A DNA stretch of 64,000 nucleotides, from assembly GCF_011398925.1 (NCBI RefSeq), contig NZ_AP022842.1:1290001-1354000 (forward strand), read 5' to 3'. The number at the start of each line of letters is the position of its first letter. Position 1 is the first letter of the stretch. Source of the DNA: Bacillus sp. KH172YL63 (GTDB lineage: Bacteria; Bacillota; Bacilli; Bacillales; Bacillaceae_B). A program made the translations under genes and the position numbers. Below, piece by piece: positions 1-64,000 of this stretch. Under the pieces are notes generated by a model. The model was given only the letters and a program-made list of their open reading frames with translations, was not told the DNA's origin and searched no databases.

Positions 1-1
1 T

Positions 2-619
2 TATGCGATCATCCAAAACAATATTGAACGGATCCTCTATGATCAGAGAGGGGACGTGTTGTCCCTTTCGATCTTCTTTACTTTGTGGCTTGCGTCGATG
101 GCTGTTCAGTCAATGGTGCGCTCATTGAACCTGGCATATAAAATCGAACGGAAGAAGCCTTTCTTAATTGCACTGCTTTATGATTTATTATTGACCGTCG
201 GTTTCATGATCCTGATTTCATTTTCCCTTATCGTGCCTGTCGTGGAAGAGTATATCCGACATGCCAGATTTACAGAGGGGAAAATAAATGGTGACTGGTC
301 GCAGGCGTGGGTCCTTGGCAAATGGGGACTGAGTTCGATTTTCATGTTCGCACTGTTTGTTTTTCTTTACATGGTCGTTCCTAGCAAGCGAATATCATTC
401 CGCCATGTTATTCCTGGTGCCCTTCTGGCAGCCTTTGGATGGCAGGGAGTCTCATGGTTATACGGGACATATGTTAAAATCAACGACTACTCCCAGTTCT
501 ATGGTCAGCTTGGAAGTGTCATCACGTTGGTGGTCTGGTTTTACATATCTTCCACCATCCTGCTGATCGGGGGATTGTTAAATGGAAGCATCGCAGGGGA
601 AGCGAAAAAGAAGGGATAG
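2..619 (+). CDS. YihY/BrkB family membrane protein, 5' end outside window
   Basis: The frame is open from the left edge, so this is the C-terminal part (about 205 residues) of a longer protein. It shows at least four hydrophobic segments, an FTLWLASMAVQSMVRSLN stretch and a GALLAAFGWQGVSW motif near the end, typical of the YihY/virulence factor BrkB family (once misnamed ribonuclease BN). These are polytopic inner-membrane proteins of unclear function, usually near 280 residues, so roughly a quarter is missing. The tail is short and basic (EAKKKG). An internal GTG at 56 is not the real start because homologous sequence continues upstream of it. A strong hairpin follows the stop. Confidence 0.85.
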   Translation, partial: YAIIQNNIERILYDQRGDVLSLSIFFTLWLASMAVQSMVRSLNLAYKIERKKPFLIALLYDLLLTVGFMILISFSLIVPVVEEYIRHARFTEGKINGDWSQAWVLGKWGLSSIFMFALFVFLYMVVPSKRISFRHVIPGALLAAFGWQGVSWLYGTYVKINDYSQFYGQLGSVITLVVWFYISSTILLIGGLLNGSIAGEAKKKG

Positions 620-644
620 GAGGCATGACGCTGTTCCGCAGACG

Positions 645-707
645 AAAGAAATCCGAACACCATTCGAAATTCTTTGATGAAATTCGAATGGAGTTCGGAT
701 TTTCTTT
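645..707. terminator. Bidirectional terminator, TCCGAAC family
   Basis: Long stem with outer arms AAATCCGAAC and GTTCGGATTT and an inner CCATTCGAA/TTCGAATGG stem. It has A-rich and T-rich flanks, so it can serve both the YihY-family gene and the convergent POT gene. It is one of eight hairpins in this window sharing the same outer stem. Confidence 0.85.
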
Positions 708-727
708 GAATATAATACTTCCTTGCT

Positions 728-2116
728 TCACGACTGATTTTCTTCCTGCATCATGGCAACGAGCTTTTTGGAAATGGCGAGGAGAACAAATCCAAGGATG
801 ATGGCAGCAGCCCCGATGACGGCGAAGATCTCCAGATAACCGAGTGTTGCTGTGAGTGAGGCGAGCTGACCGGCAAGTAAACTCGCGACGCCGATTGCTG
901 CCATCCACACACCCATCAGGAGGGAGGCAATCTTCACGGGTGCCACTTTACTGACGAGAGACAATCCGACCGGTGACAGAAAGAGTTCTCCCAATGTATG
1001 AAGAAGATAGGTGAAAATGATGAACAAGAGATTGGCTTTTACGGTTATATTCTGTTCATCAGAACCAGTCTGCATGACTGCCGGTATGAGTACCATGAAG
1101 CCGAGGCCGAGAAGGATCATTCCGATGCCCATTTTCGTCGTCATGTTCAAGTCCCCGCTCTTTGATTTTGAAAGACGCAGCCAGATATTTGAAAGAATCG
1201 GTGCGAGGATGACAATGAACAATGGATTGACAGATTGAAACCAGGCGACGGGGATGGTATATCCAAATACATCCCGATCGATGAAATTCTTCGTGTACAG
1301 TGTGAACGAGCTTCCGGCCTGTTCAAATCCCGCCCAGAAAAATACGACAAAGCAGGCGAGGATCAAGATGGCGGTTGTACGCTGTTTTTCCTTTCGGGTA
1401 AGGGGGACGTCGCGGTTCTCGTTTGCTTCTTCTGCCAACAGGCGATTAGGTTTTAATCCAACGGTCCCCAGATATTTACGATTCATTGTACTGAAAATGA
1501 TCTGCCCGGTGATCATCCCGATGGAAGAAGCAAGGAATGCCCACTTGAACCCGTAATGCATCGTTCCGTCATTCATTGTGGTGAGAAACAGGTCTTCAGC
1601 GAGGAAGCCTGCGACAAGCGGTGCGAATAGTGCACCGAGGTTGATGCCCATATAGAAAATCGTAAAAGCTGCGTCCTTCCGTTTATCATTCCGGGGATAA
1701 AGCTCCCCTACGAGAGTCGATATATTCGGTTTGAAAAAACCATTTCCGAGAACGAGGAGTGCAAGCCCCGTGTAAAGGCCAGCCTGTGAATGGGTAAGGA
1801 ATATTGTGAAATCCCCACAGGCCATCGTGATACCACCAATGGTAATTGCACGCCTTAAGCCGATGAAGCGATCGGTCATCCATCCTCCGAAGATAGGTGT
1901 GAAATACACACTTCCTGTATAAATTCCGTAGATGGACAGAGCTTCTGCAGGCTCCACACCGAGTCCTCCACTCACATAAGCAGTCGTCAGATATAAGACG
2001 AGCAGTGCACGCATGCCGTAATAGCTGTACCGTTCCCAAAGCTCGGTGAAAAATAACAGATACAGTCCTTTAGGGTGTTTTTTTCCCTGGGGTAAGCTTT
2101 CTAAATGTGAGTTCAC
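728..2116 (-). CDS. POT family proton-dependent oligopeptide transporter (YclF/DtpT-like)
   Basis: The 462-residue protein has about 12-14 membrane segments. It carries the POT/PTR signatures: an N-terminal FFTELWERYSYYGMRALL motif with the ExxERFxYY-like core, FTPIFGGWMTDRFIG, and GNGFFKPNIS. Such proteins import di- and tripeptides with protons across the cytoplasmic membrane. Length matches the family. The start is a GTG at 2116 preceded by CAGGAG at good spacing. It is convergent with the upstream gene and monocistronic as far as the sequence shows. Exact peptide specificity cannot be read from the sequence. Confidence 0.92.
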   Translation of the reverse strand: MNSHLESLPQGKKHPKGLYLLFFTELWERYSYYGMRALLVLYLTTAYVSGGLGVEPAEALSIYGIYTGSVYFTPIFGGWMTDRFIGLRRAITIGGITMACGDFTIFLTHSQAGLYTGLALLVLGNGFFKPNISTLVGELYPRNDKRKDAAFTIFYMGINLGALFAPLVAGFLAEDLFLTTMNDGTMHYGFKWAFLASSIGMITGQIIFSTMNRKYLGTVGLKPNRLLAEEANENRDVPLTRKEKQRTTAILILACFVVFFWAGFEQAGSSFTLYTKNFIDRDVFGYTIPVAWFQSVNPLFIVILAPILSNIWLRLSKSKSGDLNMTTKMGIGMILLGLGFMVLIPAVMQTGSDEQNITVKANLLFIIFTYLLHTLGELFLSPVGLSLVSKVAPVKIASLLMGVWMAAIGVASLLAGQLASLTATLGYLEIFAVIGAAAIILGFVLLAISKKLVAMMQEENQS

Positions 2117-2216
2117 TCTATCACTCCTGATCTATTCTTTGTGCAGTTTCTTTCCAAATCCTTTCATAGTATTCCCGTTCTTTACATAGGCATGTACAAA
2201 AAGGGTGGTGAATACC

Positions 2217-2450
2217 TTGTTCAAAGGATGTATATATTGCGGCCACAACTCACTGGAAGAATGTGAGTTGTATATTGGAGAGGGGCATGGTGGTGAAATC
2301 GGAAAGTCTGAGGATATGGTGGGTGGGAATGTCGCTTATTACTCGTGTGAGAGGTGCGGGTACCTTCACCCATTCCTGAAGGAAAAGCGGAAAAAATTCG
2401 AAAGGGAGAGTGCAAAGAAAGCGAAACACCTGCGATTGAATATACGATGA
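2217..2450 (+). CDS. Small zinc-ribbon protein, function unknown
   Basis: A 77-residue protein with two Cys pairs, CIYC near the N-terminus and CERC about 40 residues later. This spacing suggests one structural zinc ribbon. The C-terminal third is strongly basic (KEKRKKFERESAKKAKHLRL) and could bind nucleic acid. I chose the TTG at 2217 because GGGTGGTG lies about six bases upstream; a GTG at 2205 would give 81 residues but overlaps that ribosome binding site. It lies alone between the POT transporter and the M42 peptidase. I do not recognise a named family. Confidence 0.6.
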   Translation: MFKGCIYCGHNSLEECELYIGEGHGGEIGKSEDMVGGNVAYYSCERCGYLHPFLKEKRKKFERESAKKAKHLRLNIR

Positions 2451-2507
2451 ACAGAATTTGTCGTCATGTGTTCCATGACGTTATAATGATTGAAGGGAGG
2501 GATTGAA

Positions 2508-3563
2508 ATGAATACATATCCAGATACGTCGAAAACACTTCAATTAATCAAGGAGCTTGTGGAAATACCAAGCCCTTCAGGGAATACCAATAAAATCATG
2601 GGCTTTGTTGAAGAATATCTTTCTGATTTGAACATTGAGATGAAGAGAAACCGGAAAGGTGCCCTGATCGTCACGCTTCCGGGGGAAGATACAAGCAGGC
2701 ACAGGATGCTGACTGCCCATGTGGATGCCTTAGGCGCCATGGTCAAGGAAATTAAGGGAGATGGACGGCTTCGCCTCTCGATGATCGGCGGATTCAGATG
2801 GAATGCAGTGGAAGGGGAGTATTGCCGGATTGAAACCTCTTCAGGGAAAACATACAGTGGCACCATTCTGATGCATCAGACGAGTGTTCATGTGTACAAA
2901 AATGCCGGAGAAGCGAAAAGGGATGAAACCAACATAGAAGTCCGGATAGATGAAAGAGTCACGAATGCCAAAGAAGTAAGGGAACTCGGCATCGAGGTGG
3001 GAGACTTTGTTTCTTTTGACCCCCGTGCTGAAATTACAGCAAGCGGATTTATCAAGTCAAGACATTTAGATGATAAAGCAAGTGTCGGCATGCTGCTGCA
3101 ATTGATTCGACACATCAAGGAAGAAGGGATCACCCTTCCATATACAACTCATTTCCTTATTTCTAATAATGAAGAAATAGGGTATGGCGGGAACTCGAAT
3201 ATTCCGGAGGAGACGATCGAATACCTTGCTGTCGATATGGGAGCGATCGGCGATGGGCAAACAACCGATGAGTATACCGTGTCGATCTGCGCGAAGGATT
3301 CAAGCGGCCCTTATCATTACGGTTTGCGCAAACATTTAGTTTCCCTTGCCGACGAAAATGGAATCGATTATAAAGTCGACATTTATCCGTACTACGGATC
3401 TGATGCTTCTGCTGCGATCCGGGCAGGATTTGATATCGTCCACGGGTTGATCGGGGCCGGGATCGATGCCTCACATGCATACGAGCGTACCCATGAATCG
3501 TCCATCCTTCATACAGAGAAGTTACTATGGCACTATGTAAGATCTAAAATGGTTGTGGAATAA
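2508..3563 (+). CDS. M42 family metallopeptidase (YhfE-like)
   Basis: A 351-residue protein with the M42 (glutamyl aminopeptidase/endoglucanase M) layout. It has TAHVDALGAMV with the first metal His and Asp, SRHLDDKASVGML with the bridging Asp, SNNEEIGYGG with the catalytic Glu pair, a VDMGAIG metal site and a late GAGIDASHAYERTH metal-ligand segment. These are cytoplasmic binuclear metal aminopeptidases that assemble as dodecamers. Start is ATG 2508 with AAGGGAGGG seven bases upstream; a TTG at 2490 lacks a site. B. subtilis has three paralogues; the resemblance to YhfE is by overall length and motifs. Confidence 0.88.
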   Translation: MNTYPDTSKTLQLIKELVEIPSPSGNTNKIMGFVEEYLSDLNIEMKRNRKGALIVTLPGEDTSRHRMLTAHVDALGAMVKEIKGDGRLRLSMIGGFRWNAVEGEYCRIETSSGKTYSGTILMHQTSVHVYKNAGEAKRDETNIEVRIDERVTNAKEVRELGIEVGDFVSFDPRAEITASGFIKSRHLDDKASVGMLLQLIRHIKEEGITLPYTTHFLISNNEEIGYGGNSNIPEETIEYLAVDMGAIGDGQTTDEYTVSICAKDSSGPYHYGLRKHLVSLADENGIDYKVDIYPYYGSDASAAIRAGFDIVHGLIGAGIDASHAYERTHESSILHTEKLLWHYVRSKMVVE

Positions 3564-3574
3564 TCGAACATCCT

Positions 3575-3608
3575 TCCTCCATCCACTCAGGTGGGTGGGG
3601 GATTTTTT
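3575..3608 (+). terminator. Rho-independent terminator after M42 peptidase
   Basis: CCATCCAC and GTGGGTGG arms with a CAG loop, followed by a run of six T. It sits 12 bases after the stop codon. Confidence 0.75.
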
Positions 3609-3784
3609 GTGAGGTCGGGGTAGAGGCACCCCCTCAGAGCCGGGGACGTTTAGAGAAAAGAGATGCAGGGTAATGCTACACGTGGGTGAGAAAAGTTTGT
3701 TTTGATTTTAGGAGGTATTTCTCTTATCAAAGTGATGATGATAAGATAAAATAAAGACACTAAAAAGTTAAATGAGGTAAGAGA

Positions 3785-5254
3785 ATGAATACATACAATC
3801 TGTTAGAGAGCTTAAAGTTAAAAACCATCTACGGTGATCTGCCTTCAGAAATAACAGGCATCCATGTGGACTCAAGAAAAGTGGAGAATGGACATATGTT
3901 TGTATGCACGAAGGGATATACCGTGGACGGTCATGATTTTGCTGCAGCGGCTGTTGAAAAAGGAGCCAGGTTAATTGTAGCGGAAAAGCAGCTGGACATC
4001 GATTTAAGCAAAGCGGCTTTGGTCGTAGTGAAGGATTCATTCAAGGCGCTGGCCCAGTTATCCAATAAATTCTATCAATATCCTTCCCAAAAGTTGACCG
4101 TTTTCGGCGTGACCGGTACAAATGGGAAGACAACGGTAAGCAACCTCATCCATGCCATCCTTAAAAGCGACAATCAGCGTTCAGCCCTGTCAGGAACGAT
4201 CGGCTTTAATTTGGACGGGGAGCTTTTGCCAAGTGAAAACACAACTTGTGATAACCTGACCAATCAACAGATGCTTCAAAGTGCGTTGGACCGGGGAATC
4301 GATCATTTTACCCTCGAAGTATCCTCCCACGGGCTTGCACTTGGAAGATTGTGGGGGATTGACTTTGATGTAGTGGCGTTCACCAACCTTAGTCACGATC
4401 ATCTGGACTATCACGGTACGATGGAACATTACGGCTATGCCAAAGGATTGCTCTTCTCCCAGCTCGGGCAGGATCTTCAAAACCCAAAATTCGCGGTGTT
4501 GAACGCGGATGATGAATGGTATGATCGGTACAGCAGTATGACAGCCCACGAAGTGATCAGCTATGGCCTGGACGCGCATGCAGATTTCAAAGCGGAAAAT
4601 ATCCAATACTTCAATGATTCAACATCGTTCACCTTGCTTTCACCTGAAGGAAGCTATCCCGTTGAAATGAAGCTGCTTGGAAAATTCAACGTATACAATG
4701 TCCTGACAGCGATGGCCTGCTTGTATGCGAAAGGAATGAAGGTGTCCCGCCTCGTGGAGATTGTGAAGGAACTGCCTCCTGTAAACGGACGTATGGAAAA
4801 GGTTGATCTGGACGCGCCCCTTTCGGTTTATATCGATTATGCACATACACCTGATGCAATCGAAAATGCGATCCAATCCGTCCTTCCGTTCAAAGAGAAT
4901 AAAATCATCTTCCTGGTCGGTACAGGCGGAAACCGGGACAAAACAAAACGCCCGACGATGGCTGAAAAAGCGTCTCTTGCAGATTATGTCATCCTCACGA
5001 CCGACGATCCGAGATATGAAGAATATGACAGCATCCTGAAAGACCTTGAAAAAGGGATGCAGCATGATCAATATGCGTTGATCGGTGACCGTGAGGAAGC
5101 GGTCAAGCACGCTGTCGAGGTAAGTGAACCGGGGGATATCATTATCTTTGCAGGAAAAGGACATGAAGATTATCAAATCATCGAAAACACAAAATACCCT
5201 CACAGCGATAAAGAAATCTGTATTGAAGAAAGTAAGTTAAAGTACCGAAAATGA
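3785..5254 (+). CDS. MurE-like Mur ligase, stand-alone copy outside a dcw cluster
   Basis: A 489-residue ATP-dependent ligase with all three Mur domains. The ATP P-loop GTNGKT is at residues 111-116. TLEVSSHGLALGRL and NLSHDHLDYHGTMEHY form the central domain, and the C-terminal domain has GNRDKTKRP and DDPR. MurE adds diaminopimelate (or Lys) to UDP-MurNAc-L-Ala-D-Glu. The DAP-recognition motif of canonical enzymes is DNPR; here residues 407-410 read DDPR and the following SEDP-type residues are YEEY, so substrate is uncertain. There are no division or cell-wall genes next to it, suggesting a second MurE paralogue. The ATG follows a GAGGTAAGAGA site. Confidence 0.85.
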   Translation: MNTYNLLESLKLKTIYGDLPSEITGIHVDSRKVENGHMFVCTKGYTVDGHDFAAAAVEKGARLIVAEKQLDIDLSKAALVVVKDSFKALAQLSNKFYQYPSQKLTVFGVTGTNGKTTVSNLIHAILKSDNQRSALSGTIGFNLDGELLPSENTTCDNLTNQQMLQSALDRGIDHFTLEVSSHGLALGRLWGIDFDVVAFTNLSHDHLDYHGTMEHYGYAKGLLFSQLGQDLQNPKFAVLNADDEWYDRYSSMTAHEVISYGLDAHADFKAENIQYFNDSTSFTLLSPEGSYPVEMKLLGKFNVYNVLTAMACLYAKGMKVSRLVEIVKELPPVNGRMEKVDLDAPLSVYIDYAHTPDAIENAIQSVLPFKENKIIFLVGTGGNRDKTKRPTMAEKASLADYVILTTDDPRYEEYDSILKDLEKGMQHDQYALIGDREEAVKHAVEVSEPGDIIIFAGKGHEDYQIIENTKYPHSDKEICIEESKLKYRK

Positions 5255-5268
5255 TTGGTACCATATAA

Positions 5269-5318
5269 GTAAAAAAGCCATCACCCTGAACCATTTGAAA
5301 AGGTGATGGCTTTTTTAC
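5269..5318. terminator. Bidirectional terminator between MurE-like and NupC genes
   Basis: AAAAAAGCCATCACC and GGTGATGGCTTTTTT arms form a stem flanked by A-run and T-run, suitable for both converging genes. Confidence 0.9.
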
Positions 5319-5334
5319 TATTAGATTTGGATAA

Positions 5335-5366
5335 AAAAAAGAGAAGGATTAAACCTCCTCTTTTTT
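5335..5366 (-). terminator. Second hairpin downstream of nupC-like gene
   Basis: AAAAGAGAAGG and CCTCCTCTTTT arms, with T-rich flank when read on the minus strand. It lies nine bases beyond the nupC-like stop. Confidence 0.7.
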
Positions 5367-5374
5367 GATCGAGC

Positions 5375-6592
5375 TTAGATGAACATACCTGCAATAGCGG
5401 CACTCAGTAAAGATGCAAGCGCTCCCGCAATTACTGCTCTCAAGCCCAGGCGTGCGATATCACTTCTGCGGTCTGGAGCAAGATTACCCAGTCCTCCAAG
5501 TAAAATACCTAAAGAAGAAAGGTTCGCAAACCCACATAGTGCAAATGAAATGATCGCTGTTGCTTTTTCAGACATGTTGCCGATCTCAGGGGCAAATGCA
5601 GAATATGCAACGAATTCATTGATAACAAGCTTTTGTCCGATGAAGTTACCAGCTGTGATGGCTTCGCTCCAAGGAACACCGATGGCGAAAGCAAGTGGTG
5701 CAAATGCATAGCCAAGCAGAAGTTCAAGAGACAGTCCGTCGAATCCGAATACTCCGCCGACAAGACCAAGCAGTCCATTGATCATCGCAACAAGGGCGAT
5801 GAAGGCAAGTAGCATGGCACCGATGTTCAATGCCAATTGTAAACCGACGCTGGCACCGTTGGCAGCTGCGTCAATCACGTTTGCAGATTCCGAATCCGCT
5901 TCCATTTCAAACGCTTCTGGTTCTGGAGAATCATCTGTTTCAGGTACGAATAACTTTGCCATGACAAGACCGGCAGGAGCAGCCATGAAACTTGCTGCCA
6001 ATAAGTATTCCAGTGGAACACCTAAAAGTGAATATCCAACAAGGACAGATCCGGCAACTGATGCCAATCCACCTGTCATGACTGCGAATAATTCCGACTC
6101 AGTCATCTTGGATAGGTATGGACGTACAACTAATGGAGCTTCTGTCTGACCAACAAAGATATTTGCGGCAGCTGACATTGATTCTGCTTTTCTTGTTCCA
6201 AGGAGTTTAGATAATCCACCGCCCAGGATTTTGATGAAGAATTGCATGATCTTCAGATAGTAAAGAACAGAAATCAACGCGGAGAAGAAAATGACAACAG
6301 GAAGAACATTGAAAGCAAAAATGAATGCGATGTTGGACTCAGCAGTGTAAAGTCCGCCAAATAGGAAGGAAATCCCTTCATTTGAGTAGTTAATGACTGC
6401 ATTGATGACTTCGGTCAATCCTTTAAGTGCGCTTTGTCCCCAAGATGTTTTTAATACTAGGAAAGCGAAAAAGATCTGTATGGCAAGTCCACCTAGGACT
6501 GTTCTGAAATTAACTCGCTTCTTGTTCTTGGAAAATGCAAACGCAATTCCCATAACGACAATGATACCAATAATACCCCATAAATATTGCAC
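5375..6592 (-). CDS. NupC-type concentrative nucleoside transporter
   Basis: About 405 residues with an N-terminal hydrophobic segment, a gate-like VFFSALISVLYY region, GGGLSKLLGTRKAESMSAAANIFVGQTEAPLVV, and GFANLSSLGILLGGLG. These are the CNT family signatures for Na+ or H+ coupled uptake of nucleosides across the cytoplasmic membrane. GQTEAP is the nucleoside-binding helical hairpin. I place the start at the GTG with AGAGGTG six bases upstream (6592); a GTG at 6601 would sit inside that site. The gene has its own promoter with an embedded palindrome. B. subtilis NupC, NupG and YutK are candidate relatives. Confidence 0.9.
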   Translation of the reverse strand: MQYLWGIIGIIVVMGIAFAFSKNKKRVNFRTVLGGLAIQIFFAFLVLKTSWGQSALKGLTEVINAVINYSNEGISFLFGGLYTAESNIAFIFAFNVLPVVIFFSALISVLYYLKIMQFFIKILGGGLSKLLGTRKAESMSAAANIFVGQTEAPLVVRPYLSKMTESELFAVMTGGLASVAGSVLVGYSLLGVPLEYLLAASFMAAPAGLVMAKLFVPETDDSPEPEAFEMEADSESANVIDAAANGASVGLQLALNIGAMLLAFIALVAMINGLLGLVGGVFGFDGLSLELLLGYAFAPLAFAIGVPWSEAITAGNFIGQKLVINEFVAYSAFAPEIGNMSEKATAIISFALCGFANLSSLGILLGGLGNLAPDRRSDIARLGLRAVIAGALASLLSAAIAGMFI

Positions 6593-6645
6593 TTCTTTCA
6601 CCTCTTCGATAAGTATGTTTGAAAACTTGTTGCTTACGTGAATTT

Positions 6646-6674
6646 ATTTTACAATGCTTTCAGACGTCTGACAA
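6646..6674 (-). promoter_or_regulatory. SigA-type promoter of nupC-like gene with 12-bp palindromic operator
   Basis: On the minus strand TTGTCA (6669-6674) and TAAAAT (6646-6651) are separated by 17 bases. A perfect palindrome TCAGACGTCTGA (6660-6671) overlaps the -35 element and spacer, so a dimeric repressor could block polymerase. Confidence 0.6.
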
Positions 6675-6764
6675 CCTACAATTAAGGATTTTGTCGAAAT
6701 TTGTACGGAAGCCTTCGTCAATAGTATGCGCAAATACAGCGTTTTCATGAAAGGGGATACAAAA

Positions 6765-6998
6765 ATGAAGATCAGAAAAAATTTTTTGGAAGGCATGGAA
6801 CAAAAAGTATATATCCATGAAAACAAGAAAGAAGCCTTCATATTAATCTCAATACCGTCGATTGAATGGTCATATTCATTCACATATGAAGAAGAAGAAA
6901 TCGAGAAGAAATTATGTCATTCATTAAACGGAAAGCTGTCAGAAGAAGAGGCAAGTACAATAAGTGCAAGAATCATCCAGTGGACAAGGGAAATGTAA
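6765..6998 (+). CDS. Small conserved-type protein, possibly YueH-like
   Basis: A 77-residue acidic protein beginning MKIRKNF, with no membrane segment or Cys motif. An ATG at 6765 has AAAGGGG eight bases upstream and is preferred over an in-frame upstream codon at 6726 without a site. It contains VYIHENKKEAFILISIP, an IPSIEWS stretch and a helical C-terminus ending IIQWTREM. This vaguely recalls the YueH family of about 80 residues, but I cannot confirm it. It is divergent from the nupC-like gene and 109 bases before prfC, which has its own promoter. Confidence 0.6.
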   Translation: MKIRKNFLEGMEQKVYIHENKKEAFILISIPSIEWSYSFTYEEEEIEKKLCHSLNGKLSEEEASTISARIIQWTREM

Positions 6999-7043
6999 CA
7001 TTGTGTGAAAGGACCGGGCGCCTTAGGGGAGATGGATTCTTTG

Positions 7044-7072
7044 TTGCATTGTAACTTTAGAACGAATATGAT
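7044..7072 (+). promoter_or_regulatory. Probable SigA promoter of prfC
   Basis: TTGCAT and TATGAT are separated by exactly 17 bases, with the start codon 36 bases beyond the -10 element. Confidence 0.55.
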
Positions 7073-7107
7073 GAGAAAGTGAGAATGACGAGAAAGGATT
7101 TTTATGA

Positions 7108-8679
7108 ATGAAAATAGACTTTATACAGGAAGTTAAATCGAGACGGACTTTCGCCATCATTTCCCATCCAGATGCCGGGAAAACAACACTTACTGAGCAA
7201 TTGCTCCTGTTTGGCGGGGCGATTCGAGCAGCGGGCACAGTAAAAGGTAAGAAAACAGGGAAGTTTGCTACATCAGACTGGATGGAAATTGAGAAACAAA
7301 GAGGAATCTCAGTCACATCTTCCGTCATGGCTTTTGATTATAATGATTTCAGGGTGAATATTCTGGATACCCCAGGGCACCAGGATTTCTCTGAAGACAC
7401 ATACAGAACGTTGATGGCAGTTGACAGTGCGGTCATGATCATCGACTCAGCCAAGGGGATCGAAGCCCAGACGTTGAAACTATTCAAAGTATGCCGCATG
7501 AGAGGGATTCCGATCTTCACCTTCATCAATAAGCTTGATCGACAGGGCCGTGAGCCGCTTGAATTATTAGAAGAGCTTGAAGAAGTATTGGGGATCCAGT
7601 CTTATCCGATGAACTGGCCGATCGGGATGGGGAAAGAATTCCTCGGAATTTATGACCGATTCCATAAGCGTATTGAACAGTTCAGGGTAGAAGATGATGA
7701 ACGTTTCATTAACTTGAATGATGAAGGTGAGATTAAAGGGGAACATCCACTGACAGACAGCGGCCTTTATCACCAGGCGTTGGAAGATGTACAGCTGCTG
7801 AATGAAGCCGGAAATCCGTTTTCCCGTGAACGGATTGCAAACGGAGAACTTTCACCAGTATTCTTCGGAAGTGCGTTGACGAACTTTGGCGTACAGACGT
7901 TCCTTGAAACCTACCTGCAGTTTGCACCATCACCTCAACCGAGAAATTCAGATGCAGGTGAGATCGAACCGACGGCAGAGGAATTCTCCGGATTCGTGTT
8001 TAAGATACAGGCCAATATGAACCCGGCCCACCGTGACCGGATTGCATTCGTACGGATTTGCTCCGGTCAATTCGAAAGAGGGATGACAGTCAATCTGTCA
8101 CGTACAGGTAAGTCCATTAAACTTGCCCAGTCCACTCAATTCCTTGCAGATGACCGAAGCACGGTGAATGAAGCTGTCAGCGGAGATATTATCGGTGTGT
8201 ATGATACAGGTACGTATCAAATCGGCGATACGCTCGTTCAAGGGAAGAACAGCTTCCAATACGAGAAACTCCCTCAGTTCACCCCTGAGTTATTTGTCCG
8301 CGTTACTGCCAAGAACGTGATGAAGCAGAAGCATTTCCAAAAAGGTATCCTTCAACTCGTTCAGGAAGGAGCTATCCAATACTACAAAACGCTCCGAACA
8401 GAAGATATTATTTTGGGGGCAGTCGGACAGCTTCAGTTCGAGGTGTTTGAACACAGAATGAAGAATGAATACAATGTTGATGTGAAAATGGAACCGATCG
8501 GATCCAAAATTGCACGTTGGATTGAAAACGAAGAAGATGTGAAGGACTCTATGTCAAGCTCCAGAAGCATGCTCGTGAAAGACCGTCATGACAACCTCGT
8601 CTTCCTGTTTGAAAATGATTTTGCCATGAGATGGTTCAATGATAAAAATCCAGATATTAAGTTATACAGCTTAATGTAG
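7108..8679 (+). CDS. prfC: Peptide chain release factor 3
   Basis: A 523-residue translational GTPase. The G1 motif SHPDAGKTT lies near residue 20, G3 is DTPGHQDF and G4 is FINKLDR, followed by EF-Tu-like domain 2 and the RF3-specific domain ending with [10 protein letters not shown]3 uses GTP to remove RF1/RF2 from the ribosome after peptide release. Length is typical (about 525). B. subtilis 168, as I recall, lacks prfC, so its presence here is a small difference. ATG 7108 follows GAGAAAGG; an ATG at 7104 is out of frame. A clear terminator follows. Confidence 0.96.
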
Positions 8680-8686
8680 TTGCTTC

Positions 8687-8723
8687 AAAAACACCCCTCT
8701 TATTATCCGCAGGGGTGTTTTTT
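8687..8723 (+). terminator. Terminator after prfC
   Basis: AAAACACCCCT and AGGGGTGTTTT arms, loop of about 11 bases, then T-run. It is eight bases after the stop. Confidence 0.9.
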
Positions 8724-8851
8724 GTTTGTCCTGAATGAAAAGATATAGCCAGAGAGATGAAATATATTGTGAATGATGATCATCTTTGAGGTTAAATGGG
8801 TTAGTATGGTGGTATAGGTATATCATACCAGTTAAGAAGGGGGCGTTTTGA

Positions 8852-9880
8852 ATGAGTGGAGGATGCATCCATTGTGGAATATCCGCGGAATATATAGAGC
8901 GAGGGTATTTTTATTTATACAGTCAAGATCTGAAGGATTTTCCATTAAATAGGAGTTGTGAAGAGACCGGTGATGGGATCTACTACTTTACATATGAGAA
9001 ACTTGAGGAATTGATAGATGAGTTAATGGTCATGGAAGACAGACTGATAGAAGAGGGCTGGGCGTGCAACATCAGTGCAGAGGCAGAACCTGCTCCCCTC
9101 ATGCCTGCAGGAAAGTTCCTGAATCTCATGAGATACAGACAGATGGTAGAAACGATTCAGACAGGTGAATTTACAAGTCACCTCCAGCCCATCATCGATT
9201 TGAAAGATTCCAGTCTCTTTGGATATGAATCATTATTGAGGGCGGGCAATGGGACACAGAGAATCAATCCTGGAGAATTATTTCAGGCAGCTGCCCTTAC
9301 CGGCTTTCATTCCATGCTGGATCAAAAGGCGAGGAAATCGGCAATCGAGTCCAGGCAGGGCCAGGTCAAGCCCGGTATCAAAAGCTTCATCAACTTCCTG
9401 CCATCGACCATATATAACCCTGAATTTTGTCTGCGCCATACGTTTAAGATTGTGAATGAACTCGGTGTCGCTCCTGAAGATCTTGTATTTGAGGTGGTAG
9501 AAACGGAAAAGATAGAGGATGTCGACCATCTCAAGTCAGTCCTTGAAGTGTACAAGAGGGAAGGGATGAAAGTTGCCTTGGATGATGTTGGCTCGGGGTT
9601 TGCCACGATTGAAATGCTCACCCTCCTGAAACCTGATTATGTGAAGATTGACCGAGCTTTCGTTTCCCACTGTGATACCGATGAAAAGAACCAGGAATTT
9701 CTCAGGCAGGTTATGGAGATTGCAGGTGAGTTAGACATCCAGGTGCTTGCAGAAGGAATCGAGCGGAAGGAGGAACTCTCTTTTTGTAAAGAAATCGGCG
9801 TGCATTACGCCCAAGGATATTACATCGGTAAACCTGCCGGTACGGCTACCATGCCCTTTGAAAGTCCTCAGCTCGTGTGA
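8852..9880 (+). CDS. EAL domain protein (cyclic-di-GMP phosphodiesterase-like)
   Basis: 342 residues: an N-terminal segment of about 85 with CIHC (a possible half zinc site), then an EAL domain. The signature EALLR reads ESLLRAG. Other catalytic positions look retained: NFLPST, FEVVETE, ALDDVGSGFA, VKIDRAF, LAEGIERKEE and AQGYYIGKP. EAL enzymes hydrolyse c-di-GMP to pGpG using two metals. The A-to-S change at the second motif position and GSGFA in place of GTGYS make activity likely but not certain. No membrane segment, so it is cytosolic. ATG 8852 follows GAAGGGGGC. It stands alone. Confidence 0.85.
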   Translation: MSGGCIHCGISAEYIERGYFYLYSQDLKDFPLNRSCEETGDGIYYFTYEKLEELIDELMVMEDRLIEEGWACNISAEAEPAPLMPAGKFLNLMRYRQMVETIQTGEFTSHLQPIIDLKDSSLFGYESLLRAGNGTQRINPGELFQAAALTGFHSMLDQKARKSAIESRQGQVKPGIKSFINFLPSTIYNPEFCLRHTFKIVNELGVAPEDLVFEVVETEKIEDVDHLKSVLEVYKREGMKVALDDVGSGFATIEMLTLLKPDYVKIDRAFVSHCDTDEKNQEFLRQVMEIAGELDIQVLAEGIERKEELSFCKEIGVHYAQGYYIGKPAGTATMPFESPQLV

Positions 9881-9909
9881 GGATAGACCCATGCCTGATG
9901 AAAAACTTG

Positions 9910-9937
9910 TTGACATTTCTTCCGATGATGATAAGAT
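9910..9937 (+). promoter_or_regulatory. Probable promoter of the T-box leader
   Basis: TTGACA (9910-9915) and TAAGAT (9932-9937) with a 16-base spacer. It would start a leader of about 320 bases running to the T-box terminator, a normal length for this class. Confidence 0.5.
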
Positions 9938-10014
9938 ACTAGTAACAAATACTTTAGTGCATAAAAGCTTAAAAGCGTTTAAGAGAGAAAGTCGTGATTA
10001 TTCATCAATCAAAT

Positions 10015-10262
10015 ACTGAATGTCCTGTTCAACGCAGTAGGGGAAAATGTGACAGCACCCAGAGACTAGACGTAAGCTGAAAGTCTAGGTCCATTTATTT
10101 CCGAATTACATTGATCATCATAAGCTGTGCTCATGATAAAGGGACTCATTTATGAAGTGGGGATGAACCTTCCGCCGTCTATTAGACAATGGCCGTTTAT
10201 CTCAATTAGGGTGGTACCGCGGAGAGCTCTTCGTCCCTATCGGGGATGATGGGTTCTTTTTG
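10015..10262 (+). promoter_or_regulatory. T-box riboswitch, likely tyrosine (UAC specifier)
   Basis: The T-box core TAGGGTGGTACCGCGG lies at 10207-10222. A terminator follows (GAGCTCTTCGTCCC with GGGGATGATGGGTTC, then T5, to about 10262). Stem I can be read: an AGTA motif at 10036-10039, an upper stem GGGGAAAAT pairing with ATTTATTTCC, then GAAT-TAC-A, placing the specifier codon TAC at 10107-10109 opposite AGTA. The element therefore should bind uncharged tRNA-Tyr and allow read-through when tyrosine is scarce. The core and terminator are certain; the specifier is read by eye from the stem I layout. Confidence 0.92.
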
Positions 10263-10308
10263 TCATTCCTCCACACATACAAGTCAATCAAGAAAAGGAA
10301 GTGTCATC

Positions 10309-11718
10309 ATGTTAAATATCAAAAGTGTCCATCAACCTGCCACGGCAGAAGCGGCAGCCGTACTGCTCGCAGTCCTTGGAATCATCAGTTTCACCATCAT
10401 TTCAGTCGGGGCGGTTCCCCATATACCAATCATTCTTTCCCTGTTTTTCTTGATGGTCTACGGGTTGATCCGAAAAGCCAGATTCAAGGACATTGAACAA
10501 GGAATGATTGAAGGGGCACAAGGGGGACTCGGCGCAGTTCTGCTTTTTTTCTTCATCGGTATGCTTGTCAGCAGCTGGTTAATCAGTGGAACCATTCCCA
10601 CTTTGATGTACTATGGTTTTGAATTTGTGACGCCTCATTACTTTTATGCCATTGCTTTCCTTCTTACCGCTTTGAGCGGTGTGGCAATCGGCAGCTCACT
10701 GACAACGGCAGCAACGATCGGTGTGGCATTGATCGGTATCGGTGAAGCGATGGGGTTGTCCATGAGCATCACAGCAGGGGCAATCGTGTCTGGAGCATTC
10801 TTTGGAGATAAGATGTCTCCATTATCGGATACAACGAACCTTGCTTCATCGATTGTGAAGGTAGATTTATTTACTCATATCCGCAATATGGCATGGACAA
10901 CGGTTCCGGCGTTTTTCATTACTTTGATCGTTTTCGGCATCTTGTCGCCGGGAACAGGCGGGGCGGATCTGGTCCAGCTGAAAGATTTACAGGAAGGCTT
11001 AACCAAGACCGGCCTTATTCACTGGTATAGTCTGATTCCAGTTTTATTGCTTGTAGGATTGGTTGTATTCAAAACACCTGCACTTTTAACCCTGTCGATT
11101 ACGATCGCTGTGTCTGTATTGACTTCATTCCTTCATGGCTCCCTGCAGGCGAACGAACTCTTTGGGGTGTTGTTTGGTGGGTATACTTCTGAAACAGGGG
11201 TAGAGTCGATTGATTCCCTGTTATCCAGGGGCGGGGTGAATAGTATGATGTTTACTGTTTCCCTCGTCATTCTTTCTCTCAGTCTTGGAGGATTACTGTT
11301 TAAACTCGGCATCATCCCTGCACTGCTTTCGAAAGTGGCGGCCGTCATTCAGTCGGGCAGGAGGACAATCCTGTCAACAGCCCTGACGGCAATTGGCATC
11401 AACCTGGTGGTGGGTGAACAATATTTATCCATCTTATTGACCGGAGAAGCGTTTCAAAATCAATACAAAAAATTGGGTCTTCATCCGAAGACGCTGTCCC
11501 GTACGCTTGAAGACGCAGGGACGGTAGTCAATCCACTGGTTCCATGGAGTGTATGCGGGATCTTCCTCACAGATGTGCTGGGGGTTGCGACACTGGAGTA
11601 TTTACCATTTGCCGTTTTCTGTCTCATCTCTCCCCTGATCACCATTCTGTACGGATTCACAGGCTGGACGATCGAATCGGAGCATAACAAGACAGATACG
11701 GCTCCGAGCCATTCATGA
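10309..11718 (+). CDS. NhaC family antiporter/transporter, probable tyrosine transporter under T-box control
   Basis: 469 residues, 11-12 membrane segments, with NhaC family features such as GAIVSGAFFGDKMSPLSDTTNLASS and the late LEDAGTVVNPLVPWSVCGIF. Family members exchange Na+ for H+ or move organic solutes. T-box-regulated NhaC proteins with Tyr specifiers have been predicted as tyrosine transporters in comparative T-box work, and the UAC specifier here fits that. I start at ATG 10309, with AAAAGGAAGTG upstream; an in-frame ATG at 10246 lies inside the T-box terminator. A long hairpin ends the unit. Confidence 0.88.
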   Translation: MLNIKSVHQPATAEAAAVLLAVLGIISFTIISVGAVPHIPIILSLFFLMVYGLIRKARFKDIEQGMIEGAQGGLGAVLLFFFIGMLVSSWLISGTIPTLMYYGFEFVTPHYFYAIAFLLTALSGVAIGSSLTTAATIGVALIGIGEAMGLSMSITAGAIVSGAFFGDKMSPLSDTTNLASSIVKVDLFTHIRNMAWTTVPAFFITLIVFGILSPGTGGADLVQLKDLQEGLTKTGLIHWYSLIPVLLLVGLVVFKTPALLTLSITIAVSVLTSFLHGSLQANELFGVLFGGYTSETGVESIDSLLSRGGVNSMMFTVSLVILSLSLGGLLFKLGIIPALLSKVAAVIQSGRRTILSTALTAIGINLVVGEQYLSILLTGEAFQNQYKKLGLHPKTLSRTLEDAGTVVNPLVPWSVCGIFLTDVLGVATLEYLPFAVFCLISPLITILYGFTGWTIESEHNKTDTAPSHS

Positions 11719-11724
11719 ATATGG

Positions 11725-11793
11725 AAAGGACTGTCCTTTTTGATCATCAGCTTCCATCATGGAAGTGATGCTATTAAAGGACAGTCCTTTTTT
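11725..11793. terminator. Long bidirectional stem-loop between nhaC-like gene and convergent membrane protein
   Basis: AAAGGACTGTCCTTT and its complement AAAGGACAGTCCTTT form the base, with an inner CATCA-CTTCCA/TGGAAG-TGATG stem. The left arm is itself nearly palindromic, so alternative small hairpins are possible. The last codons of the minus-strand gene fall inside it. Confidence 0.8.
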
Positions 11794-12643
11794 GGTGTAT
11801 CTCACTGTAAGTGTGAAAGTTCTTTCCGAACGTGAAAGTCCCAAGCACGATCATGGACAGATGAAACAGCGGCAGTACAACCAGCATCATGGGCCGGCTT
11901 AATATCATTGCACCATGCTGTACCATCAGCGTCTCGATGGCGAGGAGAATGAGGATGGTGAATACTGTGCAGGACCAATCCTTGTTCCGGAAAAAAATCA
12001 CCAGTGTATAAATATAGGTCGTAAGCCAGATATACAGGGCATTCCCTGCCACCAGATCCCTTGTAGGGTTGGAAAAATAGTTCAGTGGAATGATGTACAG
12101 TTCCAGTATCGACGACAGGATCCATGCAAAGGAAAGGGAAACGGTGGAAAGGGCAAAGAAGAGCGTGATGAATTGAATATAATGATTTTTCTGTTCGTGT
12201 AATTGTGTCCACCAGCTTTTGGCCATTATGACCGCAACGACAAGGAAAAAGCCTGTATAATATGATTGCCACCAATGGTGTTCATACAAGTCCGTATGAA
12301 GGAACCATGTTTCAATCAAAAAGAATCCGGCGATAATGAGCAGGATTTTGGTGGTTTTCAATCGATACACCACAATATACGTAATGGCGATCGGGACGGA
12401 GAAAGCTTGAGAACTGATCGACCCCAGTACGCTGTCATTATATTTGTCGGATAAAATATGGGGGTGATATGAATAACTATTGTATAGAACAAAAATGACA
12501 TATTCGAATACATAGGCAAGACCTGAAATGAACAGCCAAAACAGGATGATATGAGCGGCGATATGCCGGTTTTTCATGACGATGAAAACGAGTAAACATA
12601 TGCTGATAAGACTGAGGGAAACAAATGGGACCCAGTTCGCCAT
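11774..12643 (-). CDS. Polytopic membrane protein of unknown function
   Basis: 289 residues with about eight or nine hydrophobic helices and short loops. There is a His-rich patch around residues 115-122 (HTDLYEHHWW) and an amphipathic mid-loop containing WWTQLHEQKNHY. No transporter signature or enzymatic motif is visible. It begins ATGGCGAAC with TAAGGAGC seven bases upstream on the minus strand, a strong site. The C-terminus runs into the shared terminator. It shares an aromatic, His-containing style with the CBO0543-like gene at 24.3 kb, but I cannot show homology. It is divergent from the RND exporter. Confidence 0.75.
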   Translation of the reverse strand: MANWVPFVSLSLISICLLVFIVMKNRHIAAHIILFWLFISGLAYVFEYVIFVLYNSYSYHPHILSDKYNDSVLGSISSQAFSVPIAITYIVVYRLKTTKILLIIAGFFLIETWFLHTDLYEHHWWQSYYTGFFLVVAVIMAKSWWTQLHEQKNHYIQFITLFFALSTVSLSFAWILSSILELYIIPLNYFSNPTRDLVAGNALYIWLTTYIYTLVIFFRNKDWSCTVFTILILLAIETLMVQHGAMILSRPMMLVVLPLFHLSMIVLGTFTFGKNFHTYSEIHQKRTVL

Positions 12644-12815
12644 TATGATGCTCCTTACATTCCGTTATATAAATAGTGTGTACAGAATGAATGGAATTAT
12701 TTATTTATAAGAAACTACCCACCCAAAACGCTTTAATATTGAAGGATCTTCCTGAAGAGACTATAGTTAACAATAAGTGATTGTCCGAATAAAAAAAGAA
12801 AGGGGTAACACCTCA

Positions 12816-15800
12816 TTGAAGATCAGTGATTTTTCCATAAGGAGACCTGTGTTCACCATTGTAACCATGCTTCTCATCCTTATTCTTGGAGGAGTGTCCC
12901 TTCTCCGGATTCCGTTAAAGCTCATCCCGGATCTGAACCCGCCTGTCGGGGTCGTCGTGACGAATTACCCGGGGGCCGGTCCGCAGGAAGTGGTTGAAAA
13001 AGTAACCAAACCGCTGGAAGAAAGTTTATCTACGCTTCCTGGTATGAAAAACATCCAATCGACCTCACGGGAGGGCTCAAACTTTATCCTCCTCGAATTT
13101 TCATGGACAACTTCCATTGATGATATCGAAAATGACGTGCTGCAAAGGATCGATCAAACCCCAATCCCTGATGGGGCAGACAATCCGAGGTTCCTGAAAT
13201 TTGACCCTGCCCAGTTTCCGATCATTCAATTTTCACTGAGGGAAAATGGGGAAGAGTCTAACCTGAAAACCTTGTCCGAGAGCTTGAAGCTGGAGCTTAC
13301 AAGAGTAGAAGGTGTAGCGAACGTGAATGTGTCAGGTTCGTTGAAAGATGAAGTGGTCATTGAATTAAATCAGCAAAAGCTGAAGGAACATGGCTTAAGC
13401 CAAAAGCAAGTAGTTCAAATGATCCGGGCCAATAATATCACGGCGCCAGGAGATACAATCAATACTGATGGACAAACCCTTACGACCCGTGTGCTCAGTG
13501 AACTTCAATCGGTGGATGAAATGAAGGCATTGGTCCTCCGGGTCAATCCGAAAACCGGCAAGAAAATCACTCTTTCAGAAGTGGCTACAGTGGAGAAAAG
13601 GCTGCAGGATACAAATACCATCACCCGGGCAAACCAAGAACCTGCCATCCTCTTCAGCGTACTGCAGCAATCCGATGCCAACACTGCATCTGTATCAAAA
13701 GCATTTCAAAAAGAGCTGACACGCCTTCTTGAACAGGATCAATATCAATCAGTTCAAGCGGATATTCTTTTTGATCAGGGTGATTACATCACCCAGGCGA
13801 TTGGAAACATTGCCAATTCATTATTGATTGGCGGGGCTTTTGCCATGCTCGTTCTTTTCTTATTCTTAAAGAATGTCAAGAGTCCGCTGATTATCGGCGT
13901 AGCAATTCCATACTCTGTGATCGTCACATTCGTACTGATGTTCTTTGCAGATTTTGCCCTAAACATCATGACCCTGGGGGCCCTTGCACTTGGGATCGGG
14001 ATGCTTGTGGATAATGCGATTGTGGTTATCGAAAATATTTACCGTCATCTCTCACTTGGGAAAAATCCAAGGGAAGCGGCAAGCATCGGTGCCCGTGAAG
14101 TCGGCGGAGCGATTACTGCCTCGACGTTGACGACCGTAGCAGTATTTCTTCCGATTGTCTTTATCACAGGTCTCTTGGGGGAAATCTTCACAGAATTCGC
14201 TTTGACGATTTCATTCAGCTTATTGGCCTCCCTGGTGGTGGCGCTGACAGTCATCCCGATGCTTGCGAGCAGATTACTAAAGAAGCCGAAAGGAAATCTG
14301 GAAGCGAAGAAAAGACGGTCCAAGACCCGGAATACCTTTTCCCGTTCGGTCAAATGGGCCCTTCGTCACAGATTCATCGTTCTCGGTATCACCGCTCTTG
14401 CTTTAGTTGCAGGGGGATTAGGTCTCACAACGGTAGGGACTCAATTTTTACCTCCTACCGATGAAGGATTTTTCAATATGAGGGTCGAATTAGAAAACGG
14501 AGCCTCTGTCGACGAAACCAATAAGGTGGTCGAAGCCATCGAAGAAAGGTTAGACAAGGAAAGTGAAGTCGATATATTCGTCAGCTTGATCGGATCCACC
14601 CAGGAAGAATCGTTCCGGGGAGGATCAAAAGCGAATATTGCTGAAGTCTATGTAAAGATGAAACCGATAAAGGATAGAGACCGGTCTATCTTCGCTTTTG
14701 CCGATGATGTGAAGCCTGAAATCGAAAAAGCGGCCAGAAATGTGAACAAGTCAGCGGAGATTTCCTTCAACCTCCAATCTACGTCAGGATCGAGCCCTCA
14801 GACATTGACGTTTAATTTAAGGGATACCGATTCAAATCGGTTGGAGGGATCAGTGGATCGTTTGCTTTCTTCTCTGAAAACAATGGAAAATGTTTCAGAG
14901 GTGACCACCGACCAAATGGAGACTGTGAAAGAAGTCCAGATGACGGTGAACCGGGAGAAAGCAATGGAACAGGGGCTTGCTCCCGCTGAAATCGGCACAC
15001 TCATACAGGATGTAACACGGGGGGTGCTGACGACACAGATGGTGACCGAATCCTCCGATGTGATGAATGTTCTTGTACAGTATGACCGGAATATCACAGA
15101 AAACCTTGATTCATTGAAGAATCTACTCATCCAGAATGGTCAGGGAAAGTACATCAAGTTAAATTCAGTTGTGGATTTTGCGATTGAGGATGGCCCCGTG
15201 AGGATCCAGAGAATCGATCAGCAGCATGCAGTTCAGTTTACGCTACAGTATGCTGCTTCAACCAACCTTGGTGCCATATCAAAAGCGGTTGATGAAGAAA
15301 TCGAATCATTGGACCTTCCGGATGAAACGCTCATTTCATTCAGCGGGGACAGAGAACTGCTTGAAGATTCCATCGATGATATGGCACTTGCCCTTGGTCT
15401 TGCCATCGTCCTTGTCTACATGGTCATGGCCGCACAGTTCGAGTCGTTTAAATATCCGTTCGTTATCATGTTCACCGTTCCACTCATGGTGATTGGTGTC
15501 GCGATTGCCCTTGCTGTCACTGGGACGCCTATCAGTATTTCGGCGGTCATTGGTGTCATTGTACTGGCGGGGATTGTTGTCAATAATGCCATCGTCATCG
15601 TCGATTATATCAATCAGCGCAAGCAGACAGGCATCAGCTCTTTTGACAGTATTGTAGAAGCAGTTCAAGACAGGGCGAGGCCGATATTCATGACGGCATT
15701 GACGACGATTCTCGGTCTGTTGCCCCTCGCCCTTGGTCTTGGAGAAGGGACGGAAATCAATCAGCCGATGGGCATTGCCGTCATCGGCGGGTTGGTGAGC

Positions 15801-15884
15801 AGCACGCTGCTGACCCTTTACGTCATTCCTGTTGTATACAGCTTCTTTGATCGAGAAACGAGAAGAATGAAAAGAAAAGTATAA
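12816..15884 (+). CDS. RND family efflux permease (SwrC/HAE1-like)
   Basis: About 1022 residues with the duplicated RND plan: TM1 near residue 10, a large periplasm-equivalent loop, TM2-6, a second loop, and TM8-12. The proton-relay helix reads GIGMLVDNAIVVIENIYRH, with Asp-Asn where AcrB has Asp-Asp. The C-terminal repeat has GIVVNNAIVIVDYI and MTALTTILGLLPLALG. B. subtilis SwrC exports surfactin and other amphiphiles and works without an outer-membrane partner. No adaptor or regulator gene flanks it. The TTG start (MKISDFSIRRP) has AAAGGGGT about ten bases upstream; a GTG at 12777 lacks one. Confidence 0.93.
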   Translation: MKISDFSIRRPVFTIVTMLLILILGGVSLLRIPLKLIPDLNPPVGVVVTNYPGAGPQEVVEKVTKPLEESLSTLPGMKNIQSTSREGSNFILLEFSWTTSIDDIENDVLQRIDQTPIPDGADNPRFLKFDPAQFPIIQFSLRENGEESNLKTLSESLKLELTRVEGVANVNVSGSLKDEVVIELNQQKLKEHGLSQKQVVQMIRANNITAPGDTINTDGQTLTTRVLSELQSVDEMKALVLRVNPKTGKKITLSEVATVEKRLQDTNTITRANQEPAILFSVLQQSDANTASVSKAFQKELTRLLEQDQYQSVQADILFDQGDYITQAIGNIANSLLIGGAFAMLVLFLFLKNVKSPLIIGVAIPYSVIVTFVLMFFADFALNIMTLGALALGIGMLVDNAIVVIENIYRHLSLGKNPREAASIGAREVGGAITASTLTTVAVFLPIVFITGLLGEIFTEFALTISFSLLASLVVALTVIPMLASRLLKKPKGNLEAKKRRSKTRNTFSRSVKWALRHRFIVLGITALALVAGGLGLTTVGTQFLPPTDEGFFNMRVELENGASVDETNKVVEAIEERLDKESEVDIFVSLIGSTQEESFRGGSKANIAEVYVKMKPIKDRDRSIFAFADDVKPEIEKAARNVNKSAEISFNLQSTSGSSPQTLTFNLRDTDSNRLEGSVDRLLSSLKTMENVSEVTTDQMETVKEVQMTVNREKAMEQGLAPAEIGTLIQDVTRGVLTTQMVTESSDVMNVLVQYDRNITENLDSLKNLLIQNGQGKYIKLNSVVDFAIEDGPVRIQRIDQQHAVQFTLQYAASTNLGAISKAVDEEIESLDLPDETLISFSGDRELLEDSIDDMALALGLAIVLVYMVMAAQFESFKYPFVIMFTVPLMVIGVAIALAVTGTPISISAVIGVIVLAGIVVNNAIVIVDYINQRKQTGISSFDSIVEAVQDRARPIFMTALTTILGLLPLALGLGEGTEINQPMGIAVIGGLVSSTLLTLYVIPVVYSFFDRETRRMKRKV

Positions 15885-15903
15885 AAAGAAATTTCATCCA
15901 TCA

Positions 15904-15969
15904 CGAGTCAACCGACAAGCCCGGCAGTCCTTTATGGAACTGTACGGGAAGAAGGTTGACTCTTTTTTT
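15904..15969 (+). terminator. Terminator after RND exporter
   Basis: Outer arms GAGTCAACC and GGTTGACTC followed by T7. An inner stem CAGTCC/GGAACTG extends the hairpin. Confidence 0.9.
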
Positions 15970-16008
15970 GACCGAATCCAATTCCGTAAGGCAGGGGGAG
16001 TATGAAGT

Positions 16009-17097
16009 ATGGGTAAAGGGATCTATTTCATTACCGGGTTCCCGGGATTTTTAAGTTTTAATGTCATTGAAGAACTATTGAAGCAGGAAAGAGCTTCAAA
16101 AATTTATCTGCTCCATGTTCCGGCCATGGCAGCCAAAGCAAAAGAGGCGGTCGGGAGGCTTATGGGAAGATCAGAAACCGACATCGCCCTTGTGGAAGGG
16201 GACATTACAGAACAGCATCTGGGACTGTCTGAAGAAGTTCTCCGCGACATTCGGAATTCTGTGGATTATGTGTGGCATCTGGCGGCCATTTATGATTTAG
16301 CGGTCCCTGAGAAGAAAGCATATAAAGTGAATGTAGAAGGGACCCGTCATGTAAATGATTTCTGTGCCTCGCTCCGTGGGTTGAAGCGGTACGTCTACTT
16401 TTCCACTGCTTTTATAGCTGGGGAGAGGAAAGGCGTGTTGAGGGAGGGAGAGCTCCTGAAGCCAAATAGATTTCATAATTTCTATGAACAGACAAAGTAT
16501 GAAGCGGAAGTACTTGTTGAAAATATGAAAGATACATTACCTGTCACCATCATACGTCCCGGCATTGTCAAAGGTAATTCAGCGACCGGTGAAACGGTGA
16601 AATTTGACGGTCCATATTTCATCATGAATATGTTCATGAGATTGTCCTTCCTTCCATGGATCCCGTTCCTTGGCGGAGGGGAATCAGTGATCAATATTGT
16701 GCCTGTGGAATATGTCGTGAGGGCGTCCGTCTATTTGGGCCACAGAGAGGGCGGTGAAGGAAAGACCTATCATCTTACCGACCCTGAACCTATCACAGTG
16801 AAGGAAGTGTATGAACAGATATTATGGCATATGTTGAAAAAGAAACCGAAAGGAAACATCCCCCTCCCCCTTTCTCATTGGGCATTGGGCTTCAGGCCGG
16901 TGCGCCGTTATCTGAGAGTGGAAAAAGAAGCGCTGGATTATTTCTCGATGAAAAGCTCATTTGATTGCAGTCAAGCCCAGCGGGATCTTCAAGGGACAGA
17001 TATCCGCTGTCCATCCCTGTCAAGTCAGGTTGAAAAAATGGTGGCCTTCTATCTTGAGCATTCCTCAAATGAAGAATTACATGTGAAGATCGATTAA
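16009..17097 (+). CDS. Extended SDR / NAD-binding_4 (acyl-CoA reductase-like) protein
   Basis: 362 residues with an N-terminal Rossmann fold. The nucleotide loop is TGFPGFLS, where Ser replaces the third Gly, followed by VEGDIT, VWHLAA and YFSTAF. The catalytic pair is YEQTKYEAE (YxxxK) and RPGIVKG follows. This resembles the male-sterility/fatty acyl-CoA reductase NAD-binding domain and sugar epimerases. The last 100 residues lack a recognised domain. The substrate is unknown. ATG 16009 has AGGGGGAG eight bases upstream; an ATG at 16002 terminates after four codons. It is followed after 92 bases by the small coupled gene pair. Confidence 0.8.
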   Translation: MGKGIYFITGFPGFLSFNVIEELLKQERASKIYLLHVPAMAAKAKEAVGRLMGRSETDIALVEGDITEQHLGLSEEVLRDIRNSVDYVWHLAAIYDLAVPEKKAYKVNVEGTRHVNDFCASLRGLKRYVYFSTAFIAGERKGVLREGELLKPNRFHNFYEQTKYEAEVLVENMKDTLPVTIIRPGIVKGNSATGETVKFDGPYFIMNMFMRLSFLPWIPFLGGGESVINIVPVEYVVRASVYLGHREGGEGKTYHLTDPEPITVKEVYEQILWHMLKKKPKGNIPLPLSHWALGFRPVRRYLRVEKEALDYFSMKSSFDCSQAQRDLQGTDIRCPSLSSQVEKMVAFYLEHSSNEELHVKID

Positions 17098-17189
17098 ACC
17101 TTAGAAGGAAGGCAATATACAAACTTCGTAATATTTGGGAGAGATATGGTAAAAATAAAGTGAGAAGCATCAATAGGAGGAATCTCAAG

Positions 17190-17297
17190 ATGTCATTTTC
17201 CCTTTATCCTTACCAACAGAATCACTTCAATAACCATGTTCATCCTTTTCGGATCCTAGCCCATTTTTATCGAGATCAGTTCACGGGGGGCACATGA
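17190..17297 (+). CDS. 35-residue ORF coupled to the next gene
   Basis: ATG at 17190 has a textbook TAGGAGG site nine bases upstream and opens 35 codons ending in TGA at 17295-17297. That stop overlaps the ATG of the following membrane gene (ATGA), the usual geometry for translational coupling. The peptide is His/Phe/Tyr-rich (for example NHFNNHVHPF) and polar, with no membrane segment. It could be a microprotein or a leader peptide tuning translation of the downstream gene. I know no family. The strength of the site and the overlap are what support it. Confidence 0.5.
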   Translation: MSFSLYPYQQNHFNNHVHPFRILAHFYRDQFTGGT

Positions 17298-17752
17298 AAT
17301 CGTCGATATCAAAGTTAGAAGGAATACTATGGAGTATCGCCCTCCCAGGTTTTCCTCAGTTATTGGTTGGTTTGTGGTTCAAGGGAACATTATTTGTCCT
17401 TCTTGAGGTCATCATTAACGTTCAAAGCAACTTCAATCTTGGCATCATGTACAGTTTCTTGGGTGAAACACACAAAGCGGCATCGGTGATCGATTATCAA
17501 TGGCTGATGTTCTATCCGTGTTTATATATGTTTGCCATGTGGGATGCATATAAAATTGCCGGAACAAATGAAAGGTACAGTTATTTGCCTTTTGTGCTGT
17601 CCGCTTACACAGTGACGGTTGGATTGATGTATTCCCCTAAAGTGTATATCTTTGGGAAGTTCATTGGACCTATTTTCCTGCCCATCTTATTCGTCATTCC
17701 AGGTGTGGCGGCCGGTCTTTTGATCCGCTCGCTCCTCATCCGTCTGAAATGA
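17294..17752 (+). CDS. Small integral membrane protein, unknown function
   Basis: 152 residues with about four or five membrane helices: an N-terminal hydrophobic stretch (SIALPGFPQLLVGLWF), a FVLLEVIINV helix, a central MFYPCLYMFAMWDAYKIAG segment and a C-terminal pair ending in a basic tail. The LPGFPQL and MWDAYKIAG segments are shared by several small Firmicute membrane proteins annotated only as hypothetical, as far as I recall. A very strong site (CGGGGGGC) precedes its ATG, and the start overlaps the stop of the 35-codon ORF, so the two are probably co-translated. Confidence 0.75.
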   Translation: MKSSISKLEGILWSIALPGFPQLLVGLWFKGTLFVLLEVIINVQSNFNLGIMYSFLGETHKAASVIDYQWLMFYPCLYMFAMWDAYKIAGTNERYSYLPFVLSAYTVTVGLMYSPKVYIFGKFIGPIFLPILFVIPGVAAGLLIRSLLIRLK

Positions 17753-17821
17753 GAACTTATTTCTTTACGAAGAAACAATTATAAGATAGAATGAATCTAT
17801 ACAATTGAACGTTTTCTACCT

Positions 17822-17952
17822 GTCAAAGGGGAGTAGCTATAGGTTCATTACCTAAACAAAGTCGTCAATTCATGGTCTATGCCATCGGCTTTGTTGGCAT
17901 ATCACTATGCTAAGCAAGACCTTTGCCTTATTTAGGCAAGGGTCTTTTTATT
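17822..17952 (+). promoter_or_regulatory. yybP-ykoY manganese riboswitch with terminator
   Basis: The conserved 5' segment TCAAAGGGGAGTAGC starts at 17823 and the 3' segment TTGGCATATCACTATGC-TAAGCAAGACC ends near 17922. These are the two internal-loop strands that bind Mn2+ in this class. It runs into a terminator (AGACCTTTGCC with GGCAAGGGTCT, then T5, to about 17950). High Mn2+ should favour the antiterminated state and expression of the TerC-family gene. Placement in front of a TerC protein is the classic ykoY arrangement. Confidence 0.93.
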
Positions 17953-18012
17953 TTATAAAAATCCTTGCCTAATGGAAAACTAATGATGTAAATTGGGAGG
18001 GACTAAAAAGAT

Positions 18013-18771
18013 ATGGATGCTTCAATGTTATTGGAATATGGATGGGTGCTTCTTATATTGGTGGGCCTTGAAGGAATATTAGCTGCAGACAATGCTGTTG
18101 TCATGGCTGTCATGGTAAAACATTTGCCTGTGGAACAAAGGAAGAAAGCATTATTTTATGGCCTATTAGGGGCATTTGTGTTTAGATTCGCTGCTCTCTT
18201 TCTCATTTCATTCCTCGTCAATGTATGGCAGGTCCAAGCTGTGGGAGCGTTATATTTATTCTATGTAGCAATACATCATTTCGTAAAGAAAAGAAAAGGC
18301 ACAGACACAATGGAATCAGATGCGGCGAAAGGATCCGGGTTCTGGACGACTGTCCTCAAAGTTGAGCTCGCTGATATTGCATTTGCGGTTGATTCTATGT
18401 TGGCAGCAGTTGCACTGGCCGTAACTCTTCAGCCAACTGGATGGTTTGAGGTTGGGGGGATTGACGGTGGTCAGTTTATCGTTATGTTCCTCGGAGGAGT
18501 CATTGGGCTGGTGATTATGAGATTTGCCGCTACCTGGTTTGTGAAACTGCTCGAAAGGTATCCTACTTTAGAATCCGCTGCGTTCTTGATTGTCGGCTGG
18601 GTCGGTGTGAAACTGGCTGTATTCACCCTTGCTCATCCCGATGTGGCAATCCTTGATCATCACTTCCCTGAATCAAAAGGATGGAAGCTTATATTCTGGA
18701 GTGTTTTGATTTTGTTATCAGTCGGCGGATACTTGCTTTCAAGAAGAAGAGCGAAGCAAGCAGAATCTTAA
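18013..18771 (+). CDS. ykoY: TerC family membrane protein (YkoY/MeeY-type Mn exporter)
   Basis: 252 residues with seven or more membrane helices. TerC features: EGILAADNAVVMAVMV near residue 20, with an acidic pair in the helix, and the second repeat KVELADIAFAVDSMLAAVALA. Such acidic residues are proposed metal ligands. In B. subtilis the Mn riboswitch-controlled TerC proteins YkoY (MeeY) and YceF (MeeF) are reported to export Mn2+ and metallate secreted enzymes. The upstream yybP-ykoY element and the neighbouring sigI identify this as the YkoY orthologue. GGGAGGGAC lies about ten bases before the ATG. Confidence 0.92.
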   Translation: MDASMLLEYGWVLLILVGLEGILAADNAVVMAVMVKHLPVEQRKKALFYGLLGAFVFRFAALFLISFLVNVWQVQAVGALYLFYVAIHHFVKKRKGTDTMESDAAKGSGFWTTVLKVELADIAFAVDSMLAAVALAVTLQPTGWFEVGGIDGGQFIVMFLGGVIGLVIMRFAATWFVKLLERYPTLESAAFLIVGWVGVKLAVFTLAHPDVAILDHHFPESKGWKLIFWSVLILLSVGGYLLSRRRAKQAES

Positions 18772-18783
18772 TTGAATATTATT

Positions 18784-18817
18784 AAAAGCTGATGTGAACC
18801 TTGCATCAGCTTTTTAT
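18784..18817 (+). terminator. Terminator after terC/ykoY
   Basis: AAAAGCTGATG and CATCAGCTTTTT arms with a T-rich tail directly after the gene. Confidence 0.88.
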
Positions 18818-18930
18818 TTGTTTCCCGGACCTCAGTGAAGAAGCTGTTTCAGCTGTTGCTGCAAGCGGTGTCTTCCAATATGTCACATCGGTTCATCATC
18901 ATTGTGTTGGTCAATCTGAAAATTTTTATT

Positions 18931-18966
18931 AAAAGAAACCCCCTCAAAAAAAGATTCTGTAACGTA
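18931..18966 (+). promoter_or_regulatory. Candidate SigI-dependent promoter
   Basis: AAAAGAA followed by ACCCCC (18938-18943), then CGTA (18963-18966) 19 bases later. SigI promoters are described with an A-tract plus ACCCCC -35 element and a CGAA/CGWA-type -10 element. It lies 56 bases upstream of the DUF5667 gene and would place that gene, and possibly sigI-rsgI by read-through, under SigI. Confidence 0.6.
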
Positions 18967-19021
18967 ACTCCTTTAGTAAGGCGATCGATCGACCAAATTA
19001 ACGATTAACAGGAGTGTACAT

Positions 19022-20212
19022 ATGAAAAAACAACCATTCAACATCATGAAATCATCCTTTGCCGTACTGGTAGCCGGTTCCATTACCCTTTCCGGAACGG
19101 CCGCATTTGCAAATTCCAATGATGACAACATCGATACGGTAAAATTGGAGCAGCAAGCGAACCAGGAAGTATCCGTAAACGATGAAGCAGTCATGGATTC
19201 AGCCAAGGAAGAACTTGAAAACCTGAAGGATTCTGCAGAAGCACCTTCCTTATTACCGGGGGACTTCTTCTATTTTGCCAAGCTTGCGATTGAAAAGATC
19301 CAGCTGGCCTTTACTATGGACGATAGAAAAGAAGCGAAATTATTGGCTGAGTATGCCTCTGAGAGATTGGCTGAGGCAGGAGCATTATTTGCAGACGGAA
19401 AGCAGGAAGAAGCCCTTGAAGCGCTGAATAAGGCCGTTGATATGATGGATGAATCTGAAGATCAATGGTCAGAATCTGACGACAAAGAAAAGGATGCTGA
19501 ACCGGGGGATGAAGAAGCATCCTCAGAAGCGGACCAAGAAGACGACTCATCAAAAGAAGATGAAGCAAACGAAGGTGGGACGCCTTCTGATGCAGATGAA
19601 ACAGATGCATCTCATGAAGGAGATAAAGTGGACGAGCTTATGGCTCAAAACATCTCGTCTCTCAAAGCTAATGTAGAAAAAGTGAAGAACCCCAAAGCAA
19701 AAGCTGCCCTGGTGAAAAATATTGAGAAAAGCTATGTGAAATTAGCTGAAAAGCTTGCAAAGCTTGAAGCTAAAGCATCAAAAAAGGAAGCTGAAACTGA
19801 AGACGTGGAGAAGTCTGAACCACAAACGCAGGAAGATGCTGAAAAAGAAGAAAGCACAGAAAAGTCAGATGAATCTCAACCTTCAACACCAGCGCAGCCG
19901 GAAGAAGTAAAGGCTGAAGAAGTGAAAGAGGATCATGCACCTGCTCCGGCAAAAGAAGCACACCATGAGAAAAAAGAAGCGAAAAAGGAATGGAAAGCTT
20001 CACATGAAGAAATGAAACAAGAAATGAAAAAAGTACACAGGAACGTGAAGAAAGAAGAGAAGGAACACCGTCATGAATGGAAACAAGAATCGAAGCAAAA
20101 ACGTCATGAGTTGAAAGAAGAAAAGAAACATCATGGTGGAAAGGATCATCAGGAGGGTCAGCGCCACAATGAAAAAAGGGACGAAGGCGGTAAGGGAAAA
20201 CATAAAGAATAA
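19022..20212 (+). CDS. Secreted DUF5667 domain protein with long charged tail
   Basis: 396 residues. A Sec signal peptide covers about residues 1-30 (basic start, hydrophobic core, cut near TAAFA-NS). Residues 75-135 match DUF5667: LLPGDFFYFAKLAIEKIQLAF then alternating helices with AEYASERLAEA. The middle is Asp/Glu/Ser-rich and low complexity; a second helical unit follows near residues 205-245. The last 80 residues are Lys/Glu/His-rich coiled-coil-like repeats that could contact anionic wall polymers. It is probably an exported wall-associated protein. It precedes sigI-rsgI and has a SigI-type promoter, suggesting a role in wall or heat stress. AACAGGAG precedes the ATG. Confidence 0.8.
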   Translation: MKKQPFNIMKSSFAVLVAGSITLSGTAAFANSNDDNIDTVKLEQQANQEVSVNDEAVMDSAKEELENLKDSAEAPSLLPGDFFYFAKLAIEKIQLAFTMDDRKEAKLLAEYASERLAEAGALFADGKQEEALEALNKAVDMMDESEDQWSESDDKEKDAEPGDEEASSEADQEDDSSKEDEANEGGTPSDADETDASHEGDKVDELMAQNISSLKANVEKVKNPKAKAALVKNIEKSYVKLAEKLAKLEAKASKKEAETEDVEKSEPQTQEDAEKEESTEKSDESQPSTPAQPEEVKAEEVKEDHAPAPAKEAHHEKKEAKKEWKASHEEMKQEMKKVHRNVKKEEKEHRHEWKQESKQKRHELKEEKKHHGGKDHQEGQRHNEKRDEGGKGKHKE

Positions 20213-20250
20213 GTCAGTGACAGAGTCTGATCCATCATTGTGAATCAGTC

Positions 20251-20280
20251 AGGAAGGGGGAGTTTGTTCCCCTTCCTTCC
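20251..20280 (+). terminator. Hairpin between DUF5667 gene and sigI
   Basis: AGGAAGGGG and CCCCTTCCT arms with a short loop; the T-run is poor, so it may only attenuate read-through into sigI. Confidence 0.5.
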
Positions 20281-20290
20281 CCTTAACCTT

Positions 20291-20318
20291 TTACATTCAA
20301 CATCAGATGAGTATAATA
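20291..20318 (+). promoter_or_regulatory. Probable SigA promoter of sigI
   Basis: TTTACA and TATAAT separated by about 16 bases, ending some 25 bases before the sigI start codon. This offers SigI-independent basal transcription. Confidence 0.55.
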
Positions 20319-20341
20319 GTGTGCAGGACGGGGTGAGGCTG

Positions 20342-21097
20342 ATGCTAAATTTATTATTATTTCTATTAACAAAACAAAAAAAGAAACAATCACTAGAAGA
20401 GATGGCAGTCAGAATCCAAAATGGTGATGAATCTTTGTTGAATACAGTACTGGAAGACTATAAGCCGTTTATCAAAAAGACGGTTTCTTCCGTCTGTAAA
20501 AGATATATTTATGAAAGCGATGATGAATTTAGCATCGGCCTGATCGCTTTCCATGATGCGATCCTAAAGTATAATCACGAGCGGGGATCTTCTGTCATCA
20601 GCTTTTCTGAAGTGATCATCAAGCGGAAAGTCATAGACTATATCAGGAAAAACGGAAAAGTGCAGGATATCAGCATTGATTTCGCACTGGCTGGAGATGG
20701 TGATGAAGAGACAAACCTGACACTCGATCAGCTGGTATCTGTTGAAGAATACCGCAAGCAGAAGGAAGCACAGCTACGCCGTGAAGAAATCTCTTCTTTC
20801 AAAGAACAGCTGACACAATATAAATTGACCTTCAATGATCTGATCGAACAGTCACCGAAGCATGATGATGCAAGGGTCAATGCCATCCTCATCGCCAAAA
20901 AGGTTGTGGCTTCAGTAGAACTGATGGATTATTTATTAGAAAAGAAACGTTTACCTATCAAAAAATTAGAAAAGCAGGTAAACGTCAGCAGAAAGACAAT
21001 CGAAAGAAACAGGAAATATATCATAGCGATTGCGCTTATTCTTGTAGGGGATTATGTGTATTTACGGGATTACTTAAAAGGACGGTTAGAGATATGA
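20342..21097 (+). CDS. sigI: RNA polymerase sigma factor SigI
   Basis: 251 residues, the same length as I recall for B. subtilis SigI. It has a sigma-70 region 2-like segment (NTVLEDYKPFIKK... EFSIGLIAFHDAILKYN, FSEVIIKRKVIDYIRKNGK). The C-terminal SigI-specific domain has a helix-turn-helix-like PIKKLEKQVNVSRKTIERNRKYI. SigI responds to heat and cell-wall stress in Bacillus. ATG 20342 follows GGGGTGAGG; upstream in-frame codons from 20240 would run through the hairpin and promoter. The stop overlaps the rsgI start by four bases, the standard sigma/anti-sigma coupling. Confidence 0.95.
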   Translation: MLNLLLFLLTKQKKKQSLEEMAVRIQNGDESLLNTVLEDYKPFIKKTVSSVCKRYIYESDDEFSIGLIAFHDAILKYNHERGSSVISFSEVIIKRKVIDYIRKNGKVQDISIDFALAGDGDEETNLTLDQLVSVEEYRKQKEAQLRREEISSFKEQLTQYKLTFNDLIEQSPKHDDARVNAILIAKKVVASVELMDYLLEKKRLPIKKLEKQVNVSRKTIERNRKYIIAIALILVGDYVYLRDYLKGRLEI

Positions 21098-22170
21098 AAA
21101 AAGGGATCATTATGGAAATCAAGGATCACAACCTTGTGATGATGACACCGGATGGGGAATTCCTGACGAGCAGAAAGCAGCCTGGTATGCAGTATGCAGT
21201 CGGTGAAGAGATTCCTTTCTTCCCAGTCGCAGGGGGGCAACGCAGCGCAAAATCAATCGGCAGATGGAAATGGAAAGTGCCGGCATCCATCATGACAGCC
21301 ATCATCATCATTGTTACCTTATTGTCAGGCTCTATGGTAGGGCAGGATACGGCGTATGCGTATGTTTCAGTCGATATCAACCCGAGTATGGAATTGGCTC
21401 TGAATAAGGATCAACAGGTGATCAGCATCACACCTTATAATGAAGATGCCGAAAAGCTCTTAAAGAAGCTCTACGGCTGGGACCATGAAGAAGTGAGCGC
21501 TGTGACTGAAAAAATCTTCTTGTTAAGTGAGAAGATGGGATACTTGAAAGAAAACCAACATGTCCTGATCACCTCTTCCTTCATCAAAGGATCGGACCGT
21601 CAAAAGGAAAGTGAACTTAAAGCTGAATTGAACAAATTTGCCGAAGGCTTCAGCACTGGGCATAATGCGAACATCATCATGAAAGAAACCTCGGAGAAAG
21701 TCAGGGAAGAAGCATCAGAGAAAGGGATGACGGCGGGTTCATTCATCCAGCAAACCGAGGAGAAAAAAGACAAAGCGAGTGTAGAGGATCATAAAAAGCC
21801 GGATATAAAAGAAATAAATGAGAAGAAACCCGCTCCTTCTATCCAAAAAAACGAGCCTGAACAACAGGAGAAAAAACCCGATCACCCGGTTAAAACAGAA
21901 AAGCCACAGCAGAAAGAAAAAACTGAACAACATTCTCAGAAGTCCCAACCGCCTGCCGCTGTCCCTCAACCTAAAGCTCCGGCAGAGAAGAAGGGATCCA
22001 CACATCACGGCAAGCAGGAGTATAAAAGGAACAATGATCATAAATCCCCCCGTTCTGAGAGAGAGGATTTCCGGAGCGGCAGACATGATTCAAAACTCCA
22101 TGACCGGGTAAATCACGGTGAACAAAGAGAAAAAAATCGTCATGATCGAAAAGATCAAAAAAGAGAGTAA
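21094..22170 (+). CDS. rsgI: Anti-sigma-I factor RsgI
   Basis: 358 residues. The N-terminal cytosolic RsgI domain spans about 1-55 (MKKGIIMEIKDHNLVMMTPDG), one membrane helix is at about 60-83, and an extracellular domain begins SVDINPSMEL. That domain contains an Asn96-Pro97 pair, at the place where spontaneous cleavage was described for clostridial RsgI proteins. Residues beyond 220 are a disordered Pro/Lys/Gln/His-rich tail, probably reaching into the wall. RsgI holds SigI inactive at the membrane and releases it after extracellular damage. It overlaps sigI by ATGA. Confidence 0.94.
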   Translation: MKKGIIMEIKDHNLVMMTPDGEFLTSRKQPGMQYAVGEEIPFFPVAGGQRSAKSIGRWKWKVPASIMTAIIIIVTLLSGSMVGQDTAYAYVSVDINPSMELALNKDQQVISITPYNEDAEKLLKKLYGWDHEEVSAVTEKIFLLSEKMGYLKENQHVLITSSFIKGSDRQKESELKAELNKFAEGFSTGHNANIIMKETSEKVREEASEKGMTAGSFIQQTEEKKDKASVEDHKKPDIKEINEKKPAPSIQKNEPEQQEKKPDHPVKTEKPQQKEKTEQHSQKSQPPAAVPQPKAPAEKKGSTHHGKQEYKRNNDHKSPRSEREDFRSGRHDSKLHDRVNHGEQREKNRHDRKDQKRE

Positions 22171-22174
22171 AACA

Positions 22175-22239
22175 AAATGGACTCATCCTCGGATGAGTCC
22201 ATTTGCATGAAAAGAAGCAGCTGGATCAATGCCAGCTGC
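22175..22239. terminator. Two hairpins between convergent rsgI and SASP gene
   Basis: A perfect AAATGGACTCATCC/GGATGAGTCCATTT stem at 22175-22204 and a GCAGCTGG/CCAGCTGC stem at 22217-22239. The second is followed by a T-rich stretch on the minus strand, so it probably ends the SASP transcript, while the first can serve both directions. Confidence 0.8.
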
Positions 22240-22251
22240 CCTATGCCATCA

Positions 22252-22452
22252 TTATTTAGTTTGTTGTCCTGAAAGTTGGGACTGAGCCTGTTTGACGAGG
22301 CGTTTCGTAATTTCTCCTCCGACAGAACCGTTTGAACGGGCAACTGTATCGGATCCAAGCGTCACACCGAATTCTTGGGCAATTTCATACTTCACTTGAT
22401 CCAGGTATTGTTCTACTCCAGGAACAAGTAATTTATTTGTGCTCTTTGCCAT
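22252..22452 (-). CDS. Alpha/beta-type small acid-soluble spore protein
   Basis: 66 residues, typical size. It contains the GPR germination protease site region YEIAQEFGV and the second conserved block [19 protein letters not shown]. These proteins saturate forespore DNA, protect it from UV and heat, and are degraded for amino acids on germination. Position between rsgI and ktrD matches sspD in B. subtilis as I recall it, but paralogues are too similar to name with certainty. A GGAGG lies nine bases before the ATG on the minus strand. Expected forespore (SigG) expression; I could not define the promoter. Confidence 0.95.
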
Positions 22453-22698
22453 CGTATTAACCTCCTTACAGCAATACTAGAAACATCAGATGCTTCAGTA
22501 CCTATATTATTTGTATAAAGTGAGAGAACATGTTTGGTAATATTTCGCCGAATTTGAATAGTTTACATCGATCACCAAGTCCAATCTACCCAGGTGGTTT
22601 AAGGGTCTCAGGTTAAAGGAAGAATAAACATATAAGAAATTATCGGTTTTTCCTTTCAATCTTGATCCAGATTCATTAAGATAGATAAGGAAATAACG

Positions 22699-24072
22699 TT
22701 GAAAGGGAATTACAGACATATGTGGTATAAGCTTAGATTAAATTTAAATAAATTAACGCCCGCTCAGGTCATCGTAACGTATTACCTGCTTGCAGTGACG
22801 ATTGCGACCATTTTGCTCAGTCTCCCGATCGCACATAAACCGGGTGCAGAATGGAGCTTTTTAGATGCGATCTTCACCGCTGTAAGTGCTGTGAGTGTCA
22901 CCGGTTTGACGGTTGTCAGTACAGTGGACACCTTCAGTACGACGGGGATTTTCATCCTGATGTTCGTCCTTCAGTTCGGTGGAATCGGGATCATGACACT
23001 CGGGACTTTCTTTTGGCTGATTGTCGGAAAGAAGATCGGTCTAAAGGAACGGCGCTTGATCATGACAGACCAAAATCAGACAAGCCTTGCCGGTCTCGTC
23101 AGCTTATTAAAGCAAATACTGCTGTTGATCATCCTGATTGAAATCGTAGGTGCATTCATATTGGGTGTGTATTTCATCGGATACTTCCCGACATGGCAAG
23201 AGGCGTTCCTTCAAGGGCTCTTCGCTTCTGTCAGTGCGACGACAAATGCAGGGTTCGACATTACCGGGCAATCCCTCATTCCATATGCGAATGATTACTT
23301 TGTACAATTCATCACCATCGTATTGTTGACATTGGGGGCGATCGGCTTTCCTGTCCTCATCGAGACGAAGGATTATCTCATGAGCAGTCATAGGAACAGG
23401 CATCATTTCTCGTTGTATTCAAAGATCACAACCGTCACTTTTTTCAGCCTGCTTGTGATTGGGACGTTGATCATCTTCTTGTTTGAATATAACCGGTACT
23501 TTAACGGAATGCAGTGGCATGAATCCTTCTTTTATTCCTTCTTCCAATCGGCCACAACGAGGAATGGAGGGTTGGCTACCATGAATGTGGCTGAGTTTTC
23601 CTCACCGACACTTTTGGTGATGAGTGCACTCATGTTCATCGGAGCCTCCCCAAGCTCGGTCGGCGGCGGGATCAGGACGACTACGTTTGCACTGAATATA
23701 TTGTTCCTGTTCCACTTTGCAAAAGGAAATCAAACAATCAAAATTTTTAAAAGGGAAATTCACCAGCAGGATATCATTAAGTCATTAGTCGTGACGATGA
23801 TGGCCATCTTCCTTTGCTTCTTCTCCGTCATCATCCTGACTTTCACAGAAGATCATTCGTTGATGGAAATCGTATTTGAGGTTGCTTCAGCCTTCGGGAC
23901 GACTGGATTATCTATGGGAATCACTTCTGAACTTTCATCCATCGGGAAATGCGTCATCATTGGATTGATGTTCATCGGGCGTGTAGGAATTCTATCCTTC
24001 TTGTTCATGATTGGAGGAAAAGAAAAGAAAGACAAATATCATTATCCGAAAGAGCGTGTCATCATCGGATAG
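22699..24072 (+). CDS. ktrD: KtrB/TrkH family potassium transporter subunit (KtrD-like)
   Basis: 457 residues with four M1-P-M2 repeats. Selectivity-filter loops can be seen as SVTGLT, SATTNAGFD, SATTRNGG and FGTTGLSMG, each supplying the filter Gly. PSSVGGGIRTTT contains the intramembrane gating loop Gly run. It is the membrane ion-conducting part and needs a cytosolic KtrA/KtrC ring, not encoded here, which matches B. subtilis ktrD standing alone. The TTG at 22699 has AAGGAA six bases upstream; ATG 22720 is an alternative with a poorly spaced AAAGGG. A terminator follows immediately. Confidence 0.92.
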   Translation: MKGNYRHMWYKLRLNLNKLTPAQVIVTYYLLAVTIATILLSLPIAHKPGAEWSFLDAIFTAVSAVSVTGLTVVSTVDTFSTTGIFILMFVLQFGGIGIMTLGTFFWLIVGKKIGLKERRLIMTDQNQTSLAGLVSLLKQILLLIILIEIVGAFILGVYFIGYFPTWQEAFLQGLFASVSATTNAGFDITGQSLIPYANDYFVQFITIVLLTLGAIGFPVLIETKDYLMSSHRNRHHFSLYSKITTVTFFSLLVIGTLIIFLFEYNRYFNGMQWHESFFYSFFQSATTRNGGLATMNVAEFSSPTLLVMSALMFIGASPSSVGGGIRTTTFALNILFLFHFAKGNQTIKIFKREIHQQDIIKSLVVTMMAIFLCFFSVIILTFTEDHSLMEIVFEVASAFGTTGLSMGITSELSSIGKCVIIGLMFIGRVGILSFLFMIGGKEKKDKYHYPKERVIIG

Positions 24073-24076
24073 TGAA

Positions 24077-24110
24077 CGAAAAAAGCGATGCTTGTGGGCA
24101 TCGTTTTTTC
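24077..24110 (+). terminator. Terminator after ktrD
   Basis: CGAAAAAAGCGATGC and GCATCGTTTTTTC arms with a four-base loop, starting five bases after the stop. Confidence 0.9.
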
Positions 24111-24305
24111 TATGGGCTGTTATCACAAATAAGGTAGTTCCGATCATACGGCCAAACGATCCATCATGATAGAATTCACGAATTCCCTTCTCTGGATGTA
24201 TCTGATTACCAGTCCCATTTCGTAGACCATTAATCATTTCCGTCAAATCCAAATAAAAGAGCGGGTACATATTTTAAACTGAGTCCTTCGATATGTATGA
24301 TTTTT

Positions 24306-24829
24306 TCATTTCAACACCGCATACGGTACGTCAAAATGCATTAGAAGAAAGATGATGATCGGACATGATACGATCCAGGCAATGAGGGGGTTTTTATGAT
24401 GAATGAGAAGGACGGTGAACATCATGACATTAAAAAGCAGGTCCCACCCGAAATGCCACCCATGATGATAAGTCATCATCCCGAGCACATGTGCAAGGCC
24501 TTCTGTAAGCCCGTAAACGGCTGTCCACAGCCAAATCCACCCTATCATTCCTTTGGTTGTATGGGGAAGCCTGCCGATAAAGATGGCAATGGTCGCAGTA
24601 TACTGAACAACCATCTTGCTGATCGAAATGATGGTGTGATTGAGGTAAACGTGATCTTCAAAGGGAGTGATCGTCCTGAACTCCCACATAGAGTAATCAA
24701 ACAGTAAAAATTGGGAAAGTAAATCCCCGATGATAAAAAACAATAAAGTGGGATAATAGCTGTAAAATCCTTCCAGTTACCGAATTTCCAACCAATTACT
24801 GCGTAAAAAAGTAAAAAAAGTAAAATCAT
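24306..24829 (-). pseudogene. CBO0543-like membrane protein, frameshifted
   Basis: Two overlapping minus-strand frames make one protein. The first (from ATG 24829) reads MILLFLLFYAVIGWKFGNW to IIPLYC and then goes out of frame; the second resumes with FFIIGDLLSQFLLFDYSMWEF and continues to the stop at 24306. The join is an A6/T6 homopolymer at 24735-24740, and one added T would give a continuous protein of about 174 residues with several membrane helices and the FIIGDLL motif of the CBO0543 family (function unknown). It may be a true pseudogene, a phase-variable tract or an assembly error. Confidence in the frameshift reading is high; family name moderate. Confidence 0.7.
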
Positions 24830-24994
24830 CTCTTTTCCCCATTCAACGTTTTAACTTAGTTTTCGGCTAAACGCCTGAATTATTCAATATTTTTCAAGCA
24901 GGGGCCTGTATAGGGAGGCTTTTCCTCCTAAGTTTGTAAGAATGGAAAGGCACCTTCCCGGGAAAAATAGGGGAAGAAAAGGAGATGAGTGATC

Positions 24995-25156
24995 ATGAAA
25001 AGAAAAGCTCAGTATGATGCTGCAGAGAAAAACAATAAAACACCGTTGAAAAACAAACAGGAAACAGAATTCTCAGCTGAATTCACCCAGGGAGAGGATC
25101 CGGCAAAAGGAAAAAATCGCAATTCTTCAAAAGGAAAGCAAGGTAGGGGGAAATGA
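24995..25156 (+). CDS. 53-residue Lys-rich protein, minor-SASP-like
   Basis: ATG 24995 with AAAGGAGATG upstream opens 53 codons. The product starts MKRKAQYD and has TEFSAEFTQGEDPAKGK in the middle and a basic Gly/Lys tail. The KRKA start and an EF-x-x-EF element recall minor and gamma-type spore proteins (SspO, SspE), but I cannot prove family membership. Its stop overlaps the ATG of the next tiny gene (ATGA), so the two form an operon. It was probably missed by length cut-offs. Forespore expression would be the test. Confidence 0.6.
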   Translation: MKRKAQYDAAEKNNKTPLKNKQETEFSAEFTQGEDPAKGKNRNSSKGKQGRGK

Positions 25157-25287
25157 CGGATAAGAAACAGTCCTTTCGTGAAGAGTTCGGTCAAGAATTC
25201 GGAGATGTAAATGCAGCCAAAATCATGGAAGTGACACAAAAGCAGCCGAAGGATAAAAAGAAGATAGAGCAAAAGCCTTCAAGATAA
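25153..25287 (+). CDS. 44-residue charged protein coupled to the previous ORF
   Basis: ATG 25153 overlaps the upstream stop and has GGTAGGGGG about seven bases before it. The peptide is Lys/Gln/Glu-rich, beginning MTDKKQSFREEFGQEFGD and ending in a basic tail. The EEF-x-x-EF element resembles that of its partner and of the 52.4 kb ORF. Only five bases separate its stop region from the terminator hairpin. No known domain; a small spore protein is the leading guess. Confidence 0.55.
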   Translation: MTDKKQSFREEFGQEFGDVNAAKIMEVTQKQPKDKKKIEQKPSR

Positions 25288-25344
25288 AAAAAAATCCGAA
25301 CGACATTCGCATTTTTAAAATGCGAACGTGTTCGGATTTTTTTA
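25287..25344. terminator. Terminator, TCCGAAC family
   Basis: AAAATCCGAACG and inner ATTCGCATTTT/AAAATGCGAACGTGTTCGGATTTT arms with A- and T-runs on both sides. Serves the tiny-gene operon and the convergent radical SAM gene. Confidence 0.85.
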
Positions 25345-25380
25345 TTTTGGCAGCAAAGCTGCTCATCCCTGTCTGCAATT

Positions 25381-27111
25381 TTACTGTTGAACAAGTTCCC
25401 GATCAAATTCGAAAACGGTCGATTGACCTGTGGCCGGTTCAAAGTATGCAAGCACGTATACGTCCCGCCCGTCAGTCGATTGAATACTTTCAAGGAGGGT
25501 GTGCTTATACAATTCTTTTTCGTTCAGGTTTAAACCTGCAAACGCATCACCTGCTATTGCGGGTTGCTGAAGCAGGCTTTGATAGATGGCAGAACGATCT
25601 TCCTTCGTCATTTCGTGGCTCCACCAAGGTTTTCTTGGCTTATACTTTTGATTTTCCAGGTAGTCAAGCTTCATCAGTCCTTCAATGACAGAGATCGGAT
25701 AGCTGGTCTCTGTGGACAGGAACTCATGAAGCCTTCTGAATAAATCTTCTAATTGATGGCCGATTCTTGACCACCCGCGATTTTCCCAATAAGAACCGAA
25801 AAGCTGGAAGAAATCAAATGGTGTTTCGAAGCAGTTGGTGACAAGATATTCAATCGTCCGGTCCATGCGATGGTCGTTCCAATACTTCTCCAGGACGTCC
25901 TCCACCTGTTTGATTCGGACGATATCGTCGAATGATAAGACGTTATTGCCAAGTATTTCATACGGTGAATGGTCCATGTACGTATATTGGTGATCATTGG
26001 CACGGATTCTCAAGCCTGTACCTCGAAGCATTTTAAGGAATCCTAATTGCAATTCTTCCGGACGCATTTCGAATACATCATTGAACGTCTTCCGGAAAGA
26101 TTGGTAATCTTCTTCCGGGAGGCCTGCGATCAGGTCAAGATGCTGATCGATTTTGCCTCCTTCTTTGACCATTGTGACTGTCCGTGTGAGTTTGCTGTAA
26201 TTTTGTTTCCTCATGACAAGGTCATTGGTTTCGTCATTGGTGGACTGAATGCCGATTTCGAAACGGAATAATCCCGCAGGGGCATGTTCATTCAGGAACT
26301 CGATCACTTCAGGTCTCATGATATCTGCAGTGATTTCAAATTGAAAGACCGTTCCAGGTAAATGCTCATCGATGAGGAATTGGAACATCTCCATCGCATA
26401 GCTTCTGCTGATATTGAACGTCCGGTCCACGAATTTAATGGTTTTTGCACCATTGTTCATCAGGAAGCGGATATCTTCTTTCACCTTTTCTCTATCAAAG
26501 TAACGTACGCCTACTTCGATGGAAGAAAGGCAGAACTGACATCTGAAAGGGCATCCCCTGCTCGTTTCGATATAGGTCACCCGTTTTCCAAGTTCGGACA
26601 GATCTTCTTCGAATCGGAACGGGGATGGGACCTCCCGTAAATCGATCTTATTTTGTTGAGGCTTGATGACATGCTTTCCGTCTTCTACATAAGCTACGCC
26701 AGACACCTTCGACCAATCACTGTCACCGTTCAGTTCATCCAATAACTGCTTGAAAGATTCCTCCCCTTCTCCGATCACAATGAAGTTCACGTCTTCAAGA
26801 CGGTCGAGCCAGTAGGGGATATCATAGGTGACTTCCGGACCACCGAGGACGATTGTGACTTCAGGAAGGATCTTTCTGAGAATCTTGACGACCTTGATGG
26901 TTTCTTCAATATTCCAAATGTAGCAGCTGAATCCAATCACATCAGGTTTTTTTGAAAAAAGGTCAGATGCAATGTTCAGCACCGGATCTTTAATCGTATA
27001 CTCGGCAAGCTCTATCGGATGTTCATCTTCAACATAGGCCTTTAAGCAACGAATTGCCAAATTCGTATGGATATATTTTGCATTCAACGTACTTAATACG
27101 ACTTTCTTCAT
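25381..27111 (-). CDS. B12-binding domain radical SAM protein (DUF4080-containing)
   Basis: 576 residues. Residues 1-130 form a cobalamin-binding Rossmann domain (VIGFSCYIWN, IVLGGPEVTYD, VIGEGEESF) without the canonical DxHxxG. The radical SAM cluster motif is C187-PFR-C191-QF-C194, followed by a TIM-barrel half (KFVDRTFN, FRFEIGIQS, DLIAGLPEED). The last 200 residues fit the DUF4080 extension. Members of this class methylate or rearrange unreactive carbons; the substrate is unknown. The ATG has AAAGGAG seven bases upstream. It is monocistronic and convergent with the tiny-gene pair. Confidence 0.9.
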   Translation of the reverse strand: MKKVVLSTLNAKYIHTNLAIRCLKAYVEDEHPIELAEYTIKDPVLNIASDLFSKKPDVIGFSCYIWNIEETIKVVKILRKILPEVTIVLGGPEVTYDIPYWLDRLEDVNFIVIGEGEESFKQLLDELNGDSDWSKVSGVAYVEDGKHVIKPQQNKIDLREVPSPFRFEEDLSELGKRVTYIETSRGCPFRCQFCLSSIEVGVRYFDREKVKEDIRFLMNNGAKTIKFVDRTFNISRSYAMEMFQFLIDEHLPGTVFQFEITADIMRPEVIEFLNEHAPAGLFRFEIGIQSTNDETNDLVMRKQNYSKLTRTVTMVKEGGKIDQHLDLIAGLPEEDYQSFRKTFNDVFEMRPEELQLGFLKMLRGTGLRIRANDHQYTYMDHSPYEILGNNVLSFDDIVRIKQVEDVLEKYWNDHRMDRTIEYLVTNCFETPFDFFQLFGSYWENRGWSRIGHQLEDLFRRLHEFLSTETSYPISVIEGLMKLDYLENQKYKPRKPWWSHEMTKEDRSAIYQSLLQQPAIAGDAFAGLNLNEKELYKHTLLESIQSTDGRDVYVLAYFEPATGQSTVFEFDRELVQQ

Positions 27112-27434
27112 TCATAATCTCCTTTATGCTATATCCGATGGAGGTTTCATCAATCGGATGGTTATCACCGTATTGGTTGTTCGTACAACTTTAGGATTTG
27201 TCCTGACTATCATTTTATCTAAGCGGGAAGGAAACCTCAATATTTGTTCTGCAATGAATTTAAATTTCTTGGAAGGTTTTGAAGGAATTCGAAGAAAAGT
27301 TACGAATATTAATAAGTAAATATCTCGTACCATTGCCTATGCTTCTGCAGTCATCTCATCAACCAATAATCGAATAGTACTCATGAAAAGGGACTGACCC
27401 GACAGTAAGACGGGTCAGCCCTTTCTAGTGAGAT
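27112..27434. other. 323-base intergenic stretch
   Basis: Apart from the terminator of the acyltransferase gene at 27386-27425, I see no convincing gene here. It should contain the minus-strand promoter for the radical SAM gene, but I could not define one with good spacing. A 69-codon minus-strand frame has no ribosome binding site and no protein-like composition. Confidence 0.5.
27386..27425. terminator. Terminator of YkrP-like gene
   Basis: AAAGGGACTGACCCG and CGGGTCAGCCCTTT arms; T-run on the minus strand follows, ten bases past the acyltransferase stop. Confidence 0.85.
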
Positions 27435-28460
27435 TTATCTTGTCTTCATTTCCCTTTTCGATAGGAATTTCTGTAACCTTGTCGACTTGAATTCAATAAT
27501 CGGTTGCGTGATACTTGTGAACAGTGATGTCGAGAAAATCATCGTAAGAGCGAAGGATACACCAAGCAAAGTCAATAAGCTTGTAGTGGGATCGATCGTA
27601 TCCTTTAGATGGCTTTCCCGGAAGAGCCGGATGATGAAACCGTGCATCAAGTACACATACAAAGTGTTTTTGCCCCATTTAGTGAAGAACTGCCTTTTAG
27701 AAGGCACAAACGTAAAGAAGCTGAAGATCATCAAGACATTCAGGAGATAAACTGCAGCCCTGACACCCATGCTGATCATGCTGTTCACTTCAAAGTCTCC
27801 GTAAGGCTTGGAGCCGAGCAGCCATTTGTCAGAGAACTCCGGGATAAAATACATCCCTAAAAACACGATGACAAATAATGTACCGGCTACAATGCGGGCT
27901 TTGTACGTTTTGAAATATTCAAAGTGCTCCTTTTCCATATAGTATCCCATCAGGAATAACGGAAAGAACACAAATGTCCTGGACAGACTTAAATAATTTG
28001 AGATCACATCCACGAAGCCTACGAGTAAGCCTATGGTAAATGCCACGGTCAAGCCTGTGACCGGTTTGAACTTCCCCCACTTGATGAAAGCATACAAAAG
28101 TGCATTCCAGCAGAATAAGCTGATCAAGAACCATAATGACCAATGGGGATTCAACGGGTCGACTTCAAATGTAGATTTCTGATACAGAAAGTAATAATAC
28201 ACCGTATAGATCAGTTGAAATACCAGGTACGGGAGTATGAGTTTCTTAGCCAGCTTCTGGATATATCCCTTTTTGTAAAATCCTTTAGCAAAAAATCCGG
28301 CTACCAGTATGAATGCCGGCATATGGAATGTGTAGATCGTTTTATACAGCGAGAGGATAAAGGGATCACTCTCGATATAGGATCGGATGATATGTCCAAA
28401 TACCACAAGGAAAATTAAAATGAATTTGGCATTGTCGAAGTAATAATCACGCTGTTTCAT
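27435..28460 (-). CDS. ykrP: Acyltransferase family 3 membrane protein (YkrP-like)
   Basis: 341 residues and about ten membrane helices. The first segment has RDYYFDNAKFILIFLVVFGH, containing the D-x-A-K-x and conserved His of acyltransferase-3 proteins, and TFHMPAFILVAGFFAKG with the conserved FMPxFFxxSG-like block. Such enzymes move acyl groups across or at the membrane onto sugars or polymers. Position next to a KinE-like kinase and ogt matches ykrP-kinE-ogt in B. subtilis. The last 20 residues are basic. GATGGTGAA precedes its ATG on the minus strand. The acceptor is unknown. Confidence 0.88.
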   Translation of the reverse strand: MKQRDYYFDNAKFILIFLVVFGHIIRSYIESDPFILSLYKTIYTFHMPAFILVAGFFAKGFYKKGYIQKLAKKLILPYLVFQLIYTVYYYFLYQKSTFEVDPLNPHWSLWFLISLFCWNALLYAFIKWGKFKPVTGLTVAFTIGLLVGFVDVISNYLSLSRTFVFFPLFLMGYYMEKEHFEYFKTYKARIVAGTLFVIVFLGMYFIPEFSDKWLLGSKPYGDFEVNSMISMGVRAAVYLLNVLMIFSFFTFVPSKRQFFTKWGKNTLYVYLMHGFIIRLFRESHLKDTIDPTTSLLTLLGVSFALTMIFSTSLFTSITQPIIEFKSTRLQKFLSKREMKTR

Positions 28461-28513
28461 AAGTTCACCATCTTTTAGAATAGTTTAATCCTAATTCATT
28501 CTTACCCTAGGAT

Positions 28514-28540
28514 ACAGTGAGCAAAACACGATTTCACTGT
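28514..28540. promoter_or_regulatory. Inverted repeat between ykrP and kinE
   Basis: ACAGTGA and TCACTGT half-sites separated by 13 bases, about 90 bases upstream of the kinase start and 54 bases from the ykrP start. Spacing of two helical turns fits a dimeric regulator. Confidence 0.35.
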
Positions 28541-28627
28541 TAATTATCACCAAAAGGATGGTTAGCTATGCGAGTTCTGTAAATGTTGAGCCATAAGTCG
28601 TCTTTTAAAATTGAAGGGGATGAAGAA

Positions 28628-30781
28628 ATGACTAACAGTAGTAAATTACAAAAAGACCGGGATCAGGAACAATGTCATCCTATAGATAGGGAAATCTGCC
28701 TAGCATCGCCAATGGCGATGCTTGTGATCGATCAGGATATGAGGGTGGCGTATGCGAATCCGGACGCCTGCGAAACGTTGAAGACAGATCTTGCAAGTAT
28801 GGAAGGAATGGGGTTCAGCAGCTATTTCACCTCAGTACCTGCCCCGATTGTCGCCCATTATAAAGAGGTGATGGCAACGGGCAAAACACTTGAAGATGAG
28901 ACATTGATGACGGTTGATGACAAGCAAATCCTTCATGTAGAGCTTCTACTCAAAAAATCGACCCATTCTCCCAACGCCTATTTATATTTCAAAGATGTAA
29001 CTGACCTGAAAGAAAAAGAAAGGAAAGACCACATGAACGTACACCTCCTTTCCAATATCTTTCAAAATGCCTCTGAAGGCATCGTGCTTTTCGACATCGA
29101 AGGAAATATCAACGACGTCAACCAAGCTTTCAGCATGCAGGTCGGACTGAGTAAAGAGGAAATCACCAAACGTAATATCAGCTCCTTCGTACCGGAAAAC
29201 GCCCACTATAAAATAGATAAAATCAAGGAATTGATTTCTGATAATAAAAAGGCCCGGGGGGAAATCCCGATAAAGAAATCCTCAAGTATCTCAATCGTCG
29301 AATTTACGACGAGCCCCTATGTACACCATAAACTTCATATGGCGATTTTAAGGGATGTGACAGAAAAGAGGCAGATGGAGATCCAGTTGAAGCGCAATGA
29401 AGAATTATTCAAGGGGTTATTCGAGGAGGCGATCGACGCCATCGTCCTGTGGGATCAGGATGGAAGGGTGTTGAAGGCGAATTCTTCCGCACTGAAAATA
29501 TTCGAATGCACCCTGGCGGACCTTCTTTCAAAAAAAATCAGTGATTTTGTTTATCCGTTGGAAAGCCATAAGTTTGAGATGGTCATGGAACAATTGTACA
29601 AGTGCGGGGCAGTGCGTGATGAAGTATTATTCCTGATGCCGAACAATCAGTTGAAGCATCTTGAATTCACTTCGAAGCTCCATTCCGTCGATGGCTACAA
29701 TATGACGATTTTCAGAAATGTAAGTGAACGTTATCAGATGGAAAAGGAGCTCCGGGAGAGTGAGGAGCGTTTCCGGAAGATTTTCGAAGGGTCGCTCGAT
29801 GGTCTTCTGTTAACCAACCATCATGATGTGGTCGTTGATGCCAATCCAGAAGTGAGCAAAATCATCAACATTGAAAAAGATCAGCTCATCGGTAAAGATG
29901 TACGTGAAATATTGAATATCGAACCAAAGGAAGAATCCTATGAAGAGTATTTACAGCAGTTAAAAGAAAACGGGCAGGCAACATTTCAAAAAACCTTCAC
30001 ATACCACGGTGAAAGGGTTCAATATGTAGAGCTGTCCTCTAAGTATAATCTGCTTTCGAACCTGAATCTTACCATAATCCGTGACATCACGGACCGCGTG
30101 GAGATGCAGGAGCAACTGAGGAAGTCGGATACGCTGAGTGTCGTCGGCGAGCTCGCAGCCGGGATCGCACATGAAATCAGGAACCCGATGACTGCCCTCA
30201 AAGGATTTATCCAGCTCCTCGAAAACAGTGTCGGCAATGAACATGAAATGTACTTCAATGTGATCACTTCAGAACTGCAGAGGATTGAATCGATCATTAC
30301 CGAATTCCTCGTCCTGGCTAAACCCCAGGCGATACAATATCAGGAAACAAATTTAATCAAAATCATGAAAGATACGACTGAACTGTTGAATGCCCAGGCT
30401 GTGATGCATAACGTCCAATTCAGGGAGAGATATGAAGAAAATCTGTCCCCGATCATCGCAGAACCGAATCAGCTTAAACAGGTGTTCATCAATATTATAA
30501 AAAACGCGATTGAAGTCATGACCGACGGAGGGTTTATCTCAATCTCCATTTCCGAGACGGGGGCAGGGAAGATCCACATTGAAATCAAAGACGAAGGAAG
30601 CGGGATCTCGAAGGATAAAATAAAAAAATTAGGAGAACCATTTTACACGACAAAGGAGCGGGGGACTGGACTTGGTCTCATGGTGAGCTTTAAAATTATT
30701 AAAGAACATAAAGGGCACGTGGACGTTGAGAGCAAAGTAGGAAAAGGAACCACTTTCCACATCTTTCTTCCAAAATCATAA
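28628..30781 (+). CDS. kinE: PAS sensor histidine kinase (KinE-like sporulation kinase)
   Basis: 717 residues, soluble, with about four PAS modules (roughly 20-130, 140-258, 265-385, 388-500), a HisKA domain with phospho-acceptor His515 in GIAHEIRNP, and a HATPase (N box QVFINIIKNAIEVM, G1 DEGSGIS, G2 GTGLGL). B. subtilis KinE is of similar size and location and feeds Spo0F in the sporulation phosphorelay. No response regulator is adjacent, as expected for phosphorelay kinases. ATG 28628 has GAAGGGGATG upstream; a frame start at 28583 has none. It ends 12 bases before ogt, so the two may be co-transcribed. Confidence 0.88.
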   Translation: MTNSSKLQKDRDQEQCHPIDREICLASPMAMLVIDQDMRVAYANPDACETLKTDLASMEGMGFSSYFTSVPAPIVAHYKEVMATGKTLEDETLMTVDDKQILHVELLLKKSTHSPNAYLYFKDVTDLKEKERKDHMNVHLLSNIFQNASEGIVLFDIEGNINDVNQAFSMQVGLSKEEITKRNISSFVPENAHYKIDKIKELISDNKKARGEIPIKKSSSISIVEFTTSPYVHHKLHMAILRDVTEKRQMEIQLKRNEELFKGLFEEAIDAIVLWDQDGRVLKANSSALKIFECTLADLLSKKISDFVYPLESHKFEMVMEQLYKCGAVRDEVLFLMPNNQLKHLEFTSKLHSVDGYNMTIFRNVSERYQMEKELRESEERFRKIFEGSLDGLLLTNHHDVVVDANPEVSKIINIEKDQLIGKDVREILNIEPKEESYEEYLQQLKENGQATFQKTFTYHGERVQYVELSSKYNLLSNLNLTIIRDITDRVEMQEQLRKSDTLSVVGELAAGIAHEIRNPMTALKGFIQLLENSVGNEHEMYFNVITSELQRIESIITEFLVLAKPQAIQYQETNLIKIMKDTTELLNAQAVMHNVQFRERYEENLSPIIAEPNQLKQVFINIIKNAIEVMTDGGFISISISETGAGKIHIEIKDEGSGISKDKIKKLGEPFYTTKERGTGLGLMVSFKIIKEHKGHVDVESKVGKGTTFHIFLPKS

Positions 30782-30792
30782 AGGAGGCAGAT

Positions 30793-31257
30793 ATGATGTC
30801 AACACAATCGATTGTGATAAAAAGCCCTATTGGCCCGTTAAAGCTCACTGCGGACGAAAGCCACCTCATCTCGGTTCATTTTGTAGAGGAAGCAGAACAT
30901 CCTGAGACAGAATCGGACAATGTGGTGCTGAAACATGCAAGTGAGCAAATCCGGCAGTTTTTTAACAGAGAAAGAAAGGCATTCGACCTGCCTTTGAAAA
31001 TCGAAGGAACCGCATTTCAGCAGGAAGTGTGGAAAGCCCTGCAGGCAATCCCCTACGGTGAGACCCGGTCGTATCAACAGCTGGCCGAGTCCATACAAAG
31101 ACCGAAAGCTGTACGGGCAGTCGGACAGGCGAATAAAGTCAATCGCTTCCCTGTCATCATTCCCTGTCACCGCGTCATTGGGAAAAATAAAACCCTTACC
31201 GGCTATGCAGGAAAACAAGTGGATAAGAAAGAGACATTATTGCAGCTGGAGCAATGA
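30793..31257 (+). CDS. ogt: Methylated-DNA--protein-cysteine methyltransferase
   Basis: 154 residues. The active-site motif PCHRVIG holds the acceptor Cys at about position 125; the helix-turn-helix segment includes GETRSYQQLA and RAVGQANKVN with the Arg finger. The enzyme removes O6-methylguanine by irreversible transfer to itself. AAGGAGG is just upstream; ATG 30793 and ATG 30796 are adjacent and the second has the better spacing. It follows the kinase by 12 bases. Synteny with B. subtilis ogt supports the name. Confidence 0.93.
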   Translation: MMSTQSIVIKSPIGPLKLTADESHLISVHFVEEAEHPETESDNVVLKHASEQIRQFFNRERKAFDLPLKIEGTAFQQEVWKALQAIPYGETRSYQQLAESIQRPKAVRAVGQANKVNRFPVIIPCHRVIGKNKTLTGYAGKQVDKKETLLQLEQ

Positions 31258-31261
31258 GAGG

Positions 31262-31293
31262 AAAACAGGCATTCATGTGATGCCTGTTTTTTT
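31262..31293 (+). terminator. Terminator after ogt
   Basis: AAAACAGGCAT and ATGCCTGTTTT arms with a T-run. Confidence 0.9.
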
Positions 31294-31324
31294 CATTGTG
31301 GTGAAGAAATTTATTGATTTCTCT

Positions 31325-31352
31325 ATCTAATTAGATTATCATCTAATTAGAT
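31325..31352. promoter_or_regulatory. Two tandem 12-bp palindromes, likely ArsR-type operators
   Basis: ATCTAATTAGAT occurs twice, at 31325-31336 and 31341-31352, with centres 16 bases apart. They end 26 bases before the ArsR-type gene and overlap its likely promoter, the usual place for autorepression. Confidence 0.65.
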
Positions 31353-31378
31353 GATTGTCGAAGTAGGGGGGTGTTGAA

Positions 31379-31984
31379 TTGCAATTAAGCAAGCAGGTGG
31401 CTTTTCATAAAGTGATGGGAGATCCCACCAGGATTAAAATCGTGTATTTACTGCAGGAAGAATGTTTGCATGTGGGGGCGATTGCAGGGAAGCTCGGATT
31501 GTCGGCACCGACAATTTCCCACCACCTCACAAAAATGAAGGAGTGCAATCTCGTATTCTCAAGAAAAGAGAAGAACACGGTGTATTATCACCTGAACAAA
31601 AAGGTATTGGCTCATCACGGGAGCGTACTTCAACAATTTGCCCAAGAAGGGAAAGGGGATGTCCCAGTGTCTGATAAGGTCTTAAAAGAAAAACAGAAAG
31701 TCATGAATAATTTCCTTGAGAAAAATGGTCGCCTCAAGAATATTCCTTCTCAACAAAAAAAGAAATTATTTCTGTTGGAACATATGGTAGAAGGTCTGAA
31801 AGTCGGCGAAAAGTATCCGGAAAAAGAAGTGAACGAATACATCAAGCAGTTTCACGATGACTTTGCCACACTCAGGAGAGAGTTCATCATTCATCAGTTT
31901 ATGTACCGGGAAAATGGGATTTATGAAGTGAACCCAAAGGAGATGTGGGCATCGAGTAAATTATATGTAGCTGAGGAAGGGTGA
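31379..31984 (+). CDS. ArsR family regulator fused to DUF2087
   Basis: 201 residues. Residues 1-85 are an ArsR winged helix (KVMGDPTRIKIVYLLQ, the recognition helix in LSAPTISHHLTKMKE, and a wing KEKNTVYYHLN). Residues 115-185 match DUF2087 (LKNIPSQQKKKLFLLEHM, FATLRREFI, MYRENGIYEVNP). No Cys pair of the arsenic or cadmium type is visible, so the signal is unclear. The TTG start has GTAGGGGGG nine bases upstream. Tandem palindromes in front suggest autoregulation. No target gene is adjacent downstream. Confidence 0.85.
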   Translation: MQLSKQVAFHKVMGDPTRIKIVYLLQEECLHVGAIAGKLGLSAPTISHHLTKMKECNLVFSRKEKNTVYYHLNKKVLAHHGSVLQQFAQEGKGDVPVSDKVLKEKQKVMNNFLEKNGRLKNIPSQQKKKLFLLEHMVEGLKVGEKYPEKEVNEYIKQFHDDFATLRREFIIHQFMYRENGIYEVNPKEMWASSKLYVAEEG

Positions 31985-32027
31985 ACCTCCAATCGATATG
32001 ATGAGGCAGGCCGAAATGAGTACCCGC

Positions 32028-32145
32028 CAAAAAATCAATTCCGCTCGGATTTTTTGTCATGAAAGATTTTATTATATATCTAGCAGGCTCCATCTGGTCC
32101 GTGCTTTGAGCAGGGGGGCATAGTTATGTCCCCCTGCTCAATTTT
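32028..32145. terminator. Hairpins between ArsR-type gene and mtnU
   Basis: A weak AAAAAATC/GGATTTTTT hairpin at 32028-32056 looks like a decayed member of the TCCGAAC terminator family. A strong TGAGCAGGGGG/CCCCCTGCTCA stem at 32106-32140 follows, with an ATTTT tail. Both genes converge here. Confidence 0.7.
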
Positions 32146-32216
32146 CCCCCACATTTCACAGGGAAACCATATATAAACCCCTGCAAGATTGGAACGTACA
32201 TCCGATCAACAACCTC

Positions 32217-32999
32217 TTAATAGAATTCCGGTCTCCGGTCATCAAAAATAGGAATTCTTCTGCGTACGCTGTCTACTTCTTCCAAGTTGATTTCAGCAGT
32301 GACCAGTTCCTCAGAGGACGATCCTTCCGAGATGATATCTCCCCAAGGACCGATGACCAATGAGCACCCGCCAAATTCGTTGTTTGGATCTCTGCCCACT
32401 CTGTTGCATGCAACCACAAAGCATTGATTTTCAATTGCCCTTGCCTTCAACAGTGTTTTCCAGTGGTCGATCCGTGCAGCAGGCCACTCTGCCACCACAA
32501 AGACTACTTTGGCGCCAGAGAGGACATGTTTCCTGAACCATTCGGGGAAACGGATGTCATAACAAATCAATCCTGCCATCGATTCTCCTTGAAGGGAGAA
32601 CATGCCCATTTCTGAGCCCGGGAGAAGGTAGTGATGTTCGTCCATTAACTTGAATAAATGAAGTTTCGAATATTTTTTCACTGCATCTCCTTCGGCATTT
32701 GTAACCAGCAGCGTATTGGTAATCCCTTTTTCTGTTTTGGTTGGGACAGAGCCACCGATCATATGGATCGAATATTTCTTGGATAAAGAAGATAAGAAGT
32801 CGGTGGCTTCCTCGGCAGATTCGTCAGCAAGATCACCTAAACGCGAAAGGTCGTACCCGGTCGTCCACATTTCAGGTAAAACCACTGTGTCGCAGCCTTG
32901 GTCACTTGCTTCTTTTATCATTTCCGCAGCTCTTTTTTTGTTGCTTTCAGGATCGCCGAATACAATATCCATTTGTACAAGACCGATTTTTCGGATCAT
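32217..32999 (-). CDS. mtnU: Carbon-nitrogen hydrolase, omega-amidase MtnU-like
   Basis: 260 residues of the nitrilase superfamily. The catalytic triad is visible: Glu in VLPEMWTTGYD, Lys in KKYSKLHLF and Cys in LICYDIRFPEWFR. YkrU/MtnU in B. subtilis sits beside mtnE and is thought to hydrolyse the keto-acid amide left by MtnE transamination. Here it is divergent from the mtnE-like gene with a 121-base gap, supporting that role. The minus-strand start is ATG 32999, after GAGGGGATGG. No SAM riboswitch is visible in the shared leader. Confidence 0.9.
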   Translation of the reverse strand: MIRKIGLVQMDIVFGDPESNKKRAAEMIKEASDQGCDTVVLPEMWTTGYDLSRLGDLADESAEEATDFLSSLSKKYSIHMIGGSVPTKTEKGITNTLLVTNAEGDAVKKYSKLHLFKLMDEHHYLLPGSEMGMFSLQGESMAGLICYDIRFPEWFRKHVLSGAKVVFVVAEWPAARIDHWKTLLKARAIENQCFVVACNRVGRDPNNEFGGCSLVIGPWGDIISEGSSSEELVTAEINLEEVDSVRRRIPIFDDRRPEFY

Positions 33000-33120
33000 T
33001 TTTCCATCCCCTCAGTATAGGCTGTTGAAAATTTTTGCTTTACATTCTTTCGTATCCGTTATATCATTTGTGACTAGAATTTGAAAGTATTTAATTTTCA
33101 AAAAACACAGAGGTGAAGTT

Positions 33121-34305
33121 ATGAAGACCTTTCCTAAAGCCAAACGAATCGATTTATTGCCACAACAGTTTTTTGCATCGCTTGCAAAGAAAGTGAATGA
33201 TGCGATTGAAAAAGGAAACGATGTCATCAATCTCGGGCAGGGGAATCCCGATCAGCCGACCCCGCCTCATATTGTAGAGAAAGTGGCAGAAGCGGCCGCT
33301 TCACCGGCCAATCACAAATATCCTCCCTTTAGGGGATTGTCTTCATTCAAAGAGGCGGCTTCCGCCTTTTACCTTAGAGAATATGATGTGGAGGTCGACC
33401 CTGAAACAGAGGTAGCGGTATTGTTCGGCGGGAAGGCGGGACTGGTTGAGATTCCCCAGTGTTTGTTGAATCCGGGGGACGGGGTGATGGTGCCGGATCC
33501 TGGGTATCCGGACTATCTGTCTGGAGTGGCATTGGCAGAAGCAAGGTTGATCAAGATGCCGCTCTCTGAGAGCAATGGATTTCTTCCGGATTATGGGGCA
33601 CAAACCAAGGAAGATCTTGAAAACGCAAAGCTGATGTTCCTTAATTATCCGAATAACCCGACAGGAGCGGTTGCAACAAAAGGATTTTTTGAAGAAACGG
33701 TTGCCCTTGCAAAGGAAAATGACATTTGTGTGGTGCATGATTTTGCCTATGGTGCAATTGGATTCGATGGACATAAGCCGGTAAGTTTTCTCCAGACAGA
33801 AGGGGCAAAGGATGTCGGCATTGAAATTTATACATTATCCAAAACGTATAATATGGCCGGTTGGAGAGTGGGATTCGCGGTCGGTAATCAAAGTGTCATA
33901 GAAGCGATAAACGTGATGCAGGACCATCTCTATGTGAGCTTGTTCGGGGCAGTCCAGGAAGCGGCAGCAACAGCGCTGATGAGCTCTCAGGACTGTGTGG
34001 CCGGGCTCGTTTCTACATATGAAGAGAGAAGACAGGTGTTGATCGAAGGGCTGAAGGAAATCGGTTGGGAAGTGACCGCACCACGAGGTTCTTTCTTTGC
34101 ATGGCTGAAGGTGCCCGAAGGATTTACCTCCGAGAAATTTGCCGATTATTTGCTGGAGGAAGTCAATGTGGCTGTTGCACCGGGTGTAGGTTTTGGAGAA
34201 TGTGGTGAAGGATTCGTACGTGTCGGATTGTTGACTACGGTCGACCGGCTTAAAGAAGCCATTTCTCGTATCGATCGTTTAGGTTTATTCAGCCGCATAA
34301 CTTGA
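33121..34305 (+). CDS. mtnE: PLP-dependent aminotransferase, MtnE-like
   Basis: 394 residues, fold-type I class I aminotransferase. It shows INLGQGNPDQPTP, NYPNNPTGAVA with the conserved Asn/Pro, VHDFAYGAIGFDG with the PLP pyridine Asp, and SKTYNMAGWRVGF with the Schiff-base Lys. MtnE transaminates 2-keto-4-methylthiobutyrate to methionine, using glutamine among donors. The divergent mtnU partner supports this. Other salvage genes (mtnKSWXBD) are not in the window. GAGGTGAAG precedes the ATG. A strong terminator follows. Confidence 0.9.
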   Translation: MKTFPKAKRIDLLPQQFFASLAKKVNDAIEKGNDVINLGQGNPDQPTPPHIVEKVAEAAASPANHKYPPFRGLSSFKEAASAFYLREYDVEVDPETEVAVLFGGKAGLVEIPQCLLNPGDGVMVPDPGYPDYLSGVALAEARLIKMPLSESNGFLPDYGAQTKEDLENAKLMFLNYPNNPTGAVATKGFFEETVALAKENDICVVHDFAYGAIGFDGHKPVSFLQTEGAKDVGIEIYTLSKTYNMAGWRVGFAVGNQSVIEAINVMQDHLYVSLFGAVQEAAATALMSSQDCVAGLVSTYEERRQVLIEGLKEIGWEVTAPRGSFFAWLKVPEGFTSEKFADYLLEEVNVAVAPGVGFGECGEGFVRVGLLTTVDRLKEAISRIDRLGLFSRIT

Positions 34306-34317
34306 TAGGATTTCGAC

Positions 34318-34351
34318 CACCCCACTTCTTAGAAAGATGGGGTGTTTTTTC
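34318..34351 (+). terminator. Terminator after mtnE
   Basis: CACCCCAC and TGGGGTG arms with CTT/AAG extension and T6. Confidence 0.9.
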
Positions 34352-34516
34352 GATTTTTCATGTGACTTCTGCGAAAAATGTCTAATATAGAAACATTACT
34401 GCTTATTTTGTCTAGTTTTGCGAATCTATTTACTTTTCAGATAATAATTGCGATACTTTTCAAGTAACGAAATTACCTTATAAGCACGAGGAATTAAAAA
34501 AAGGAGTTTATCAGAA

Positions 34517-34762
34517 ATGGGTCGTCTATTAAAAAAGAAATGGTTACTAATGAGAATCAACCAAAAACGTTCAGAAATGATTACTTTGGGGGAGAGCATC
34601 GGATTGTGTGCCGATGAGACGATCAAATGCAGCCAAGCATTGGACAAGCTGCTGAACGAGTATGATAAGTGCACAAGCAACGTTGTATCCTTCACCCGGC
34701 CTGACACATCCTATGAATTTGGTCAGTACATCAAAAGTTTGTTGAAAAGAACTGCTTCGTGA
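34517..34762 (+). CDS. Spo0E-like aspartyl-phosphate phosphatase
   Basis: 81 residues. The Spo0E-family core CSQALDKLLNEYDK (SQxLD type) is preceded by a helix, as in two-helix phosphatases that dephosphorylate Spo0A-P. The N-terminus is basic. The ATG at 34517 has AAAAGGAG ten bases upstream; an ATG at 34550 would still keep the helices. It lies alone. In combination with the KinE-like kinase this window carries both a phosphate source and drains for the sporulation phosphorelay. Confidence 0.75.
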   Translation: MGRLLKKKWLLMRINQKRSEMITLGESIGLCADETIKCSQALDKLLNEYDKCTSNVVSFTRPDTSYEFGQYIKSLLKRTAS

Positions 34763-34864
34763 CTTCTCATCAAGACTTCCCCACCTAAAAAGAAAATACC
34801 AGAGAGTAACAACTTCCTTCATTTCCACAACCAATATGCTCAAACTATCATTCGTCATTTCAAT

Positions 34865-34909
34865 AAGGAAAGGCCGGTGCGTTCATTTTCGCACCGGCCT
34901 TTCCTTTTG
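34865..34909. terminator. Strong bidirectional terminator
   Basis: AAGGAAAGGCCGGTGCG and CGCACCGGCCTTTCCTT form an uninterrupted 17-bp stem; T-run follows. Confidence 0.9.
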
Positions 34910-34925
34910 GTGATTTAGGAGAATA

Positions 34926-34954
34926 TTGACAAGGGAGCGTATAAATTGTATAAT
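34926..34954 (+). promoter_or_regulatory. Perfect-consensus SigA promoter of MarR gene
   Basis: TTGACA and TATAAT separated by exactly 17 bases. The start codon lies about 37 bases beyond. Such a strong promoter suggests the gene is repressed in place, perhaps by its own product. Confidence 0.85.
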
Positions 34955-34991
34955 ATTTTGAAGCTGAGATATTTTCAAAGGAATGAAGGAT

Positions 34992-35441
34992 ATGAGCACC
35001 TCACAAGAATCAAAACAGTCTTTAAAGCTTTTCATTGTACTTTCGAGAGCGTTTAAAGCCTTAAACGAAGAAATCAACAAAAACATCCAGGAAAATGGGT
35101 TGAACCCGACAGAATTTGCTGTCCTGGAGCTACTTTATCATAAGGGAGACCAACCTTTGCAACAGATAGGCGGTAAGATCCTCCTTGCATCGGGAAGTAT
35201 CACATATGTAGTGGATAAACTGGAGAAAAAAGGTTATCTCAAACGCAATGCATGCCCTAAAGACCGTCGGGTCACATATGCACAAATCACTGAAAACGGC
35301 AGGGAACTTATCGATGACATCTTCCCCAACCATGAAAAGCGCATACATGAATTAATGTCTGCCCTTTCAGCGGAAGAAAAAGAAGAAACGATTCACATGT
35401 TAAAGAAGCTTGGCCTGTCGATCAAAGATCTGTCTTACTAG
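34992..35441 (+). CDS. mhqR: MarR family regulator (MhqR/YkvE-like)
   Basis: 149 residues. The winged helix spans residues 30-100 (NPTEFAVLELLYHKGDQPLQQIG, SGSITYVVDKLEKKGYLKR, and wing CPKDRRVTYAQIT). There is one Cys (in NACPKDRR). B. subtilis MhqR represses hydroquinone/quinone detoxification genes; none of its known targets is adjacent. I chose ATG 34992 with AAAGGA nine bases upstream over the in-frame ATG 34983 that abuts it. Location between mtn genes and ykvI matches ykvE in B. subtilis. Confidence 0.82.
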   Translation: MSTSQESKQSLKLFIVLSRAFKALNEEINKNIQENGLNPTEFAVLELLYHKGDQPLQQIGGKILLASGSITYVVDKLEKKGYLKRNACPKDRRVTYAQITENGRELIDDIFPNHEKRIHELMSALSAEEKEETIHMLKKLGLSIKDLSY

Positions 35442-35473
35442 AATATGGTCGGAGGAAGAGTCCTGGCCGAGCA

Positions 35474-35519
35474 AAAATCCGAGCGAAGTTAAAAATCTAC
35501 TTCGTTCGGATTTTTTTGT
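35474..35519 (+). terminator. Terminator, TCCGAAC family (with A-to-G variant)
   Basis: AAAAATCCGAGCGAAGT and ACTTCGTTCGGATTTTT arms with a T7 tail, after the MarR gene. Confidence 0.88.
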
Positions 35520-35548
35520 TCTACCCCTATATAGATATATTTAGCAGG

Positions 35549-35620
35549 ATCCAGCTGTTGCAAGGAAATCAACAGCATCTCGCTAATTTATAAGCCACAA
35601 TGTTTACGCAAACAGCCTAC
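35549..35620 (+). repeat. Truncated copy of the Bacillus intergenic repeat
   Basis: The stretch GGAAATCAACAGCATCTCGC followed by TATAAGCCACAATGTTTACG matches the 3' quarter of the repeat at 51961-52136 with only a few differences. The structured GC-rich body is missing. Confidence 0.75.
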
Positions 35621-35771
35621 CAAAATGAATTGTACTTTATAGAGGTTGGTGCTTTTAGTACCAAGCGCCTGTGTTCAACTGAAAGCCATATATCTTGGTC
35701 AATAAAACAGGAAAAACCATCCCTCTGGTCGAATTACTATAATCGGACGGGAAAAGAAGGAGGATATATCT

Positions 35772-37466
35772 ATGAAATTTGAAGAATTTACATATGAACG
35801 CCCGAATTTGGAAGACATTCAACCAGCTTTCATGAAGGAGCTGGAAAAATTCAAAGCTGCAGCAAATGCAGAAGAACAAATAGAAGCAATGAAAGAAATC
35901 AACGTCATCCGGATGCATATCGACACGATGCAAAATATTTGTTATATCAGACATTCCATCGATACAAACGATGATTTCTACAAAAATGAACAGGAATATA
36001 TTGATGATATGATGCCTGAAGTACACGGGCTTGTTACACAATATTATCAGGAGCTTGTGAATTCACGTTTTCGCGGAGAGTTGGAGAGTAAGTGGGGGAA
36101 ACAATTATTTTCTTTGGCAGAAAGTGAAATCAAGACGTTTTCACCTGAAATCGTGCCGCTTCTGCAAAAAGAGAATAAGCTGTCATCTCAATATACAAAA
36201 CTATTGGCATCGGCGAAAATCCCGTTTGAAGGAGAAGAGCGAACCCTTGCCCAGATGGGCCCCTTCGCTCAATCGGTAAACAGGGAGACAAGGAAGCAGG
36301 CTGCTCACGCGACTGTATCATTTTTCGAAGAAAACCAAGAGGAATTAGATCGCTTATTTGATGAATTGGTGAAGCTTCGCCATGAGATAGCGACCACGCT
36401 CGGGTACAAAAATTTCGTGGAATTGGGCTATTACAGGATGACCAGGACAGATTATACACCAGAAATGGTCAAAGTATTCCGTGATCAGGTGAAAGAGCAT
36501 ATCGTCCCGCTGGCAACGGAATTAAAAGAAAGACAAGGAAACCGGATTGGCATTGATTCCATGAAGTTCTATGACGAGTCATTCAAATTCACTTCCGGAA
36601 ATGCCACCCCGAAAGGGACGCCCCAGTGGATCATTGACAACGGAAAGAAGATGTATGAGGAGTTATCACCTGAAACAAAGGAATTCTTTGAGTTTATGAT
36701 TGATCATCATCTCATGGACCTTGAAGCGAAGAAAGGAAAAGCAGGAGGCGGTTATTGTACATATATAGCGGACCACGCCTCTCCATACATCTTTTCAAAC
36801 TTCAATGGCACATCAGGGGATATCGATGTGTTGACCCATGAAGCGGGACACGCATTCCAGGTATACTCGAGCAGGGGATTTGATATTCCTGAGTATATTT
36901 GGCCGACGTACGAAGCATGTGAAATCCATTCCATGAGCATGGAGTTCTTCACATGGCCGTGGATGGAATACTTCTTTAAGGAAGATCGTGATAAATATCA
37001 ATTCTCCCACCTCAGTGAGGCCCTTCAGTTCCTGCCATACGGGGTTGCGGTAGATGAATTCCAGCATTTTGTGTACGAAAATCCTGAAGCGACGCCGGCT
37101 GAGCGTAATGAAGCATGGAGGAACCTTGAGAAAGTCTATCTGCCACATAAAGATTATGACCATGTGTCTTACCTCGAGAATGGCGGGTTCTGGCAGCGAC
37201 AGTCCCATATATATAATTCTCCATTCTATTATATCGATTACACGCTGGCTCAGATTTGCGCCTTTCAGTTCTGGAAGAAAATGAATGAAGACCGTGAAGA
37301 AGCATGGGGTGATTATGTATCCCTTTGTAAATTGGGAGGCAGCATGTCATTCACTGCGCTTGTGGAAGCGGCGCATTTGGATTCTCCTTTCACGGAAGGT
37401 ACCGTAGAGAAGGTAATCCAACCGATCCGCCAGTGGCTCGATGGAATAGACGATAAATCGCTATAA
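35772..37466 (+). CDS. M3 family oligoendopeptidase (PepF-like)
   Basis: 564 residues. The zinc-binding HEAGH is at residues 356-360 in DVLTHEAGHAFQVYSS, with the third ligand Glu expected in YEACEIHSMSMEFF. The N-terminal half is helical and forms the channel lid of M3 thimet-type peptidases. These cytoplasmic enzymes trim oligopeptides. The length is typical for the pepF/M3 group. GAAGGAGG is eight bases before the ATG. The 330-base gap upstream contains a terminator and a repeat fragment, and a TATAAT at about 35739 could be its promoter. Confidence 0.93.
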   Translation: MKFEEFTYERPNLEDIQPAFMKELEKFKAAANAEEQIEAMKEINVIRMHIDTMQNICYIRHSIDTNDDFYKNEQEYIDDMMPEVHGLVTQYYQELVNSRFRGELESKWGKQLFSLAESEIKTFSPEIVPLLQKENKLSSQYTKLLASAKIPFEGEERTLAQMGPFAQSVNRETRKQAAHATVSFFEENQEELDRLFDELVKLRHEIATTLGYKNFVELGYYRMTRTDYTPEMVKVFRDQVKEHIVPLATELKERQGNRIGIDSMKFYDESFKFTSGNATPKGTPQWIIDNGKKMYEELSPETKEFFEFMIDHHLMDLEAKKGKAGGGYCTYIADHASPYIFSNFNGTSGDIDVLTHEAGHAFQVYSSRGFDIPEYIWPTYEACEIHSMSMEFFTWPWMEYFFKEDRDKYQFSHLSEALQFLPYGVAVDEFQHFVYENPEATPAERNEAWRNLEKVYLPHKDYDHVSYLENGGFWQRQSHIYNSPFYYIDYTLAQICAFQFWKKMNEDREEAWGDYVSLCKLGGSMSFTALVEAAHLDSPFTEGTVEKVIQPIRQWLDGIDDKSL

Positions 37467-37506
37467 ACCTTAAAAGGCACAAAAAAATACGTTTTAAATC
37501 CATACG

Positions 37507-37551
37507 AAATCCGAACGATCATTCGAAAATAGAATGCGTTCGGATTTTTTA
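37507..37551 (+). terminator. Terminator, TCCGAAC family
   Basis: AAATCCGAAC-ATTC and GAAT-GTTCGGATTT arms with T6, after the M3 peptidase. Confidence 0.88.
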
Positions 37552-37735
37552 ATTCGAAGAAATAATCAGCACATATTGGGCTAAGTGTCCTGGTTATGGC
37601 CCACACCATGCTGAGGTGCAGGAAATGTTGTCCTTCACATGATTTAAAGGCAAACCGGATAAGAAATATTCACTTTTGCTTCTGTTTTCCTCAGCTTGTA
37701 CATATGGTGAAGTAGAAGGTGGCAGAGGTGATACA

Positions 37736-38767
37736 GTGAAAAAATTAGCCGGATCTTTTCAAATAGCAGCAGTGTATGTAGGAACCGTGATCGGAGCGGG
37801 TTTTGCAACGGGCAGGGAGATAGTAGAATTTTTCACCCGTTTTGGCTTTGTGGGTTTTATCGGGATTTTATTAAGCGGATATTTATTTATTACGATGGGC
37901 ACGAAAATCATGCTGAAATCTCACGATATTAAAGCCCAGTCTTTTGAAGAATTTAATGAATACTTATTTGGGAAGTGGTTTGCACGGGTCATGAACATAG
38001 TCATGATGATTATGTTGATCGGGGTATCGGCGGTTATGTTGTCTGGTGCGGGGGCAGTATTCGAAGAGCAGCTGCTCTTACCGAAACAGGTGGGGGTCAT
38101 GTTGACCATCGGGTTGGGATTCATCACCATGATGGTCGGGATCAAAGGCTTGTTTGCCGTGAATACATTTGTCGTTCCGCTGATGATTATCTTTAACCTG
38201 TCACTGATGATCTATTCTGTGAGCCATGCCGACTTCCTGGAGTCTTTCATGATGATTCCCCATGCCGATGACGGTTGGAAATCTGTTGTGGCGCCATTTT
38301 CTTATGTCGCTTTTAATCTGGCGATGGCGCAGGCGGTGCTCGTGCCTGTGGCAGGAGAAATAAAAGATAGGGAAGTCATTAAATACGGAGGCTACCTCGG
38401 TGGATTCTTTCTGACGCTCATCCTGATCTCGAGTCACATGACCCTCGTCACGGTACCGGATGTGACGTCGTATCAGATACCGATGGCCATTGTGATGAAG
38501 TCTTTTGTGTCAGGATTTTATTTCGTCTATATCCTGATCATTTACGGAGAAATTTTCACCTCGGTCATCGGCGGTGTATTCGGCCTCGAAAAGCAGCTCG
38601 GGAATTATTGGAAGGGGTCATCATTCTTCACTTTTTGCGGTATTTTCCTCGTGATCTATTCCTTGAGCTTCTTTGAATACAGTGAGTTACTTTCGTATCT
38701 GTACCCTTTATTTGGCTATATGAGCCTGCTTTTTATCATTTTACTGTGGATGAAACCGGATAAATAA
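37736..38767 (+). CDS. ykvI: YkvI family membrane protein
   Basis: 343 residues with about ten membrane helices in an amino acid/cation transporter-like pattern. It begins VKKLAGSFQIAAVYVGTVIG and contains GAGFATGREIVEFF, a GxGxxTG-type unwound helix motif seen in LeuT-fold transporters. B. subtilis YkvI has a similar size, and no substrate is known to me. The GTG at 37736 has AGAGGTGA five bases upstream; an in-frame TTG at 37676 lacks a site. Synteny (mhqR - ykvI - ykvS - ykvT) supports the name. Confidence 0.85.
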   Translation: MKKLAGSFQIAAVYVGTVIGAGFATGREIVEFFTRFGFVGFIGILLSGYLFITMGTKIMLKSHDIKAQSFEEFNEYLFGKWFARVMNIVMMIMLIGVSAVMLSGAGAVFEEQLLLPKQVGVMLTIGLGFITMMVGIKGLFAVNTFVVPLMIIFNLSLMIYSVSHADFLESFMMIPHADDGWKSVVAPFSYVAFNLAMAQAVLVPVAGEIKDREVIKYGGYLGGFFLTLILISSHMTLVTVPDVTSYQIPMAIVMKSFVSGFYFVYILIIYGEIFTSVIGGVFGLEKQLGNYWKGSSFFTFCGIFLVIYSLSFFEYSELLSYLYPLFGYMSLLFIILLWMKPDK

Positions 38768-38835
38768 GTCTGAGTAAAAAAGATGCCAATAGTCCAAGTT
38801 AATAAAGAATCAATTTTAAAGAAGGAGTGAGGAAT

Positions 38836-38958
38836 TTGACCCAATCCAAACATGAAAAAGAAAGAAAGTGGAATGTAAGAAAAGAAGAACAGCACCCTCA
38901 CGGGAAGGTTGCTTCTTTCAAAGAGCTTACAGAAGAAAAGGGATCAAATAAATCTTAG
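38836..38958 (+). CDS. 40-residue Lys/Glu-rich ORF
   Basis: TTG 38836 follows GAAGGAGTGAGG, a very strong site, and opens 40 codons. The peptide begins MTQSKHEKERKWNVRKEEQ and ends SFKELTEEKGSNKS; it is hydrophilic with no membrane segment. A TCCGAAC-family terminator begins 26 bases after the stop, so it appears to be a complete tiny transcription unit between ykvI and a convergent DUF2254 gene. I do not know a family. Similar composition to the ORFs at 25.0 and 52.4 kb. Confidence 0.55.
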   Translation: MTQSKHEKERKWNVRKEEQHPHGKVASFKELTEEKGSNKS

Positions 38959-38983
38959 TCGGGTAGACATGGATCCCCATCAG

Positions 38984-39047
38984 CAAAAATAATCCGAACG
39001 CATCGATTACTTAGGAATAAATCGGATGCATTCGGATTATTTTTTAA
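38984..39047. terminator. Terminator, TCCGAAC family
   Basis: AAAAATAATCCGAACGCATCGATT and AATCGGATGCATTCGGATTATTTTT arms; usable in both directions for converging genes. Confidence 0.88.
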
Positions 39048-39073
39048 AACACTTTTCAATGTTTATGTGGATA

Positions 39074-40447
39074 TTAGTGGGGGAAAGAATCCGGTGTCCT
39101 GTATCTCTCAGGGAAGTACGAGTTCCGAATTTCATCCTTGTCCCAATCGGGCTTTTCGCATGCACAAGCGAGTTCATCGAGATGCCTCATGATATATTGC
39201 ATATCAAGATTTTGGAGGCTTTCATAGTCGATCCCCTCAAGGATGTAATTTTTGAAGGTCCAGACGATATTTTTCGTTTCTTCCTGGTTGTTCTCCCCAA
39301 TCATACGGAGTGAACGGAGAATTTCGATAATGATGGAAATGTCCTGCTTTCCATAATGCCTCAGCTGATAAAAGCTGTTGTATAAATAATCGACGAATGT
39401 CGGCTGCTCCAATATAATCCGGACGTTGTTTTCTTTATCTGTCAAATATGAGCTTGGCAGCTTATGCTTTGCGAGTTTTGAGAGGATGATCCCGATTTCT
39501 TCTATGCAGTTCTTGGCGGTGTTTGGATCATTGATGGCTGGAGAGATGGCTCTTAAAGCGATTTCCACAAGTTTACGGATCCCAAGTTCAATATCTTCAA
39601 TCGGCTCCTTATCAGGACCAATCACAAGGAATTCCAGGTAGTCCTCTCCGGAAATATCTCCCTCCAATGTCCAGATCGTCATCACCGGCGTCTCATCCAG
39701 TAAGTATTCGCCCGGTTTTTTTACCATCCGGATGATGACATTTTCTTTTTCCGCTTTCCTGCTCATCCCCTCAATGTCAATTTGCTGCAGGTAACCAGCC
39801 TTTTTACTGCACACGTAATGAGGTTCCGTGTTTTCAAAATAAGATTGAGAAAAATTCGGAGGCTCTGTACTTATTACGTTTCTTCGAAAGAGGTAACTGT
39901 CATCAATTTTATGATTCGTTTTGATCGTAATATTATGGATCAAGTTGCTGACCTTCACCCAGTTAGATACATGATGGACGAAATATACGAAAACAAATAA
40001 ACAAATGACCGCCACCAAGCCTGCAAATGCAGAGGATATATATAATTGCTGCCCTGATTCATCCTGAAGGAGCACCAAAAGGGTAATGCAATAAACCACG
40101 CCTGCTACAAAAATGGCGAGCACCCGCTGAGTCGGCTTGTCGTTGATAAAGTTCTGCAGGGTCCTTGGAGAATATTGGGACAGGAATGTCGTCAGTACGA
40201 CCATGATGGTAGAGAATGTGATCGTCGTCATGGTCATGATCGATGAGGCGATTGTACTGATGATTGTCATCGAGAGATTAAAATTAGAAAAAAGGACTTT
40301 AGGAAATATAGGGTAGTCATGCTGACTCAGCCACCAATCGAAGAAGAAGGTGAGAAGGGACAACAGTAAAGCGATGAGGGAGTATACAAATGGGACGAAC
40401 CAGAAGCTTTTGCTGGCTTTTTTAATGATATGTATATTCATGTTCAT
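39074..40447 (-). CDS. DUF2254 membrane protein
   Basis: 457 residues. Four membrane helices occupy about residues 15-165: one at 15-38, then IISTIASSIMTMTTITFSTIMVVLTTF, then FVAGVVYCITLLVLL and an AVICLFVFVYFVHHV helix. A large cytosolic domain follows, containing IALRAISPAINDPNTAKNCI, a hallmark of DUF2254. Function is unknown; the four-helix core followed by a soluble domain suggests a channel or sensor. AAAGGTGGATCC precedes the minus-strand ATG. It runs toward the small Lys-rich gene and shares its terminator. Confidence 0.88.
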   Translation of the reverse strand: MNMNIHIIKKASKSFWFVPFVYSLIALLLSLLTFFFDWWLSQHDYPIFPKVLFSNFNLSMTIISTIASSIMTMTTITFSTIMVVLTTFLSQYSPRTLQNFINDKPTQRVLAIFVAGVVYCITLLVLLQDESGQQLYISSAFAGLVAVICLFVFVYFVHHVSNWVKVSNLIHNITIKTNHKIDDSYLFRRNVISTEPPNFSQSYFENTEPHYVCSKKAGYLQQIDIEGMSRKAEKENVIIRMVKKPGEYLLDETPVMTIWTLEGDISGEDYLEFLVIGPDKEPIEDIELGIRKLVEIALRAISPAINDPNTAKNCIEEIGIILSKLAKHKLPSSYLTDKENNVRIILEQPTFVDYLYNSFYQLRHYGKQDISIIIEILRSLRMIGENNQEETKNIVWTFKNYILEGIDYESLQNLDMQYIMRHLDELACACEKPDWDKDEIRNSYFPERYRTPDSFPH

Positions 40448-40525
40448 GATGGATCCACCTTTAGGTCAGTATGCTATAAGAATATCCCCAAAGCCCTTTC
40501 TGTAAACCTCCTTGGCAGGCCCAGT

Positions 40526-40555
40526 AAAAAGAGCGGGTATATCCCCGCTCTTTTT
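40526..40555 (-). terminator. Terminator of ykvS
   Basis: AAAAAGAGCGGG and CCCGCTCTTTTT arms with a six-base loop directly beyond the ykvS stop. Confidence 0.88.
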
Positions 40556-40558
40556 GCG

Positions 40559-40738
40559 TCATTTTTTTATGATTTTATAATTTTTATGATTAACCACCGT
40601 TTTTTCTTCCAGTTCGAGATCCCGGAAATTTTCCATGACCGTTAAGTCTACTATGACCGAATTTTCATTCACTTTTTCTACCAGCCCTTTTAAGCCATTT
40701 CTGAATGTGATCAGGTCACCGATTTCTGCTTTTTTCAT
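40559..40738 (-). CDS. ykvS: YkvS-like DUF2187 small protein
   Basis: A 59-residue protein starting MKKAEIGDLITFRNGLKGLVEKV and ending in a basic tail. The GDxIxFRxGLxGxVxKVxENSVIVDLT pattern is a KOW-like small beta barrel, named DUF2187 and present in B. subtilis YkvS. GGAGCGAC lies about seven bases before the minus-strand ATG. Such SH3-like barrels often bind nucleic acid or ribosomes, but no function is shown here. A neat terminator ends it. Confidence 0.85.
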   Translation of the reverse strand: MKKAEIGDLITFRNGLKGLVEKVNENSVIVDLTVMENFRDLELEEKTVVNHKNYKIIKK

Positions 40739-40903
40739 GAGATGTCGCTCCTTTTTGCCAAAATTCTACAAACAATTACTCATATTTTGCCGTAAAGTAA
40801 ACAAAAGGTAAAGAGTTTTCGAAAGATTTCATCAAAAAAATATATCTTGAGCTTTCCACGCAAGAGAAACTACAATAGGACTAGTGAGAATGGAGGGATG
40901 GAA

Positions 40904-41098
40904 ATGAACGAACATGAAATCCTTGAACAGTTGCAATCTCTGAGAACAAGGGAGGTAGGGGAGATCAAGGTGATGAAAAATGATTTCCTGGCTTTTCGCT
41001 CGGTGCTGGTGAAACAAGAAGACTTCAAACAGTTCAGGGGGATCGCCCAACAAGGCGGGAATATCCTCTTTCAATATTTAGATACACCGAGAAGCTAG
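40904..41098 (+). CDS. 64-residue hypothetical protein
   Basis: Starts MNEHEILEQLQSLRTREV at an ATG with GGAGGG six bases upstream (40892-40897). The sequence is mixed alpha/beta with no Cys or membrane part: a helical start, IKVMKNDFLAFRSVLVKQEDFKQF in the middle and a beta-like NILFQYLD end. I do not recognise it. A terminator follows within six bases, and it is divergent from ykvS, so it is a single-gene unit. Confidence 0.65.
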   Translation: MNEHEILEQLQSLRTREVGEIKVMKNDFLAFRSVLVKQEDFKQFRGIAQQGGNILFQYLDTPRS

Positions 41099-41103
41099 CA
41101 AGG

Positions 41104-41131
41104 GCGGGGGAGTCTTCCCCTGCTTTTTTCA
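41104..41131 (+). terminator. Terminator after 64-residue gene
   Basis: GCGGGGGA and TCCCCTGC arms with T6. Confidence 0.85.
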
Positions 41132-41172
41132 TTGTCTTTCCAATATATGAAGTGGATGCCCGGTATAGTCTC

Positions 41173-41220
41173 AGAGGAGAACAGAGTGGTAACCATTACC
41201 TGCTGAAATTCCTCTTTTTC
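41173..41220 (+). terminator. Second hairpin with T-run upstream of ykvT-like gene
   Basis: AGAGG and CCTCT outer arms enclose a GGTAA/TTACC inner hairpin and T5 follows. It lies 43 bases before the cell-wall hydrolase start, so it could be an attenuator instead of a simple end. Confidence 0.45.
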
Positions 41221-41262
41221 ATTGTTATCTTATTGTGGAAACCATAGTAAGGAGGCAGAAAT

Positions 41263-41853
41263 ATGAGGAAGAAGAACTTTTTTGCAGGGATCGCTGTTCT
41301 TATTCTGATTGCATTCTCTACAGAAACAATTGGAGCAAAAGGAATGTACGCCGTAGAAAAAGGGGATTCCCTTTGGAACATCAGCAAGGAGCATTCTGTT
41401 TCGGTCAATACATTAAAAAATATAAATGACATACAATCAGATCACATCCACCCAGGTCAATCTTTGAACATCCCTGAAAATGAAGTATCAGCGGGTGACC
41501 GTGAATTACTCGCAAGACTTGTTCACGCAGAAGCAAAAGGGGAACCCTATGCAGGAAAGGTAGCCGTTGCGACAGTCGTATTGAACAGAGTCGATTCGGA
41601 TCGTTTCCCTGATTCTGTACGAGATGTCATTTATGAGATTTCCCATGATCACTACGCGTTTTCACCGGTCAAGAACGGAGAAATCAACAACTCTCCATCA
41701 AAAGAAGCAAGAGAAGCCGTTCAGGAGGCAATTGCCTTTAGGGGGCAGGGACAGGGTTCACTTTATTTCTATAATCCGGTTACTTCTACCAGTGACTGGA
41801 TCACCGGCAGGGTGACATTGCTTGAAATAGGGAATCACCGGTTTGCGAGATGA
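41263..41853 (+). CDS. ykvT: LysM and SleB-type cell wall hydrolase (YkvT-like)
   Basis: 196 residues. A signal peptide is at about 1-24, a LysM domain at about 29-72 (YAVEKGDSLWNISKEH, IHPGQSLNIP), and a Hydrolase_2/SleB catalytic domain from about 80 (LARLVHAEAKGEPYAGKVAVATVVLNRV, with the catalytic Glu in HAEA). SleB-type enzymes are lytic transglycosylases acting on cortex or cell wall peptidoglycan. B. subtilis YkvT is a close size match and occupies the same neighbourhood. AAGGAGG lies six bases before the ATG. Confidence 0.92.
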   Translation: MRKKNFFAGIAVLILIAFSTETIGAKGMYAVEKGDSLWNISKEHSVSVNTLKNINDIQSDHIHPGQSLNIPENEVSAGDRELLARLVHAEAKGEPYAGKVAVATVVLNRVDSDRFPDSVRDVIYEISHDHYAFSPVKNGEINNSPSKEAREAVQEAIAFRGQGQGSLYFYNPVTSTSDWITGRVTLLEIGNHRFAR

Positions 41854-41948
41854 TTTTTGTATGAAAGAACCTATCATTTCCGCTACTTTTTTCTTTTCTG
41901 AGAGTGGAATTAATAGTAAAATAGAGTAAAGAATAAGAGGTGATGTTG

Positions 41949-42128
41949 ATGATTGGCACACTAGTGACTCAAATCGAGATGGTACGATTGAAAATGATCC
42001 AGTCGGGTATTCGGTTTGGGTTGGACAGTCCGGCTACCATTCAGCTAAGCAAAGAGCTGGATGCCTTGATCAATCTTCATCAGCAACATGTATATGAAAA
42101 ACATATTCCAAAAAATATAGCTGAATAA
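41949..42128 (+). CDS. Second Spo0E-like aspartyl-phosphate phosphatase
   Basis: 59 residues made of two helices. The first contains TQIEMVRLKMIQSG, the second QLSKELDALINLHQQ, fitting the S-x-x-LD Spo0E core. I chose ATG 41949 because AAGAGGTG lies seven bases upstream; GTG 41940 and ATG 41943 overlap that site. Spo0E-like proteins dephosphorylate Spo0A-P and delay sporulation. It forms its own unit ended by a terminator. Confidence 0.72.
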   Translation: MIGTLVTQIEMVRLKMIQSGIRFGLDSPATIQLSKELDALINLHQQHVYEKHIPKNIAE

Positions 42129-42132
42129 ATGC

Positions 42133-42176
42133 AGGGATTAACCTCGGGATCAAACCCTCCAGGTTAATCCCTTTCT
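42133..42176 (+). terminator. Terminator after Spo0E-like gene
   Basis: AGGGATTAACCT and AGGTTAATCCCT arms, then TTCTATTTG. Confidence 0.85.
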
Positions 42177-42273
42177 ATTTGTACATAAGGATTGAGGGGG
42201 TTAAGAAAAGGGTATTCTTAATAAATGTATAAGGAGTCAGGACTAAGACTCACATCAATGGAGGTTGTTGGAT

Positions 42274-43011
42274 TTGAAAGATAAAATCGTATGCATAACC
42301 GGAGGCGCCAATGGAATCGGAAGGTCACTGGTTGAAGAATTTGCAAAGCAAGGCGCAATCGTTGAATTCATGGATATGGATGGTGAAAAGGGAGAAGAGC
42401 TTGCAAGGCGGCTGAAAAGTGAAGGCTTTGAAGTCCGGTTCCATCCGGTGGATGTAGGGGATCATCTGCAAGTGAAGGAAGTATTCAAAGTGATGAAACA
42501 AGATCACGGTTCGGTGGACGTGTTAATCAATAATGCAGGGGTATCAAGGTTCATATCATTCTGGGAGATGGAGCCCGACGAATGGAACAGCATCCTCTCT
42601 ACCAACTTAAGCTCTGTCTTTTACTGTTCAAGGGAAGCGGCAGCCCTGATGAAGGGGCGAGGGGGGAGTATCATAAACTTGGCTTCGACGAGGGCGTCAA
42701 TGTCAGAGCCGGATACAGAAGCATATTCGGCGACCAAGGGAGGCATTGTGAGCTTAACTCATTCCATGGCCATCACCCTCGCAGAAGAAAGTATCCGGGT
42801 AAATGCGATAAGCCCAGGGTGGATTCAGACAGACGACTATGGATCACTGAGGGATAAAGACCATGCCCAGCATCCGGCAGGCAGGGTTGGCAAGCCTGGT
42901 GATATTGCAAGAGCCTGCCTGTTTCTTGCGCACCCTGACAACGATTTTATCACCGGGGAAAATCTGGTGATAGATGGCGGGATGACGCGTAAGATGATCT
43001 ACGAGCATTGA
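42274..43011 (+). CDS. Classical SDR oxidoreductase (YkvO-like)
   Basis: About 245 residues. The NAD(P) loop is TGGANGIG near residue 10, NNAG follows at about 85, the catalytic Ser lies in NLASTRAS and YSATKGG supplies Tyr and Lys; the C-terminus ends VIDGGMTRKM. A full set of catalytic residues argues for an active dehydrogenase/reductase of unknown substrate. An MDMD after the second strand favours NAD over NADP. The TTG at 42274 is nine bases after GGAGG, so it is preferred over the TTG at 42265. B. subtilis ykvO is a possible counterpart. Confidence 0.85.
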   Translation: MKDKIVCITGGANGIGRSLVEEFAKQGAIVEFMDMDGEKGEELARRLKSEGFEVRFHPVDVGDHLQVKEVFKVMKQDHGSVDVLINNAGVSRFISFWEMEPDEWNSILSTNLSSVFYCSREAAALMKGRGGSIINLASTRASMSEPDTEAYSATKGGIVSLTHSMAITLAEESIRVNAISPGWIQTDDYGSLRDKDHAQHPAGRVGKPGDIARACLFLAHPDNDFITGENLVIDGGMTRKMIYEH

Positions 43012-43017
43012 TATCCA

Positions 43018-43086
43018 TCATCCCTTTCTTAAAAGAGCTAAATTGATGATGCCGACGAAACAAACAAATACCAAACTTGCAATCAT
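43018..43086 (-). CDS. 22-residue hydrophobic membrane micropeptide
   Basis: ATG 43086 on the minus strand has an excellent AGGGAGGGATAAGG site immediately upstream and opens 22 codons. The peptide starts MIASLVFVCFVGIINLALL and ends RKG: one membrane helix with a positive C-terminal anchor, one Cys. It ends seven bases beyond the stop of the convergent SDR gene. Bacillus micropeptides of this kind modulate partner membrane proteins (SpoVM and CydX-like cases), but no partner is evident. The quality of the ribosome binding site is the main support. Confidence 0.5.
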   Translation of the reverse strand: MIASLVFVCFVGIINLALLRKG

Positions 43087-43178
43087 TCCTTATCCCTCCC
43101 TATATCTACCAGGATATGCCGGGTAGATTTCGCCGGTTCAGGAAGTATGATAAAAATTTGTAAAGATGATTGGGTTTC

Positions 43179-43238
43179 TATCCGAACCCGGTCCGAGATT
43201 CCCAAGGGGAACAGCGGATCGGGTTCGGATTTTTTATT
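43179..43238. terminator. Terminator, TCCGAAC family
   Basis: ATCCGAACCCG-GTCCG and CGGATCGGGTTCGGAT arms, T6. It stands 165 bases past the SDR gene, upstream of moxR; the 300-base gap (43087-43387) holds nothing else I can name. Confidence 0.85.
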
Positions 43239-43387
43239 ATGAAAGCTCCTAGTGTTGTCCATCTGGAACATAATCGTGATATAAGGGATATTTTAACAAA
43301 GAGTTATGATAGAATAATGTTTAGATAATATTATTTGAATATTACATAAATGATCGTCGTGAAGACTGAATCAGAGGGGGAAAAAGG

Positions 43388-44320
43388 ATGAACCGGTTGA
43401 ATTTGGTCAAGAGAGAAATGAACAAAGTGTTGGTGGGGAAAGACAAAGAAGTGGATTTGCTTCTGATTGCTTTACTTCAGGAAGGACACGTCCTGTTAGA
43501 AAGTGTGCCGGGAACAGGGAAGACCCTGCTTGCTAAAACTTTTTCCCAGTGCATAGACGGGGAGTTCAAAAGGATTCAATTTACCCCGGATGTACTGCCG
43601 AGTGATGTGACGGGCATTCAGTTCTTCAACCCCAAATCGCAGGAGTTCGAGTTAAGGACTGGCCCGGTTGTGACAAACGTGTTGCTCGCAGATGAAATCA
43701 ACCGTGCCACTCCAAGGACCCAGGCAAGCCTGCTGGAAGTCATGGAAGAAAAGCAGATCACAATCGACGGGGAAACCGTCCGGCTTCAGCCTCCCTTTAT
43801 CGTGGTGGCCACACAAAACCCAATCGAGAGCCAGCAGGGAACATTTCCTTTGCCTGCGGCACAATTGGATCGCTTTTTATTGAAAATTCCTTTCGCTTAT
43901 CCAAACTTTGAGGAAGAAAGGATGATTCTAAAAAGATTTAAAATCTCTCAGCCTTTGAATGAGGTTGAAAAGGTCGTTACCCTGGGTGACATTCAGGCGA
44001 TGACAGTAGAGGTGAAACAGGTTCATGTGGATGAAGATGTTGAAGCATATATCCTTCAGATTACGAGGGGAACACGGGAACATGAGTGGATCGAGACAGG
44101 GGCAAGCCCGAGGGCGAGTCTCGCACTCCTGAAAGCTGCACAGGGGAAGGCGTATATTGAAGACCGTGATTTCGTCACACCTCAGGATGTCATAGAAGTT
44201 GCTCCGTACGTATTACAGCACCGGATACAGTTGACAGCAGAAGCTTCTCTCACAAAGACAAATGAAGAAGTGATGAAGCAAATCGTAGAGACGGTCAGTC
44301 TCCCTGTTGAAACGAGGTAG
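43388..44320 (+). CDS. MoxR family AAA+ ATPase
   Basis: 310 residues. Walker A is SVPGTGKT, Walker B is [24 protein letters not shown], and sensor 1 is [24 protein letters not shown]-like (with Gln insertion). A C-terminal lid has the [13 protein letters not shown] motif. MoxR proteins act as chaperone-like ATPases for assembly or activation of partners, usually encoded with a DUF58 protein. Here it is followed after six bases by a DUF58 gene and then a DUF4129 membrane gene, the typical moxR operon. AGAGGGGGAAAAAGG precedes the ATG. Confidence 0.93.
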   Translation: [310 protein letters not shown]

Positions 44321-44326
44321 AGAAAA

Positions 44327-45520
44327 GTGGAATGGAAACGTGAGGTATTGGAAGATCCGAACAATTCATTGAGTGAAATTCTCCTCATTATCGCCTCTGG
44401 TGTATGTTTTATATATCAATCTTATGCTGGGTTGGGCCTCTTTCTTCTTTGTGTTCTCTATTTCAGGGCTCATAATTGGTATCTGGGTAAGGTAGGCAAG
44501 GGAGTATTTGTTGATAACTTGCCAAAACGGGTCAGGCTTCATTGTGATGAGGAAGGATATTGGGAAATAGAGGTCGGAAATCATGGAATCCCGATTTGGG
44601 GTGCTACCTTAAAGTTGTCTTTCAAGGATATTGTCGTCCCGACTGCCCATCCGTATGAATCATATCATGGCAATATGATTGAAGTGTATATCCCCTTTTC
44701 CTTGATGAAGGGGAAAAAGGGATCGGTACGGATTCCGATCAAGGGAAACCGGAGGGGACTGTGTCGATTTACAAAGGTGCAGCTGATCATTCCCCATTTG
44801 TTCGGCAGCGGAAAAGTGATCATGGATCTGCAGGATCAGATTCCATCCGCGATGATGGTCTTTCCTGCCCCGTCCCCTGTGAAATTCCTGCAGGACCAGG
44901 ACTCGAACCGATTCGGGGACGTATCGACACCTAATTCTCTCTTCTTCGACGTATTCCAACCGATGGGAACGAGGGAGTATGTGACAGGCGATCGTTTTCA
45001 GGACATCCATTGGAAAGCTTCTGCCAGGACGGGGCATTTACAGACGAAGATTTATGCCCCATCCATCAAGAAAGAATGGATGATCGCCATCAACCTTTCA
45101 GATCGCTATGCGATAACAGCCCGTTTGGAGTCTATCATCAAGCATGTTTCTTATTTAATGCATGCAGCGGTGGAGCAAAATATTACGTTTTCCCTCGTAC
45201 TGAATGCGAGGAGCCTGGGGGCCACGCCGTTTTATTTCTTACCGCCGGGGACAGGCAGGAAGCATCAGCAAAAAGCCCTTGAACTGTTGGCGACACTTTC
45301 AACAGATGAATTCACCGTCCCTTTTCATATCGTGTTGCAGCATTTACATTTAAGGCAGCTTGCACCATCGGTCTTTATCGTGGCTGGGGTATTGAATTCA
45401 AAGGAAGAAGAACGATTGAGAAAAATGGCGATGAAAGAACCGGATATTTATAGATTGAACTCAGATGAAGAGCAAGGAGTCGTGACGTTATGGAATCAAA
45501 CATTGCCCATTCCTTCTTAA
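44327..45520 (+). CDS. DUF58 domain membrane protein
   Basis: 397 residues. Two membrane helices lie near residues 15-50; the DUF58 core follows at about 200-300, with the diagnostic EYVTGDRFQDIHWKASARTGHLQTK motif. A von Willebrand-like fold is expected and may coordinate metal. It acts with the MoxR ATPase at the membrane; in B. subtilis the pair corresponds to yeaC-yeaD. The GTG start follows GAGGTAGAG. Its last 31 bases overlap the next gene in another frame, showing tight operon packing. Confidence 0.88.
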   Translation: MEWKREVLEDPNNSLSEILLIIASGVCFIYQSYAGLGLFLLCVLYFRAHNWYLGKVGKGVFVDNLPKRVRLHCDEEGYWEIEVGNHGIPIWGATLKLSFKDIVVPTAHPYESYHGNMIEVYIPFSLMKGKKGSVRIPIKGNRRGLCRFTKVQLIIPHLFGSGKVIMDLQDQIPSAMMVFPAPSPVKFLQDQDSNRFGDVSTPNSLFFDVFQPMGTREYVTGDRFQDIHWKASARTGHLQTKIYAPSIKKEWMIAINLSDRYAITARLESIIKHVSYLMHAAVEQNITFSLVLNARSLGATPFYFLPPGTGRKHQQKALELLATLSTDEFTVPFHIVLQHLHLRQLAPSVFIVAGVLNSKEEERLRKMAMKEPDIYRLNSDEEQGVVTLWNQTLPIPS

Positions 45521-46758
45521 CGAAACATCACCAATTATTCATTGTTAAGCTTGGTCTTTTCCTGGGTCTGGATATATTATTTGTACTGCTTGCAGCCACT
45601 TTTTTCTCCCGGAGGGCAGAATTCGAAAGTGGATATGTGCCGCTTTTTGGTCTCGTTTATCTATGTTTGTTTCTTTGTATGATTCTATCCGTGAAATGGG
45701 GGAAGCTGAATTCAATTCTCCTTTACGGCATGTTGTTGGCGATGCTTGCCCTTGGTGTATACGCATTCGCTGTATCGTGGCTGGTCCTGTTAATTGCCTT
45801 GTTATTTATCCATTGGAGGCTCCTCTCTCATTTTCAAAGTGAAGAGGTTCAGATCGATTTGAACAGCGGAGTGGTATTTGCGTTCATCGCTGCATCGGTT
45901 GCTTCACTTGTCACCGGATCGATCAGAGATACAGGGAATGGAATCGTCATTTATTGCCTGCTCTTTCTCTTTATCGCACTGATTGGAGCTGGAACTGCAG
46001 TTCAGAGAATGATGAACAGGCAGAAAGCCGCGACTGGGGGGAGATATCTTCGAAAGACGGCTCTCATCGTCCTCGGTGTGGGGGTGTTAGGTTGGGGACT
46101 AATCTATGCAAGTCCTTTTATCAGAACCGTCTTCTATTGGTTTGTTGAAAAGCTATTCTGGGCCCTCTCATTTTTGGTTGATCCAATTTTTCAAATGCTG
46201 GTGAGTTTGAGGGACTGGTTCATGAGTATCATTTCGGGAGATACTCTGGAAGGCTTCGGTGGGAAGCTGAAACAGCCCGATGTAGAAAATGTCCAGCAAA
46301 ATGCTTTTTATGAAACGGTCTCCATTCCTTGGCTGAAAGAAATCCTGCTCGGACTCTTCCTGCTTGCCGTCATCCTTTATGTGCTGAAAAAAAGAAAGGT
46401 GGAGCTGGAATCGGTCGGGGAGGAACCCTTGGCACCTATTATCTCGCCTATTCATTCTAGAGGAGGGGTAAGGGATCGGGTATCATCTCCCATCGTTTAT
46501 TCAGATGCCACAAATGCCATCCGCACAGCTATGAAAAAACTTGAACGTGAAGCTGACGATGTAAGCATGGGAAGGCAACCTAATGAAACGATCAGGGCTT
46601 GGTTCAGCAGGCTGGGACTTCCTGAAGAAGAGGCTTTACTCAGTCTCTATGAAACAGTCAGATACGGAAATAAAGAACCGGACCAAGATGAAGCGGATTA
46701 TTTCATCAGCAAAATCGCGGAGATCAGCAACGGGCTCAATGCAAAAAAGGAAAGTTAG
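45490..46758 (+). CDS. Membrane protein with C-terminal DUF4129, no transglutaminase domain
   Basis: 422 residues: about seven helices up to residue 280, with a central loop, then a final cytosolic DUF4129-like segment (DATNAIRTAMKKLEREA, PNETIRAWFSRLGLPEEEA, YETVRYG). In most moxR-DUF58 operons the third protein (YebA or TgpA type, 600-750 residues) has an external transglutaminase core with Cys-His-Asp between these parts. I see no such domain here. ATG 45490 has AAGGAG about ten bases upstream and overlaps the DUF58 gene. A hairpin follows at 46771. Confidence 0.78.
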   Translation: MESNIAHSFLTKHHQLFIVKLGLFLGLDILFVLLAATFFSRRAEFESGYVPLFGLVYLCLFLCMILSVKWGKLNSILLYGMLLAMLALGVYAFAVSWLVLLIALLFIHWRLLSHFQSEEVQIDLNSGVVFAFIAASVASLVTGSIRDTGNGIVIYCLLFLFIALIGAGTAVQRMMNRQKAATGGRYLRKTALIVLGVGVLGWGLIYASPFIRTVFYWFVEKLFWALSFLVDPIFQMLVSLRDWFMSIISGDTLEGFGGKLKQPDVENVQQNAFYETVSIPWLKEILLGLFLLAVILYVLKKRKVELESVGEEPLAPIISPIHSRGGVRDRVSSPIVYSDATNAIRTAMKKLEREADDVSMGRQPNETIRAWFSRLGLPEEEALLSLYETVRYGNKEPDQDEADYFISKIAEISNGLNAKKES

Positions 46759-46770
46759 TCAATCGATTAT

Positions 46771-46811
46771 GAGCTGATGCTTTCGGAAACGAATCGCGTC
46801 AGCTTATTTAT
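46771..46811 (+). terminator. Terminator of moxR operon
   Basis: GAGCTGATGC and GCGTCAGCTT arms, then a T-rich TTATTTATATT tail. Confidence 0.7.
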
Positions 46812-46833
46812 ATTTATAGGGATAGGGTATGAT
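46804..46833 (+). promoter_or_regulatory. Possible promoter of the ABC exporter pair
   Basis: TTATTT and TATGAT (46828-46833) with an 18-base spacer, 25 bases before the ATPase start codon. Confidence 0.4.
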
Positions 46834-46858
46834 AAGGAAGTAAAGGGGGACGTCTTTC

Positions 46859-47473
46859 GTGTTGTTTCAACTGAAAAAAGTGCGTTTTAAGGATATCCTC
46901 AATATTGATCAGATGAATATCTCTGAATTCAAAACGACTTGTATAGTCGGTGAGAGCGGTGCAGGTAAATCTACACTTTTGAAATTATTAAACAAAATGA
47001 ATATACCGGATTCCGGAGAGATTACTTATAAAGGAACATCTCTGAAAGGGTTCGATGCTGTTCAATTGAGGAGGAAAGCTGTCATGATTTCTCAGACACC
47101 ACTGTTATTCGGGGAAACGGTCGAGGAGAATCTTCAGAAGGGCCTTGTTTTCTCCAATCAACCCCAAGCGAGCAAACGTGAATTACAAGATATCCTGAAT
47201 ACAGTGAAGTTGGACAAACCGCTGGATGCTCCTGCAGAACCATTGTCTGGAGGTGAGAGGCAGCGGTTATCCCTTGGACGTGTATTGGTCATGAAGCCGG
47301 AAGTCTATCTCCTGGATGAACCGACCTCAGCCCTCGATGAAGAAACTGAAATCGGAGTGATGAAAAATTTCATAGAGAGAGCAAACGCTCATAACGGATC
47401 GGTCATCATGGTAACTCATTCTACAAATGTGGCAGAGCAATACGGTGAAGAGATCATCACGATGACCAAATAA
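46859..47473 (+). CDS. ABC transporter ATP-binding protein, FetA-like
   Basis: 204 residues. Walker A is GESGAGKST, the Q-loop is in MISQTPLLFGETVEENL, the signature is LSGGERQRL, Walker B is VYLLDEPTSALDEE, and the H-loop is VTHSTN. All are intact. The protein is short, lacking C-terminal extensions, as in FetA (YbbL) of the iron-exporter pair. The GTG start has AGGGGGA nine bases upstream. It is followed after 18 bases by its permease. Confidence 0.88.
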   Translation: MLFQLKKVRFKDILNIDQMNISEFKTTCIVGESGAGKSTLLKLLNKMNIPDSGEITYKGTSLKGFDAVQLRRKAVMISQTPLLFGETVEENLQKGLVFSNQPQASKRELQDILNTVKLDKPLDAPAEPLSGGERQRLSLGRVLVMKPEVYLLDEPTSALDEETEIGVMKNFIERANAHNGSVIMVTHSTNVAEQYGEEIITMTK

Positions 47474-47491
47474 ACAGAGGAGGTGGCAAAC

Positions 47492-48274
47492 GTGGAAAAA
47501 GGGATCATCGATATTGAGCTATGGCGGTTCATTGCAGCATATGGATTTGTTCTTCTGCTGTTATTGATTGTGAAGTGGAGGGGGATTTCAAGGGAGAAAC
47601 AGATTATCCTTGCTTCGTTTAGGATGACCGTCCAGTTAATTATCGCTGGATATATCCTTACATATATTTTCGATCATCCGAGTCCCCTTATGACCCTTTT
47701 CATTATCCTGATCATGGAAGCCTTCGCCATCAGGAATATATTCAAACAGGTCAAATATGATATGGACAAAATATTAAAATGGATGGCTTCAATATCTTTA
47801 CTGATCGGGACCCTGCTGAGTTTGTTCTACTTCAATATGGTAGTCATTCATTTCACCCCCTGGTATGAACCAAGGTATTTTATACCGATTGCCGGCATGA
47901 TCGTAGGGAACGCAATGACAGGGATCACGCTTGGGATCAATACACTGCTGGGGGGATTGATCAGTCAAAGGGAGAAAATAGAAGGGGCTTTAATGTTGGG
48001 CGCCACACCAAAGGCAGCTTCTAAAGCCTATGTGGATGATGCCTTTGATGCGGCGATCCTCCCGACACTGAATAATATGATTGGTATGGGGATCATCTTC
48101 CTCCCCGGTATGATGACAGGACAAATTCTTTCAGGGATCAGTCCGCTGGTTGCGATTGAATACCAGATTGCGATTCTGCTCGGGATCATAGGGAGTGTCG
48201 CCATGACTGTGATTTTTTTCATTATATTGGCCAATAAACAATTATTCACAAAAGATGCCCAGCTCAATCTGTAA
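47492..48274 (+). CDS. ABC transporter permease, FetB-like
   Basis: 260 residues with about seven membrane helices. Family features are the R-x-x-x-Q-L motif near residue 50 (SFRMTVQLIIAGY), GMIVGNAMTGITLGINTL, the EGALMLGATPKAASK coupling segment and MGIIFLPGMMTGQIL. The UPF0014/FetB family exports iron or confers metal and peroxide resistance in E. coli; the role in Bacillus is not fixed. I use the GTG at 47492 that follows AGAGGAGGTG by about eight bases, over a GTG at 47483 inside that site. Confidence 0.88.
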   Translation: MEKGIIDIELWRFIAAYGFVLLLLLIVKWRGISREKQIILASFRMTVQLIIAGYILTYIFDHPSPLMTLFIILIMEAFAIRNIFKQVKYDMDKILKWMASISLLIGTLLSLFYFNMVVIHFTPWYEPRYFIPIAGMIVGNAMTGITLGINTLLGGLISQREKIEGALMLGATPKAASKAYVDDAFDAAILPTLNNMIGMGIIFLPGMMTGQILSGISPLVAIEYQIAILLGIIGSVAMTVIFFIILANKQLFTKDAQLNL

Positions 48275-48350
48275 AAGGCGTCGTTCCCCGTTCTAAATCA
48301 TTTCTGCAGACATATGCTAGAGAAAGTAGAGTATAAAGGGGAAGGATTCT

Positions 48351-48614
48351 ATGAAATATGAAACAGAACAGGCGCTCCGTGTAAAAAGTCTGGCCATCGA
48401 TGTCATGGAAGAATTGATGAAAGCAGACAGCAACTACAGTGCACAGGAGCTGAAACAGCTTTCTGAGTTATTTTCAAGGTGCATATGTGATTTAGTGAAT
48501 GTGTACACCAACACGTCTGAAGATCACGAAATGACATTGAAGGGAACGGTCATCAAAGCAAAAATAGGATACAACCTGATGAAATCAAAAAAAGAAACAG
48601 CAGGAAATGCATAG
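48351..48614 (+). CDS. 87-residue helical hypothetical protein
   Basis: Predicted almost fully helical: an acidic N-terminal half (EQALRVKSLAIDVMEELMKA, SAQELKQLSELFSRCICDLVNVY with two Cys) and a basic end (KSKKETAGNA). AAGGGGAAGG lies six bases before the ATG. It follows the FetB-like gene by 76 bases and is ended by its own terminator before ptsH. No family recognised. Confidence 0.65.
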   Translation: MKYETEQALRVKSLAIDVMEELMKADSNYSAQELKQLSELFSRCICDLVNVYTNTSEDHEMTLKGTVIKAKIGYNLMKSKKETAGNA

Positions 48615-48627
48615 AAACATACCGTCC

Positions 48628-48687
48628 GACTCAAATGAGATACCCTTTCAAAGTGGAAAGGGCAGATCTCTTTTGAGTCGATTTTTT
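48628..48687 (+). terminator. Terminator upstream of ptsH
   Basis: GACTCAAA-GAGAT-CCCTTTC and GAAAGGG-AGATCTC-TTTTGAGTC arms form a long hairpin followed by T7. Confidence 0.88.
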
Positions 48688-48906
48688 TATGATTTTACAT
48701 ATTTAGGTTCATAAGAGTGGCAAATTTATGAAATACTAAAAAAATCAAGCTTTACAATTGTGTATCTCTTCATTGCATGCTATTCTTTTTTATTGAACAG
48801 CTTTATAGGAACAATGGATTAATTGCTAGAAACAGTTGACGTTTCCTTCATAATCCATTACTTTTATGAAGCAATCAAAAACAAGATCATTAAGGAGTCG
48901 ATTTAC
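48688..48906 (+). promoter_or_regulatory. ptsH leader with inverted repeat
   Basis: AATGGATTA (48813-48821) and TAATCCATT (48851-48859) enclose an inner AAAC/GTTT pair. I see no T-run and no RAT/GlcT-type antiterminator site, and no ptsG upstream. A TTGACG at 48836-48841 lies in the loop and could instead be a -35 element. Confidence 0.35.
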
Positions 48907-49173
48907 ATGGCACAAAAAACATTTACAGTTACAGCTGAAACAGGAATTCATGCTCGTCCGGCAACTTTACTCGTTCAAACGGCAAGCAAATTCGACAGCG
49001 ATGTACATCTTGAATACAAAGAAAAGAAAGTAAACTTAAAATCAATCATGGGCGTTATGTCTTTAGGTGTTGGTAAAGGTGCAGAAATCACGATCATTAC
49101 TGAAGGCAGTGACGAAGAGGAAGCATTAAACAGCCTGCAAGAAACATTAAACAAAGAAGGTTTAGCTGAGTAA
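48907..49173 (+). CDS. ptsH: Phosphocarrier protein HPr
   Basis: 88 residues, typical size. His15 lies in [13 protein letters not shown] and is phosphorylated by Enzyme I; Ser46 lies in [11 protein letters not shown] and is the HPr kinase site used for carbon catabolite repression with CcpA. The ATG has AAGGAG eight bases upstream. The stop TAA overlaps the ptsI start by one base (TAATG), giving a coupled ptsHI operon. Unlike B. subtilis there is no ptsG in front. Confidence 0.98.
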
Positions 49174-50894
49174 TGTCTAATCTTCTAAAAGGAATTGCAG
49201 CATCAAATGGTATCGCGATTGCAAAAGCATATCGCTTAGTTGAACCTGACTTGAGCTTTGAGAAGAAAAGCATCGACAATGCTGAACAGGAAGTCTCGCG
49301 TTTCCAGGAAGCCATTGCGACGTCAAAATCAGAGCTTGAAGCAATCCGCGATAAAGCCAGAGTCGATTTAGGGGAAGATAAAGCTCAGATTTTCGAAGCG
49401 CATCTTCTTGTCTTAAGCGACCCGGAATTACTGACACCAATTGAAGACAAAGTGAAATCAGAAAATGTAAACGCTGAATTCGCCCTTAAAGAAACAGCTG
49501 ATATGTTCGTTTCCATGTTTGAATCAATGGATAATGAATACATGAAAGAACGTGCAGCGGATATCCGTGACGTGACGAAACGTGTACTTTCACACCTGTT
49601 GGGCGTGCAGATTGCCAACCCAAGCATGGTAACCGAAGAAGTCATTGTGATCGCGGAAGACTTAACGCCTTCTGATACAGCACAATTGAATCGTGAATTC
49701 GTTAAAGGATTCACAACTGATATCGGTGGAAGAACATCCCACTCAGCGATCATGGCCCGTTCAATGGAGATTCCGGCTGTAGTAGGTACGAAATCCATTA
49801 CTTCATCTGTCGAAAATGGAGATATGATTATTGTTGACGGATTAAATGGAGAAGTACATATTAACCCGACTCCAGAAGTGATCGAAGCGTATAAAAAAGA
49901 ACATGCCCGTTACGAGGAGCAAAAAGCCGAGTGGGCCAAACTCGTGAATGAACCGACGGTATCAAAAGATGGGGAGCACGTTGAACTGGCTGCCAACATC
50001 GGGACGCCAAAGGATCTTGAAGGGGTCATCAATCACGGCGGAGAAGGTGTAGGACTGTACCGTACAGAATTCCTATATATGGGCCGTGACGAGCTTCCTT
50101 CAGAAGAAGAGCAATACGAAGCTTATAAAGCCGTTCTAGAAGGTATGAAAGGGAAGCCTGTAGTGGTTCGTACGCTTGATATTGGCGGAGATAAGGAACT
50201 TCCTTACTTGAATCTGCCTAAAGAAATGAATCCATTCCTGGGTTATCGTGCGATCCGTCTATGCCTGGACGAGCAAGATATCTTCCGTACCCAGCTTAGA
50301 GCGTTATTGAAGGCAAGTCCATTCGGAAATCTTAAAATCATGTTCCCGATGATCTCGAACCTTCAAGAGTTCCGCGAAGCGAAAGCCATCCTTGAAGAAG
50401 AGAAGAAAGCCCTTCTTGAAAATGGTACAAACGTAGCAGATCATATTGAAGTGGGAATCATGGTTGAGATCCCGTCAACTGCTGTCATGGCTGATGTGTT
50501 TGCCAAAGAAGTTGATTTCTTCTCTATCGGTACAAATGACCTCATTCAATATACTATGGCTGCAGACCGCATGAACGAGCGCGTTTCCTACTTATATCAA
50601 CCGTATAATCCAGCCATTTTGCGCCTTGTGAAATTGGTGATTGATGCGGCTCATAAAGAAGGCAAATGGGCAGGTATGTGTGGAGAAATGGCAGGAGATG
50701 AAATTGCAGTGCCAATCCTTCTTGGACTTGGACTGGATGAGTTCTCCATGAGTGCTACCTCCATCCTCCGTGCACGTTCTCAGATCCGTCAGTTGAACCG
50801 TGCTGAGATGAAAGAACTGGCAGAAGAGGCACTCACATTAGACACAAATGATGCTGTCATCGCTGCTGTGAAAAAAGCAACATCAATGGAATAA
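49173..50894 (+). CDS. ptsI: PTS Enzyme I (phosphoenolpyruvate-protein phosphotransferase)
   Basis: 573 residues. The N-terminal HPr-binding helical domain is followed by the swivel domain with the active His in [13 protein letters not shown] (about residue 190). The C-terminal PEP barrel has [61 protein letters not shown] and the catalytic Cys in [11 protein letters not shown]. It transfers phosphate from PEP to HPr in the cytosol and starts all PTS sugar uptake. Full length with every motif intact. Two overlapping hairpins follow. Confidence 0.98.
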
Positions 50895-50901
50895 ATAAAG
50901 G

Positions 50902-51027
50902 TTTAGAAAGAGGAAATGAGGGTATTATATCTTTGAAGAATAAGGCACACCCTTTGGGCCTTTTCATTCTCATTTCCCCCTTTCTAAAGGATTGAAGGAA
51001 CGTCACTTCCTTCAATCCTTTTTTTGT
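50902..51027. terminator. Two overlapping hairpins after ptsI
   Basis: TTTAGAAAG-GGAAATGAG pairs with CTCATTTCC-CTTTCTAAA (50902-50988). AAAGGATTGAAGGAA pairs with TTCCTTCAATCCTTT (50986-51022), followed by T7. The second serves both ptsI and the converging acetyltransferase. The two share bases, so only one can form fully at a time. Confidence 0.8.
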
Positions 51028-51702
51028 TCATTCACTCCAGGGCTTGAATGGATTGCGCCATTCCATCAGCACGCCGTAATCACATGATTCTTCATCTTTC
51101 AAATACCCTTTGATTGCCTTTAAAGGCGTTCGCCCGGTTTGCAGTAAAAAGGTAATGACTGGATCTTTATATGATCCTTTGGTCAACTCCTTCACATAGT
51201 CCTCTATTTCATACAAATGGGCGACCTTGTGGTAACTTGGGATGCGGCCGCCGCCAAGCAGCCTGTCAAGATCCAGATGTACGACGATTTCAAACATGGC
51301 GTCCATCAGTACTTTCCCGAGCTTGTACCCCCTGTAGGATGGATCGATGCAAAGGTCCACCACATACAAGGTGTTTCCATCCTCGGCATGGTTACTGATG
51401 AAGCCGCTGTCGGTCATTTCTTCCCATGTGTGTACAGGGTGATCGGGATTGAAGGAGACGATGAGCCCGGTCATGCTGCCGACAATCTTTCCGTCGATTT
51501 CCACGCACAGAGAGCCGAGTGGGAAATGTTTTATATGAGAGGTGAGCTGATCTTTACCCCACCATAAGTCAGCAGGAAAAGGAGGGGGAAATGCCCTCTT
51601 CTGGATGTTGATCAGCGCATCGAAATCAGCTTCTCTATAATTTCTGATTACTGCTTTATGTATCTGATTCTTTCTGAAAACATACTGTTCTTTCATATAC
51701 AT
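51028..51702 (-). CDS. ykwB: GNAT family N-acetyltransferase (YkwB-like)
   Basis: 224 residues. The GNAT core includes IRNYREADFDALINIQKRAF, an acetyl-CoA binding segment LYVVDLCIDPSYRGYKLGKVLMDAM (R-x-x-G-x-G/K type reading RGYKLGK) and a long variable C-terminus. The substrate is unknown. Location after ptsI matches ykwB of B. subtilis; splAB is absent. The ATG at 51702 has only a weak upstream GCGGGG; an in-frame ATG two codons later is an alternative start. Confidence 0.82.
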   Translation of the reverse strand: MYMKEQYVFRKNQIHKAVIRNYREADFDALINIQKRAFPPPFPADLWWGKDQLTSHIKHFPLGSLCVEIDGKIVGSMTGLIVSFNPDHPVHTWEEMTDSGFISNHAEDGNTLYVVDLCIDPSYRGYKLGKVLMDAMFEIVVHLDLDRLLGGGRIPSYHKVAHLYEIEDYVKELTKGSYKDPVITFLLQTGRTPLKAIKGYLKDEESCDYGVLMEWRNPFKPWSE

Positions 51703-51960
51703 GATCAGAACCCCGCTTCTCAGAATTTACTTGTTTATTATACTTTATGAAAGCGCTTTTTTAAAGAGTTTTACTGAAATAACTTTTTATCTGTAGATTA
51801 GGTGCTTTTCGCATTGGTTGATGTTATTAATAGAGGTTAATGTGAGCATCTTCTGTAAATTGAGATTGTGGAGTGAAAATTACCATAGCAATGAATCACT
51901 ACTATTCTGAAGATGAACCAGCAATTTATTGAGTGGATTTTTGGTTTTTTATCTTCGATG

Positions 51961-52136
51961 GTTGATTGGAGCGGAAGATGCTCGACTCCTGCGGGAACTG
52001 ATGGACAGGTGAGACCCCGCAGGACGAAGTCCGAGGAGGCTCACCGCCAGCCCCGCGGAAAGCGAGCATCTGTAGCGGAAATCAACCGCATCTCGCTTGT
52101 CTATAAGCCACAATGTTTACGAAACAGTCTTAGGTT
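51961..52136. repeat. Bacillaceae intergenic repeat with extensive internal pairing
   Basis: A roughly 176-base GC-rich element in AT-rich surroundings. Arms pair inwards: GTTGATT with AAATCAAC, AGATGCTCG (51977-51985) with CGAGCATCT (52063-52071), TGCGGG with CCCGC, and GGTGAG with CTCACC. The tail TATAAGCCACAATGTTTACG recurs at 35.6 kb. It resembles a repeat I know from many Bacillus genomes that is often mis-called as a short Arg-rich protein. It encodes no transposase. Confidence 0.8.
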
Positions 52137-52259
52137 ATTTACATAATGTAATGAGGAAATCCCGATAAAAAAGGATGAAGGTGAAGGAAGAAAAAATTCC
52201 TGAAGAAAAAATTTAAAAGAGTGGTTTAGCATTTTTAAATACGGGTATCATATAACTAA

Positions 52260-52346
52260 GCATGAAATTGGAGATTAATTTCTCACTAACACCCCCTTTT
52301 CCTTTTTTTGAACCGGCACAGTTTACTGTGTTGGTTCTTTTTTTTG
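52260..52346 (+). ncRNA. Candidate C-rich small regulatory RNA
   Basis: About 85 bases with three parts: a 5' hairpin GAAATT/AATTTC, a single-stranded stretch with CTAACACCCCCTTTTCC, and a strong terminator GAACCGGCACAG/CTGTGTTGGTTC followed by T8 or more. No ORF precedes the terminator. A -10-like TATCAT/TATAAC lies at 52246-52256. C-rich unpaired loops that target Shine-Dalgarno sequences typify Firmicute sRNAs such as FsrA and RsaE/RoxS. Identity with a known sRNA is not claimed. Confidence 0.5.
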
Positions 52347-52439
52347 CTTAATGGGGGACCGGTGAATAGGACAGGTTGGGGTGAAACATAATAATCCCAT
52401 CACCATTGTGGTGAATGAACATTACGGAGGGTGAAAGAA

Positions 52440-52616
52440 ATGGCAAAGCGAACGAAAAAACATGATCCTCAGCAGAAAAATAAAAAAGGTTTCGATTCAT
52501 CGAAAATCAATGCGGAATTTGCCCATGAAATGGGAAGTGCTGCGGCCAATAAAGTCCACAAAGACAAAGCAAAAAAAGAAAAAGCATCTAAAAATAATGG
52601 TGAATACAAAGGGTGA
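52440..52616 (+). CDS. 58-residue Lys-rich protein, minor-SASP-like
   Basis: ATG 52440 follows GGAGGGTGAAAG. The product begins MAKRTKKHDPQQKNKKGF and contains INAEFAHEMGSAAANK, then a Lys-rich end. The EF-x-x-E element is reminiscent of the GPR-cleaved EFASE sequence of gamma-type spore proteins, and composition is that of DNA- or spore-associated minor proteins. A TCCGAAC-family terminator ends the unit 30 bases after the stop. Function is inferred only from composition and motif. Confidence 0.65.
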   Translation: MAKRTKKHDPQQKNKKGFDSSKINAEFAHEMGSAAANKVHKDKAKKEKASKNNGEYKG

Positions 52617-52645
52617 TAGGGTAGGCTTTTAGAATGAGGGAAACA

Positions 52646-52701
52646 AAGAAAATCCGAACAGTGATTGAAGGTTCAACCTCCAATACGTTCGGATTTTTGT
52701 T
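52646..52701. terminator. Terminator, TCCGAAC family
   Basis: AAAATCCGAAC and GTTCGGATTTT outer arms, with an internal GATTGAAGGTT-type loop. Placed between the Lys-rich gene and convergent patA. Confidence 0.85.
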
Positions 52702-52774
52702 TGACATGACACGCTCCATATTTGGGTCTGTTCTCCTGTGGAAAAGAACGCTGGCAGCCCCGTAACTGTTTCAA

Positions 52775-53923
52775 CTAAGCACTTATGAAATCTTCTATCC
52801 GGTCGAGTCCTTCTGTCAGCTGATCCATGGAGCAGGCGTAGGAAAGGCGGAAGTAGCCTTCACCTAAATCAGAAAAGGCATCGCCTGGAACGACAGCCAC
52901 CTTTTTCTCCTTGGCGAGATTTAAAGAAAAGTCAAATGAACAGAGGGACAGTCTATCCGGTATCTTTACAAAGAAATAAAAAGCACCATCAGGCTTTACG
53001 ATGTCTTCAAACCCCATGTCTGTCAAGCGGGTGAATACATAATCCCTTCTTTTTTTGTACGCTGCCTTCATGACATCAGCATCATTTTTACCGTCTGTAA
53101 GAGCTGCAAAAGCTGCTTTTTGAGAAATGGAAGAAGCACAGGAGACATTATACTGATGAACTTTCAGCAGGTGTCTTGAAATGGTCTCCGGTGCAAACAG
53201 CAAACCTATTCTCCAGCCGGTCATGCTGTGCGACTTTGATAAACCATTCACGATGATCGTCTGATCACGGAGAAATTGTGCAATGGAATGATGAGGTTGG
53301 TCAAAGGTCAGTTCACTGTATATCTCATCAGCCAGCACAAAAATCCCCCTGCCTCTCAGCAAATCGGCGATCTCCTTCAATTCATCCCTGGATAAGCTGA
53401 CTCCGGTGGGATTGGACGGATAGGGAAGGATGATGCATTTCGTCTGGGGCGTAAGGCTTTTCTCTATGAGAGATGCATCCATCTTAAAATTATTTTTCGT
53501 AATGTCGATATGAACAGGTTTCGCACCGCAAAGATGGATGATTGGCTCATAACCTGGATAAACTGGACCGGGAAGAAGGCATTCATCCCCTTTTCCCAAT
53601 ATTGAGCGGAGAACCACATCGATCCCCTGGGATGCACCGTTTGTCACGATGACTTCGTCTGGATGATAGTGGACATTGTATTTTTCCGCTGCAAACTTTG
53701 CTGCGGCTTCACGCAGTTCAAGAAACCCGGCATTATGGGTGTACGTTGTGAAATTGTCATCAATGGCCCTTTTGGCTGCATCCTTAATATGCTGCGGTGT
53801 AGGGAAATCAGGCTGACCGATTGTGAGTGAGATCATGCCTTCGATGTCTGAAACCATGTTGAAAAATCTTCGTATTCCTGAAATTTGTATGTTTTTCACG
53901 CTTGAGTTGATATACTGCTCCAT
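52775..53923 (-). CDS. patA: PLP-dependent aminotransferase PatA-like
   Basis: 382 residues, class I fold. SLTIGQPDFPTP, VTNGASQGIDVVLRS, LPYPSNPTGVSLS, VLADEIYSELTFD and VNGLSKSHSMTGWRIG with the PLP Lys are all intact. B. subtilis PatA acts in lysine/DAP-pathway transamination (N-acetyl-L,L-diaminopimelate aminotransferase). Neighbourhood (ptsHI, ykwB, patA, cheV, ykyB) matches. I place the start at the ATG six bases after AGTAGGTG (53923) and not at the upstream GTG. Confidence 0.88.
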   Translation of the reverse strand: MEQYINSSVKNIQISGIRRFFNMVSDIEGMISLTIGQPDFPTPQHIKDAAKRAIDDNFTTYTHNAGFLELREAAAKFAAEKYNVHYHPDEVIVTNGASQGIDVVLRSILGKGDECLLPGPVYPGYEPIIHLCGAKPVHIDITKNNFKMDASLIEKSLTPQTKCIILPYPSNPTGVSLSRDELKEIADLLRGRGIFVLADEIYSELTFDQPHHSIAQFLRDQTIIVNGLSKSHSMTGWRIGLLFAPETISRHLLKVHQYNVSCASSISQKAAFAALTDGKNDADVMKAAYKKRRDYVFTRLTDMGFEDIVKPDGAFYFFVKIPDRLSLCSFDFSLNLAKEKKVAVVPGDAFSDLGEGYFRLSYACSMDQLTEGLDRIEDFISA

Positions 53924-54051
53924 TATGTACACCTACTTTGATGATTTGTTACATATTTTATCACTATTCCTTGTGTTTACGAAGTGATTTTGTTTGAATG
54001 AAACGCAAAGAGGGAAAAGATAAAGAAAATAAAACAGTTAGGAAGAGCATT

Positions 54052-55047
54052 ATGATTCGAACAAGCATTGTCATGGAAAATGGGGAAGTCAAGCATCAGG
54101 TCCCCTTATCAAAGATAAAAGAAAAGGGAGTCAAATGGTATTGGGTTGATTTTTCAGAGCCCAGTTCTAAAGATATCCGGTTACTTAAATTGTATTTTCG
54201 CTTTCATCCCCTGGCAATCGAAGACTGTCTGGATGATTTCAGTCAGCGGCCAAAGCTCGATTTTTATGATCAGTACATATTTGTGCTCCTTCATGGCATC
54301 AATAAGCAAAACCTCGAGTCATATGAAGTCAATATGTTTGTTAATGGAAGATTCATCGTTACGTTTCATAAGGAACCTGTAAAGGAACTGGATCAGCTGT
54401 GGAGTGAGATGGAAGAAAGGGGCGGCGAACTCAGCCCCTTTAAAATTATGCATGGGATTGTTGACCGTTTGGTGGATGAATATTTTCCCCTTGTCTATAA
54501 GATCGAAGACCGACTGAACAGGATGGAAGATAACACCCATGATGAAGCGGACAGGAATCTGATGGATGAACTGTTCGATATTCGCCACGATATGTCCAGG
54601 CTGAGGAGAACACTCGTCCCAATGAGGGATTTACTGTACAGGATCAGTAATTCGGGAAAATTGAATTCCTTGAAAGAAGAACAATTGTATTTCAATGACG
54701 TGTATGATCATTTAATCAAACTGGTGGAGATGCTCGAGTCTTACCGGGAGTTTTCCTCTGATATCCGTGATAATTATTTATCGATCAATTCGGATAAAAT
54801 GAACAATATCATGATGACGCTGACAGTCATTACGACGATCTTCATGCCCCTTACCTTCATAGCGGGGTTATACGGGATGAATTTTGTTTACATGCCTGAA
54901 CTTGATGAAAGAAACGGATATTTCATCGTCCTTGGAATAATGGGCGTGATTGCCCTTGTCATGTTCGGTTTCTTTGTAAAGATCGGCTGGCTGCGATTCG
55001 GCCCTAAAAAACGGAGGAAAAAGAGAAGGTTCCTCCGTTTGAAATAG
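54052..55047 (+). CDS. CorA family magnesium/divalent cation transporter
   Basis: 331 residues: a large cytosolic alpha/beta N-domain (HPLAIEDCLDDFSQRPKLDFYDQYIFVLLHG), long helices (NRMEDNTHDEAD), and two C-terminal membrane helices. The first ends with the YGMNF selectivity motif, followed by a short acidic loop (YMPELDERNG). The tail is very basic (KKRRKKRRF). CorA forms a pentameric Mg2+ channel gated by cytosolic Mg2+. ATG 54052 follows GGAAGAG; the frame is open to an ATG at 53998 without a clear site. Divergent from patA. Confidence 0.92.
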   Translation: MIRTSIVMENGEVKHQVPLSKIKEKGVKWYWVDFSEPSSKDIRLLKLYFRFHPLAIEDCLDDFSQRPKLDFYDQYIFVLLHGINKQNLESYEVNMFVNGRFIVTFHKEPVKELDQLWSEMEERGGELSPFKIMHGIVDRLVDEYFPLVYKIEDRLNRMEDNTHDEADRNLMDELFDIRHDMSRLRRTLVPMRDLLYRISNSGKLNSLKEEQLYFNDVYDHLIKLVEMLESYREFSSDIRDNYLSINSDKMNNIMMTLTVITTIFMPLTFIAGLYGMNFVYMPELDERNGYFIVLGIMGVIALVMFGFFVKIGWLRFGPKKRRKKRRFLRLK

Positions 55048-55062
55048 TATCGCCTTGCAGGG

Positions 55063-55110
55063 TGGAACAGAACGCCGAACGATTTGTACAGCGCTCTGTT
55101 CCATCTCTTT
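55063..55110. terminator. Hairpin between corA-like and HD-domain genes
   Basis: TGGAACAGAACGC and GCGCTCTGTTCCA arms with a TCTCTTT tail; converging genes share it. Confidence 0.75.
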
Positions 55111-55120
55111 GTCTACGGAC

Positions 55121-55708
55121 TTATCCCTCCCCCAGCCAACCTTCTTTAACTCCTTGATTCACCCATTCCTTGATTTGGGCATAAATATCAGGGGAAATAT
55201 CCTTCACCCATCTGTTTCTCTTTAATACCTGCTCTGCTTTGATTTGATGCTCCATCCACGATTTCCCTTCCGTTGATACATTTAAAAGCAGGGGCTGGAT
55301 GTGATCGATGATCATGGCATAAAGAGCTTCGTTCGATTTACCCTCTTCGAATTCATCCCACAGTGAGCGGTATTCATCCCTGATTTTCGCCGGGAGCAAG
55401 CCAAAGATGCGATCTGCCGCAAATCTTTCACGTTCCTCCTTGTCTTCATAGCCCTCGGAATCAAAGGCATATGTATCCCCTGCATCGATTTCGACGATAT
55501 CATGAAGCAGCAGCATTTTCAGAGCTTTGAATAAATCTGTTTCATCCTTCCTTTCATACATATCAAAAAGCGTCATGGCCATGACACAGACGTGCCATGA
55601 ATGCTCACCGCTGTTTTCACGGCGACTCCCATCTGTAATATACGTTCTCCGATCAACTGATTTCAGTTGATCCACTTCTTTCAAAAAGTGCATCATTTCA
55701 GCTAACAT
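55121..55708 (-). CDS. HD-domain phosphohydrolase (YfbR-like)
   Basis: 195 residues. The HD motif appears as ENSGEHSWHVCVMAM with the first His, and LLLHDIVEIDAGDTYAFD with the His-Asp pair and following Glu-Asp. The fold matches YfbR-type 5'-deoxynucleotidases (HD_3), which hydrolyse nucleoside monophosphates and depend on Co/Mn. The start at 55708 has GGAGG seven bases upstream; an extension to 55738 passes through it. Substrate assignment is by family only. It is next to, but divergent from, the queuosine operon. Confidence 0.85.
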   Translation of the reverse strand: MLAEMMHFLKEVDQLKSVDRRTYITDGSRRENSGEHSWHVCVMAMTLFDMYERKDETDLFKALKMLLLHDIVEIDAGDTYAFDSEGYEDKEERERFAADRIFGLLPAKIRDEYRSLWDEFEEGKSNEALYAMIIDHIQPLLLNVSTEGKSWMEHQIKAEQVLKRNRWVKDISPDIYAQIKEWVNQGVKEGWLGEG

Positions 55709-55911
55709 CCGGTATCCTCCATGTTTTGGCTTATTCAATCATTATGCTTAGAAGCAGGGGATATTGCAACTCTGTTCATCCAATACGCCGCTACGCCCAC
55801 ATCATGAGATGGCATTTTGATGAAATCGATCCCAGAGGTAGATTTTTTTCGGAAAAAACGTTATATTGGTTGAAGACAATTTAAGAAGAATTGGAGTCTT
55901 AAGATAAACTC

Positions 55912-55988
55912 CGAGAGGTTCTAGCACAACCCTCTATAAAAAACTAAGGAAAACGGCATCCTTAGGTGTCGTTATTTTCTGTTAAGGC
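55912..55988 (+). promoter_or_regulatory. preQ1-I riboswitch controlling queCDE
   Basis: The aptamer GAGAGGTTCTAGCACAACCC-TCTATAAAAAACTAAGG at 55914-55950 fits the preQ1 class I consensus, including the C-containing loop and the A-rich H-type pseudoknot tail. The tail CTAAGGA can instead pair with TCCTTAG just downstream, while AACGGCA pairs with TGTCGTT followed by ATTTT. These are mutually exclusive antiterminator and terminator stems. preQ1 binding should stop transcription of queuosine synthesis genes. Confidence 0.93.
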
Positions 55989-56078
55989 GAATGTTTGCCT
56001 GAGTTATAGAGTTCGAACAGAATCTCTTTCTTCTATACAGGTGACAAGGACCTGTTGAAAAAGAAAGGAGCACCATTT

Positions 56079-56741
56079 ATGAACACAGAGAAAGCGTTAG
56101 TCGTATTTAGCGGAGGCCAAGATAGTACAACGTGTTTATTTTGGGCGAAGCAGCAATTTAAAGATGTAGATGCAGTGACATTCAACTATGGTCAGAGACA
56201 TGTTGCAGAATTGGACTGTGCAAAGGAGATTGCAGAAGATCTCAATGTCGCTCACCATGTATTAGATATGAGTTTATTGAATCAACTGGCACCAAGTGCA
56301 TTGACCAGGGACGAAGAAATCACCCAGGAAGAGGGGGAATTACCGTCCACTTTTGTTCCCGGGAGAAACCTATTGTTCCTGTCATTTGCAGGTATTCTCG
56401 CAAAGCAAATCGGGGCAAAGCATATAGTGACAGGCGTGTGCGAAACGGATTTCAGCGGTTATCCTGATTGCAGGGATATCTTCGTGAAATCATTGAATGT
56501 CAGCCTCAACCTGTCGATGGATGATCAATTTGTCATTCACACACCGCTTATGTGGATCGATAAAGCCCAAACGTGGGAAATGGCAGATCAATTGGGCGCA
56601 TTTGAATACGTGCAGGAGAATACCCTTACATGCTACAACGGCATCAAAGGCAGCGGATGCGGCGAATGCCCGGCATGTGAGCTCAGACAACGTGGCCTGG
56701 ACGAATATGTAAAGGATAAAAGAGGGGGAGACAAAGCATGA
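56079..56741 (+). CDS. queC: 7-cyano-7-deazaguanine synthase QueC
   Basis: 220 residues. The PP-loop ATPase motif [11 protein letters not shown] lies near residue 10. The C-terminal zinc site has Cys in [18 protein letters not shown]. QueC converts 7-carboxy-7-deazaguanine to preQ0 with ATP and ammonia. ATG 56079 follows AAAGGAG; upstream in-frame codons lack a site. It is first in the operon behind the preQ1 riboswitch, and its stop overlaps queD by ATGA. Confidence 0.97.
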
Positions 56742-57169
56742 TTCAGCAAATTTACCCGACTCCCGATCATCCTTATGAATTTGAATTGAACAAAGATATG
56801 CATTTTGCTGCAGCTCATTATATTCCCCATCCTGATGCCGGGAGCTGTCAGGAAGTGCATGGGCATACGTATTTTGCAAATATTACGATCGCAGGGGACC
56901 TCCTCGATGATTCCGGTTTTCTGATTAATTTTCAGCACATCAAGAAATTGATCCATAAGAGATTTGATCATAAAGTGCTCAATGATGATGCGGCTTTTGC
57001 TGAAAAGGGACCCATGTCATTTCCAACAACCGAAGTGATGGCAAAAGTAATCTGGGAAATCATCCAGGATCATTTGAATACTCTTCCTCATGGCCCGCAA
57101 TGCCTGCAGGTGTTCTTAAGAGAAACCCCGACCAGCTATGTGATTTATAGACCGAAGGGGAAGAAATGA
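56738..57169 (+). CDS. queD: 6-carboxy-5,6,7,8-tetrahydropterin synthase QueD
   Basis: 143 residues with the 6-pyruvoyl-tetrahydropterin synthase fold. The zinc His ligands are in MHFAAAHYI and [10 protein letters not shown], and [11 protein letters not shown] and FDHKVLND contribute the active site. It makes carboxytetrahydropterin from dihydroneopterin triphosphate. It overlaps queC and queE by four bases each, so translation is coupled. Confidence 0.96.
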
Positions 57170-57891
57170 TGAAGAAGATACCAGTATTAGAAGTGTTCGG
57201 TCCAACGATTCAGGGAGAAGGAATGGTCATCGGCCGGAAAACGATGTTTGTCAGGACCGCAGGATGTGATTACAGCTGCTCATGGTGTGATTCAGCGTTC
57301 ACGTGGGACGGTTCTGCCAAAGATGATATCGTGCTTATGACTGCTGCAGAAGTGTGGGAAAGGTTGAAGGAAATCGGAGGAAGCCGATTTTCCCATGTCA
57401 CGATCTCAGGAGGAAACCCAGCACTGCTGGCAGGGCTTCACGAACTGATCGCGATCTTCAAGGAAAACGGAATTGAGTCTGCCCTTGAAACCCAGGGTAG
57501 CCGCTGGCAGGACTGGTTCTATGACATCGATGACCTGACGATCTCCCCTAAACCTCCAAGCTCCGGTATGGAGACGGACTTCGGGAAGCTCGATTCCATC
57601 GTTCACAGGCTTCAGGAAAACGGATCTCAGTTCAGTTTGAAAGTCGTGGTATTTGATGAAACAGACCTGGAATATGCGACGTATGTGCATAAACGCTACC
57701 CTTCTGTTCCATTTTATATTCAGACGGGAAACCCTGCTGTATCTGAAGGAGATACAGGGAAGCTCGTTTCTTCCCTTTTAACCGACTATGAAAGACTCAT
57801 TGAGAAAGTATGTGACAATGAGGATTTGAATCATGTAAGGGTACTGCCCCAATTACACACACTTGTATGGGGAAACATGCGAGGCGTATAG
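57166..57891 (+). CDS. queE: 7-carboxy-7-deazaguanine synthase QueE (radical SAM)
   Basis: 241 residues. The radical SAM Cys cluster is CDYSCSWC (CxxxCxxC) in RTAGCDYSCSWCDSAFTW; GPTIQGEGMVIG is the conserved start, and HVTISGGNPAL carries the GGE-like SAM motif as GGN. It performs the ring contraction to 7-carboxy-7-deazaguanine. ATG 57166 overlaps queD; ATG 57169 is an equal alternative. No queF follows, unlike the four-gene B. subtilis ykvJKLM operon as I recall it. Confidence 0.96.
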   Translation: MMKKIPVLEVFGPTIQGEGMVIGRKTMFVRTAGCDYSCSWCDSAFTWDGSAKDDIVLMTAAEVWERLKEIGGSRFSHVTISGGNPALLAGLHELIAIFKENGIESALETQGSRWQDWFYDIDDLTISPKPPSSGMETDFGKLDSIVHRLQENGSQFSLKVVVFDETDLEYATYVHKRYPSVPFYIQTGNPAVSEGDTGKLVSSLLTDYERLIEKVCDNEDLNHVRVLPQLHTLVWGNMRGV

Positions 57892-57892
57892 G

Positions 57893-57927
57893 AAAGAAGC
57901 GAGTGATGGTCACTCGCTTCTTTTTTT
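57893..57927 (+). terminator. Terminator of queCDE
   Basis: AAAGAAGCGAGTGA and TCACTCGCTTCTTT arms, then T-run; immediately after queE. It may also end the convergent small gene. Confidence 0.92.
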
Positions 57928-58095
57928 GACACTTTTTTGCCCTTCCACGTAGGACAGATCTTCCGTGTCATCGATTCCTTCTGCATTCTTTCCGATGGCA
58001 ATGAGGGGAAGGTTGTACTGTGCAGGAAGAATGTGGTTGCTGATTTCCGCAAAGTCAGGCACATCCCGATTTCCGCGATGATCAAGTTCAGTCAT
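57910..58095 (-). CDS. 61-residue hypothetical protein
   Basis: The minus-strand ATG at 58095 has AGGAGGTG six bases upstream, an excellent site. The product begins MTELDHRGNRDVPDFAEIS, is acidic in the middle and ends with a basic KSVKKRSE. It has no Cys or membrane segment. Its 3' end lies within the queCDE terminator. It is divergent from cheV. No family recognised. Confidence 0.6.
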   Translation of the reverse strand: MTELDHRGNRDVPDFAEISNHILPAQYNLPLIAIGKNAEGIDDTEDLSYVEGQKSVKKRSE

Positions 58096-58273
58096 TTGAA
58101 CACCTCCTCATCTTAGTATGGTTGAGTTGGCATTTTCTATTAGTCTGATATGGTCCAGGTAATAAAAGAAGTGGGAGAGAGCTTATTTTTCCTGAAGGGT
58201 AAAGAAGTTCAGCAATTGTTCGATATAAGAAGGGAAGGCAATCAAGCTAAAGCGCATGGAAGGACGAATACAA

Positions 58274-59176
58274 TTGAATCATACTAATGGAATTCTGCTT
58301 GAAAGTGGAACAAATGAACTGGAAATCGTGGAATTTGAAGTTCAGCATAATAAATTTGGGATCAATGTCATCAAAGTGAAAGAAATTATCCAACCGAAAA
58401 CGGTCATTCCGGTCCCTCATTCCCATCCTTATGTAAAGGGGCTCATTCAATTGAGGGGGGAAGTCCTCCCGGTTGTGGATATGGCAAGGGTACTAGGGGT
58501 GAAGGAAGAAGAAACAGCGACTTCAAAATATATCGTTTCTGAATTCAACCAGCAGAAAGTCATCTTTCATGTACATAACGTCACTCAGATCCACCGTATA
58601 TCATGGGATCAAATCGATAAGCCCTCAGAGGTGTATACGGGTGTGCATTCAGGGATCATCGGTGTCATAAAACAACAGGAATCGATGATTCTTTTGCTTG
58701 ATTTCGAAAGCATCATGCTTGAAATCAATCCAGAGACGGGAATCCGGGTCGAACAGGTGAAGAAGCTCGGACCAAGAGAAAGAAGCAACAAGAAGATCGT
58801 TGCAGCCGAAGATTCTCCCCTGCTGAGAAAGCTGTTGAACGATACGTTAAAGGAAGCGGGATATGAAGATGTGGAGTTTTTCGAAAACGGGGCTGATGCT
58901 TTCCGCTATTTAGAATCGGTGGCGGAAGAATCCGGGGACATCAAGGATTCAGTACAGCTTGTATTGACGGATATTGAAATGCCGCAGATGGATGGACATC
59001 ATCTGACGAAACGGATCAAGAGCCACCCTAAGCTTCAGGCTCTTCCAGTCATCATCTTTTCATCTCTGATCACAAATGATCTGAAGCATAAAGGGGAAAT
59101 GGTGGGAGCGGAAGATCAAATCAGCAAGCCTGAAATCGCAGAGCTGATTTTGAAAATTGACCAGCATATCCTTTAG
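58274..59176 (+). CDS. cheV: Chemotaxis coupling protein CheV
   Basis: About 300 residues. A CheW-like coupling domain (ELEIVEFEVQHNKFGINVIKVKEIIQP, GLIQLRGEVLPVVDMARVLG) is followed by a receiver domain (VAAEDSPLLRKLLNDTLKEAG, LVLTDIEMPQMDG with the phosphorylated Asp, and FSSLITNDLKHKGEMVGAEDQISKPE with the conserved Lys). CheV couples receptors to CheA and is itself phosphorylated for adaptation. I use the TTG at 58274 with GGAAGGA eight bases upstream; ATG 58256 has no site. A SigD promoter could not be defined. Confidence 0.92.
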   Translation: MNHTNGILLESGTNELEIVEFEVQHNKFGINVIKVKEIIQPKTVIPVPHSHPYVKGLIQLRGEVLPVVDMARVLGVKEEETATSKYIVSEFNQQKVIFHVHNVTQIHRISWDQIDKPSEVYTGVHSGIIGVIKQQESMILLLDFESIMLEINPETGIRVEQVKKLGPRERSNKKIVAAEDSPLLRKLLNDTLKEAGYEDVEFFENGADAFRYLESVAEESGDIKDSVQLVLTDIEMPQMDGHHLTKRIKSHPKLQALPVIIFSSLITNDLKHKGEMVGAEDQISKPEIAELILKIDQHIL

Positions 59177-59208
59177 TCAAAAACCACACTCTGATTGATA
59201 CCAGGGTA

Positions 59209-59278
59209 AGATAAAAAATCCGAACGGGTTCGATCTTCATGAATGAATGTCGAATCAACGTTCGGATTTTTTATCTTA
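59209..59278. terminator. Terminator, TCCGAAC family
   Basis: AGATAAAAAATCCGAACG and CGTTCGGATTTTTTATCT arms, with an inner GGTTCGA/TCGAATC-like extension. Between cheV and the convergent ykyB. Confidence 0.9.
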
Positions 59279-59373
59279 AAGACATATTCCACGGCATATG
59301 TCCTTTACTTGGAAGAAACCGGTCCCTGTCACTTTAAGGGAAATATGCGTTAACGCACTAAAATCGATAGGCA

Positions 59374-59841
59374 TCAAAAGAAGCTGTCTCCCAATTTTTT
59401 GAAGACTGGTTTTTGGTATTGGGGCTTTTCCGGTTTCCGGGTCCGGTCATTTCGGTCAGACAAACCGGTGTATTGTTCCAGGATTCCTTTGGCCTGTTGA
59501 AGGGGCATTTTGCATTTTGGGTTTCTTGATCGCTGATCGAGAGAACCCAGGTGAGGCAGCGCTTTAAAATCCTCTTTGGAGGGTGGGAGATGAAAAGTGT
59601 AATCTCCGCAATCGATTAATACGTCGGATTGCTGCTGGCTGAATTTAGGGTTGTTGGAAAAGTGCAGTCCCACTTTCCTGGCCTTGCCTTCCTGGATCAT
59701 TTTCACAAGTGCCCGCTTTTTTAATGTATATAAGTATTTTGGGTTTCCTGCCGTTTTCGCATGTCTGTTTACAGTGAAAATAGCTTGAGAGAGGGTATTT
59801 ACGGATGTGGAGATAGGGGTGGATTTACTAGTGTTTCTCAA
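59374..59841 (-). CDS. ykyB: YkyB family protein
   Basis: 155 residues, near the B. subtilis YkyB length. It begins with a Ser/Thr-rich stretch, then NTLSQAIFTVNRHAKTAGNPKYLYTLKKRALVKM in two blocks, LHFSNNPKFSQQQSDVLIDCGDYTFHLPP, and a basic Pro-rich tail. Function is unknown; the small beta-rich middle might be an RNA or metal site. The TTG start at 59841 follows AAAGGAG at nine bases. Placement after cheV matches B. subtilis cheV-ykyB. Confidence 0.85.
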   Translation of the reverse strand: MRNTSKSTPISTSVNTLSQAIFTVNRHAKTAGNPKYLYTLKKRALVKMIQEGKARKVGLHFSNNPKFSQQQSDVLIDCGDYTFHLPPSKEDFKALPHLGSLDQRSRNPKCKMPLQQAKGILEQYTGLSDRNDRTRKPEKPQYQKPVFKKLGDSFF

Positions 59842-59927
59842 GTTATTGGCTCCTTTCTAATATGTTCATTCCCATTATACTCCTTTTCCCTTTGATTGGA
59901 AAGGTATGAGAAGGAAGTCAAGGTAAA

Positions 59928-59975
59928 AGAAAAGGCCCTACCAAAACATGTTCAGGAGACAGTTTCTGGTGGGCC
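59928..59975 (-). terminator. Terminator of the Tyr/Pro/Gly-rich gene
   Basis: On the minus strand GGCCCACCAGAAAC and GTTTTGGTAGGGCC pair, followed by TTTTCTTTT. Confidence 0.75.
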
Positions 59976-59981
59976 ATATCG

Positions 59982-60281
59982 TTATCTTTGGGGATAAATA
60001 TTGATATTCTCTGTAAGATTTTGTGGGATCGACTGATAGTTCGTGGAATTGTAGGGCTGCTGCGGGTACCCTCCAGGATAAGGATATCCTCCGTATGGCG
60101 GATAAGGCGGATAGCACGCAGGTCCGTAGCATGGCCGGTTGAAGAGAAGCGGACTAATCGCCAATCCGGCCAATCCACCAGCTAAAAAAGGCAAACCGAA
60201 GAAAAAAGGGAAAAAGCGTTGATCCCCGCCCTGGACACCCCTATATCTTGGATACGGGTAATAATATGCAGATCTATACAT
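59982..60281 (-). CDS. Tyr/Pro/Gly-rich small protein, possible coat or surface protein
   Basis: 99 residues. It begins MYRSAYYYPYPRYRG, has one hydrophobic helix (FFPFFFGLPFLAGGLAGLAI), then CYGPACYPPYPPYGGYPYPGG-type repeats split by two Cys. Such composition is found in Bacillus spore coat and surface proteins that cross-link through Tyr or Cys. GAGAGGAGG lies eight bases before the minus-strand ATG. Single gene with its own terminator; role is an inference from composition. Confidence 0.75.
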   Translation of the reverse strand: MYRSAYYYPYPRYRGVQGGDQRFFPFFFGLPFLAGGLAGLAISPLLFNRPCYGPACYPPYPPYGGYPYPGGYPQQPYNSTNYQSIPQNLTENINIYPQR

Positions 60282-60489
60282 ATAAGAAACCTCCTCTCTC
60301 TATTCCCTTTAGTGTATGGCTTCTCTGTATGCTGTGCGCCTGTCTCCCTTTTATTGGGCAACGAGGGGGCCGGGAAAAAAATTATGGATTATTCTCATAA
60401 GTATGTAGGAAAATCATGGGTAAAATAGTAAAATATAATCATGACACATTTTGTTGAAAAAGACAGAAGCCTAAAAGGATGAAGAATCC

Positions 60490-62583
60490 ATGAAATGGAC
60501 AGATATCAACAACACGATCAGTGCAGGAACAGATGTACTGGATACGGTTATGAAAGAACTGATTTTGGACAATATCCACGACATGATTTTCATTATGAAA
60601 GTGGAGGAAGGTCCAGTTTTCAGGTATGTATTTATAAATGAATCAGCCAAAAAATACACATCCATCACTGATGAAGACATGGGTCGTTTATTGAATGATG
60701 TTGTCAATCCGGAAATGGCTGAGAGGATACAGGTGAAATATTCCGACCTTGTTCATACGGGTGATAGCATCACCTACCAGGATACCTTTAGCATCAGGGA
60801 TGGAAGTCAGGTGGTGAATGAATCGATCCTTACCCCCATTAAAAATCAAGATGGAGAGGTAGCGTATGTCGTTTCCATCACAAGGGACATCACTCCTGCC
60901 ATAGAAGAAAAGAAAAGCCTGGTAAAAGCAAAAGAACGCTACAAATCTATTATTGAACATAATCTGGACGCGATATTCATCCTTGATTCCCGGGGGATCA
61001 TCCTTGAATCGAATGGTGCAGGGAGCCTCTTGACCGGTTACACAAAGGCAGCCCTGATGAATATGAGCATTTATGATTTATTTCACGACCGAAATGAAAA
61101 GATCCTTTCGGAAACCTTAAAGAGAACGCTTATGGGGAACCCGTCCGTGATCGACAACAGCCTCCTTCTGAATGAAGCAGGGGAAGAGAAGGTCACTCAA
61201 TTGAAAATGGTCCCGATTGTCGTCAATGACACATATGATGGCTGCTATATCATCGCCAAGGATATTACAAGGGATCATGAACAAAATGAAATGATCCATT
61301 ACATGGCCCTACATGACCAATTGACCGGTCTTTGGAACAGGAAAGCCCTTGATGATCACATCCCACTCCTTATTCACAACATGGAAGAAAGCGGGGGTGA
61401 GCTTTCGCTGTTATACCTTGATCTGGACAGGTTCAAATTTGTGAATGATACGTTAGGGCTAAAAGGCGGTGACCGGATCCTAAAGAACATCACGGAGCGT
61501 ATGGTCACCCTTACGAATGAAGATTCCCAGTTGTATCGTCAAGGAGGGGATGAATTCATCTTTCTCTTGAAGAATAGTAATTTTGAAGAAACGAAGGCAA
61601 AAGCAAAAGAAATCCTTGCATTATTTATTGATTCCTTTACCTTCGACGGACAGGAATTCTATCTGTCCCCTTCCATCGGTATCAGCCGATTCCCGGCAGA
61701 TGGATATGATTCGAATTCGCTGATTCAAAAGGCTGCACAAGCCCTGTTTGAAGTGAAGGAAAAGGGAAGGGGGCATTATCGTTTTTATCAGTCTCATATG
61801 GAGTCAAGCTTCCCGAACTATATCATCATGGAATCCCACCTGCGAAGGGCGATCGAAAAGGGTGAATTGTTCATCCATTATCAGCCGCAAGTTAATTTAT
61901 CCACTGGCGCCATCGACAGCTTCGAGGCGTTGATACGATGGAACAACCGAAAATTCGGGTTTGTCTCCCCCGTCCAATTCATCCCATTGGCAGAGGAGAC
62001 CGGGCTGATCCACCAAATCGGAGAGTGGGTGCTGGAACAGGTGTGCAGGCAGCTCCAATTATGGCGGAATAAAGGATATAAATCCGTAAGAGTGGCGATC
62101 AATATCTCTCCAAAACAGTTTCTGCAGGAACAATTGGCAGACACGATCGGATTTTACTTGAAAACGTATAATCTCCCTGCTTCCTGCATAGAAATTGAAA
62201 TTACGGAGGGAGCCATGCAGGACACCCAGCAGACTTTGAAAATGTTAAAAAGGCTCAAGCGGATCGGGGTTTATATTTCTGTGGATGACTTTGGGACCGG
62301 ATATTCATCGCTCAATTATTTAAAGCGGTTCCCGATCGACATTTTAAAGATTGACCAATCTTTTGTAAGGGAAATCGGCATGAACCAGAAGGACTCAGCC
62401 ATCACGAAGACGATCATTCACCTGGCCCACAGTCTCGGATTGGAAGTGATCGCAGAAGGGGTCGAAAGAGAAGGGCAGGTAACTTTCCTTAAAGAGGCGA
62501 ATTGTCAGAAAGCCCAAGGCTATTTCTTCAGTAAGCCGATTTGTCCGGAGGAAATCGAACAGCAGCAATTTGTTCTTATGTGA
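60490..62583 (+). CDS. PAS-PAS-GGDEF-EAL cyclic-di-GMP enzyme
   Basis: 697 residues. Two PAS domains (about 20-140 and 145-265), a GGDEF domain with intact GGDEF at 352-356, and an EAL domain with EAL at 479-481 inside SFEALIRW. EAL catalytic residues appear complete: NISPKQF, IEITEGAM, VDDFGTGYSSL, LKIDQSFV, AEGVERE and KAQGYFFSKP. No RxxD inhibitory site precedes GGDEF, so product feedback is not expected. It could make or break c-di-GMP; which dominates is unknown. No membrane helices, so a cytosolic sensor. Start is ATG 60490 after AAAAGGATG. Confidence 0.92.
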   Translation: MKWTDINNTISAGTDVLDTVMKELILDNIHDMIFIMKVEEGPVFRYVFINESAKKYTSITDEDMGRLLNDVVNPEMAERIQVKYSDLVHTGDSITYQDTFSIRDGSQVVNESILTPIKNQDGEVAYVVSITRDITPAIEEKKSLVKAKERYKSIIEHNLDAIFILDSRGIILESNGAGSLLTGYTKAALMNMSIYDLFHDRNEKILSETLKRTLMGNPSVIDNSLLLNEAGEEKVTQLKMVPIVVNDTYDGCYIIAKDITRDHEQNEMIHYMALHDQLTGLWNRKALDDHIPLLIHNMEESGGELSLLYLDLDRFKFVNDTLGLKGGDRILKNITERMVTLTNEDSQLYRQGGDEFIFLLKNSNFEETKAKAKEILALFIDSFTFDGQEFYLSPSIGISRFPADGYDSNSLIQKAAQALFEVKEKGRGHYRFYQSHMESSFPNYIIMESHLRRAIEKGELFIHYQPQVNLSTGAIDSFEALIRWNNRKFGFVSPVQFIPLAEETGLIHQIGEWVLEQVCRQLQLWRNKGYKSVRVAINISPKQFLQEQLADTIGFYLKTYNLPASCIEIEITEGAMQDTQQTLKMLKRLKRIGVYISVDDFGTGYSSLNYLKRFPIDILKIDQSFVREIGMNQKDSAITKTIIHLAHSLGLEVIAEGVEREGQVTFLKEANCQKAQGYFFSKPICPEEIEQQQFVLM

Positions 62584-62742
62584 TGATTTAAAGCTTGTGA
62601 AACAGCCTGCGTCCCTTTCTCCACTAAATGTTTGACAGAGTAATGCCGATGACTTATTTTAAAGTGAGGAGAGTGAAAGATTCATAGAAGCTTTGTCTTC
62701 GGTTGAATCAGTGTTCCGAGTGCTTTATAAAGGAGAGGGATT

Positions 62743-62961
62743 ATGAAGAAGTCAAAACGTATGGAAATCCTATTTCTCCCTACCGATAGAGGAACGGTTA
62801 AAGTGTATGTGTACGGCTTTAATACTCCTCGGTCTTTAGGTCAGGTAGTTGTTTCATATAACCATATATCGATTGAAGCAAAAGGATATTACAGAAATAA
62901 AACGATCATCAAGGCACTGGCACAACTGCATGATGCGATCGTAAACAATCCGGATAGTTAA
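62743..62961 (+). CDS. 72-residue hypothetical protein
   Basis: ATG 62743 has AAAGGAGAGG five bases upstream. The product begins MKKSKRMEILFLPTDRGTVKVYVYG and is beta-rich, then a final helix (IIKALAQLHDAIVNNP). It is basic at the start and has no Cys or membrane segment. The T-rich terminator at 62969-63010 follows after eight bases. It sits between the GGDEF-EAL gene and fadH with no evident link. Family not recognised. Confidence 0.65.
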   Translation: MKKSKRMEILFLPTDRGTVKVYVYGFNTPRSLGQVVVSYNHISIEAKGYYRNKTIIKALAQLHDAIVNNPDS

Positions 62962-62968
62962 ACGTTCA

Positions 62969-63010
62969 GACTGATGAACAAGAATTTTTTCTTGTTTATC
63001 AGTTTTTTTA
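62969..63010 (+). terminator. Terminator before fadH-like gene
   Basis: ACTGATGAACAAGAA and TTCTTGTTTATCAGT arms with a T7 tail. Confidence 0.9.
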
Positions 63011-63052
63011 TTGGAATAAATGGTTTTCTTATCCTTCAATATGATAAAATAT

Positions 63053-63070
63053 TGAGTGAATATTCATTCA
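63053..63070. promoter_or_regulatory. FadR-type operator
   Basis: TGAGTGAATATTCATTCA differs at one position from the FadR (Bacillus) consensus TGAATGAMTANTCATTCA. It lies 20 bases before the fadH start and just after a TGATAAAAT -10-like sequence. Long-chain acyl-CoA should relieve FadR binding. Confidence 0.8.
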
Positions 63071-63090
63071 TTTTCAAAGGGGAGATTGAA

Positions 63091-63858
63091 ATGGGAGAGG
63101 AACAAGTAGTGATCGTTACTGGCGGATCAAGCGGTATGGGGAAATATATGGCAAAGAGATTTCTCGAGTCCGGTGCGAGTGTGGTCGTGACCGGAAGAAA
63201 TGAGGAAAGACTTCAGTCTGTTAAAGACGAGTTCTCGTCACTTCAAGGGGATATCGAAATATTTCAAATGGACGTCAGGGAGCAGGAACATGTTCAAGCC
63301 ATGGTAGAATTTACTGCTTCGAAATTTGGGAAAATCGATGTATTGATCAATAATGCGGCAGGGAACTTCATCTGTCCCGTAGAAAAACTCACGCCAAACG
63401 GCTGGAAATCTGTTATTGATATCGTGTTGAACGGGACATTCCTTTGTTCTCATGCGGTCGGTAATTATTGGATTGAGCAAAAGCAAAAAGGATCGATTAT
63501 CAACATGGTTGCAACCTATGCCTGGAATGCAGGCGCAGGGGTGGCACACTCTGCGGCAGCCAAGGCGGGTGTATTATCTTTGACTAGGACCCTCGCAGTA
63601 GAATGGGGCCACAAATACGGCATACGTACCAATGCCATCGCCCCAGGTCCAATTGAACGGACAGGCGGTGCAGAAAAGCTTTGGATATCTGATGAAGCAG
63701 CGAAAAGAACGATCGACAGCGTCCCGATGAAAAGATTAGGCACACCTGAAGAAATTGCCGGACTCGCATTTTATCTGGCTTCTGAACAGGCTTCTTATAT
63801 CAACGGTGAATGCATCACGATGGATGGCGGCCAGTGGCTGAATCCATTCCCGTTCTGA
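63091..63858 (+). CDS. fadH: 2,4-dienoyl-CoA reductase (SDR), FadH/YkuF-like
   Basis: 255 residues. The NADP loop TGGSSGMG is near residue 12 and NNAAGNF at about 90. The classical YxxxK is absent; the DECR-type arrangement is present: Tyr in [11 protein letters not shown] and Ser/Lys in AHSAAAKAG. The enzyme reduces dienoyl-CoA in oxidation of unsaturated fatty acids. A FadR box in front and position after the ykyB/yku region fit B. subtilis fadH (ykuF). ATG 63091 follows AAAGGGGAG; upstream frame passes through the terminator. Confidence 0.93.
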
Positions 63859-63864
63859 TGATGA

Positions 63865-63909
63865 AAAGCATCCTTCTCTTGTCAATAGACAAGGCAAGGG
63901 TGTTTTTTA
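63865..63909 (+). terminator. Terminator after fadH
   Basis: GCATCCTT-TTGTC and GACAA-AAGGGTG arms with T6. Confidence 0.85.
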
Positions 63910-63928
63910 GTTCGGTACTTTCAGCTCA

Positions 63929-63957
63929 TTTGCATATTTGTGTTATAATTATGCAAA
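63929..63957 (+). promoter_or_regulatory. Promoter -10 inside an 8-bp dyad, upstream of the right-edge gene
   Basis: TTTGCATA (63929-63936) and TATGCAAA (63950-63957) flank TATAAT (63944-63949). The symmetric half-sites 21 bases apart would let a dimer cover the promoter. Confidence 0.55.
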
Positions 63958-63985
63958 AAACAAGTGTGAGCGTGGGGGAGTAAGA

Positions 63986-64000
63986 ATGGATGCATTAGAC
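63986..64000 (+). CDS. Start of a gene cut by the window edge
   Basis: ATG 63986 has GTGGGGGAG seven bases upstream and a TATAAT promoter 37 bases before it. Only five codons (MDALD) are present, so no identity can be given. Some genome neighbours of ykuF encode sulfate/phosphate or flavodoxin-type proteins, but nothing here decides that. Confidence 0.5.

Follow-up and report, generated by a model that had tools for sequence, protein, structure and literature searches.

A conserved, free-standing C-rich small RNA gene of Rossellomorea with a sigma-B-type promoter, and a candidate partner gene behind ptsI

The segment 52246-52346 of the window (the whole stretch of 64,000 nucleotides analyzed here) has a divergent GNAT acetyltransferase gene (51028-51702, minus strand) on one side and a 58-codon gene for a Lys-rich protein (52440-52613) on the other, with ptsI upstream and the aminotransferase A gene (patA) downstream. 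The initial annotation placed a candidate C-rich trans-acting sRNA here, and the locus raises the question of whether the segment is an RNA gene in its own right and, if so, which form of RNA polymerase reads it and how its product may act.

Folding of the 101-nt segment yielded -22.8 kcal/mol (z -4.17), which was equalled by none of 200 shuffles. Within it we placed an RNA of ~89 nt, referred to as sRNA I, at 52257-52345 on the plus strand, the 5' end being derived from the promoter spacing. This RNA scored 112.3 bits with R1, a covariance model of the RNA alone trained on 22 loci of the genus Rossellomorea, and 116.9 bits with R2, a promoter-plus-RNA model trained on 23 loci including 8 from outside the genus. 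The plus-strand gene consists of a near-invariant 45-nt 5' core (52258-52302; AAGCAT...UUGGAGAUU...CUCAC...CCCCCUUUUCC), in which the CCCCC seed occupies 52292-52296, and an intrinsic terminator (52310-52345) formed by a 12-bp stem at 52310-52337 and then T8. The seed, described from the outset as an unpaired C stretch, was indeed predicted to be open with an unpaired probability of 0.97; across 45 loci, the predicted value for the C-run averaged 0.91 with a minimum of 0.28. A terminator scan of the 1.1-kb region found one site compared with a mean of 1.0 in shuffles, so a terminator-like site alone is not unusual.

That no plausible gene precedes this terminator was also borne out; an ATG frame of 29 codons does start at 52263. 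A small protein translated from this ATG is hardly credible: the 29 codons are open in the window and the ATG is kept in 9 of the 21 distinct relatives without the exact core, but it is absent in the other 12 and lies only ~6 nt from the deduced 5' end, which leaves no room for a Shine-Dalgarno sequence. Furthermore, the Bacillus badius group keeps the ATG, but in a frame relative to UUGGAGA that differs from that of Rossellomorea, and the frame runs into the variable terminator.

Conservation relative to the flanks had been set beforehand as the comparison that could refute an sRNA; the RNA and its promoter were found to be kept across the genus and into other genera, whereas the flanks were not. 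A 261-base DNA query matched 22 of 41 genomes, namely the source genome, 21 of 24 congeners and none of 16 genomes outside the genus, and most matches stopped where the T-run ends. The alignment of the 22 loci revealed a nearly unchanged GGTTTA...GGGTAT...AAGCATGAAATTGGAGATTAATTTCTCACTAACACCCCCTTTTCC followed by a variable terminator, in which 4 of 6 consensus pairs showed changes on both sides that retained pairing among the 22 sequences, each pair being broken or gapped in 2 to 4 of them. An identical 39-nt core was present in 28 of 36 genus genomes, and pairwise identity in the flanks was ~0.30, as compared with a core value of 1.0 that holds by construction, the loci of this table having been chosen for the exact core. 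The covariance search of relatives suggested in the initial annotation detected sRNA I in 34 of the 36 genus genomes with R1, and R2 added one more (G002), giving 35; some of the matches in the genus and the order are loci on which the two models were trained. The G002 copy was strongly diverged, without GGAG, the C5 run or UUGGAGA, and G018 gave no match with either model.

The 5' hairpin noted initially was present but weak: in Rossellomorea it is a 4-bp GAGA/UCUC helix that competes with pairing of GGAGA to pyrimidines 3' of the C-run, and no such helix was apparent in other genera. A CsrA-type GGA hairpin loop, with a mostly 3-bp AAU/AUU-like stem around UGGAG, was considered and dropped because UGGAG was predicted to be mostly paired, with a mean unpaired probability of 0.25 over the 45 loci. 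The invariance of UUGGAGA in all 23 aligned loci would fit an RNA that acts mainly as a sponge or binds a protein through the UUGGAGAUU segment rather than repressing mRNAs with its C-run. We regard this as improbable, given that UGGAG is mostly paired, that the C-run is conserved too and is the open part, and that the diverged G002 copy has lost UUGGAGA. Returning to the C-rich sRNA, the overall shape, the accessibility of the C-run and the terminator agree with the identity proposed at the start. Judged at the sequence level, the region 52257-52345 is a real, conserved, free-standing sRNA gene of Rossellomorea, with the features of an intrinsically terminated Firmicute trans sRNA: its own promoter, its own terminator, no conserved open reading frame and unconserved flanks.

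Upstream of the gene, the initial annotation had pointed to a -10-like sequence. Promoter boxes are present there, but their type had been overlooked: GTTTAG (52224-52229) and GGGTAT (52243-52248), separated by a 13-nt spacer, form a sigma-B-type promoter at 52224-52248 on the plus strand, and we take these boxes to be the sigma-B consensus. The window contains 14 matches to the loose GTTT..GGGWA pattern where 7.3 are expected, which means that the boxes alone prove little and that their fixed position is what counts. In particular, of the 50 distinct loci that contain AAGCAT..TTGGAGA, 48 show GTTT-N15/16-GGGWA upstream of AAGCAT at a distance of exactly 10 nt; some of the loci had been found with the promoter-containing R2, whereas those from R1 and the pattern scan had not. 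The two remaining loci were L140, which has GGGGA, and L026, which had been retrieved in the RsaE search and seems to match by chance.

A TATAAT-like box ahead of the start was also observed in 36 of the 50 loci, as would be expected if sigma-A or another factor read the gene and the product were no stress RNA. This alternative appears unlikely: GTTT/GGGWA is the more constant element, TATAAT was lost in several loci, including L058, L060 and L061 of one Rossellomorea subgroup where the sigma-B boxes were kept, and a sigma-70-type scan found no site at the sRNA I promoter. The sigB gene exceeded its cut-off in 343 of 397 order genomes, the source genome included; the 54 genomes below it were read from E-values, and their number agrees with the tally. 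Among genomes with an R2 match, 69 of 70 had sigB over the cut-off, compared with 274 of 327 without a match (Fisher p 3.6e-4, which is indicative only, as the genomes are related and kinship was uncorrected). The one exception, G106 (L065/L130), has a type I sRNA locus with sigma-B-type boxes, yet no sigB over the curated cut-off. We conclude that sRNA I is very likely under sigma-B control.

Between the T-run and the start of the Lys-rich gene there are 94 bases, and a similar distance was found in many genus loci, an arrangement that would suit a cis-acting leader or attenuator of this gene with the same promoter and a conditional terminator. We consider such a leader very unlikely. The Lys-rich gene has a motif of its own, TTGAATA...GATGAATAATA or close variants, located 3' of the terminator in most genus rows, which resembles a sigma-G promoter; an antiterminator was not evident; and the gene lies about 1 kb away at some loci (~1.2 kb in L015/L056) and was not found beside several sRNA I loci of other genera. 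The link to the Lys-rich protein made in the initial annotation was accordingly not supported. The protein of 58 amino acids, encoded within 52346-52613, is 84-93% identical across most of the genus and matched nothing in Pfam or NCBIfam; it is probably a forespore protein, to judge by the motif, that is encoded next to sRNA I by chance.

An exact pattern scan of named genomes revealed 42 stretches, 36 from Bacillaceae and six from unrelated taxa, the former including Rossellomorea, Bacillus badius, B. thermotolerans, B. ectoiniformans, B. wudalianchiensis and Heyndrickxia sporothermodurans. PatA and/or PtsI were encoded beside 35 of the 36 Bacillaceae matches and none of the six others. The exception was a B. 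badius stretch that ends ~380 bases downstream of the match; in the relatives of B. badius, PatA was present and PtsI was not within reach. On the GNAT side, the acetyltransferase gene has a minus-strand promoter, TTTAAA-17-TATAAT (51737-51765), which overlaps TGAAAGCGCTTTTTT, a sequence that resembles a CcpA cre site. Between this promoter and sRNA I there is a GC-rich element of ~120 bases (51961-52080), which looks inserted because in the relatives L003, L004, L011 and L014 the sRNA borders directly on the GNAT upstream region.

A second RNA gene was found in the same locus, 1.3 kb upstream of sRNA I. R2 matched 50898-51025 with 42.4 bits and an E-value of 8.7e-7, which is rough because R2 and the later model R3 treat promoter G's as paired with the C-run, an impossible pairing. 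The match begins 3 bases past the stop codon of ptsI (50894), and the promoter, on the plus strand at 50901-50925, follows this codon after a 6-base gap, with GTTTAG at 50901-50906 and GGGTAT at 50920-50925. The RNA itself, sRNA II, was placed at 50933-51025 on the plus strand with a deduced 5' end; after the two promoter boxes, the order is a hairpin, CATTCTCATTTCCCCC and a terminator (50989-51018 plus T7), the invariant part being AUUCUCAUUU-CCCC. R1, which lacks the promoter, assigned sRNA II only 13.6 bits, which indicates a distinct RNA of the same architecture and not a close copy of sRNA I.

DNA matches to sRNA II were obtained in 32 of the 36 genus genomes, four of them over 22-24 bases only. 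The motif ATTCTCATTT(T)CCCC was kept in all 30 genus loci read, and the promoters of these loci had GTTT..GGGWA in 27 cases, GATT..GGGWA in two and GTTT..GGGGA in one. R3, the model of sRNA II, had matches in 56 of the 397 genomes of the order, which represent 14 genera, and PtsI was encoded beside 27 of the 29 loci fetched (L313-L341). Outside the genus, the arrangement of the window recurs in the genomes G072, G111, G142, G383 and G401, where RNA II and then RNA I lie on the same strand of a single contig. sRNA II appears to be a second, independently transcribed sigma-B-type C-rich sRNA of the same locus, and an unexpected partner gene.

We infer transcription, sigma-B dependence, base pairing and targets for sRNA I from these features, and we consider it quite probable, taken as a whole, that a free-standing, sigma-B-transcribed sRNA I represses mRNAs through pairing of its C-run with Shine-Dalgarno sequences, with sRNA II in the same locus. 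RNA polymerase carrying the general stress factor sigma-B would transcribe the gene from GTTTAG-N13-GGGTAT and stop at the terminator, and the RNA would accumulate under stress or slow growth. Its single-stranded CCCCCUUUU may then pair with the G-rich Shine-Dalgarno sequences of several mRNAs, which would block ribosomes and expose these mRNAs to decay.

The target search with the C-run against ribosome binding sites, also proposed at the start, provided leads in the source genome but no gene common to many species of the genus. The strict 11-mer complement pattern AAAAGGGGGTG-N1-8-ATG occurred in 18 of 36 genus genomes, with the same gene hit only between close species. The shorter pattern AAAGGGGG-N3-10-ATG had 80 matches in the source genome compared with 24 for the reversed pattern, and in 53 of the matches the ATG opens a frame of 60 codons or more. 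Twelve of these 53 candidates were chosen by eye for domain scans; NCBIfam was used for 10 and Pfam for 3, with one candidate run against both. The NCBIfam cut-off was exceeded by SdhB, PurD, Opp3B, cytochrome c551, an amino acid carrier, a serine hydroxymethyltransferase (fragment) and a fructose PTS IIA domain, and the Pfam cut-off by a BPD_transp_1 permease and a DinB_2 protein; a response regulator, an oxidase subunit III and a glutamate-semialdehyde dehydrogenase fragment reached no NCBIfam cut-off. Because the AAAGGGGG count stands without an enrichment control, the genes with this ribosome binding site are possible targets and serve as leads only, not as evidence of regulation.

In the order at large, R1 had matches in 20 of 299 genomes, including 8 that do not belong to Rossellomorea, and R2 had matches in 70 of 397 genomes spread over 24 of 135 genera, not all with the sRNA I core. 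Outside the genus there were 54 R2 genomes; in the loci read, 12 of them had the AAGCAT..UUGGAGA core and 15 more had other cores with the same architecture. Among 299 genomes drawn from the phylum, R2 gave three matches, all within the order, and none in the ~295 genomes outside it, a count taken from the sorted listing. Additionally, L148, L149, L153, L154 and L156, outside the genus, contain sigma-B-type C-rich sRNA candidates with the different core GCTTTCTAGTATTCCCCC or close variants, which adjoin an aminotransferase 41-46% identical to PatA. Other R2 cores were AACATAATTTTCCCCCTTTT in L144 and L145 and GATCCATACCCCTA in L150, L158 and L310, with the same promoter and terminator architecture; the four neighbor proteins of the window were not found beside L144, L145, L150 and L158.

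A broader reading, which we put forward tentatively and with somewhat more doubt than confidence, is that both RNAs belong to a Bacillales-wide group of sigma-B-driven C-rich sRNAs, in several lineages arranged in tandem behind ptsI, and that the group may form a post-transcriptional stress arm lowering sugar and peptide uptake and respiration at once. The cores of such a group would differ, and its members would share a constant GTTT/GGGWA promoter, a short variable head, often a UUCUCA-like stretch, C4-7 U3-4 and a terminator.

The relation of sRNA I to known RNAs was assessed with Rfam and the literature. At the gathering threshold, Rfam gave no family at sRNA I; elsewhere in the window, a manganese (yybP-ykoY) riboswitch (17816-17911) and a PreQ1 riboswitch (55909-55953) were over the gathering score. 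Rfam includes an RsaA model, and none of the 14 Rfam matches that the sRNA I stretch gave at E-values up to 10 was to RsaA. FsrA was likewise not among these matches, insofar as Rfam includes a model of it. The closest relevant family was RsaE/RoxS (RF01820), a C-rich sRNA of Bacilli like sRNA I; a paralogue of RsaE was rejected at 22.1 bits against a gathering score of 79, and the true RsaE was found at G000:C1:1246377 and in 16 of 16 genus genomes of that search. LhrC of Listeria (RF00616), which resembles sRNA I as a C-rich sRNA and has several copies, was also set aside, with 19.5 bits against 110. Literature searches returned no title or abstract start describing sRNA I, which does not establish its absence from print. 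The sequence comparisons suggest that sRNA I is a new sRNA family of a known kind, the C-rich sRNAs.

LhrC is induced by cell envelope stress with LisRK (PMC4132741). FsrA of Bacillus subtilis, which is C-rich, acts in trans, measures 84 nt and is under Fur/iron control, reduces sdhCAB, citB and others (PMC8464778); it is of the same C-rich trans type as sRNA I but differs in control. RoxS is controlled by ResD and Rex (PMC8464778), and RsaE/RoxS covers Shine-Dalgarno regions with CCCCUUU repeats, one C-rich region of RoxS being decisive for binding (PMC4409812). A 2021 review of B. subtilis lists five trans-encoded sRNAs whose targets have been identified and which respond to CcpN/CcpA, Fur, ResD/Rex, CcpA or growth phase, and it describes the sigma-B-controlled S1326, S1290 and SR7 as antisense RNAs (PMC8464778).

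The sigma-B-dependent, C-rich RsaA of Staphylococcus aureus masks the Shine-Dalgarno sequence of mgrA with an unpaired C-rich motif (PMC3961350). RsaA and sRNA I share a common design, an open C-run before the terminator behind a sigma-B promoter; sRNA I has the sigma-B-type promoter in the 48 of 50 loci described above and, by prediction, the unpaired C-run. Because RsaA and RoxS use their C-rich regions in this way, we infer the same action on Shine-Dalgarno sequences here, and by analogy the best mechanism for sRNA I would be that of RsaA, namely sigma-B-induced repression by Shine-Dalgarno pairing. The sRNA pair is a ready comparative system, as its promoter, seed and gene neighborhood are kept over many species. 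If this reading is true, a pair of sigma-B-type C-rich trans sRNAs would give the stress regulon of Bacillaceae a repressing arm, as RsaA does in Staphylococcus.
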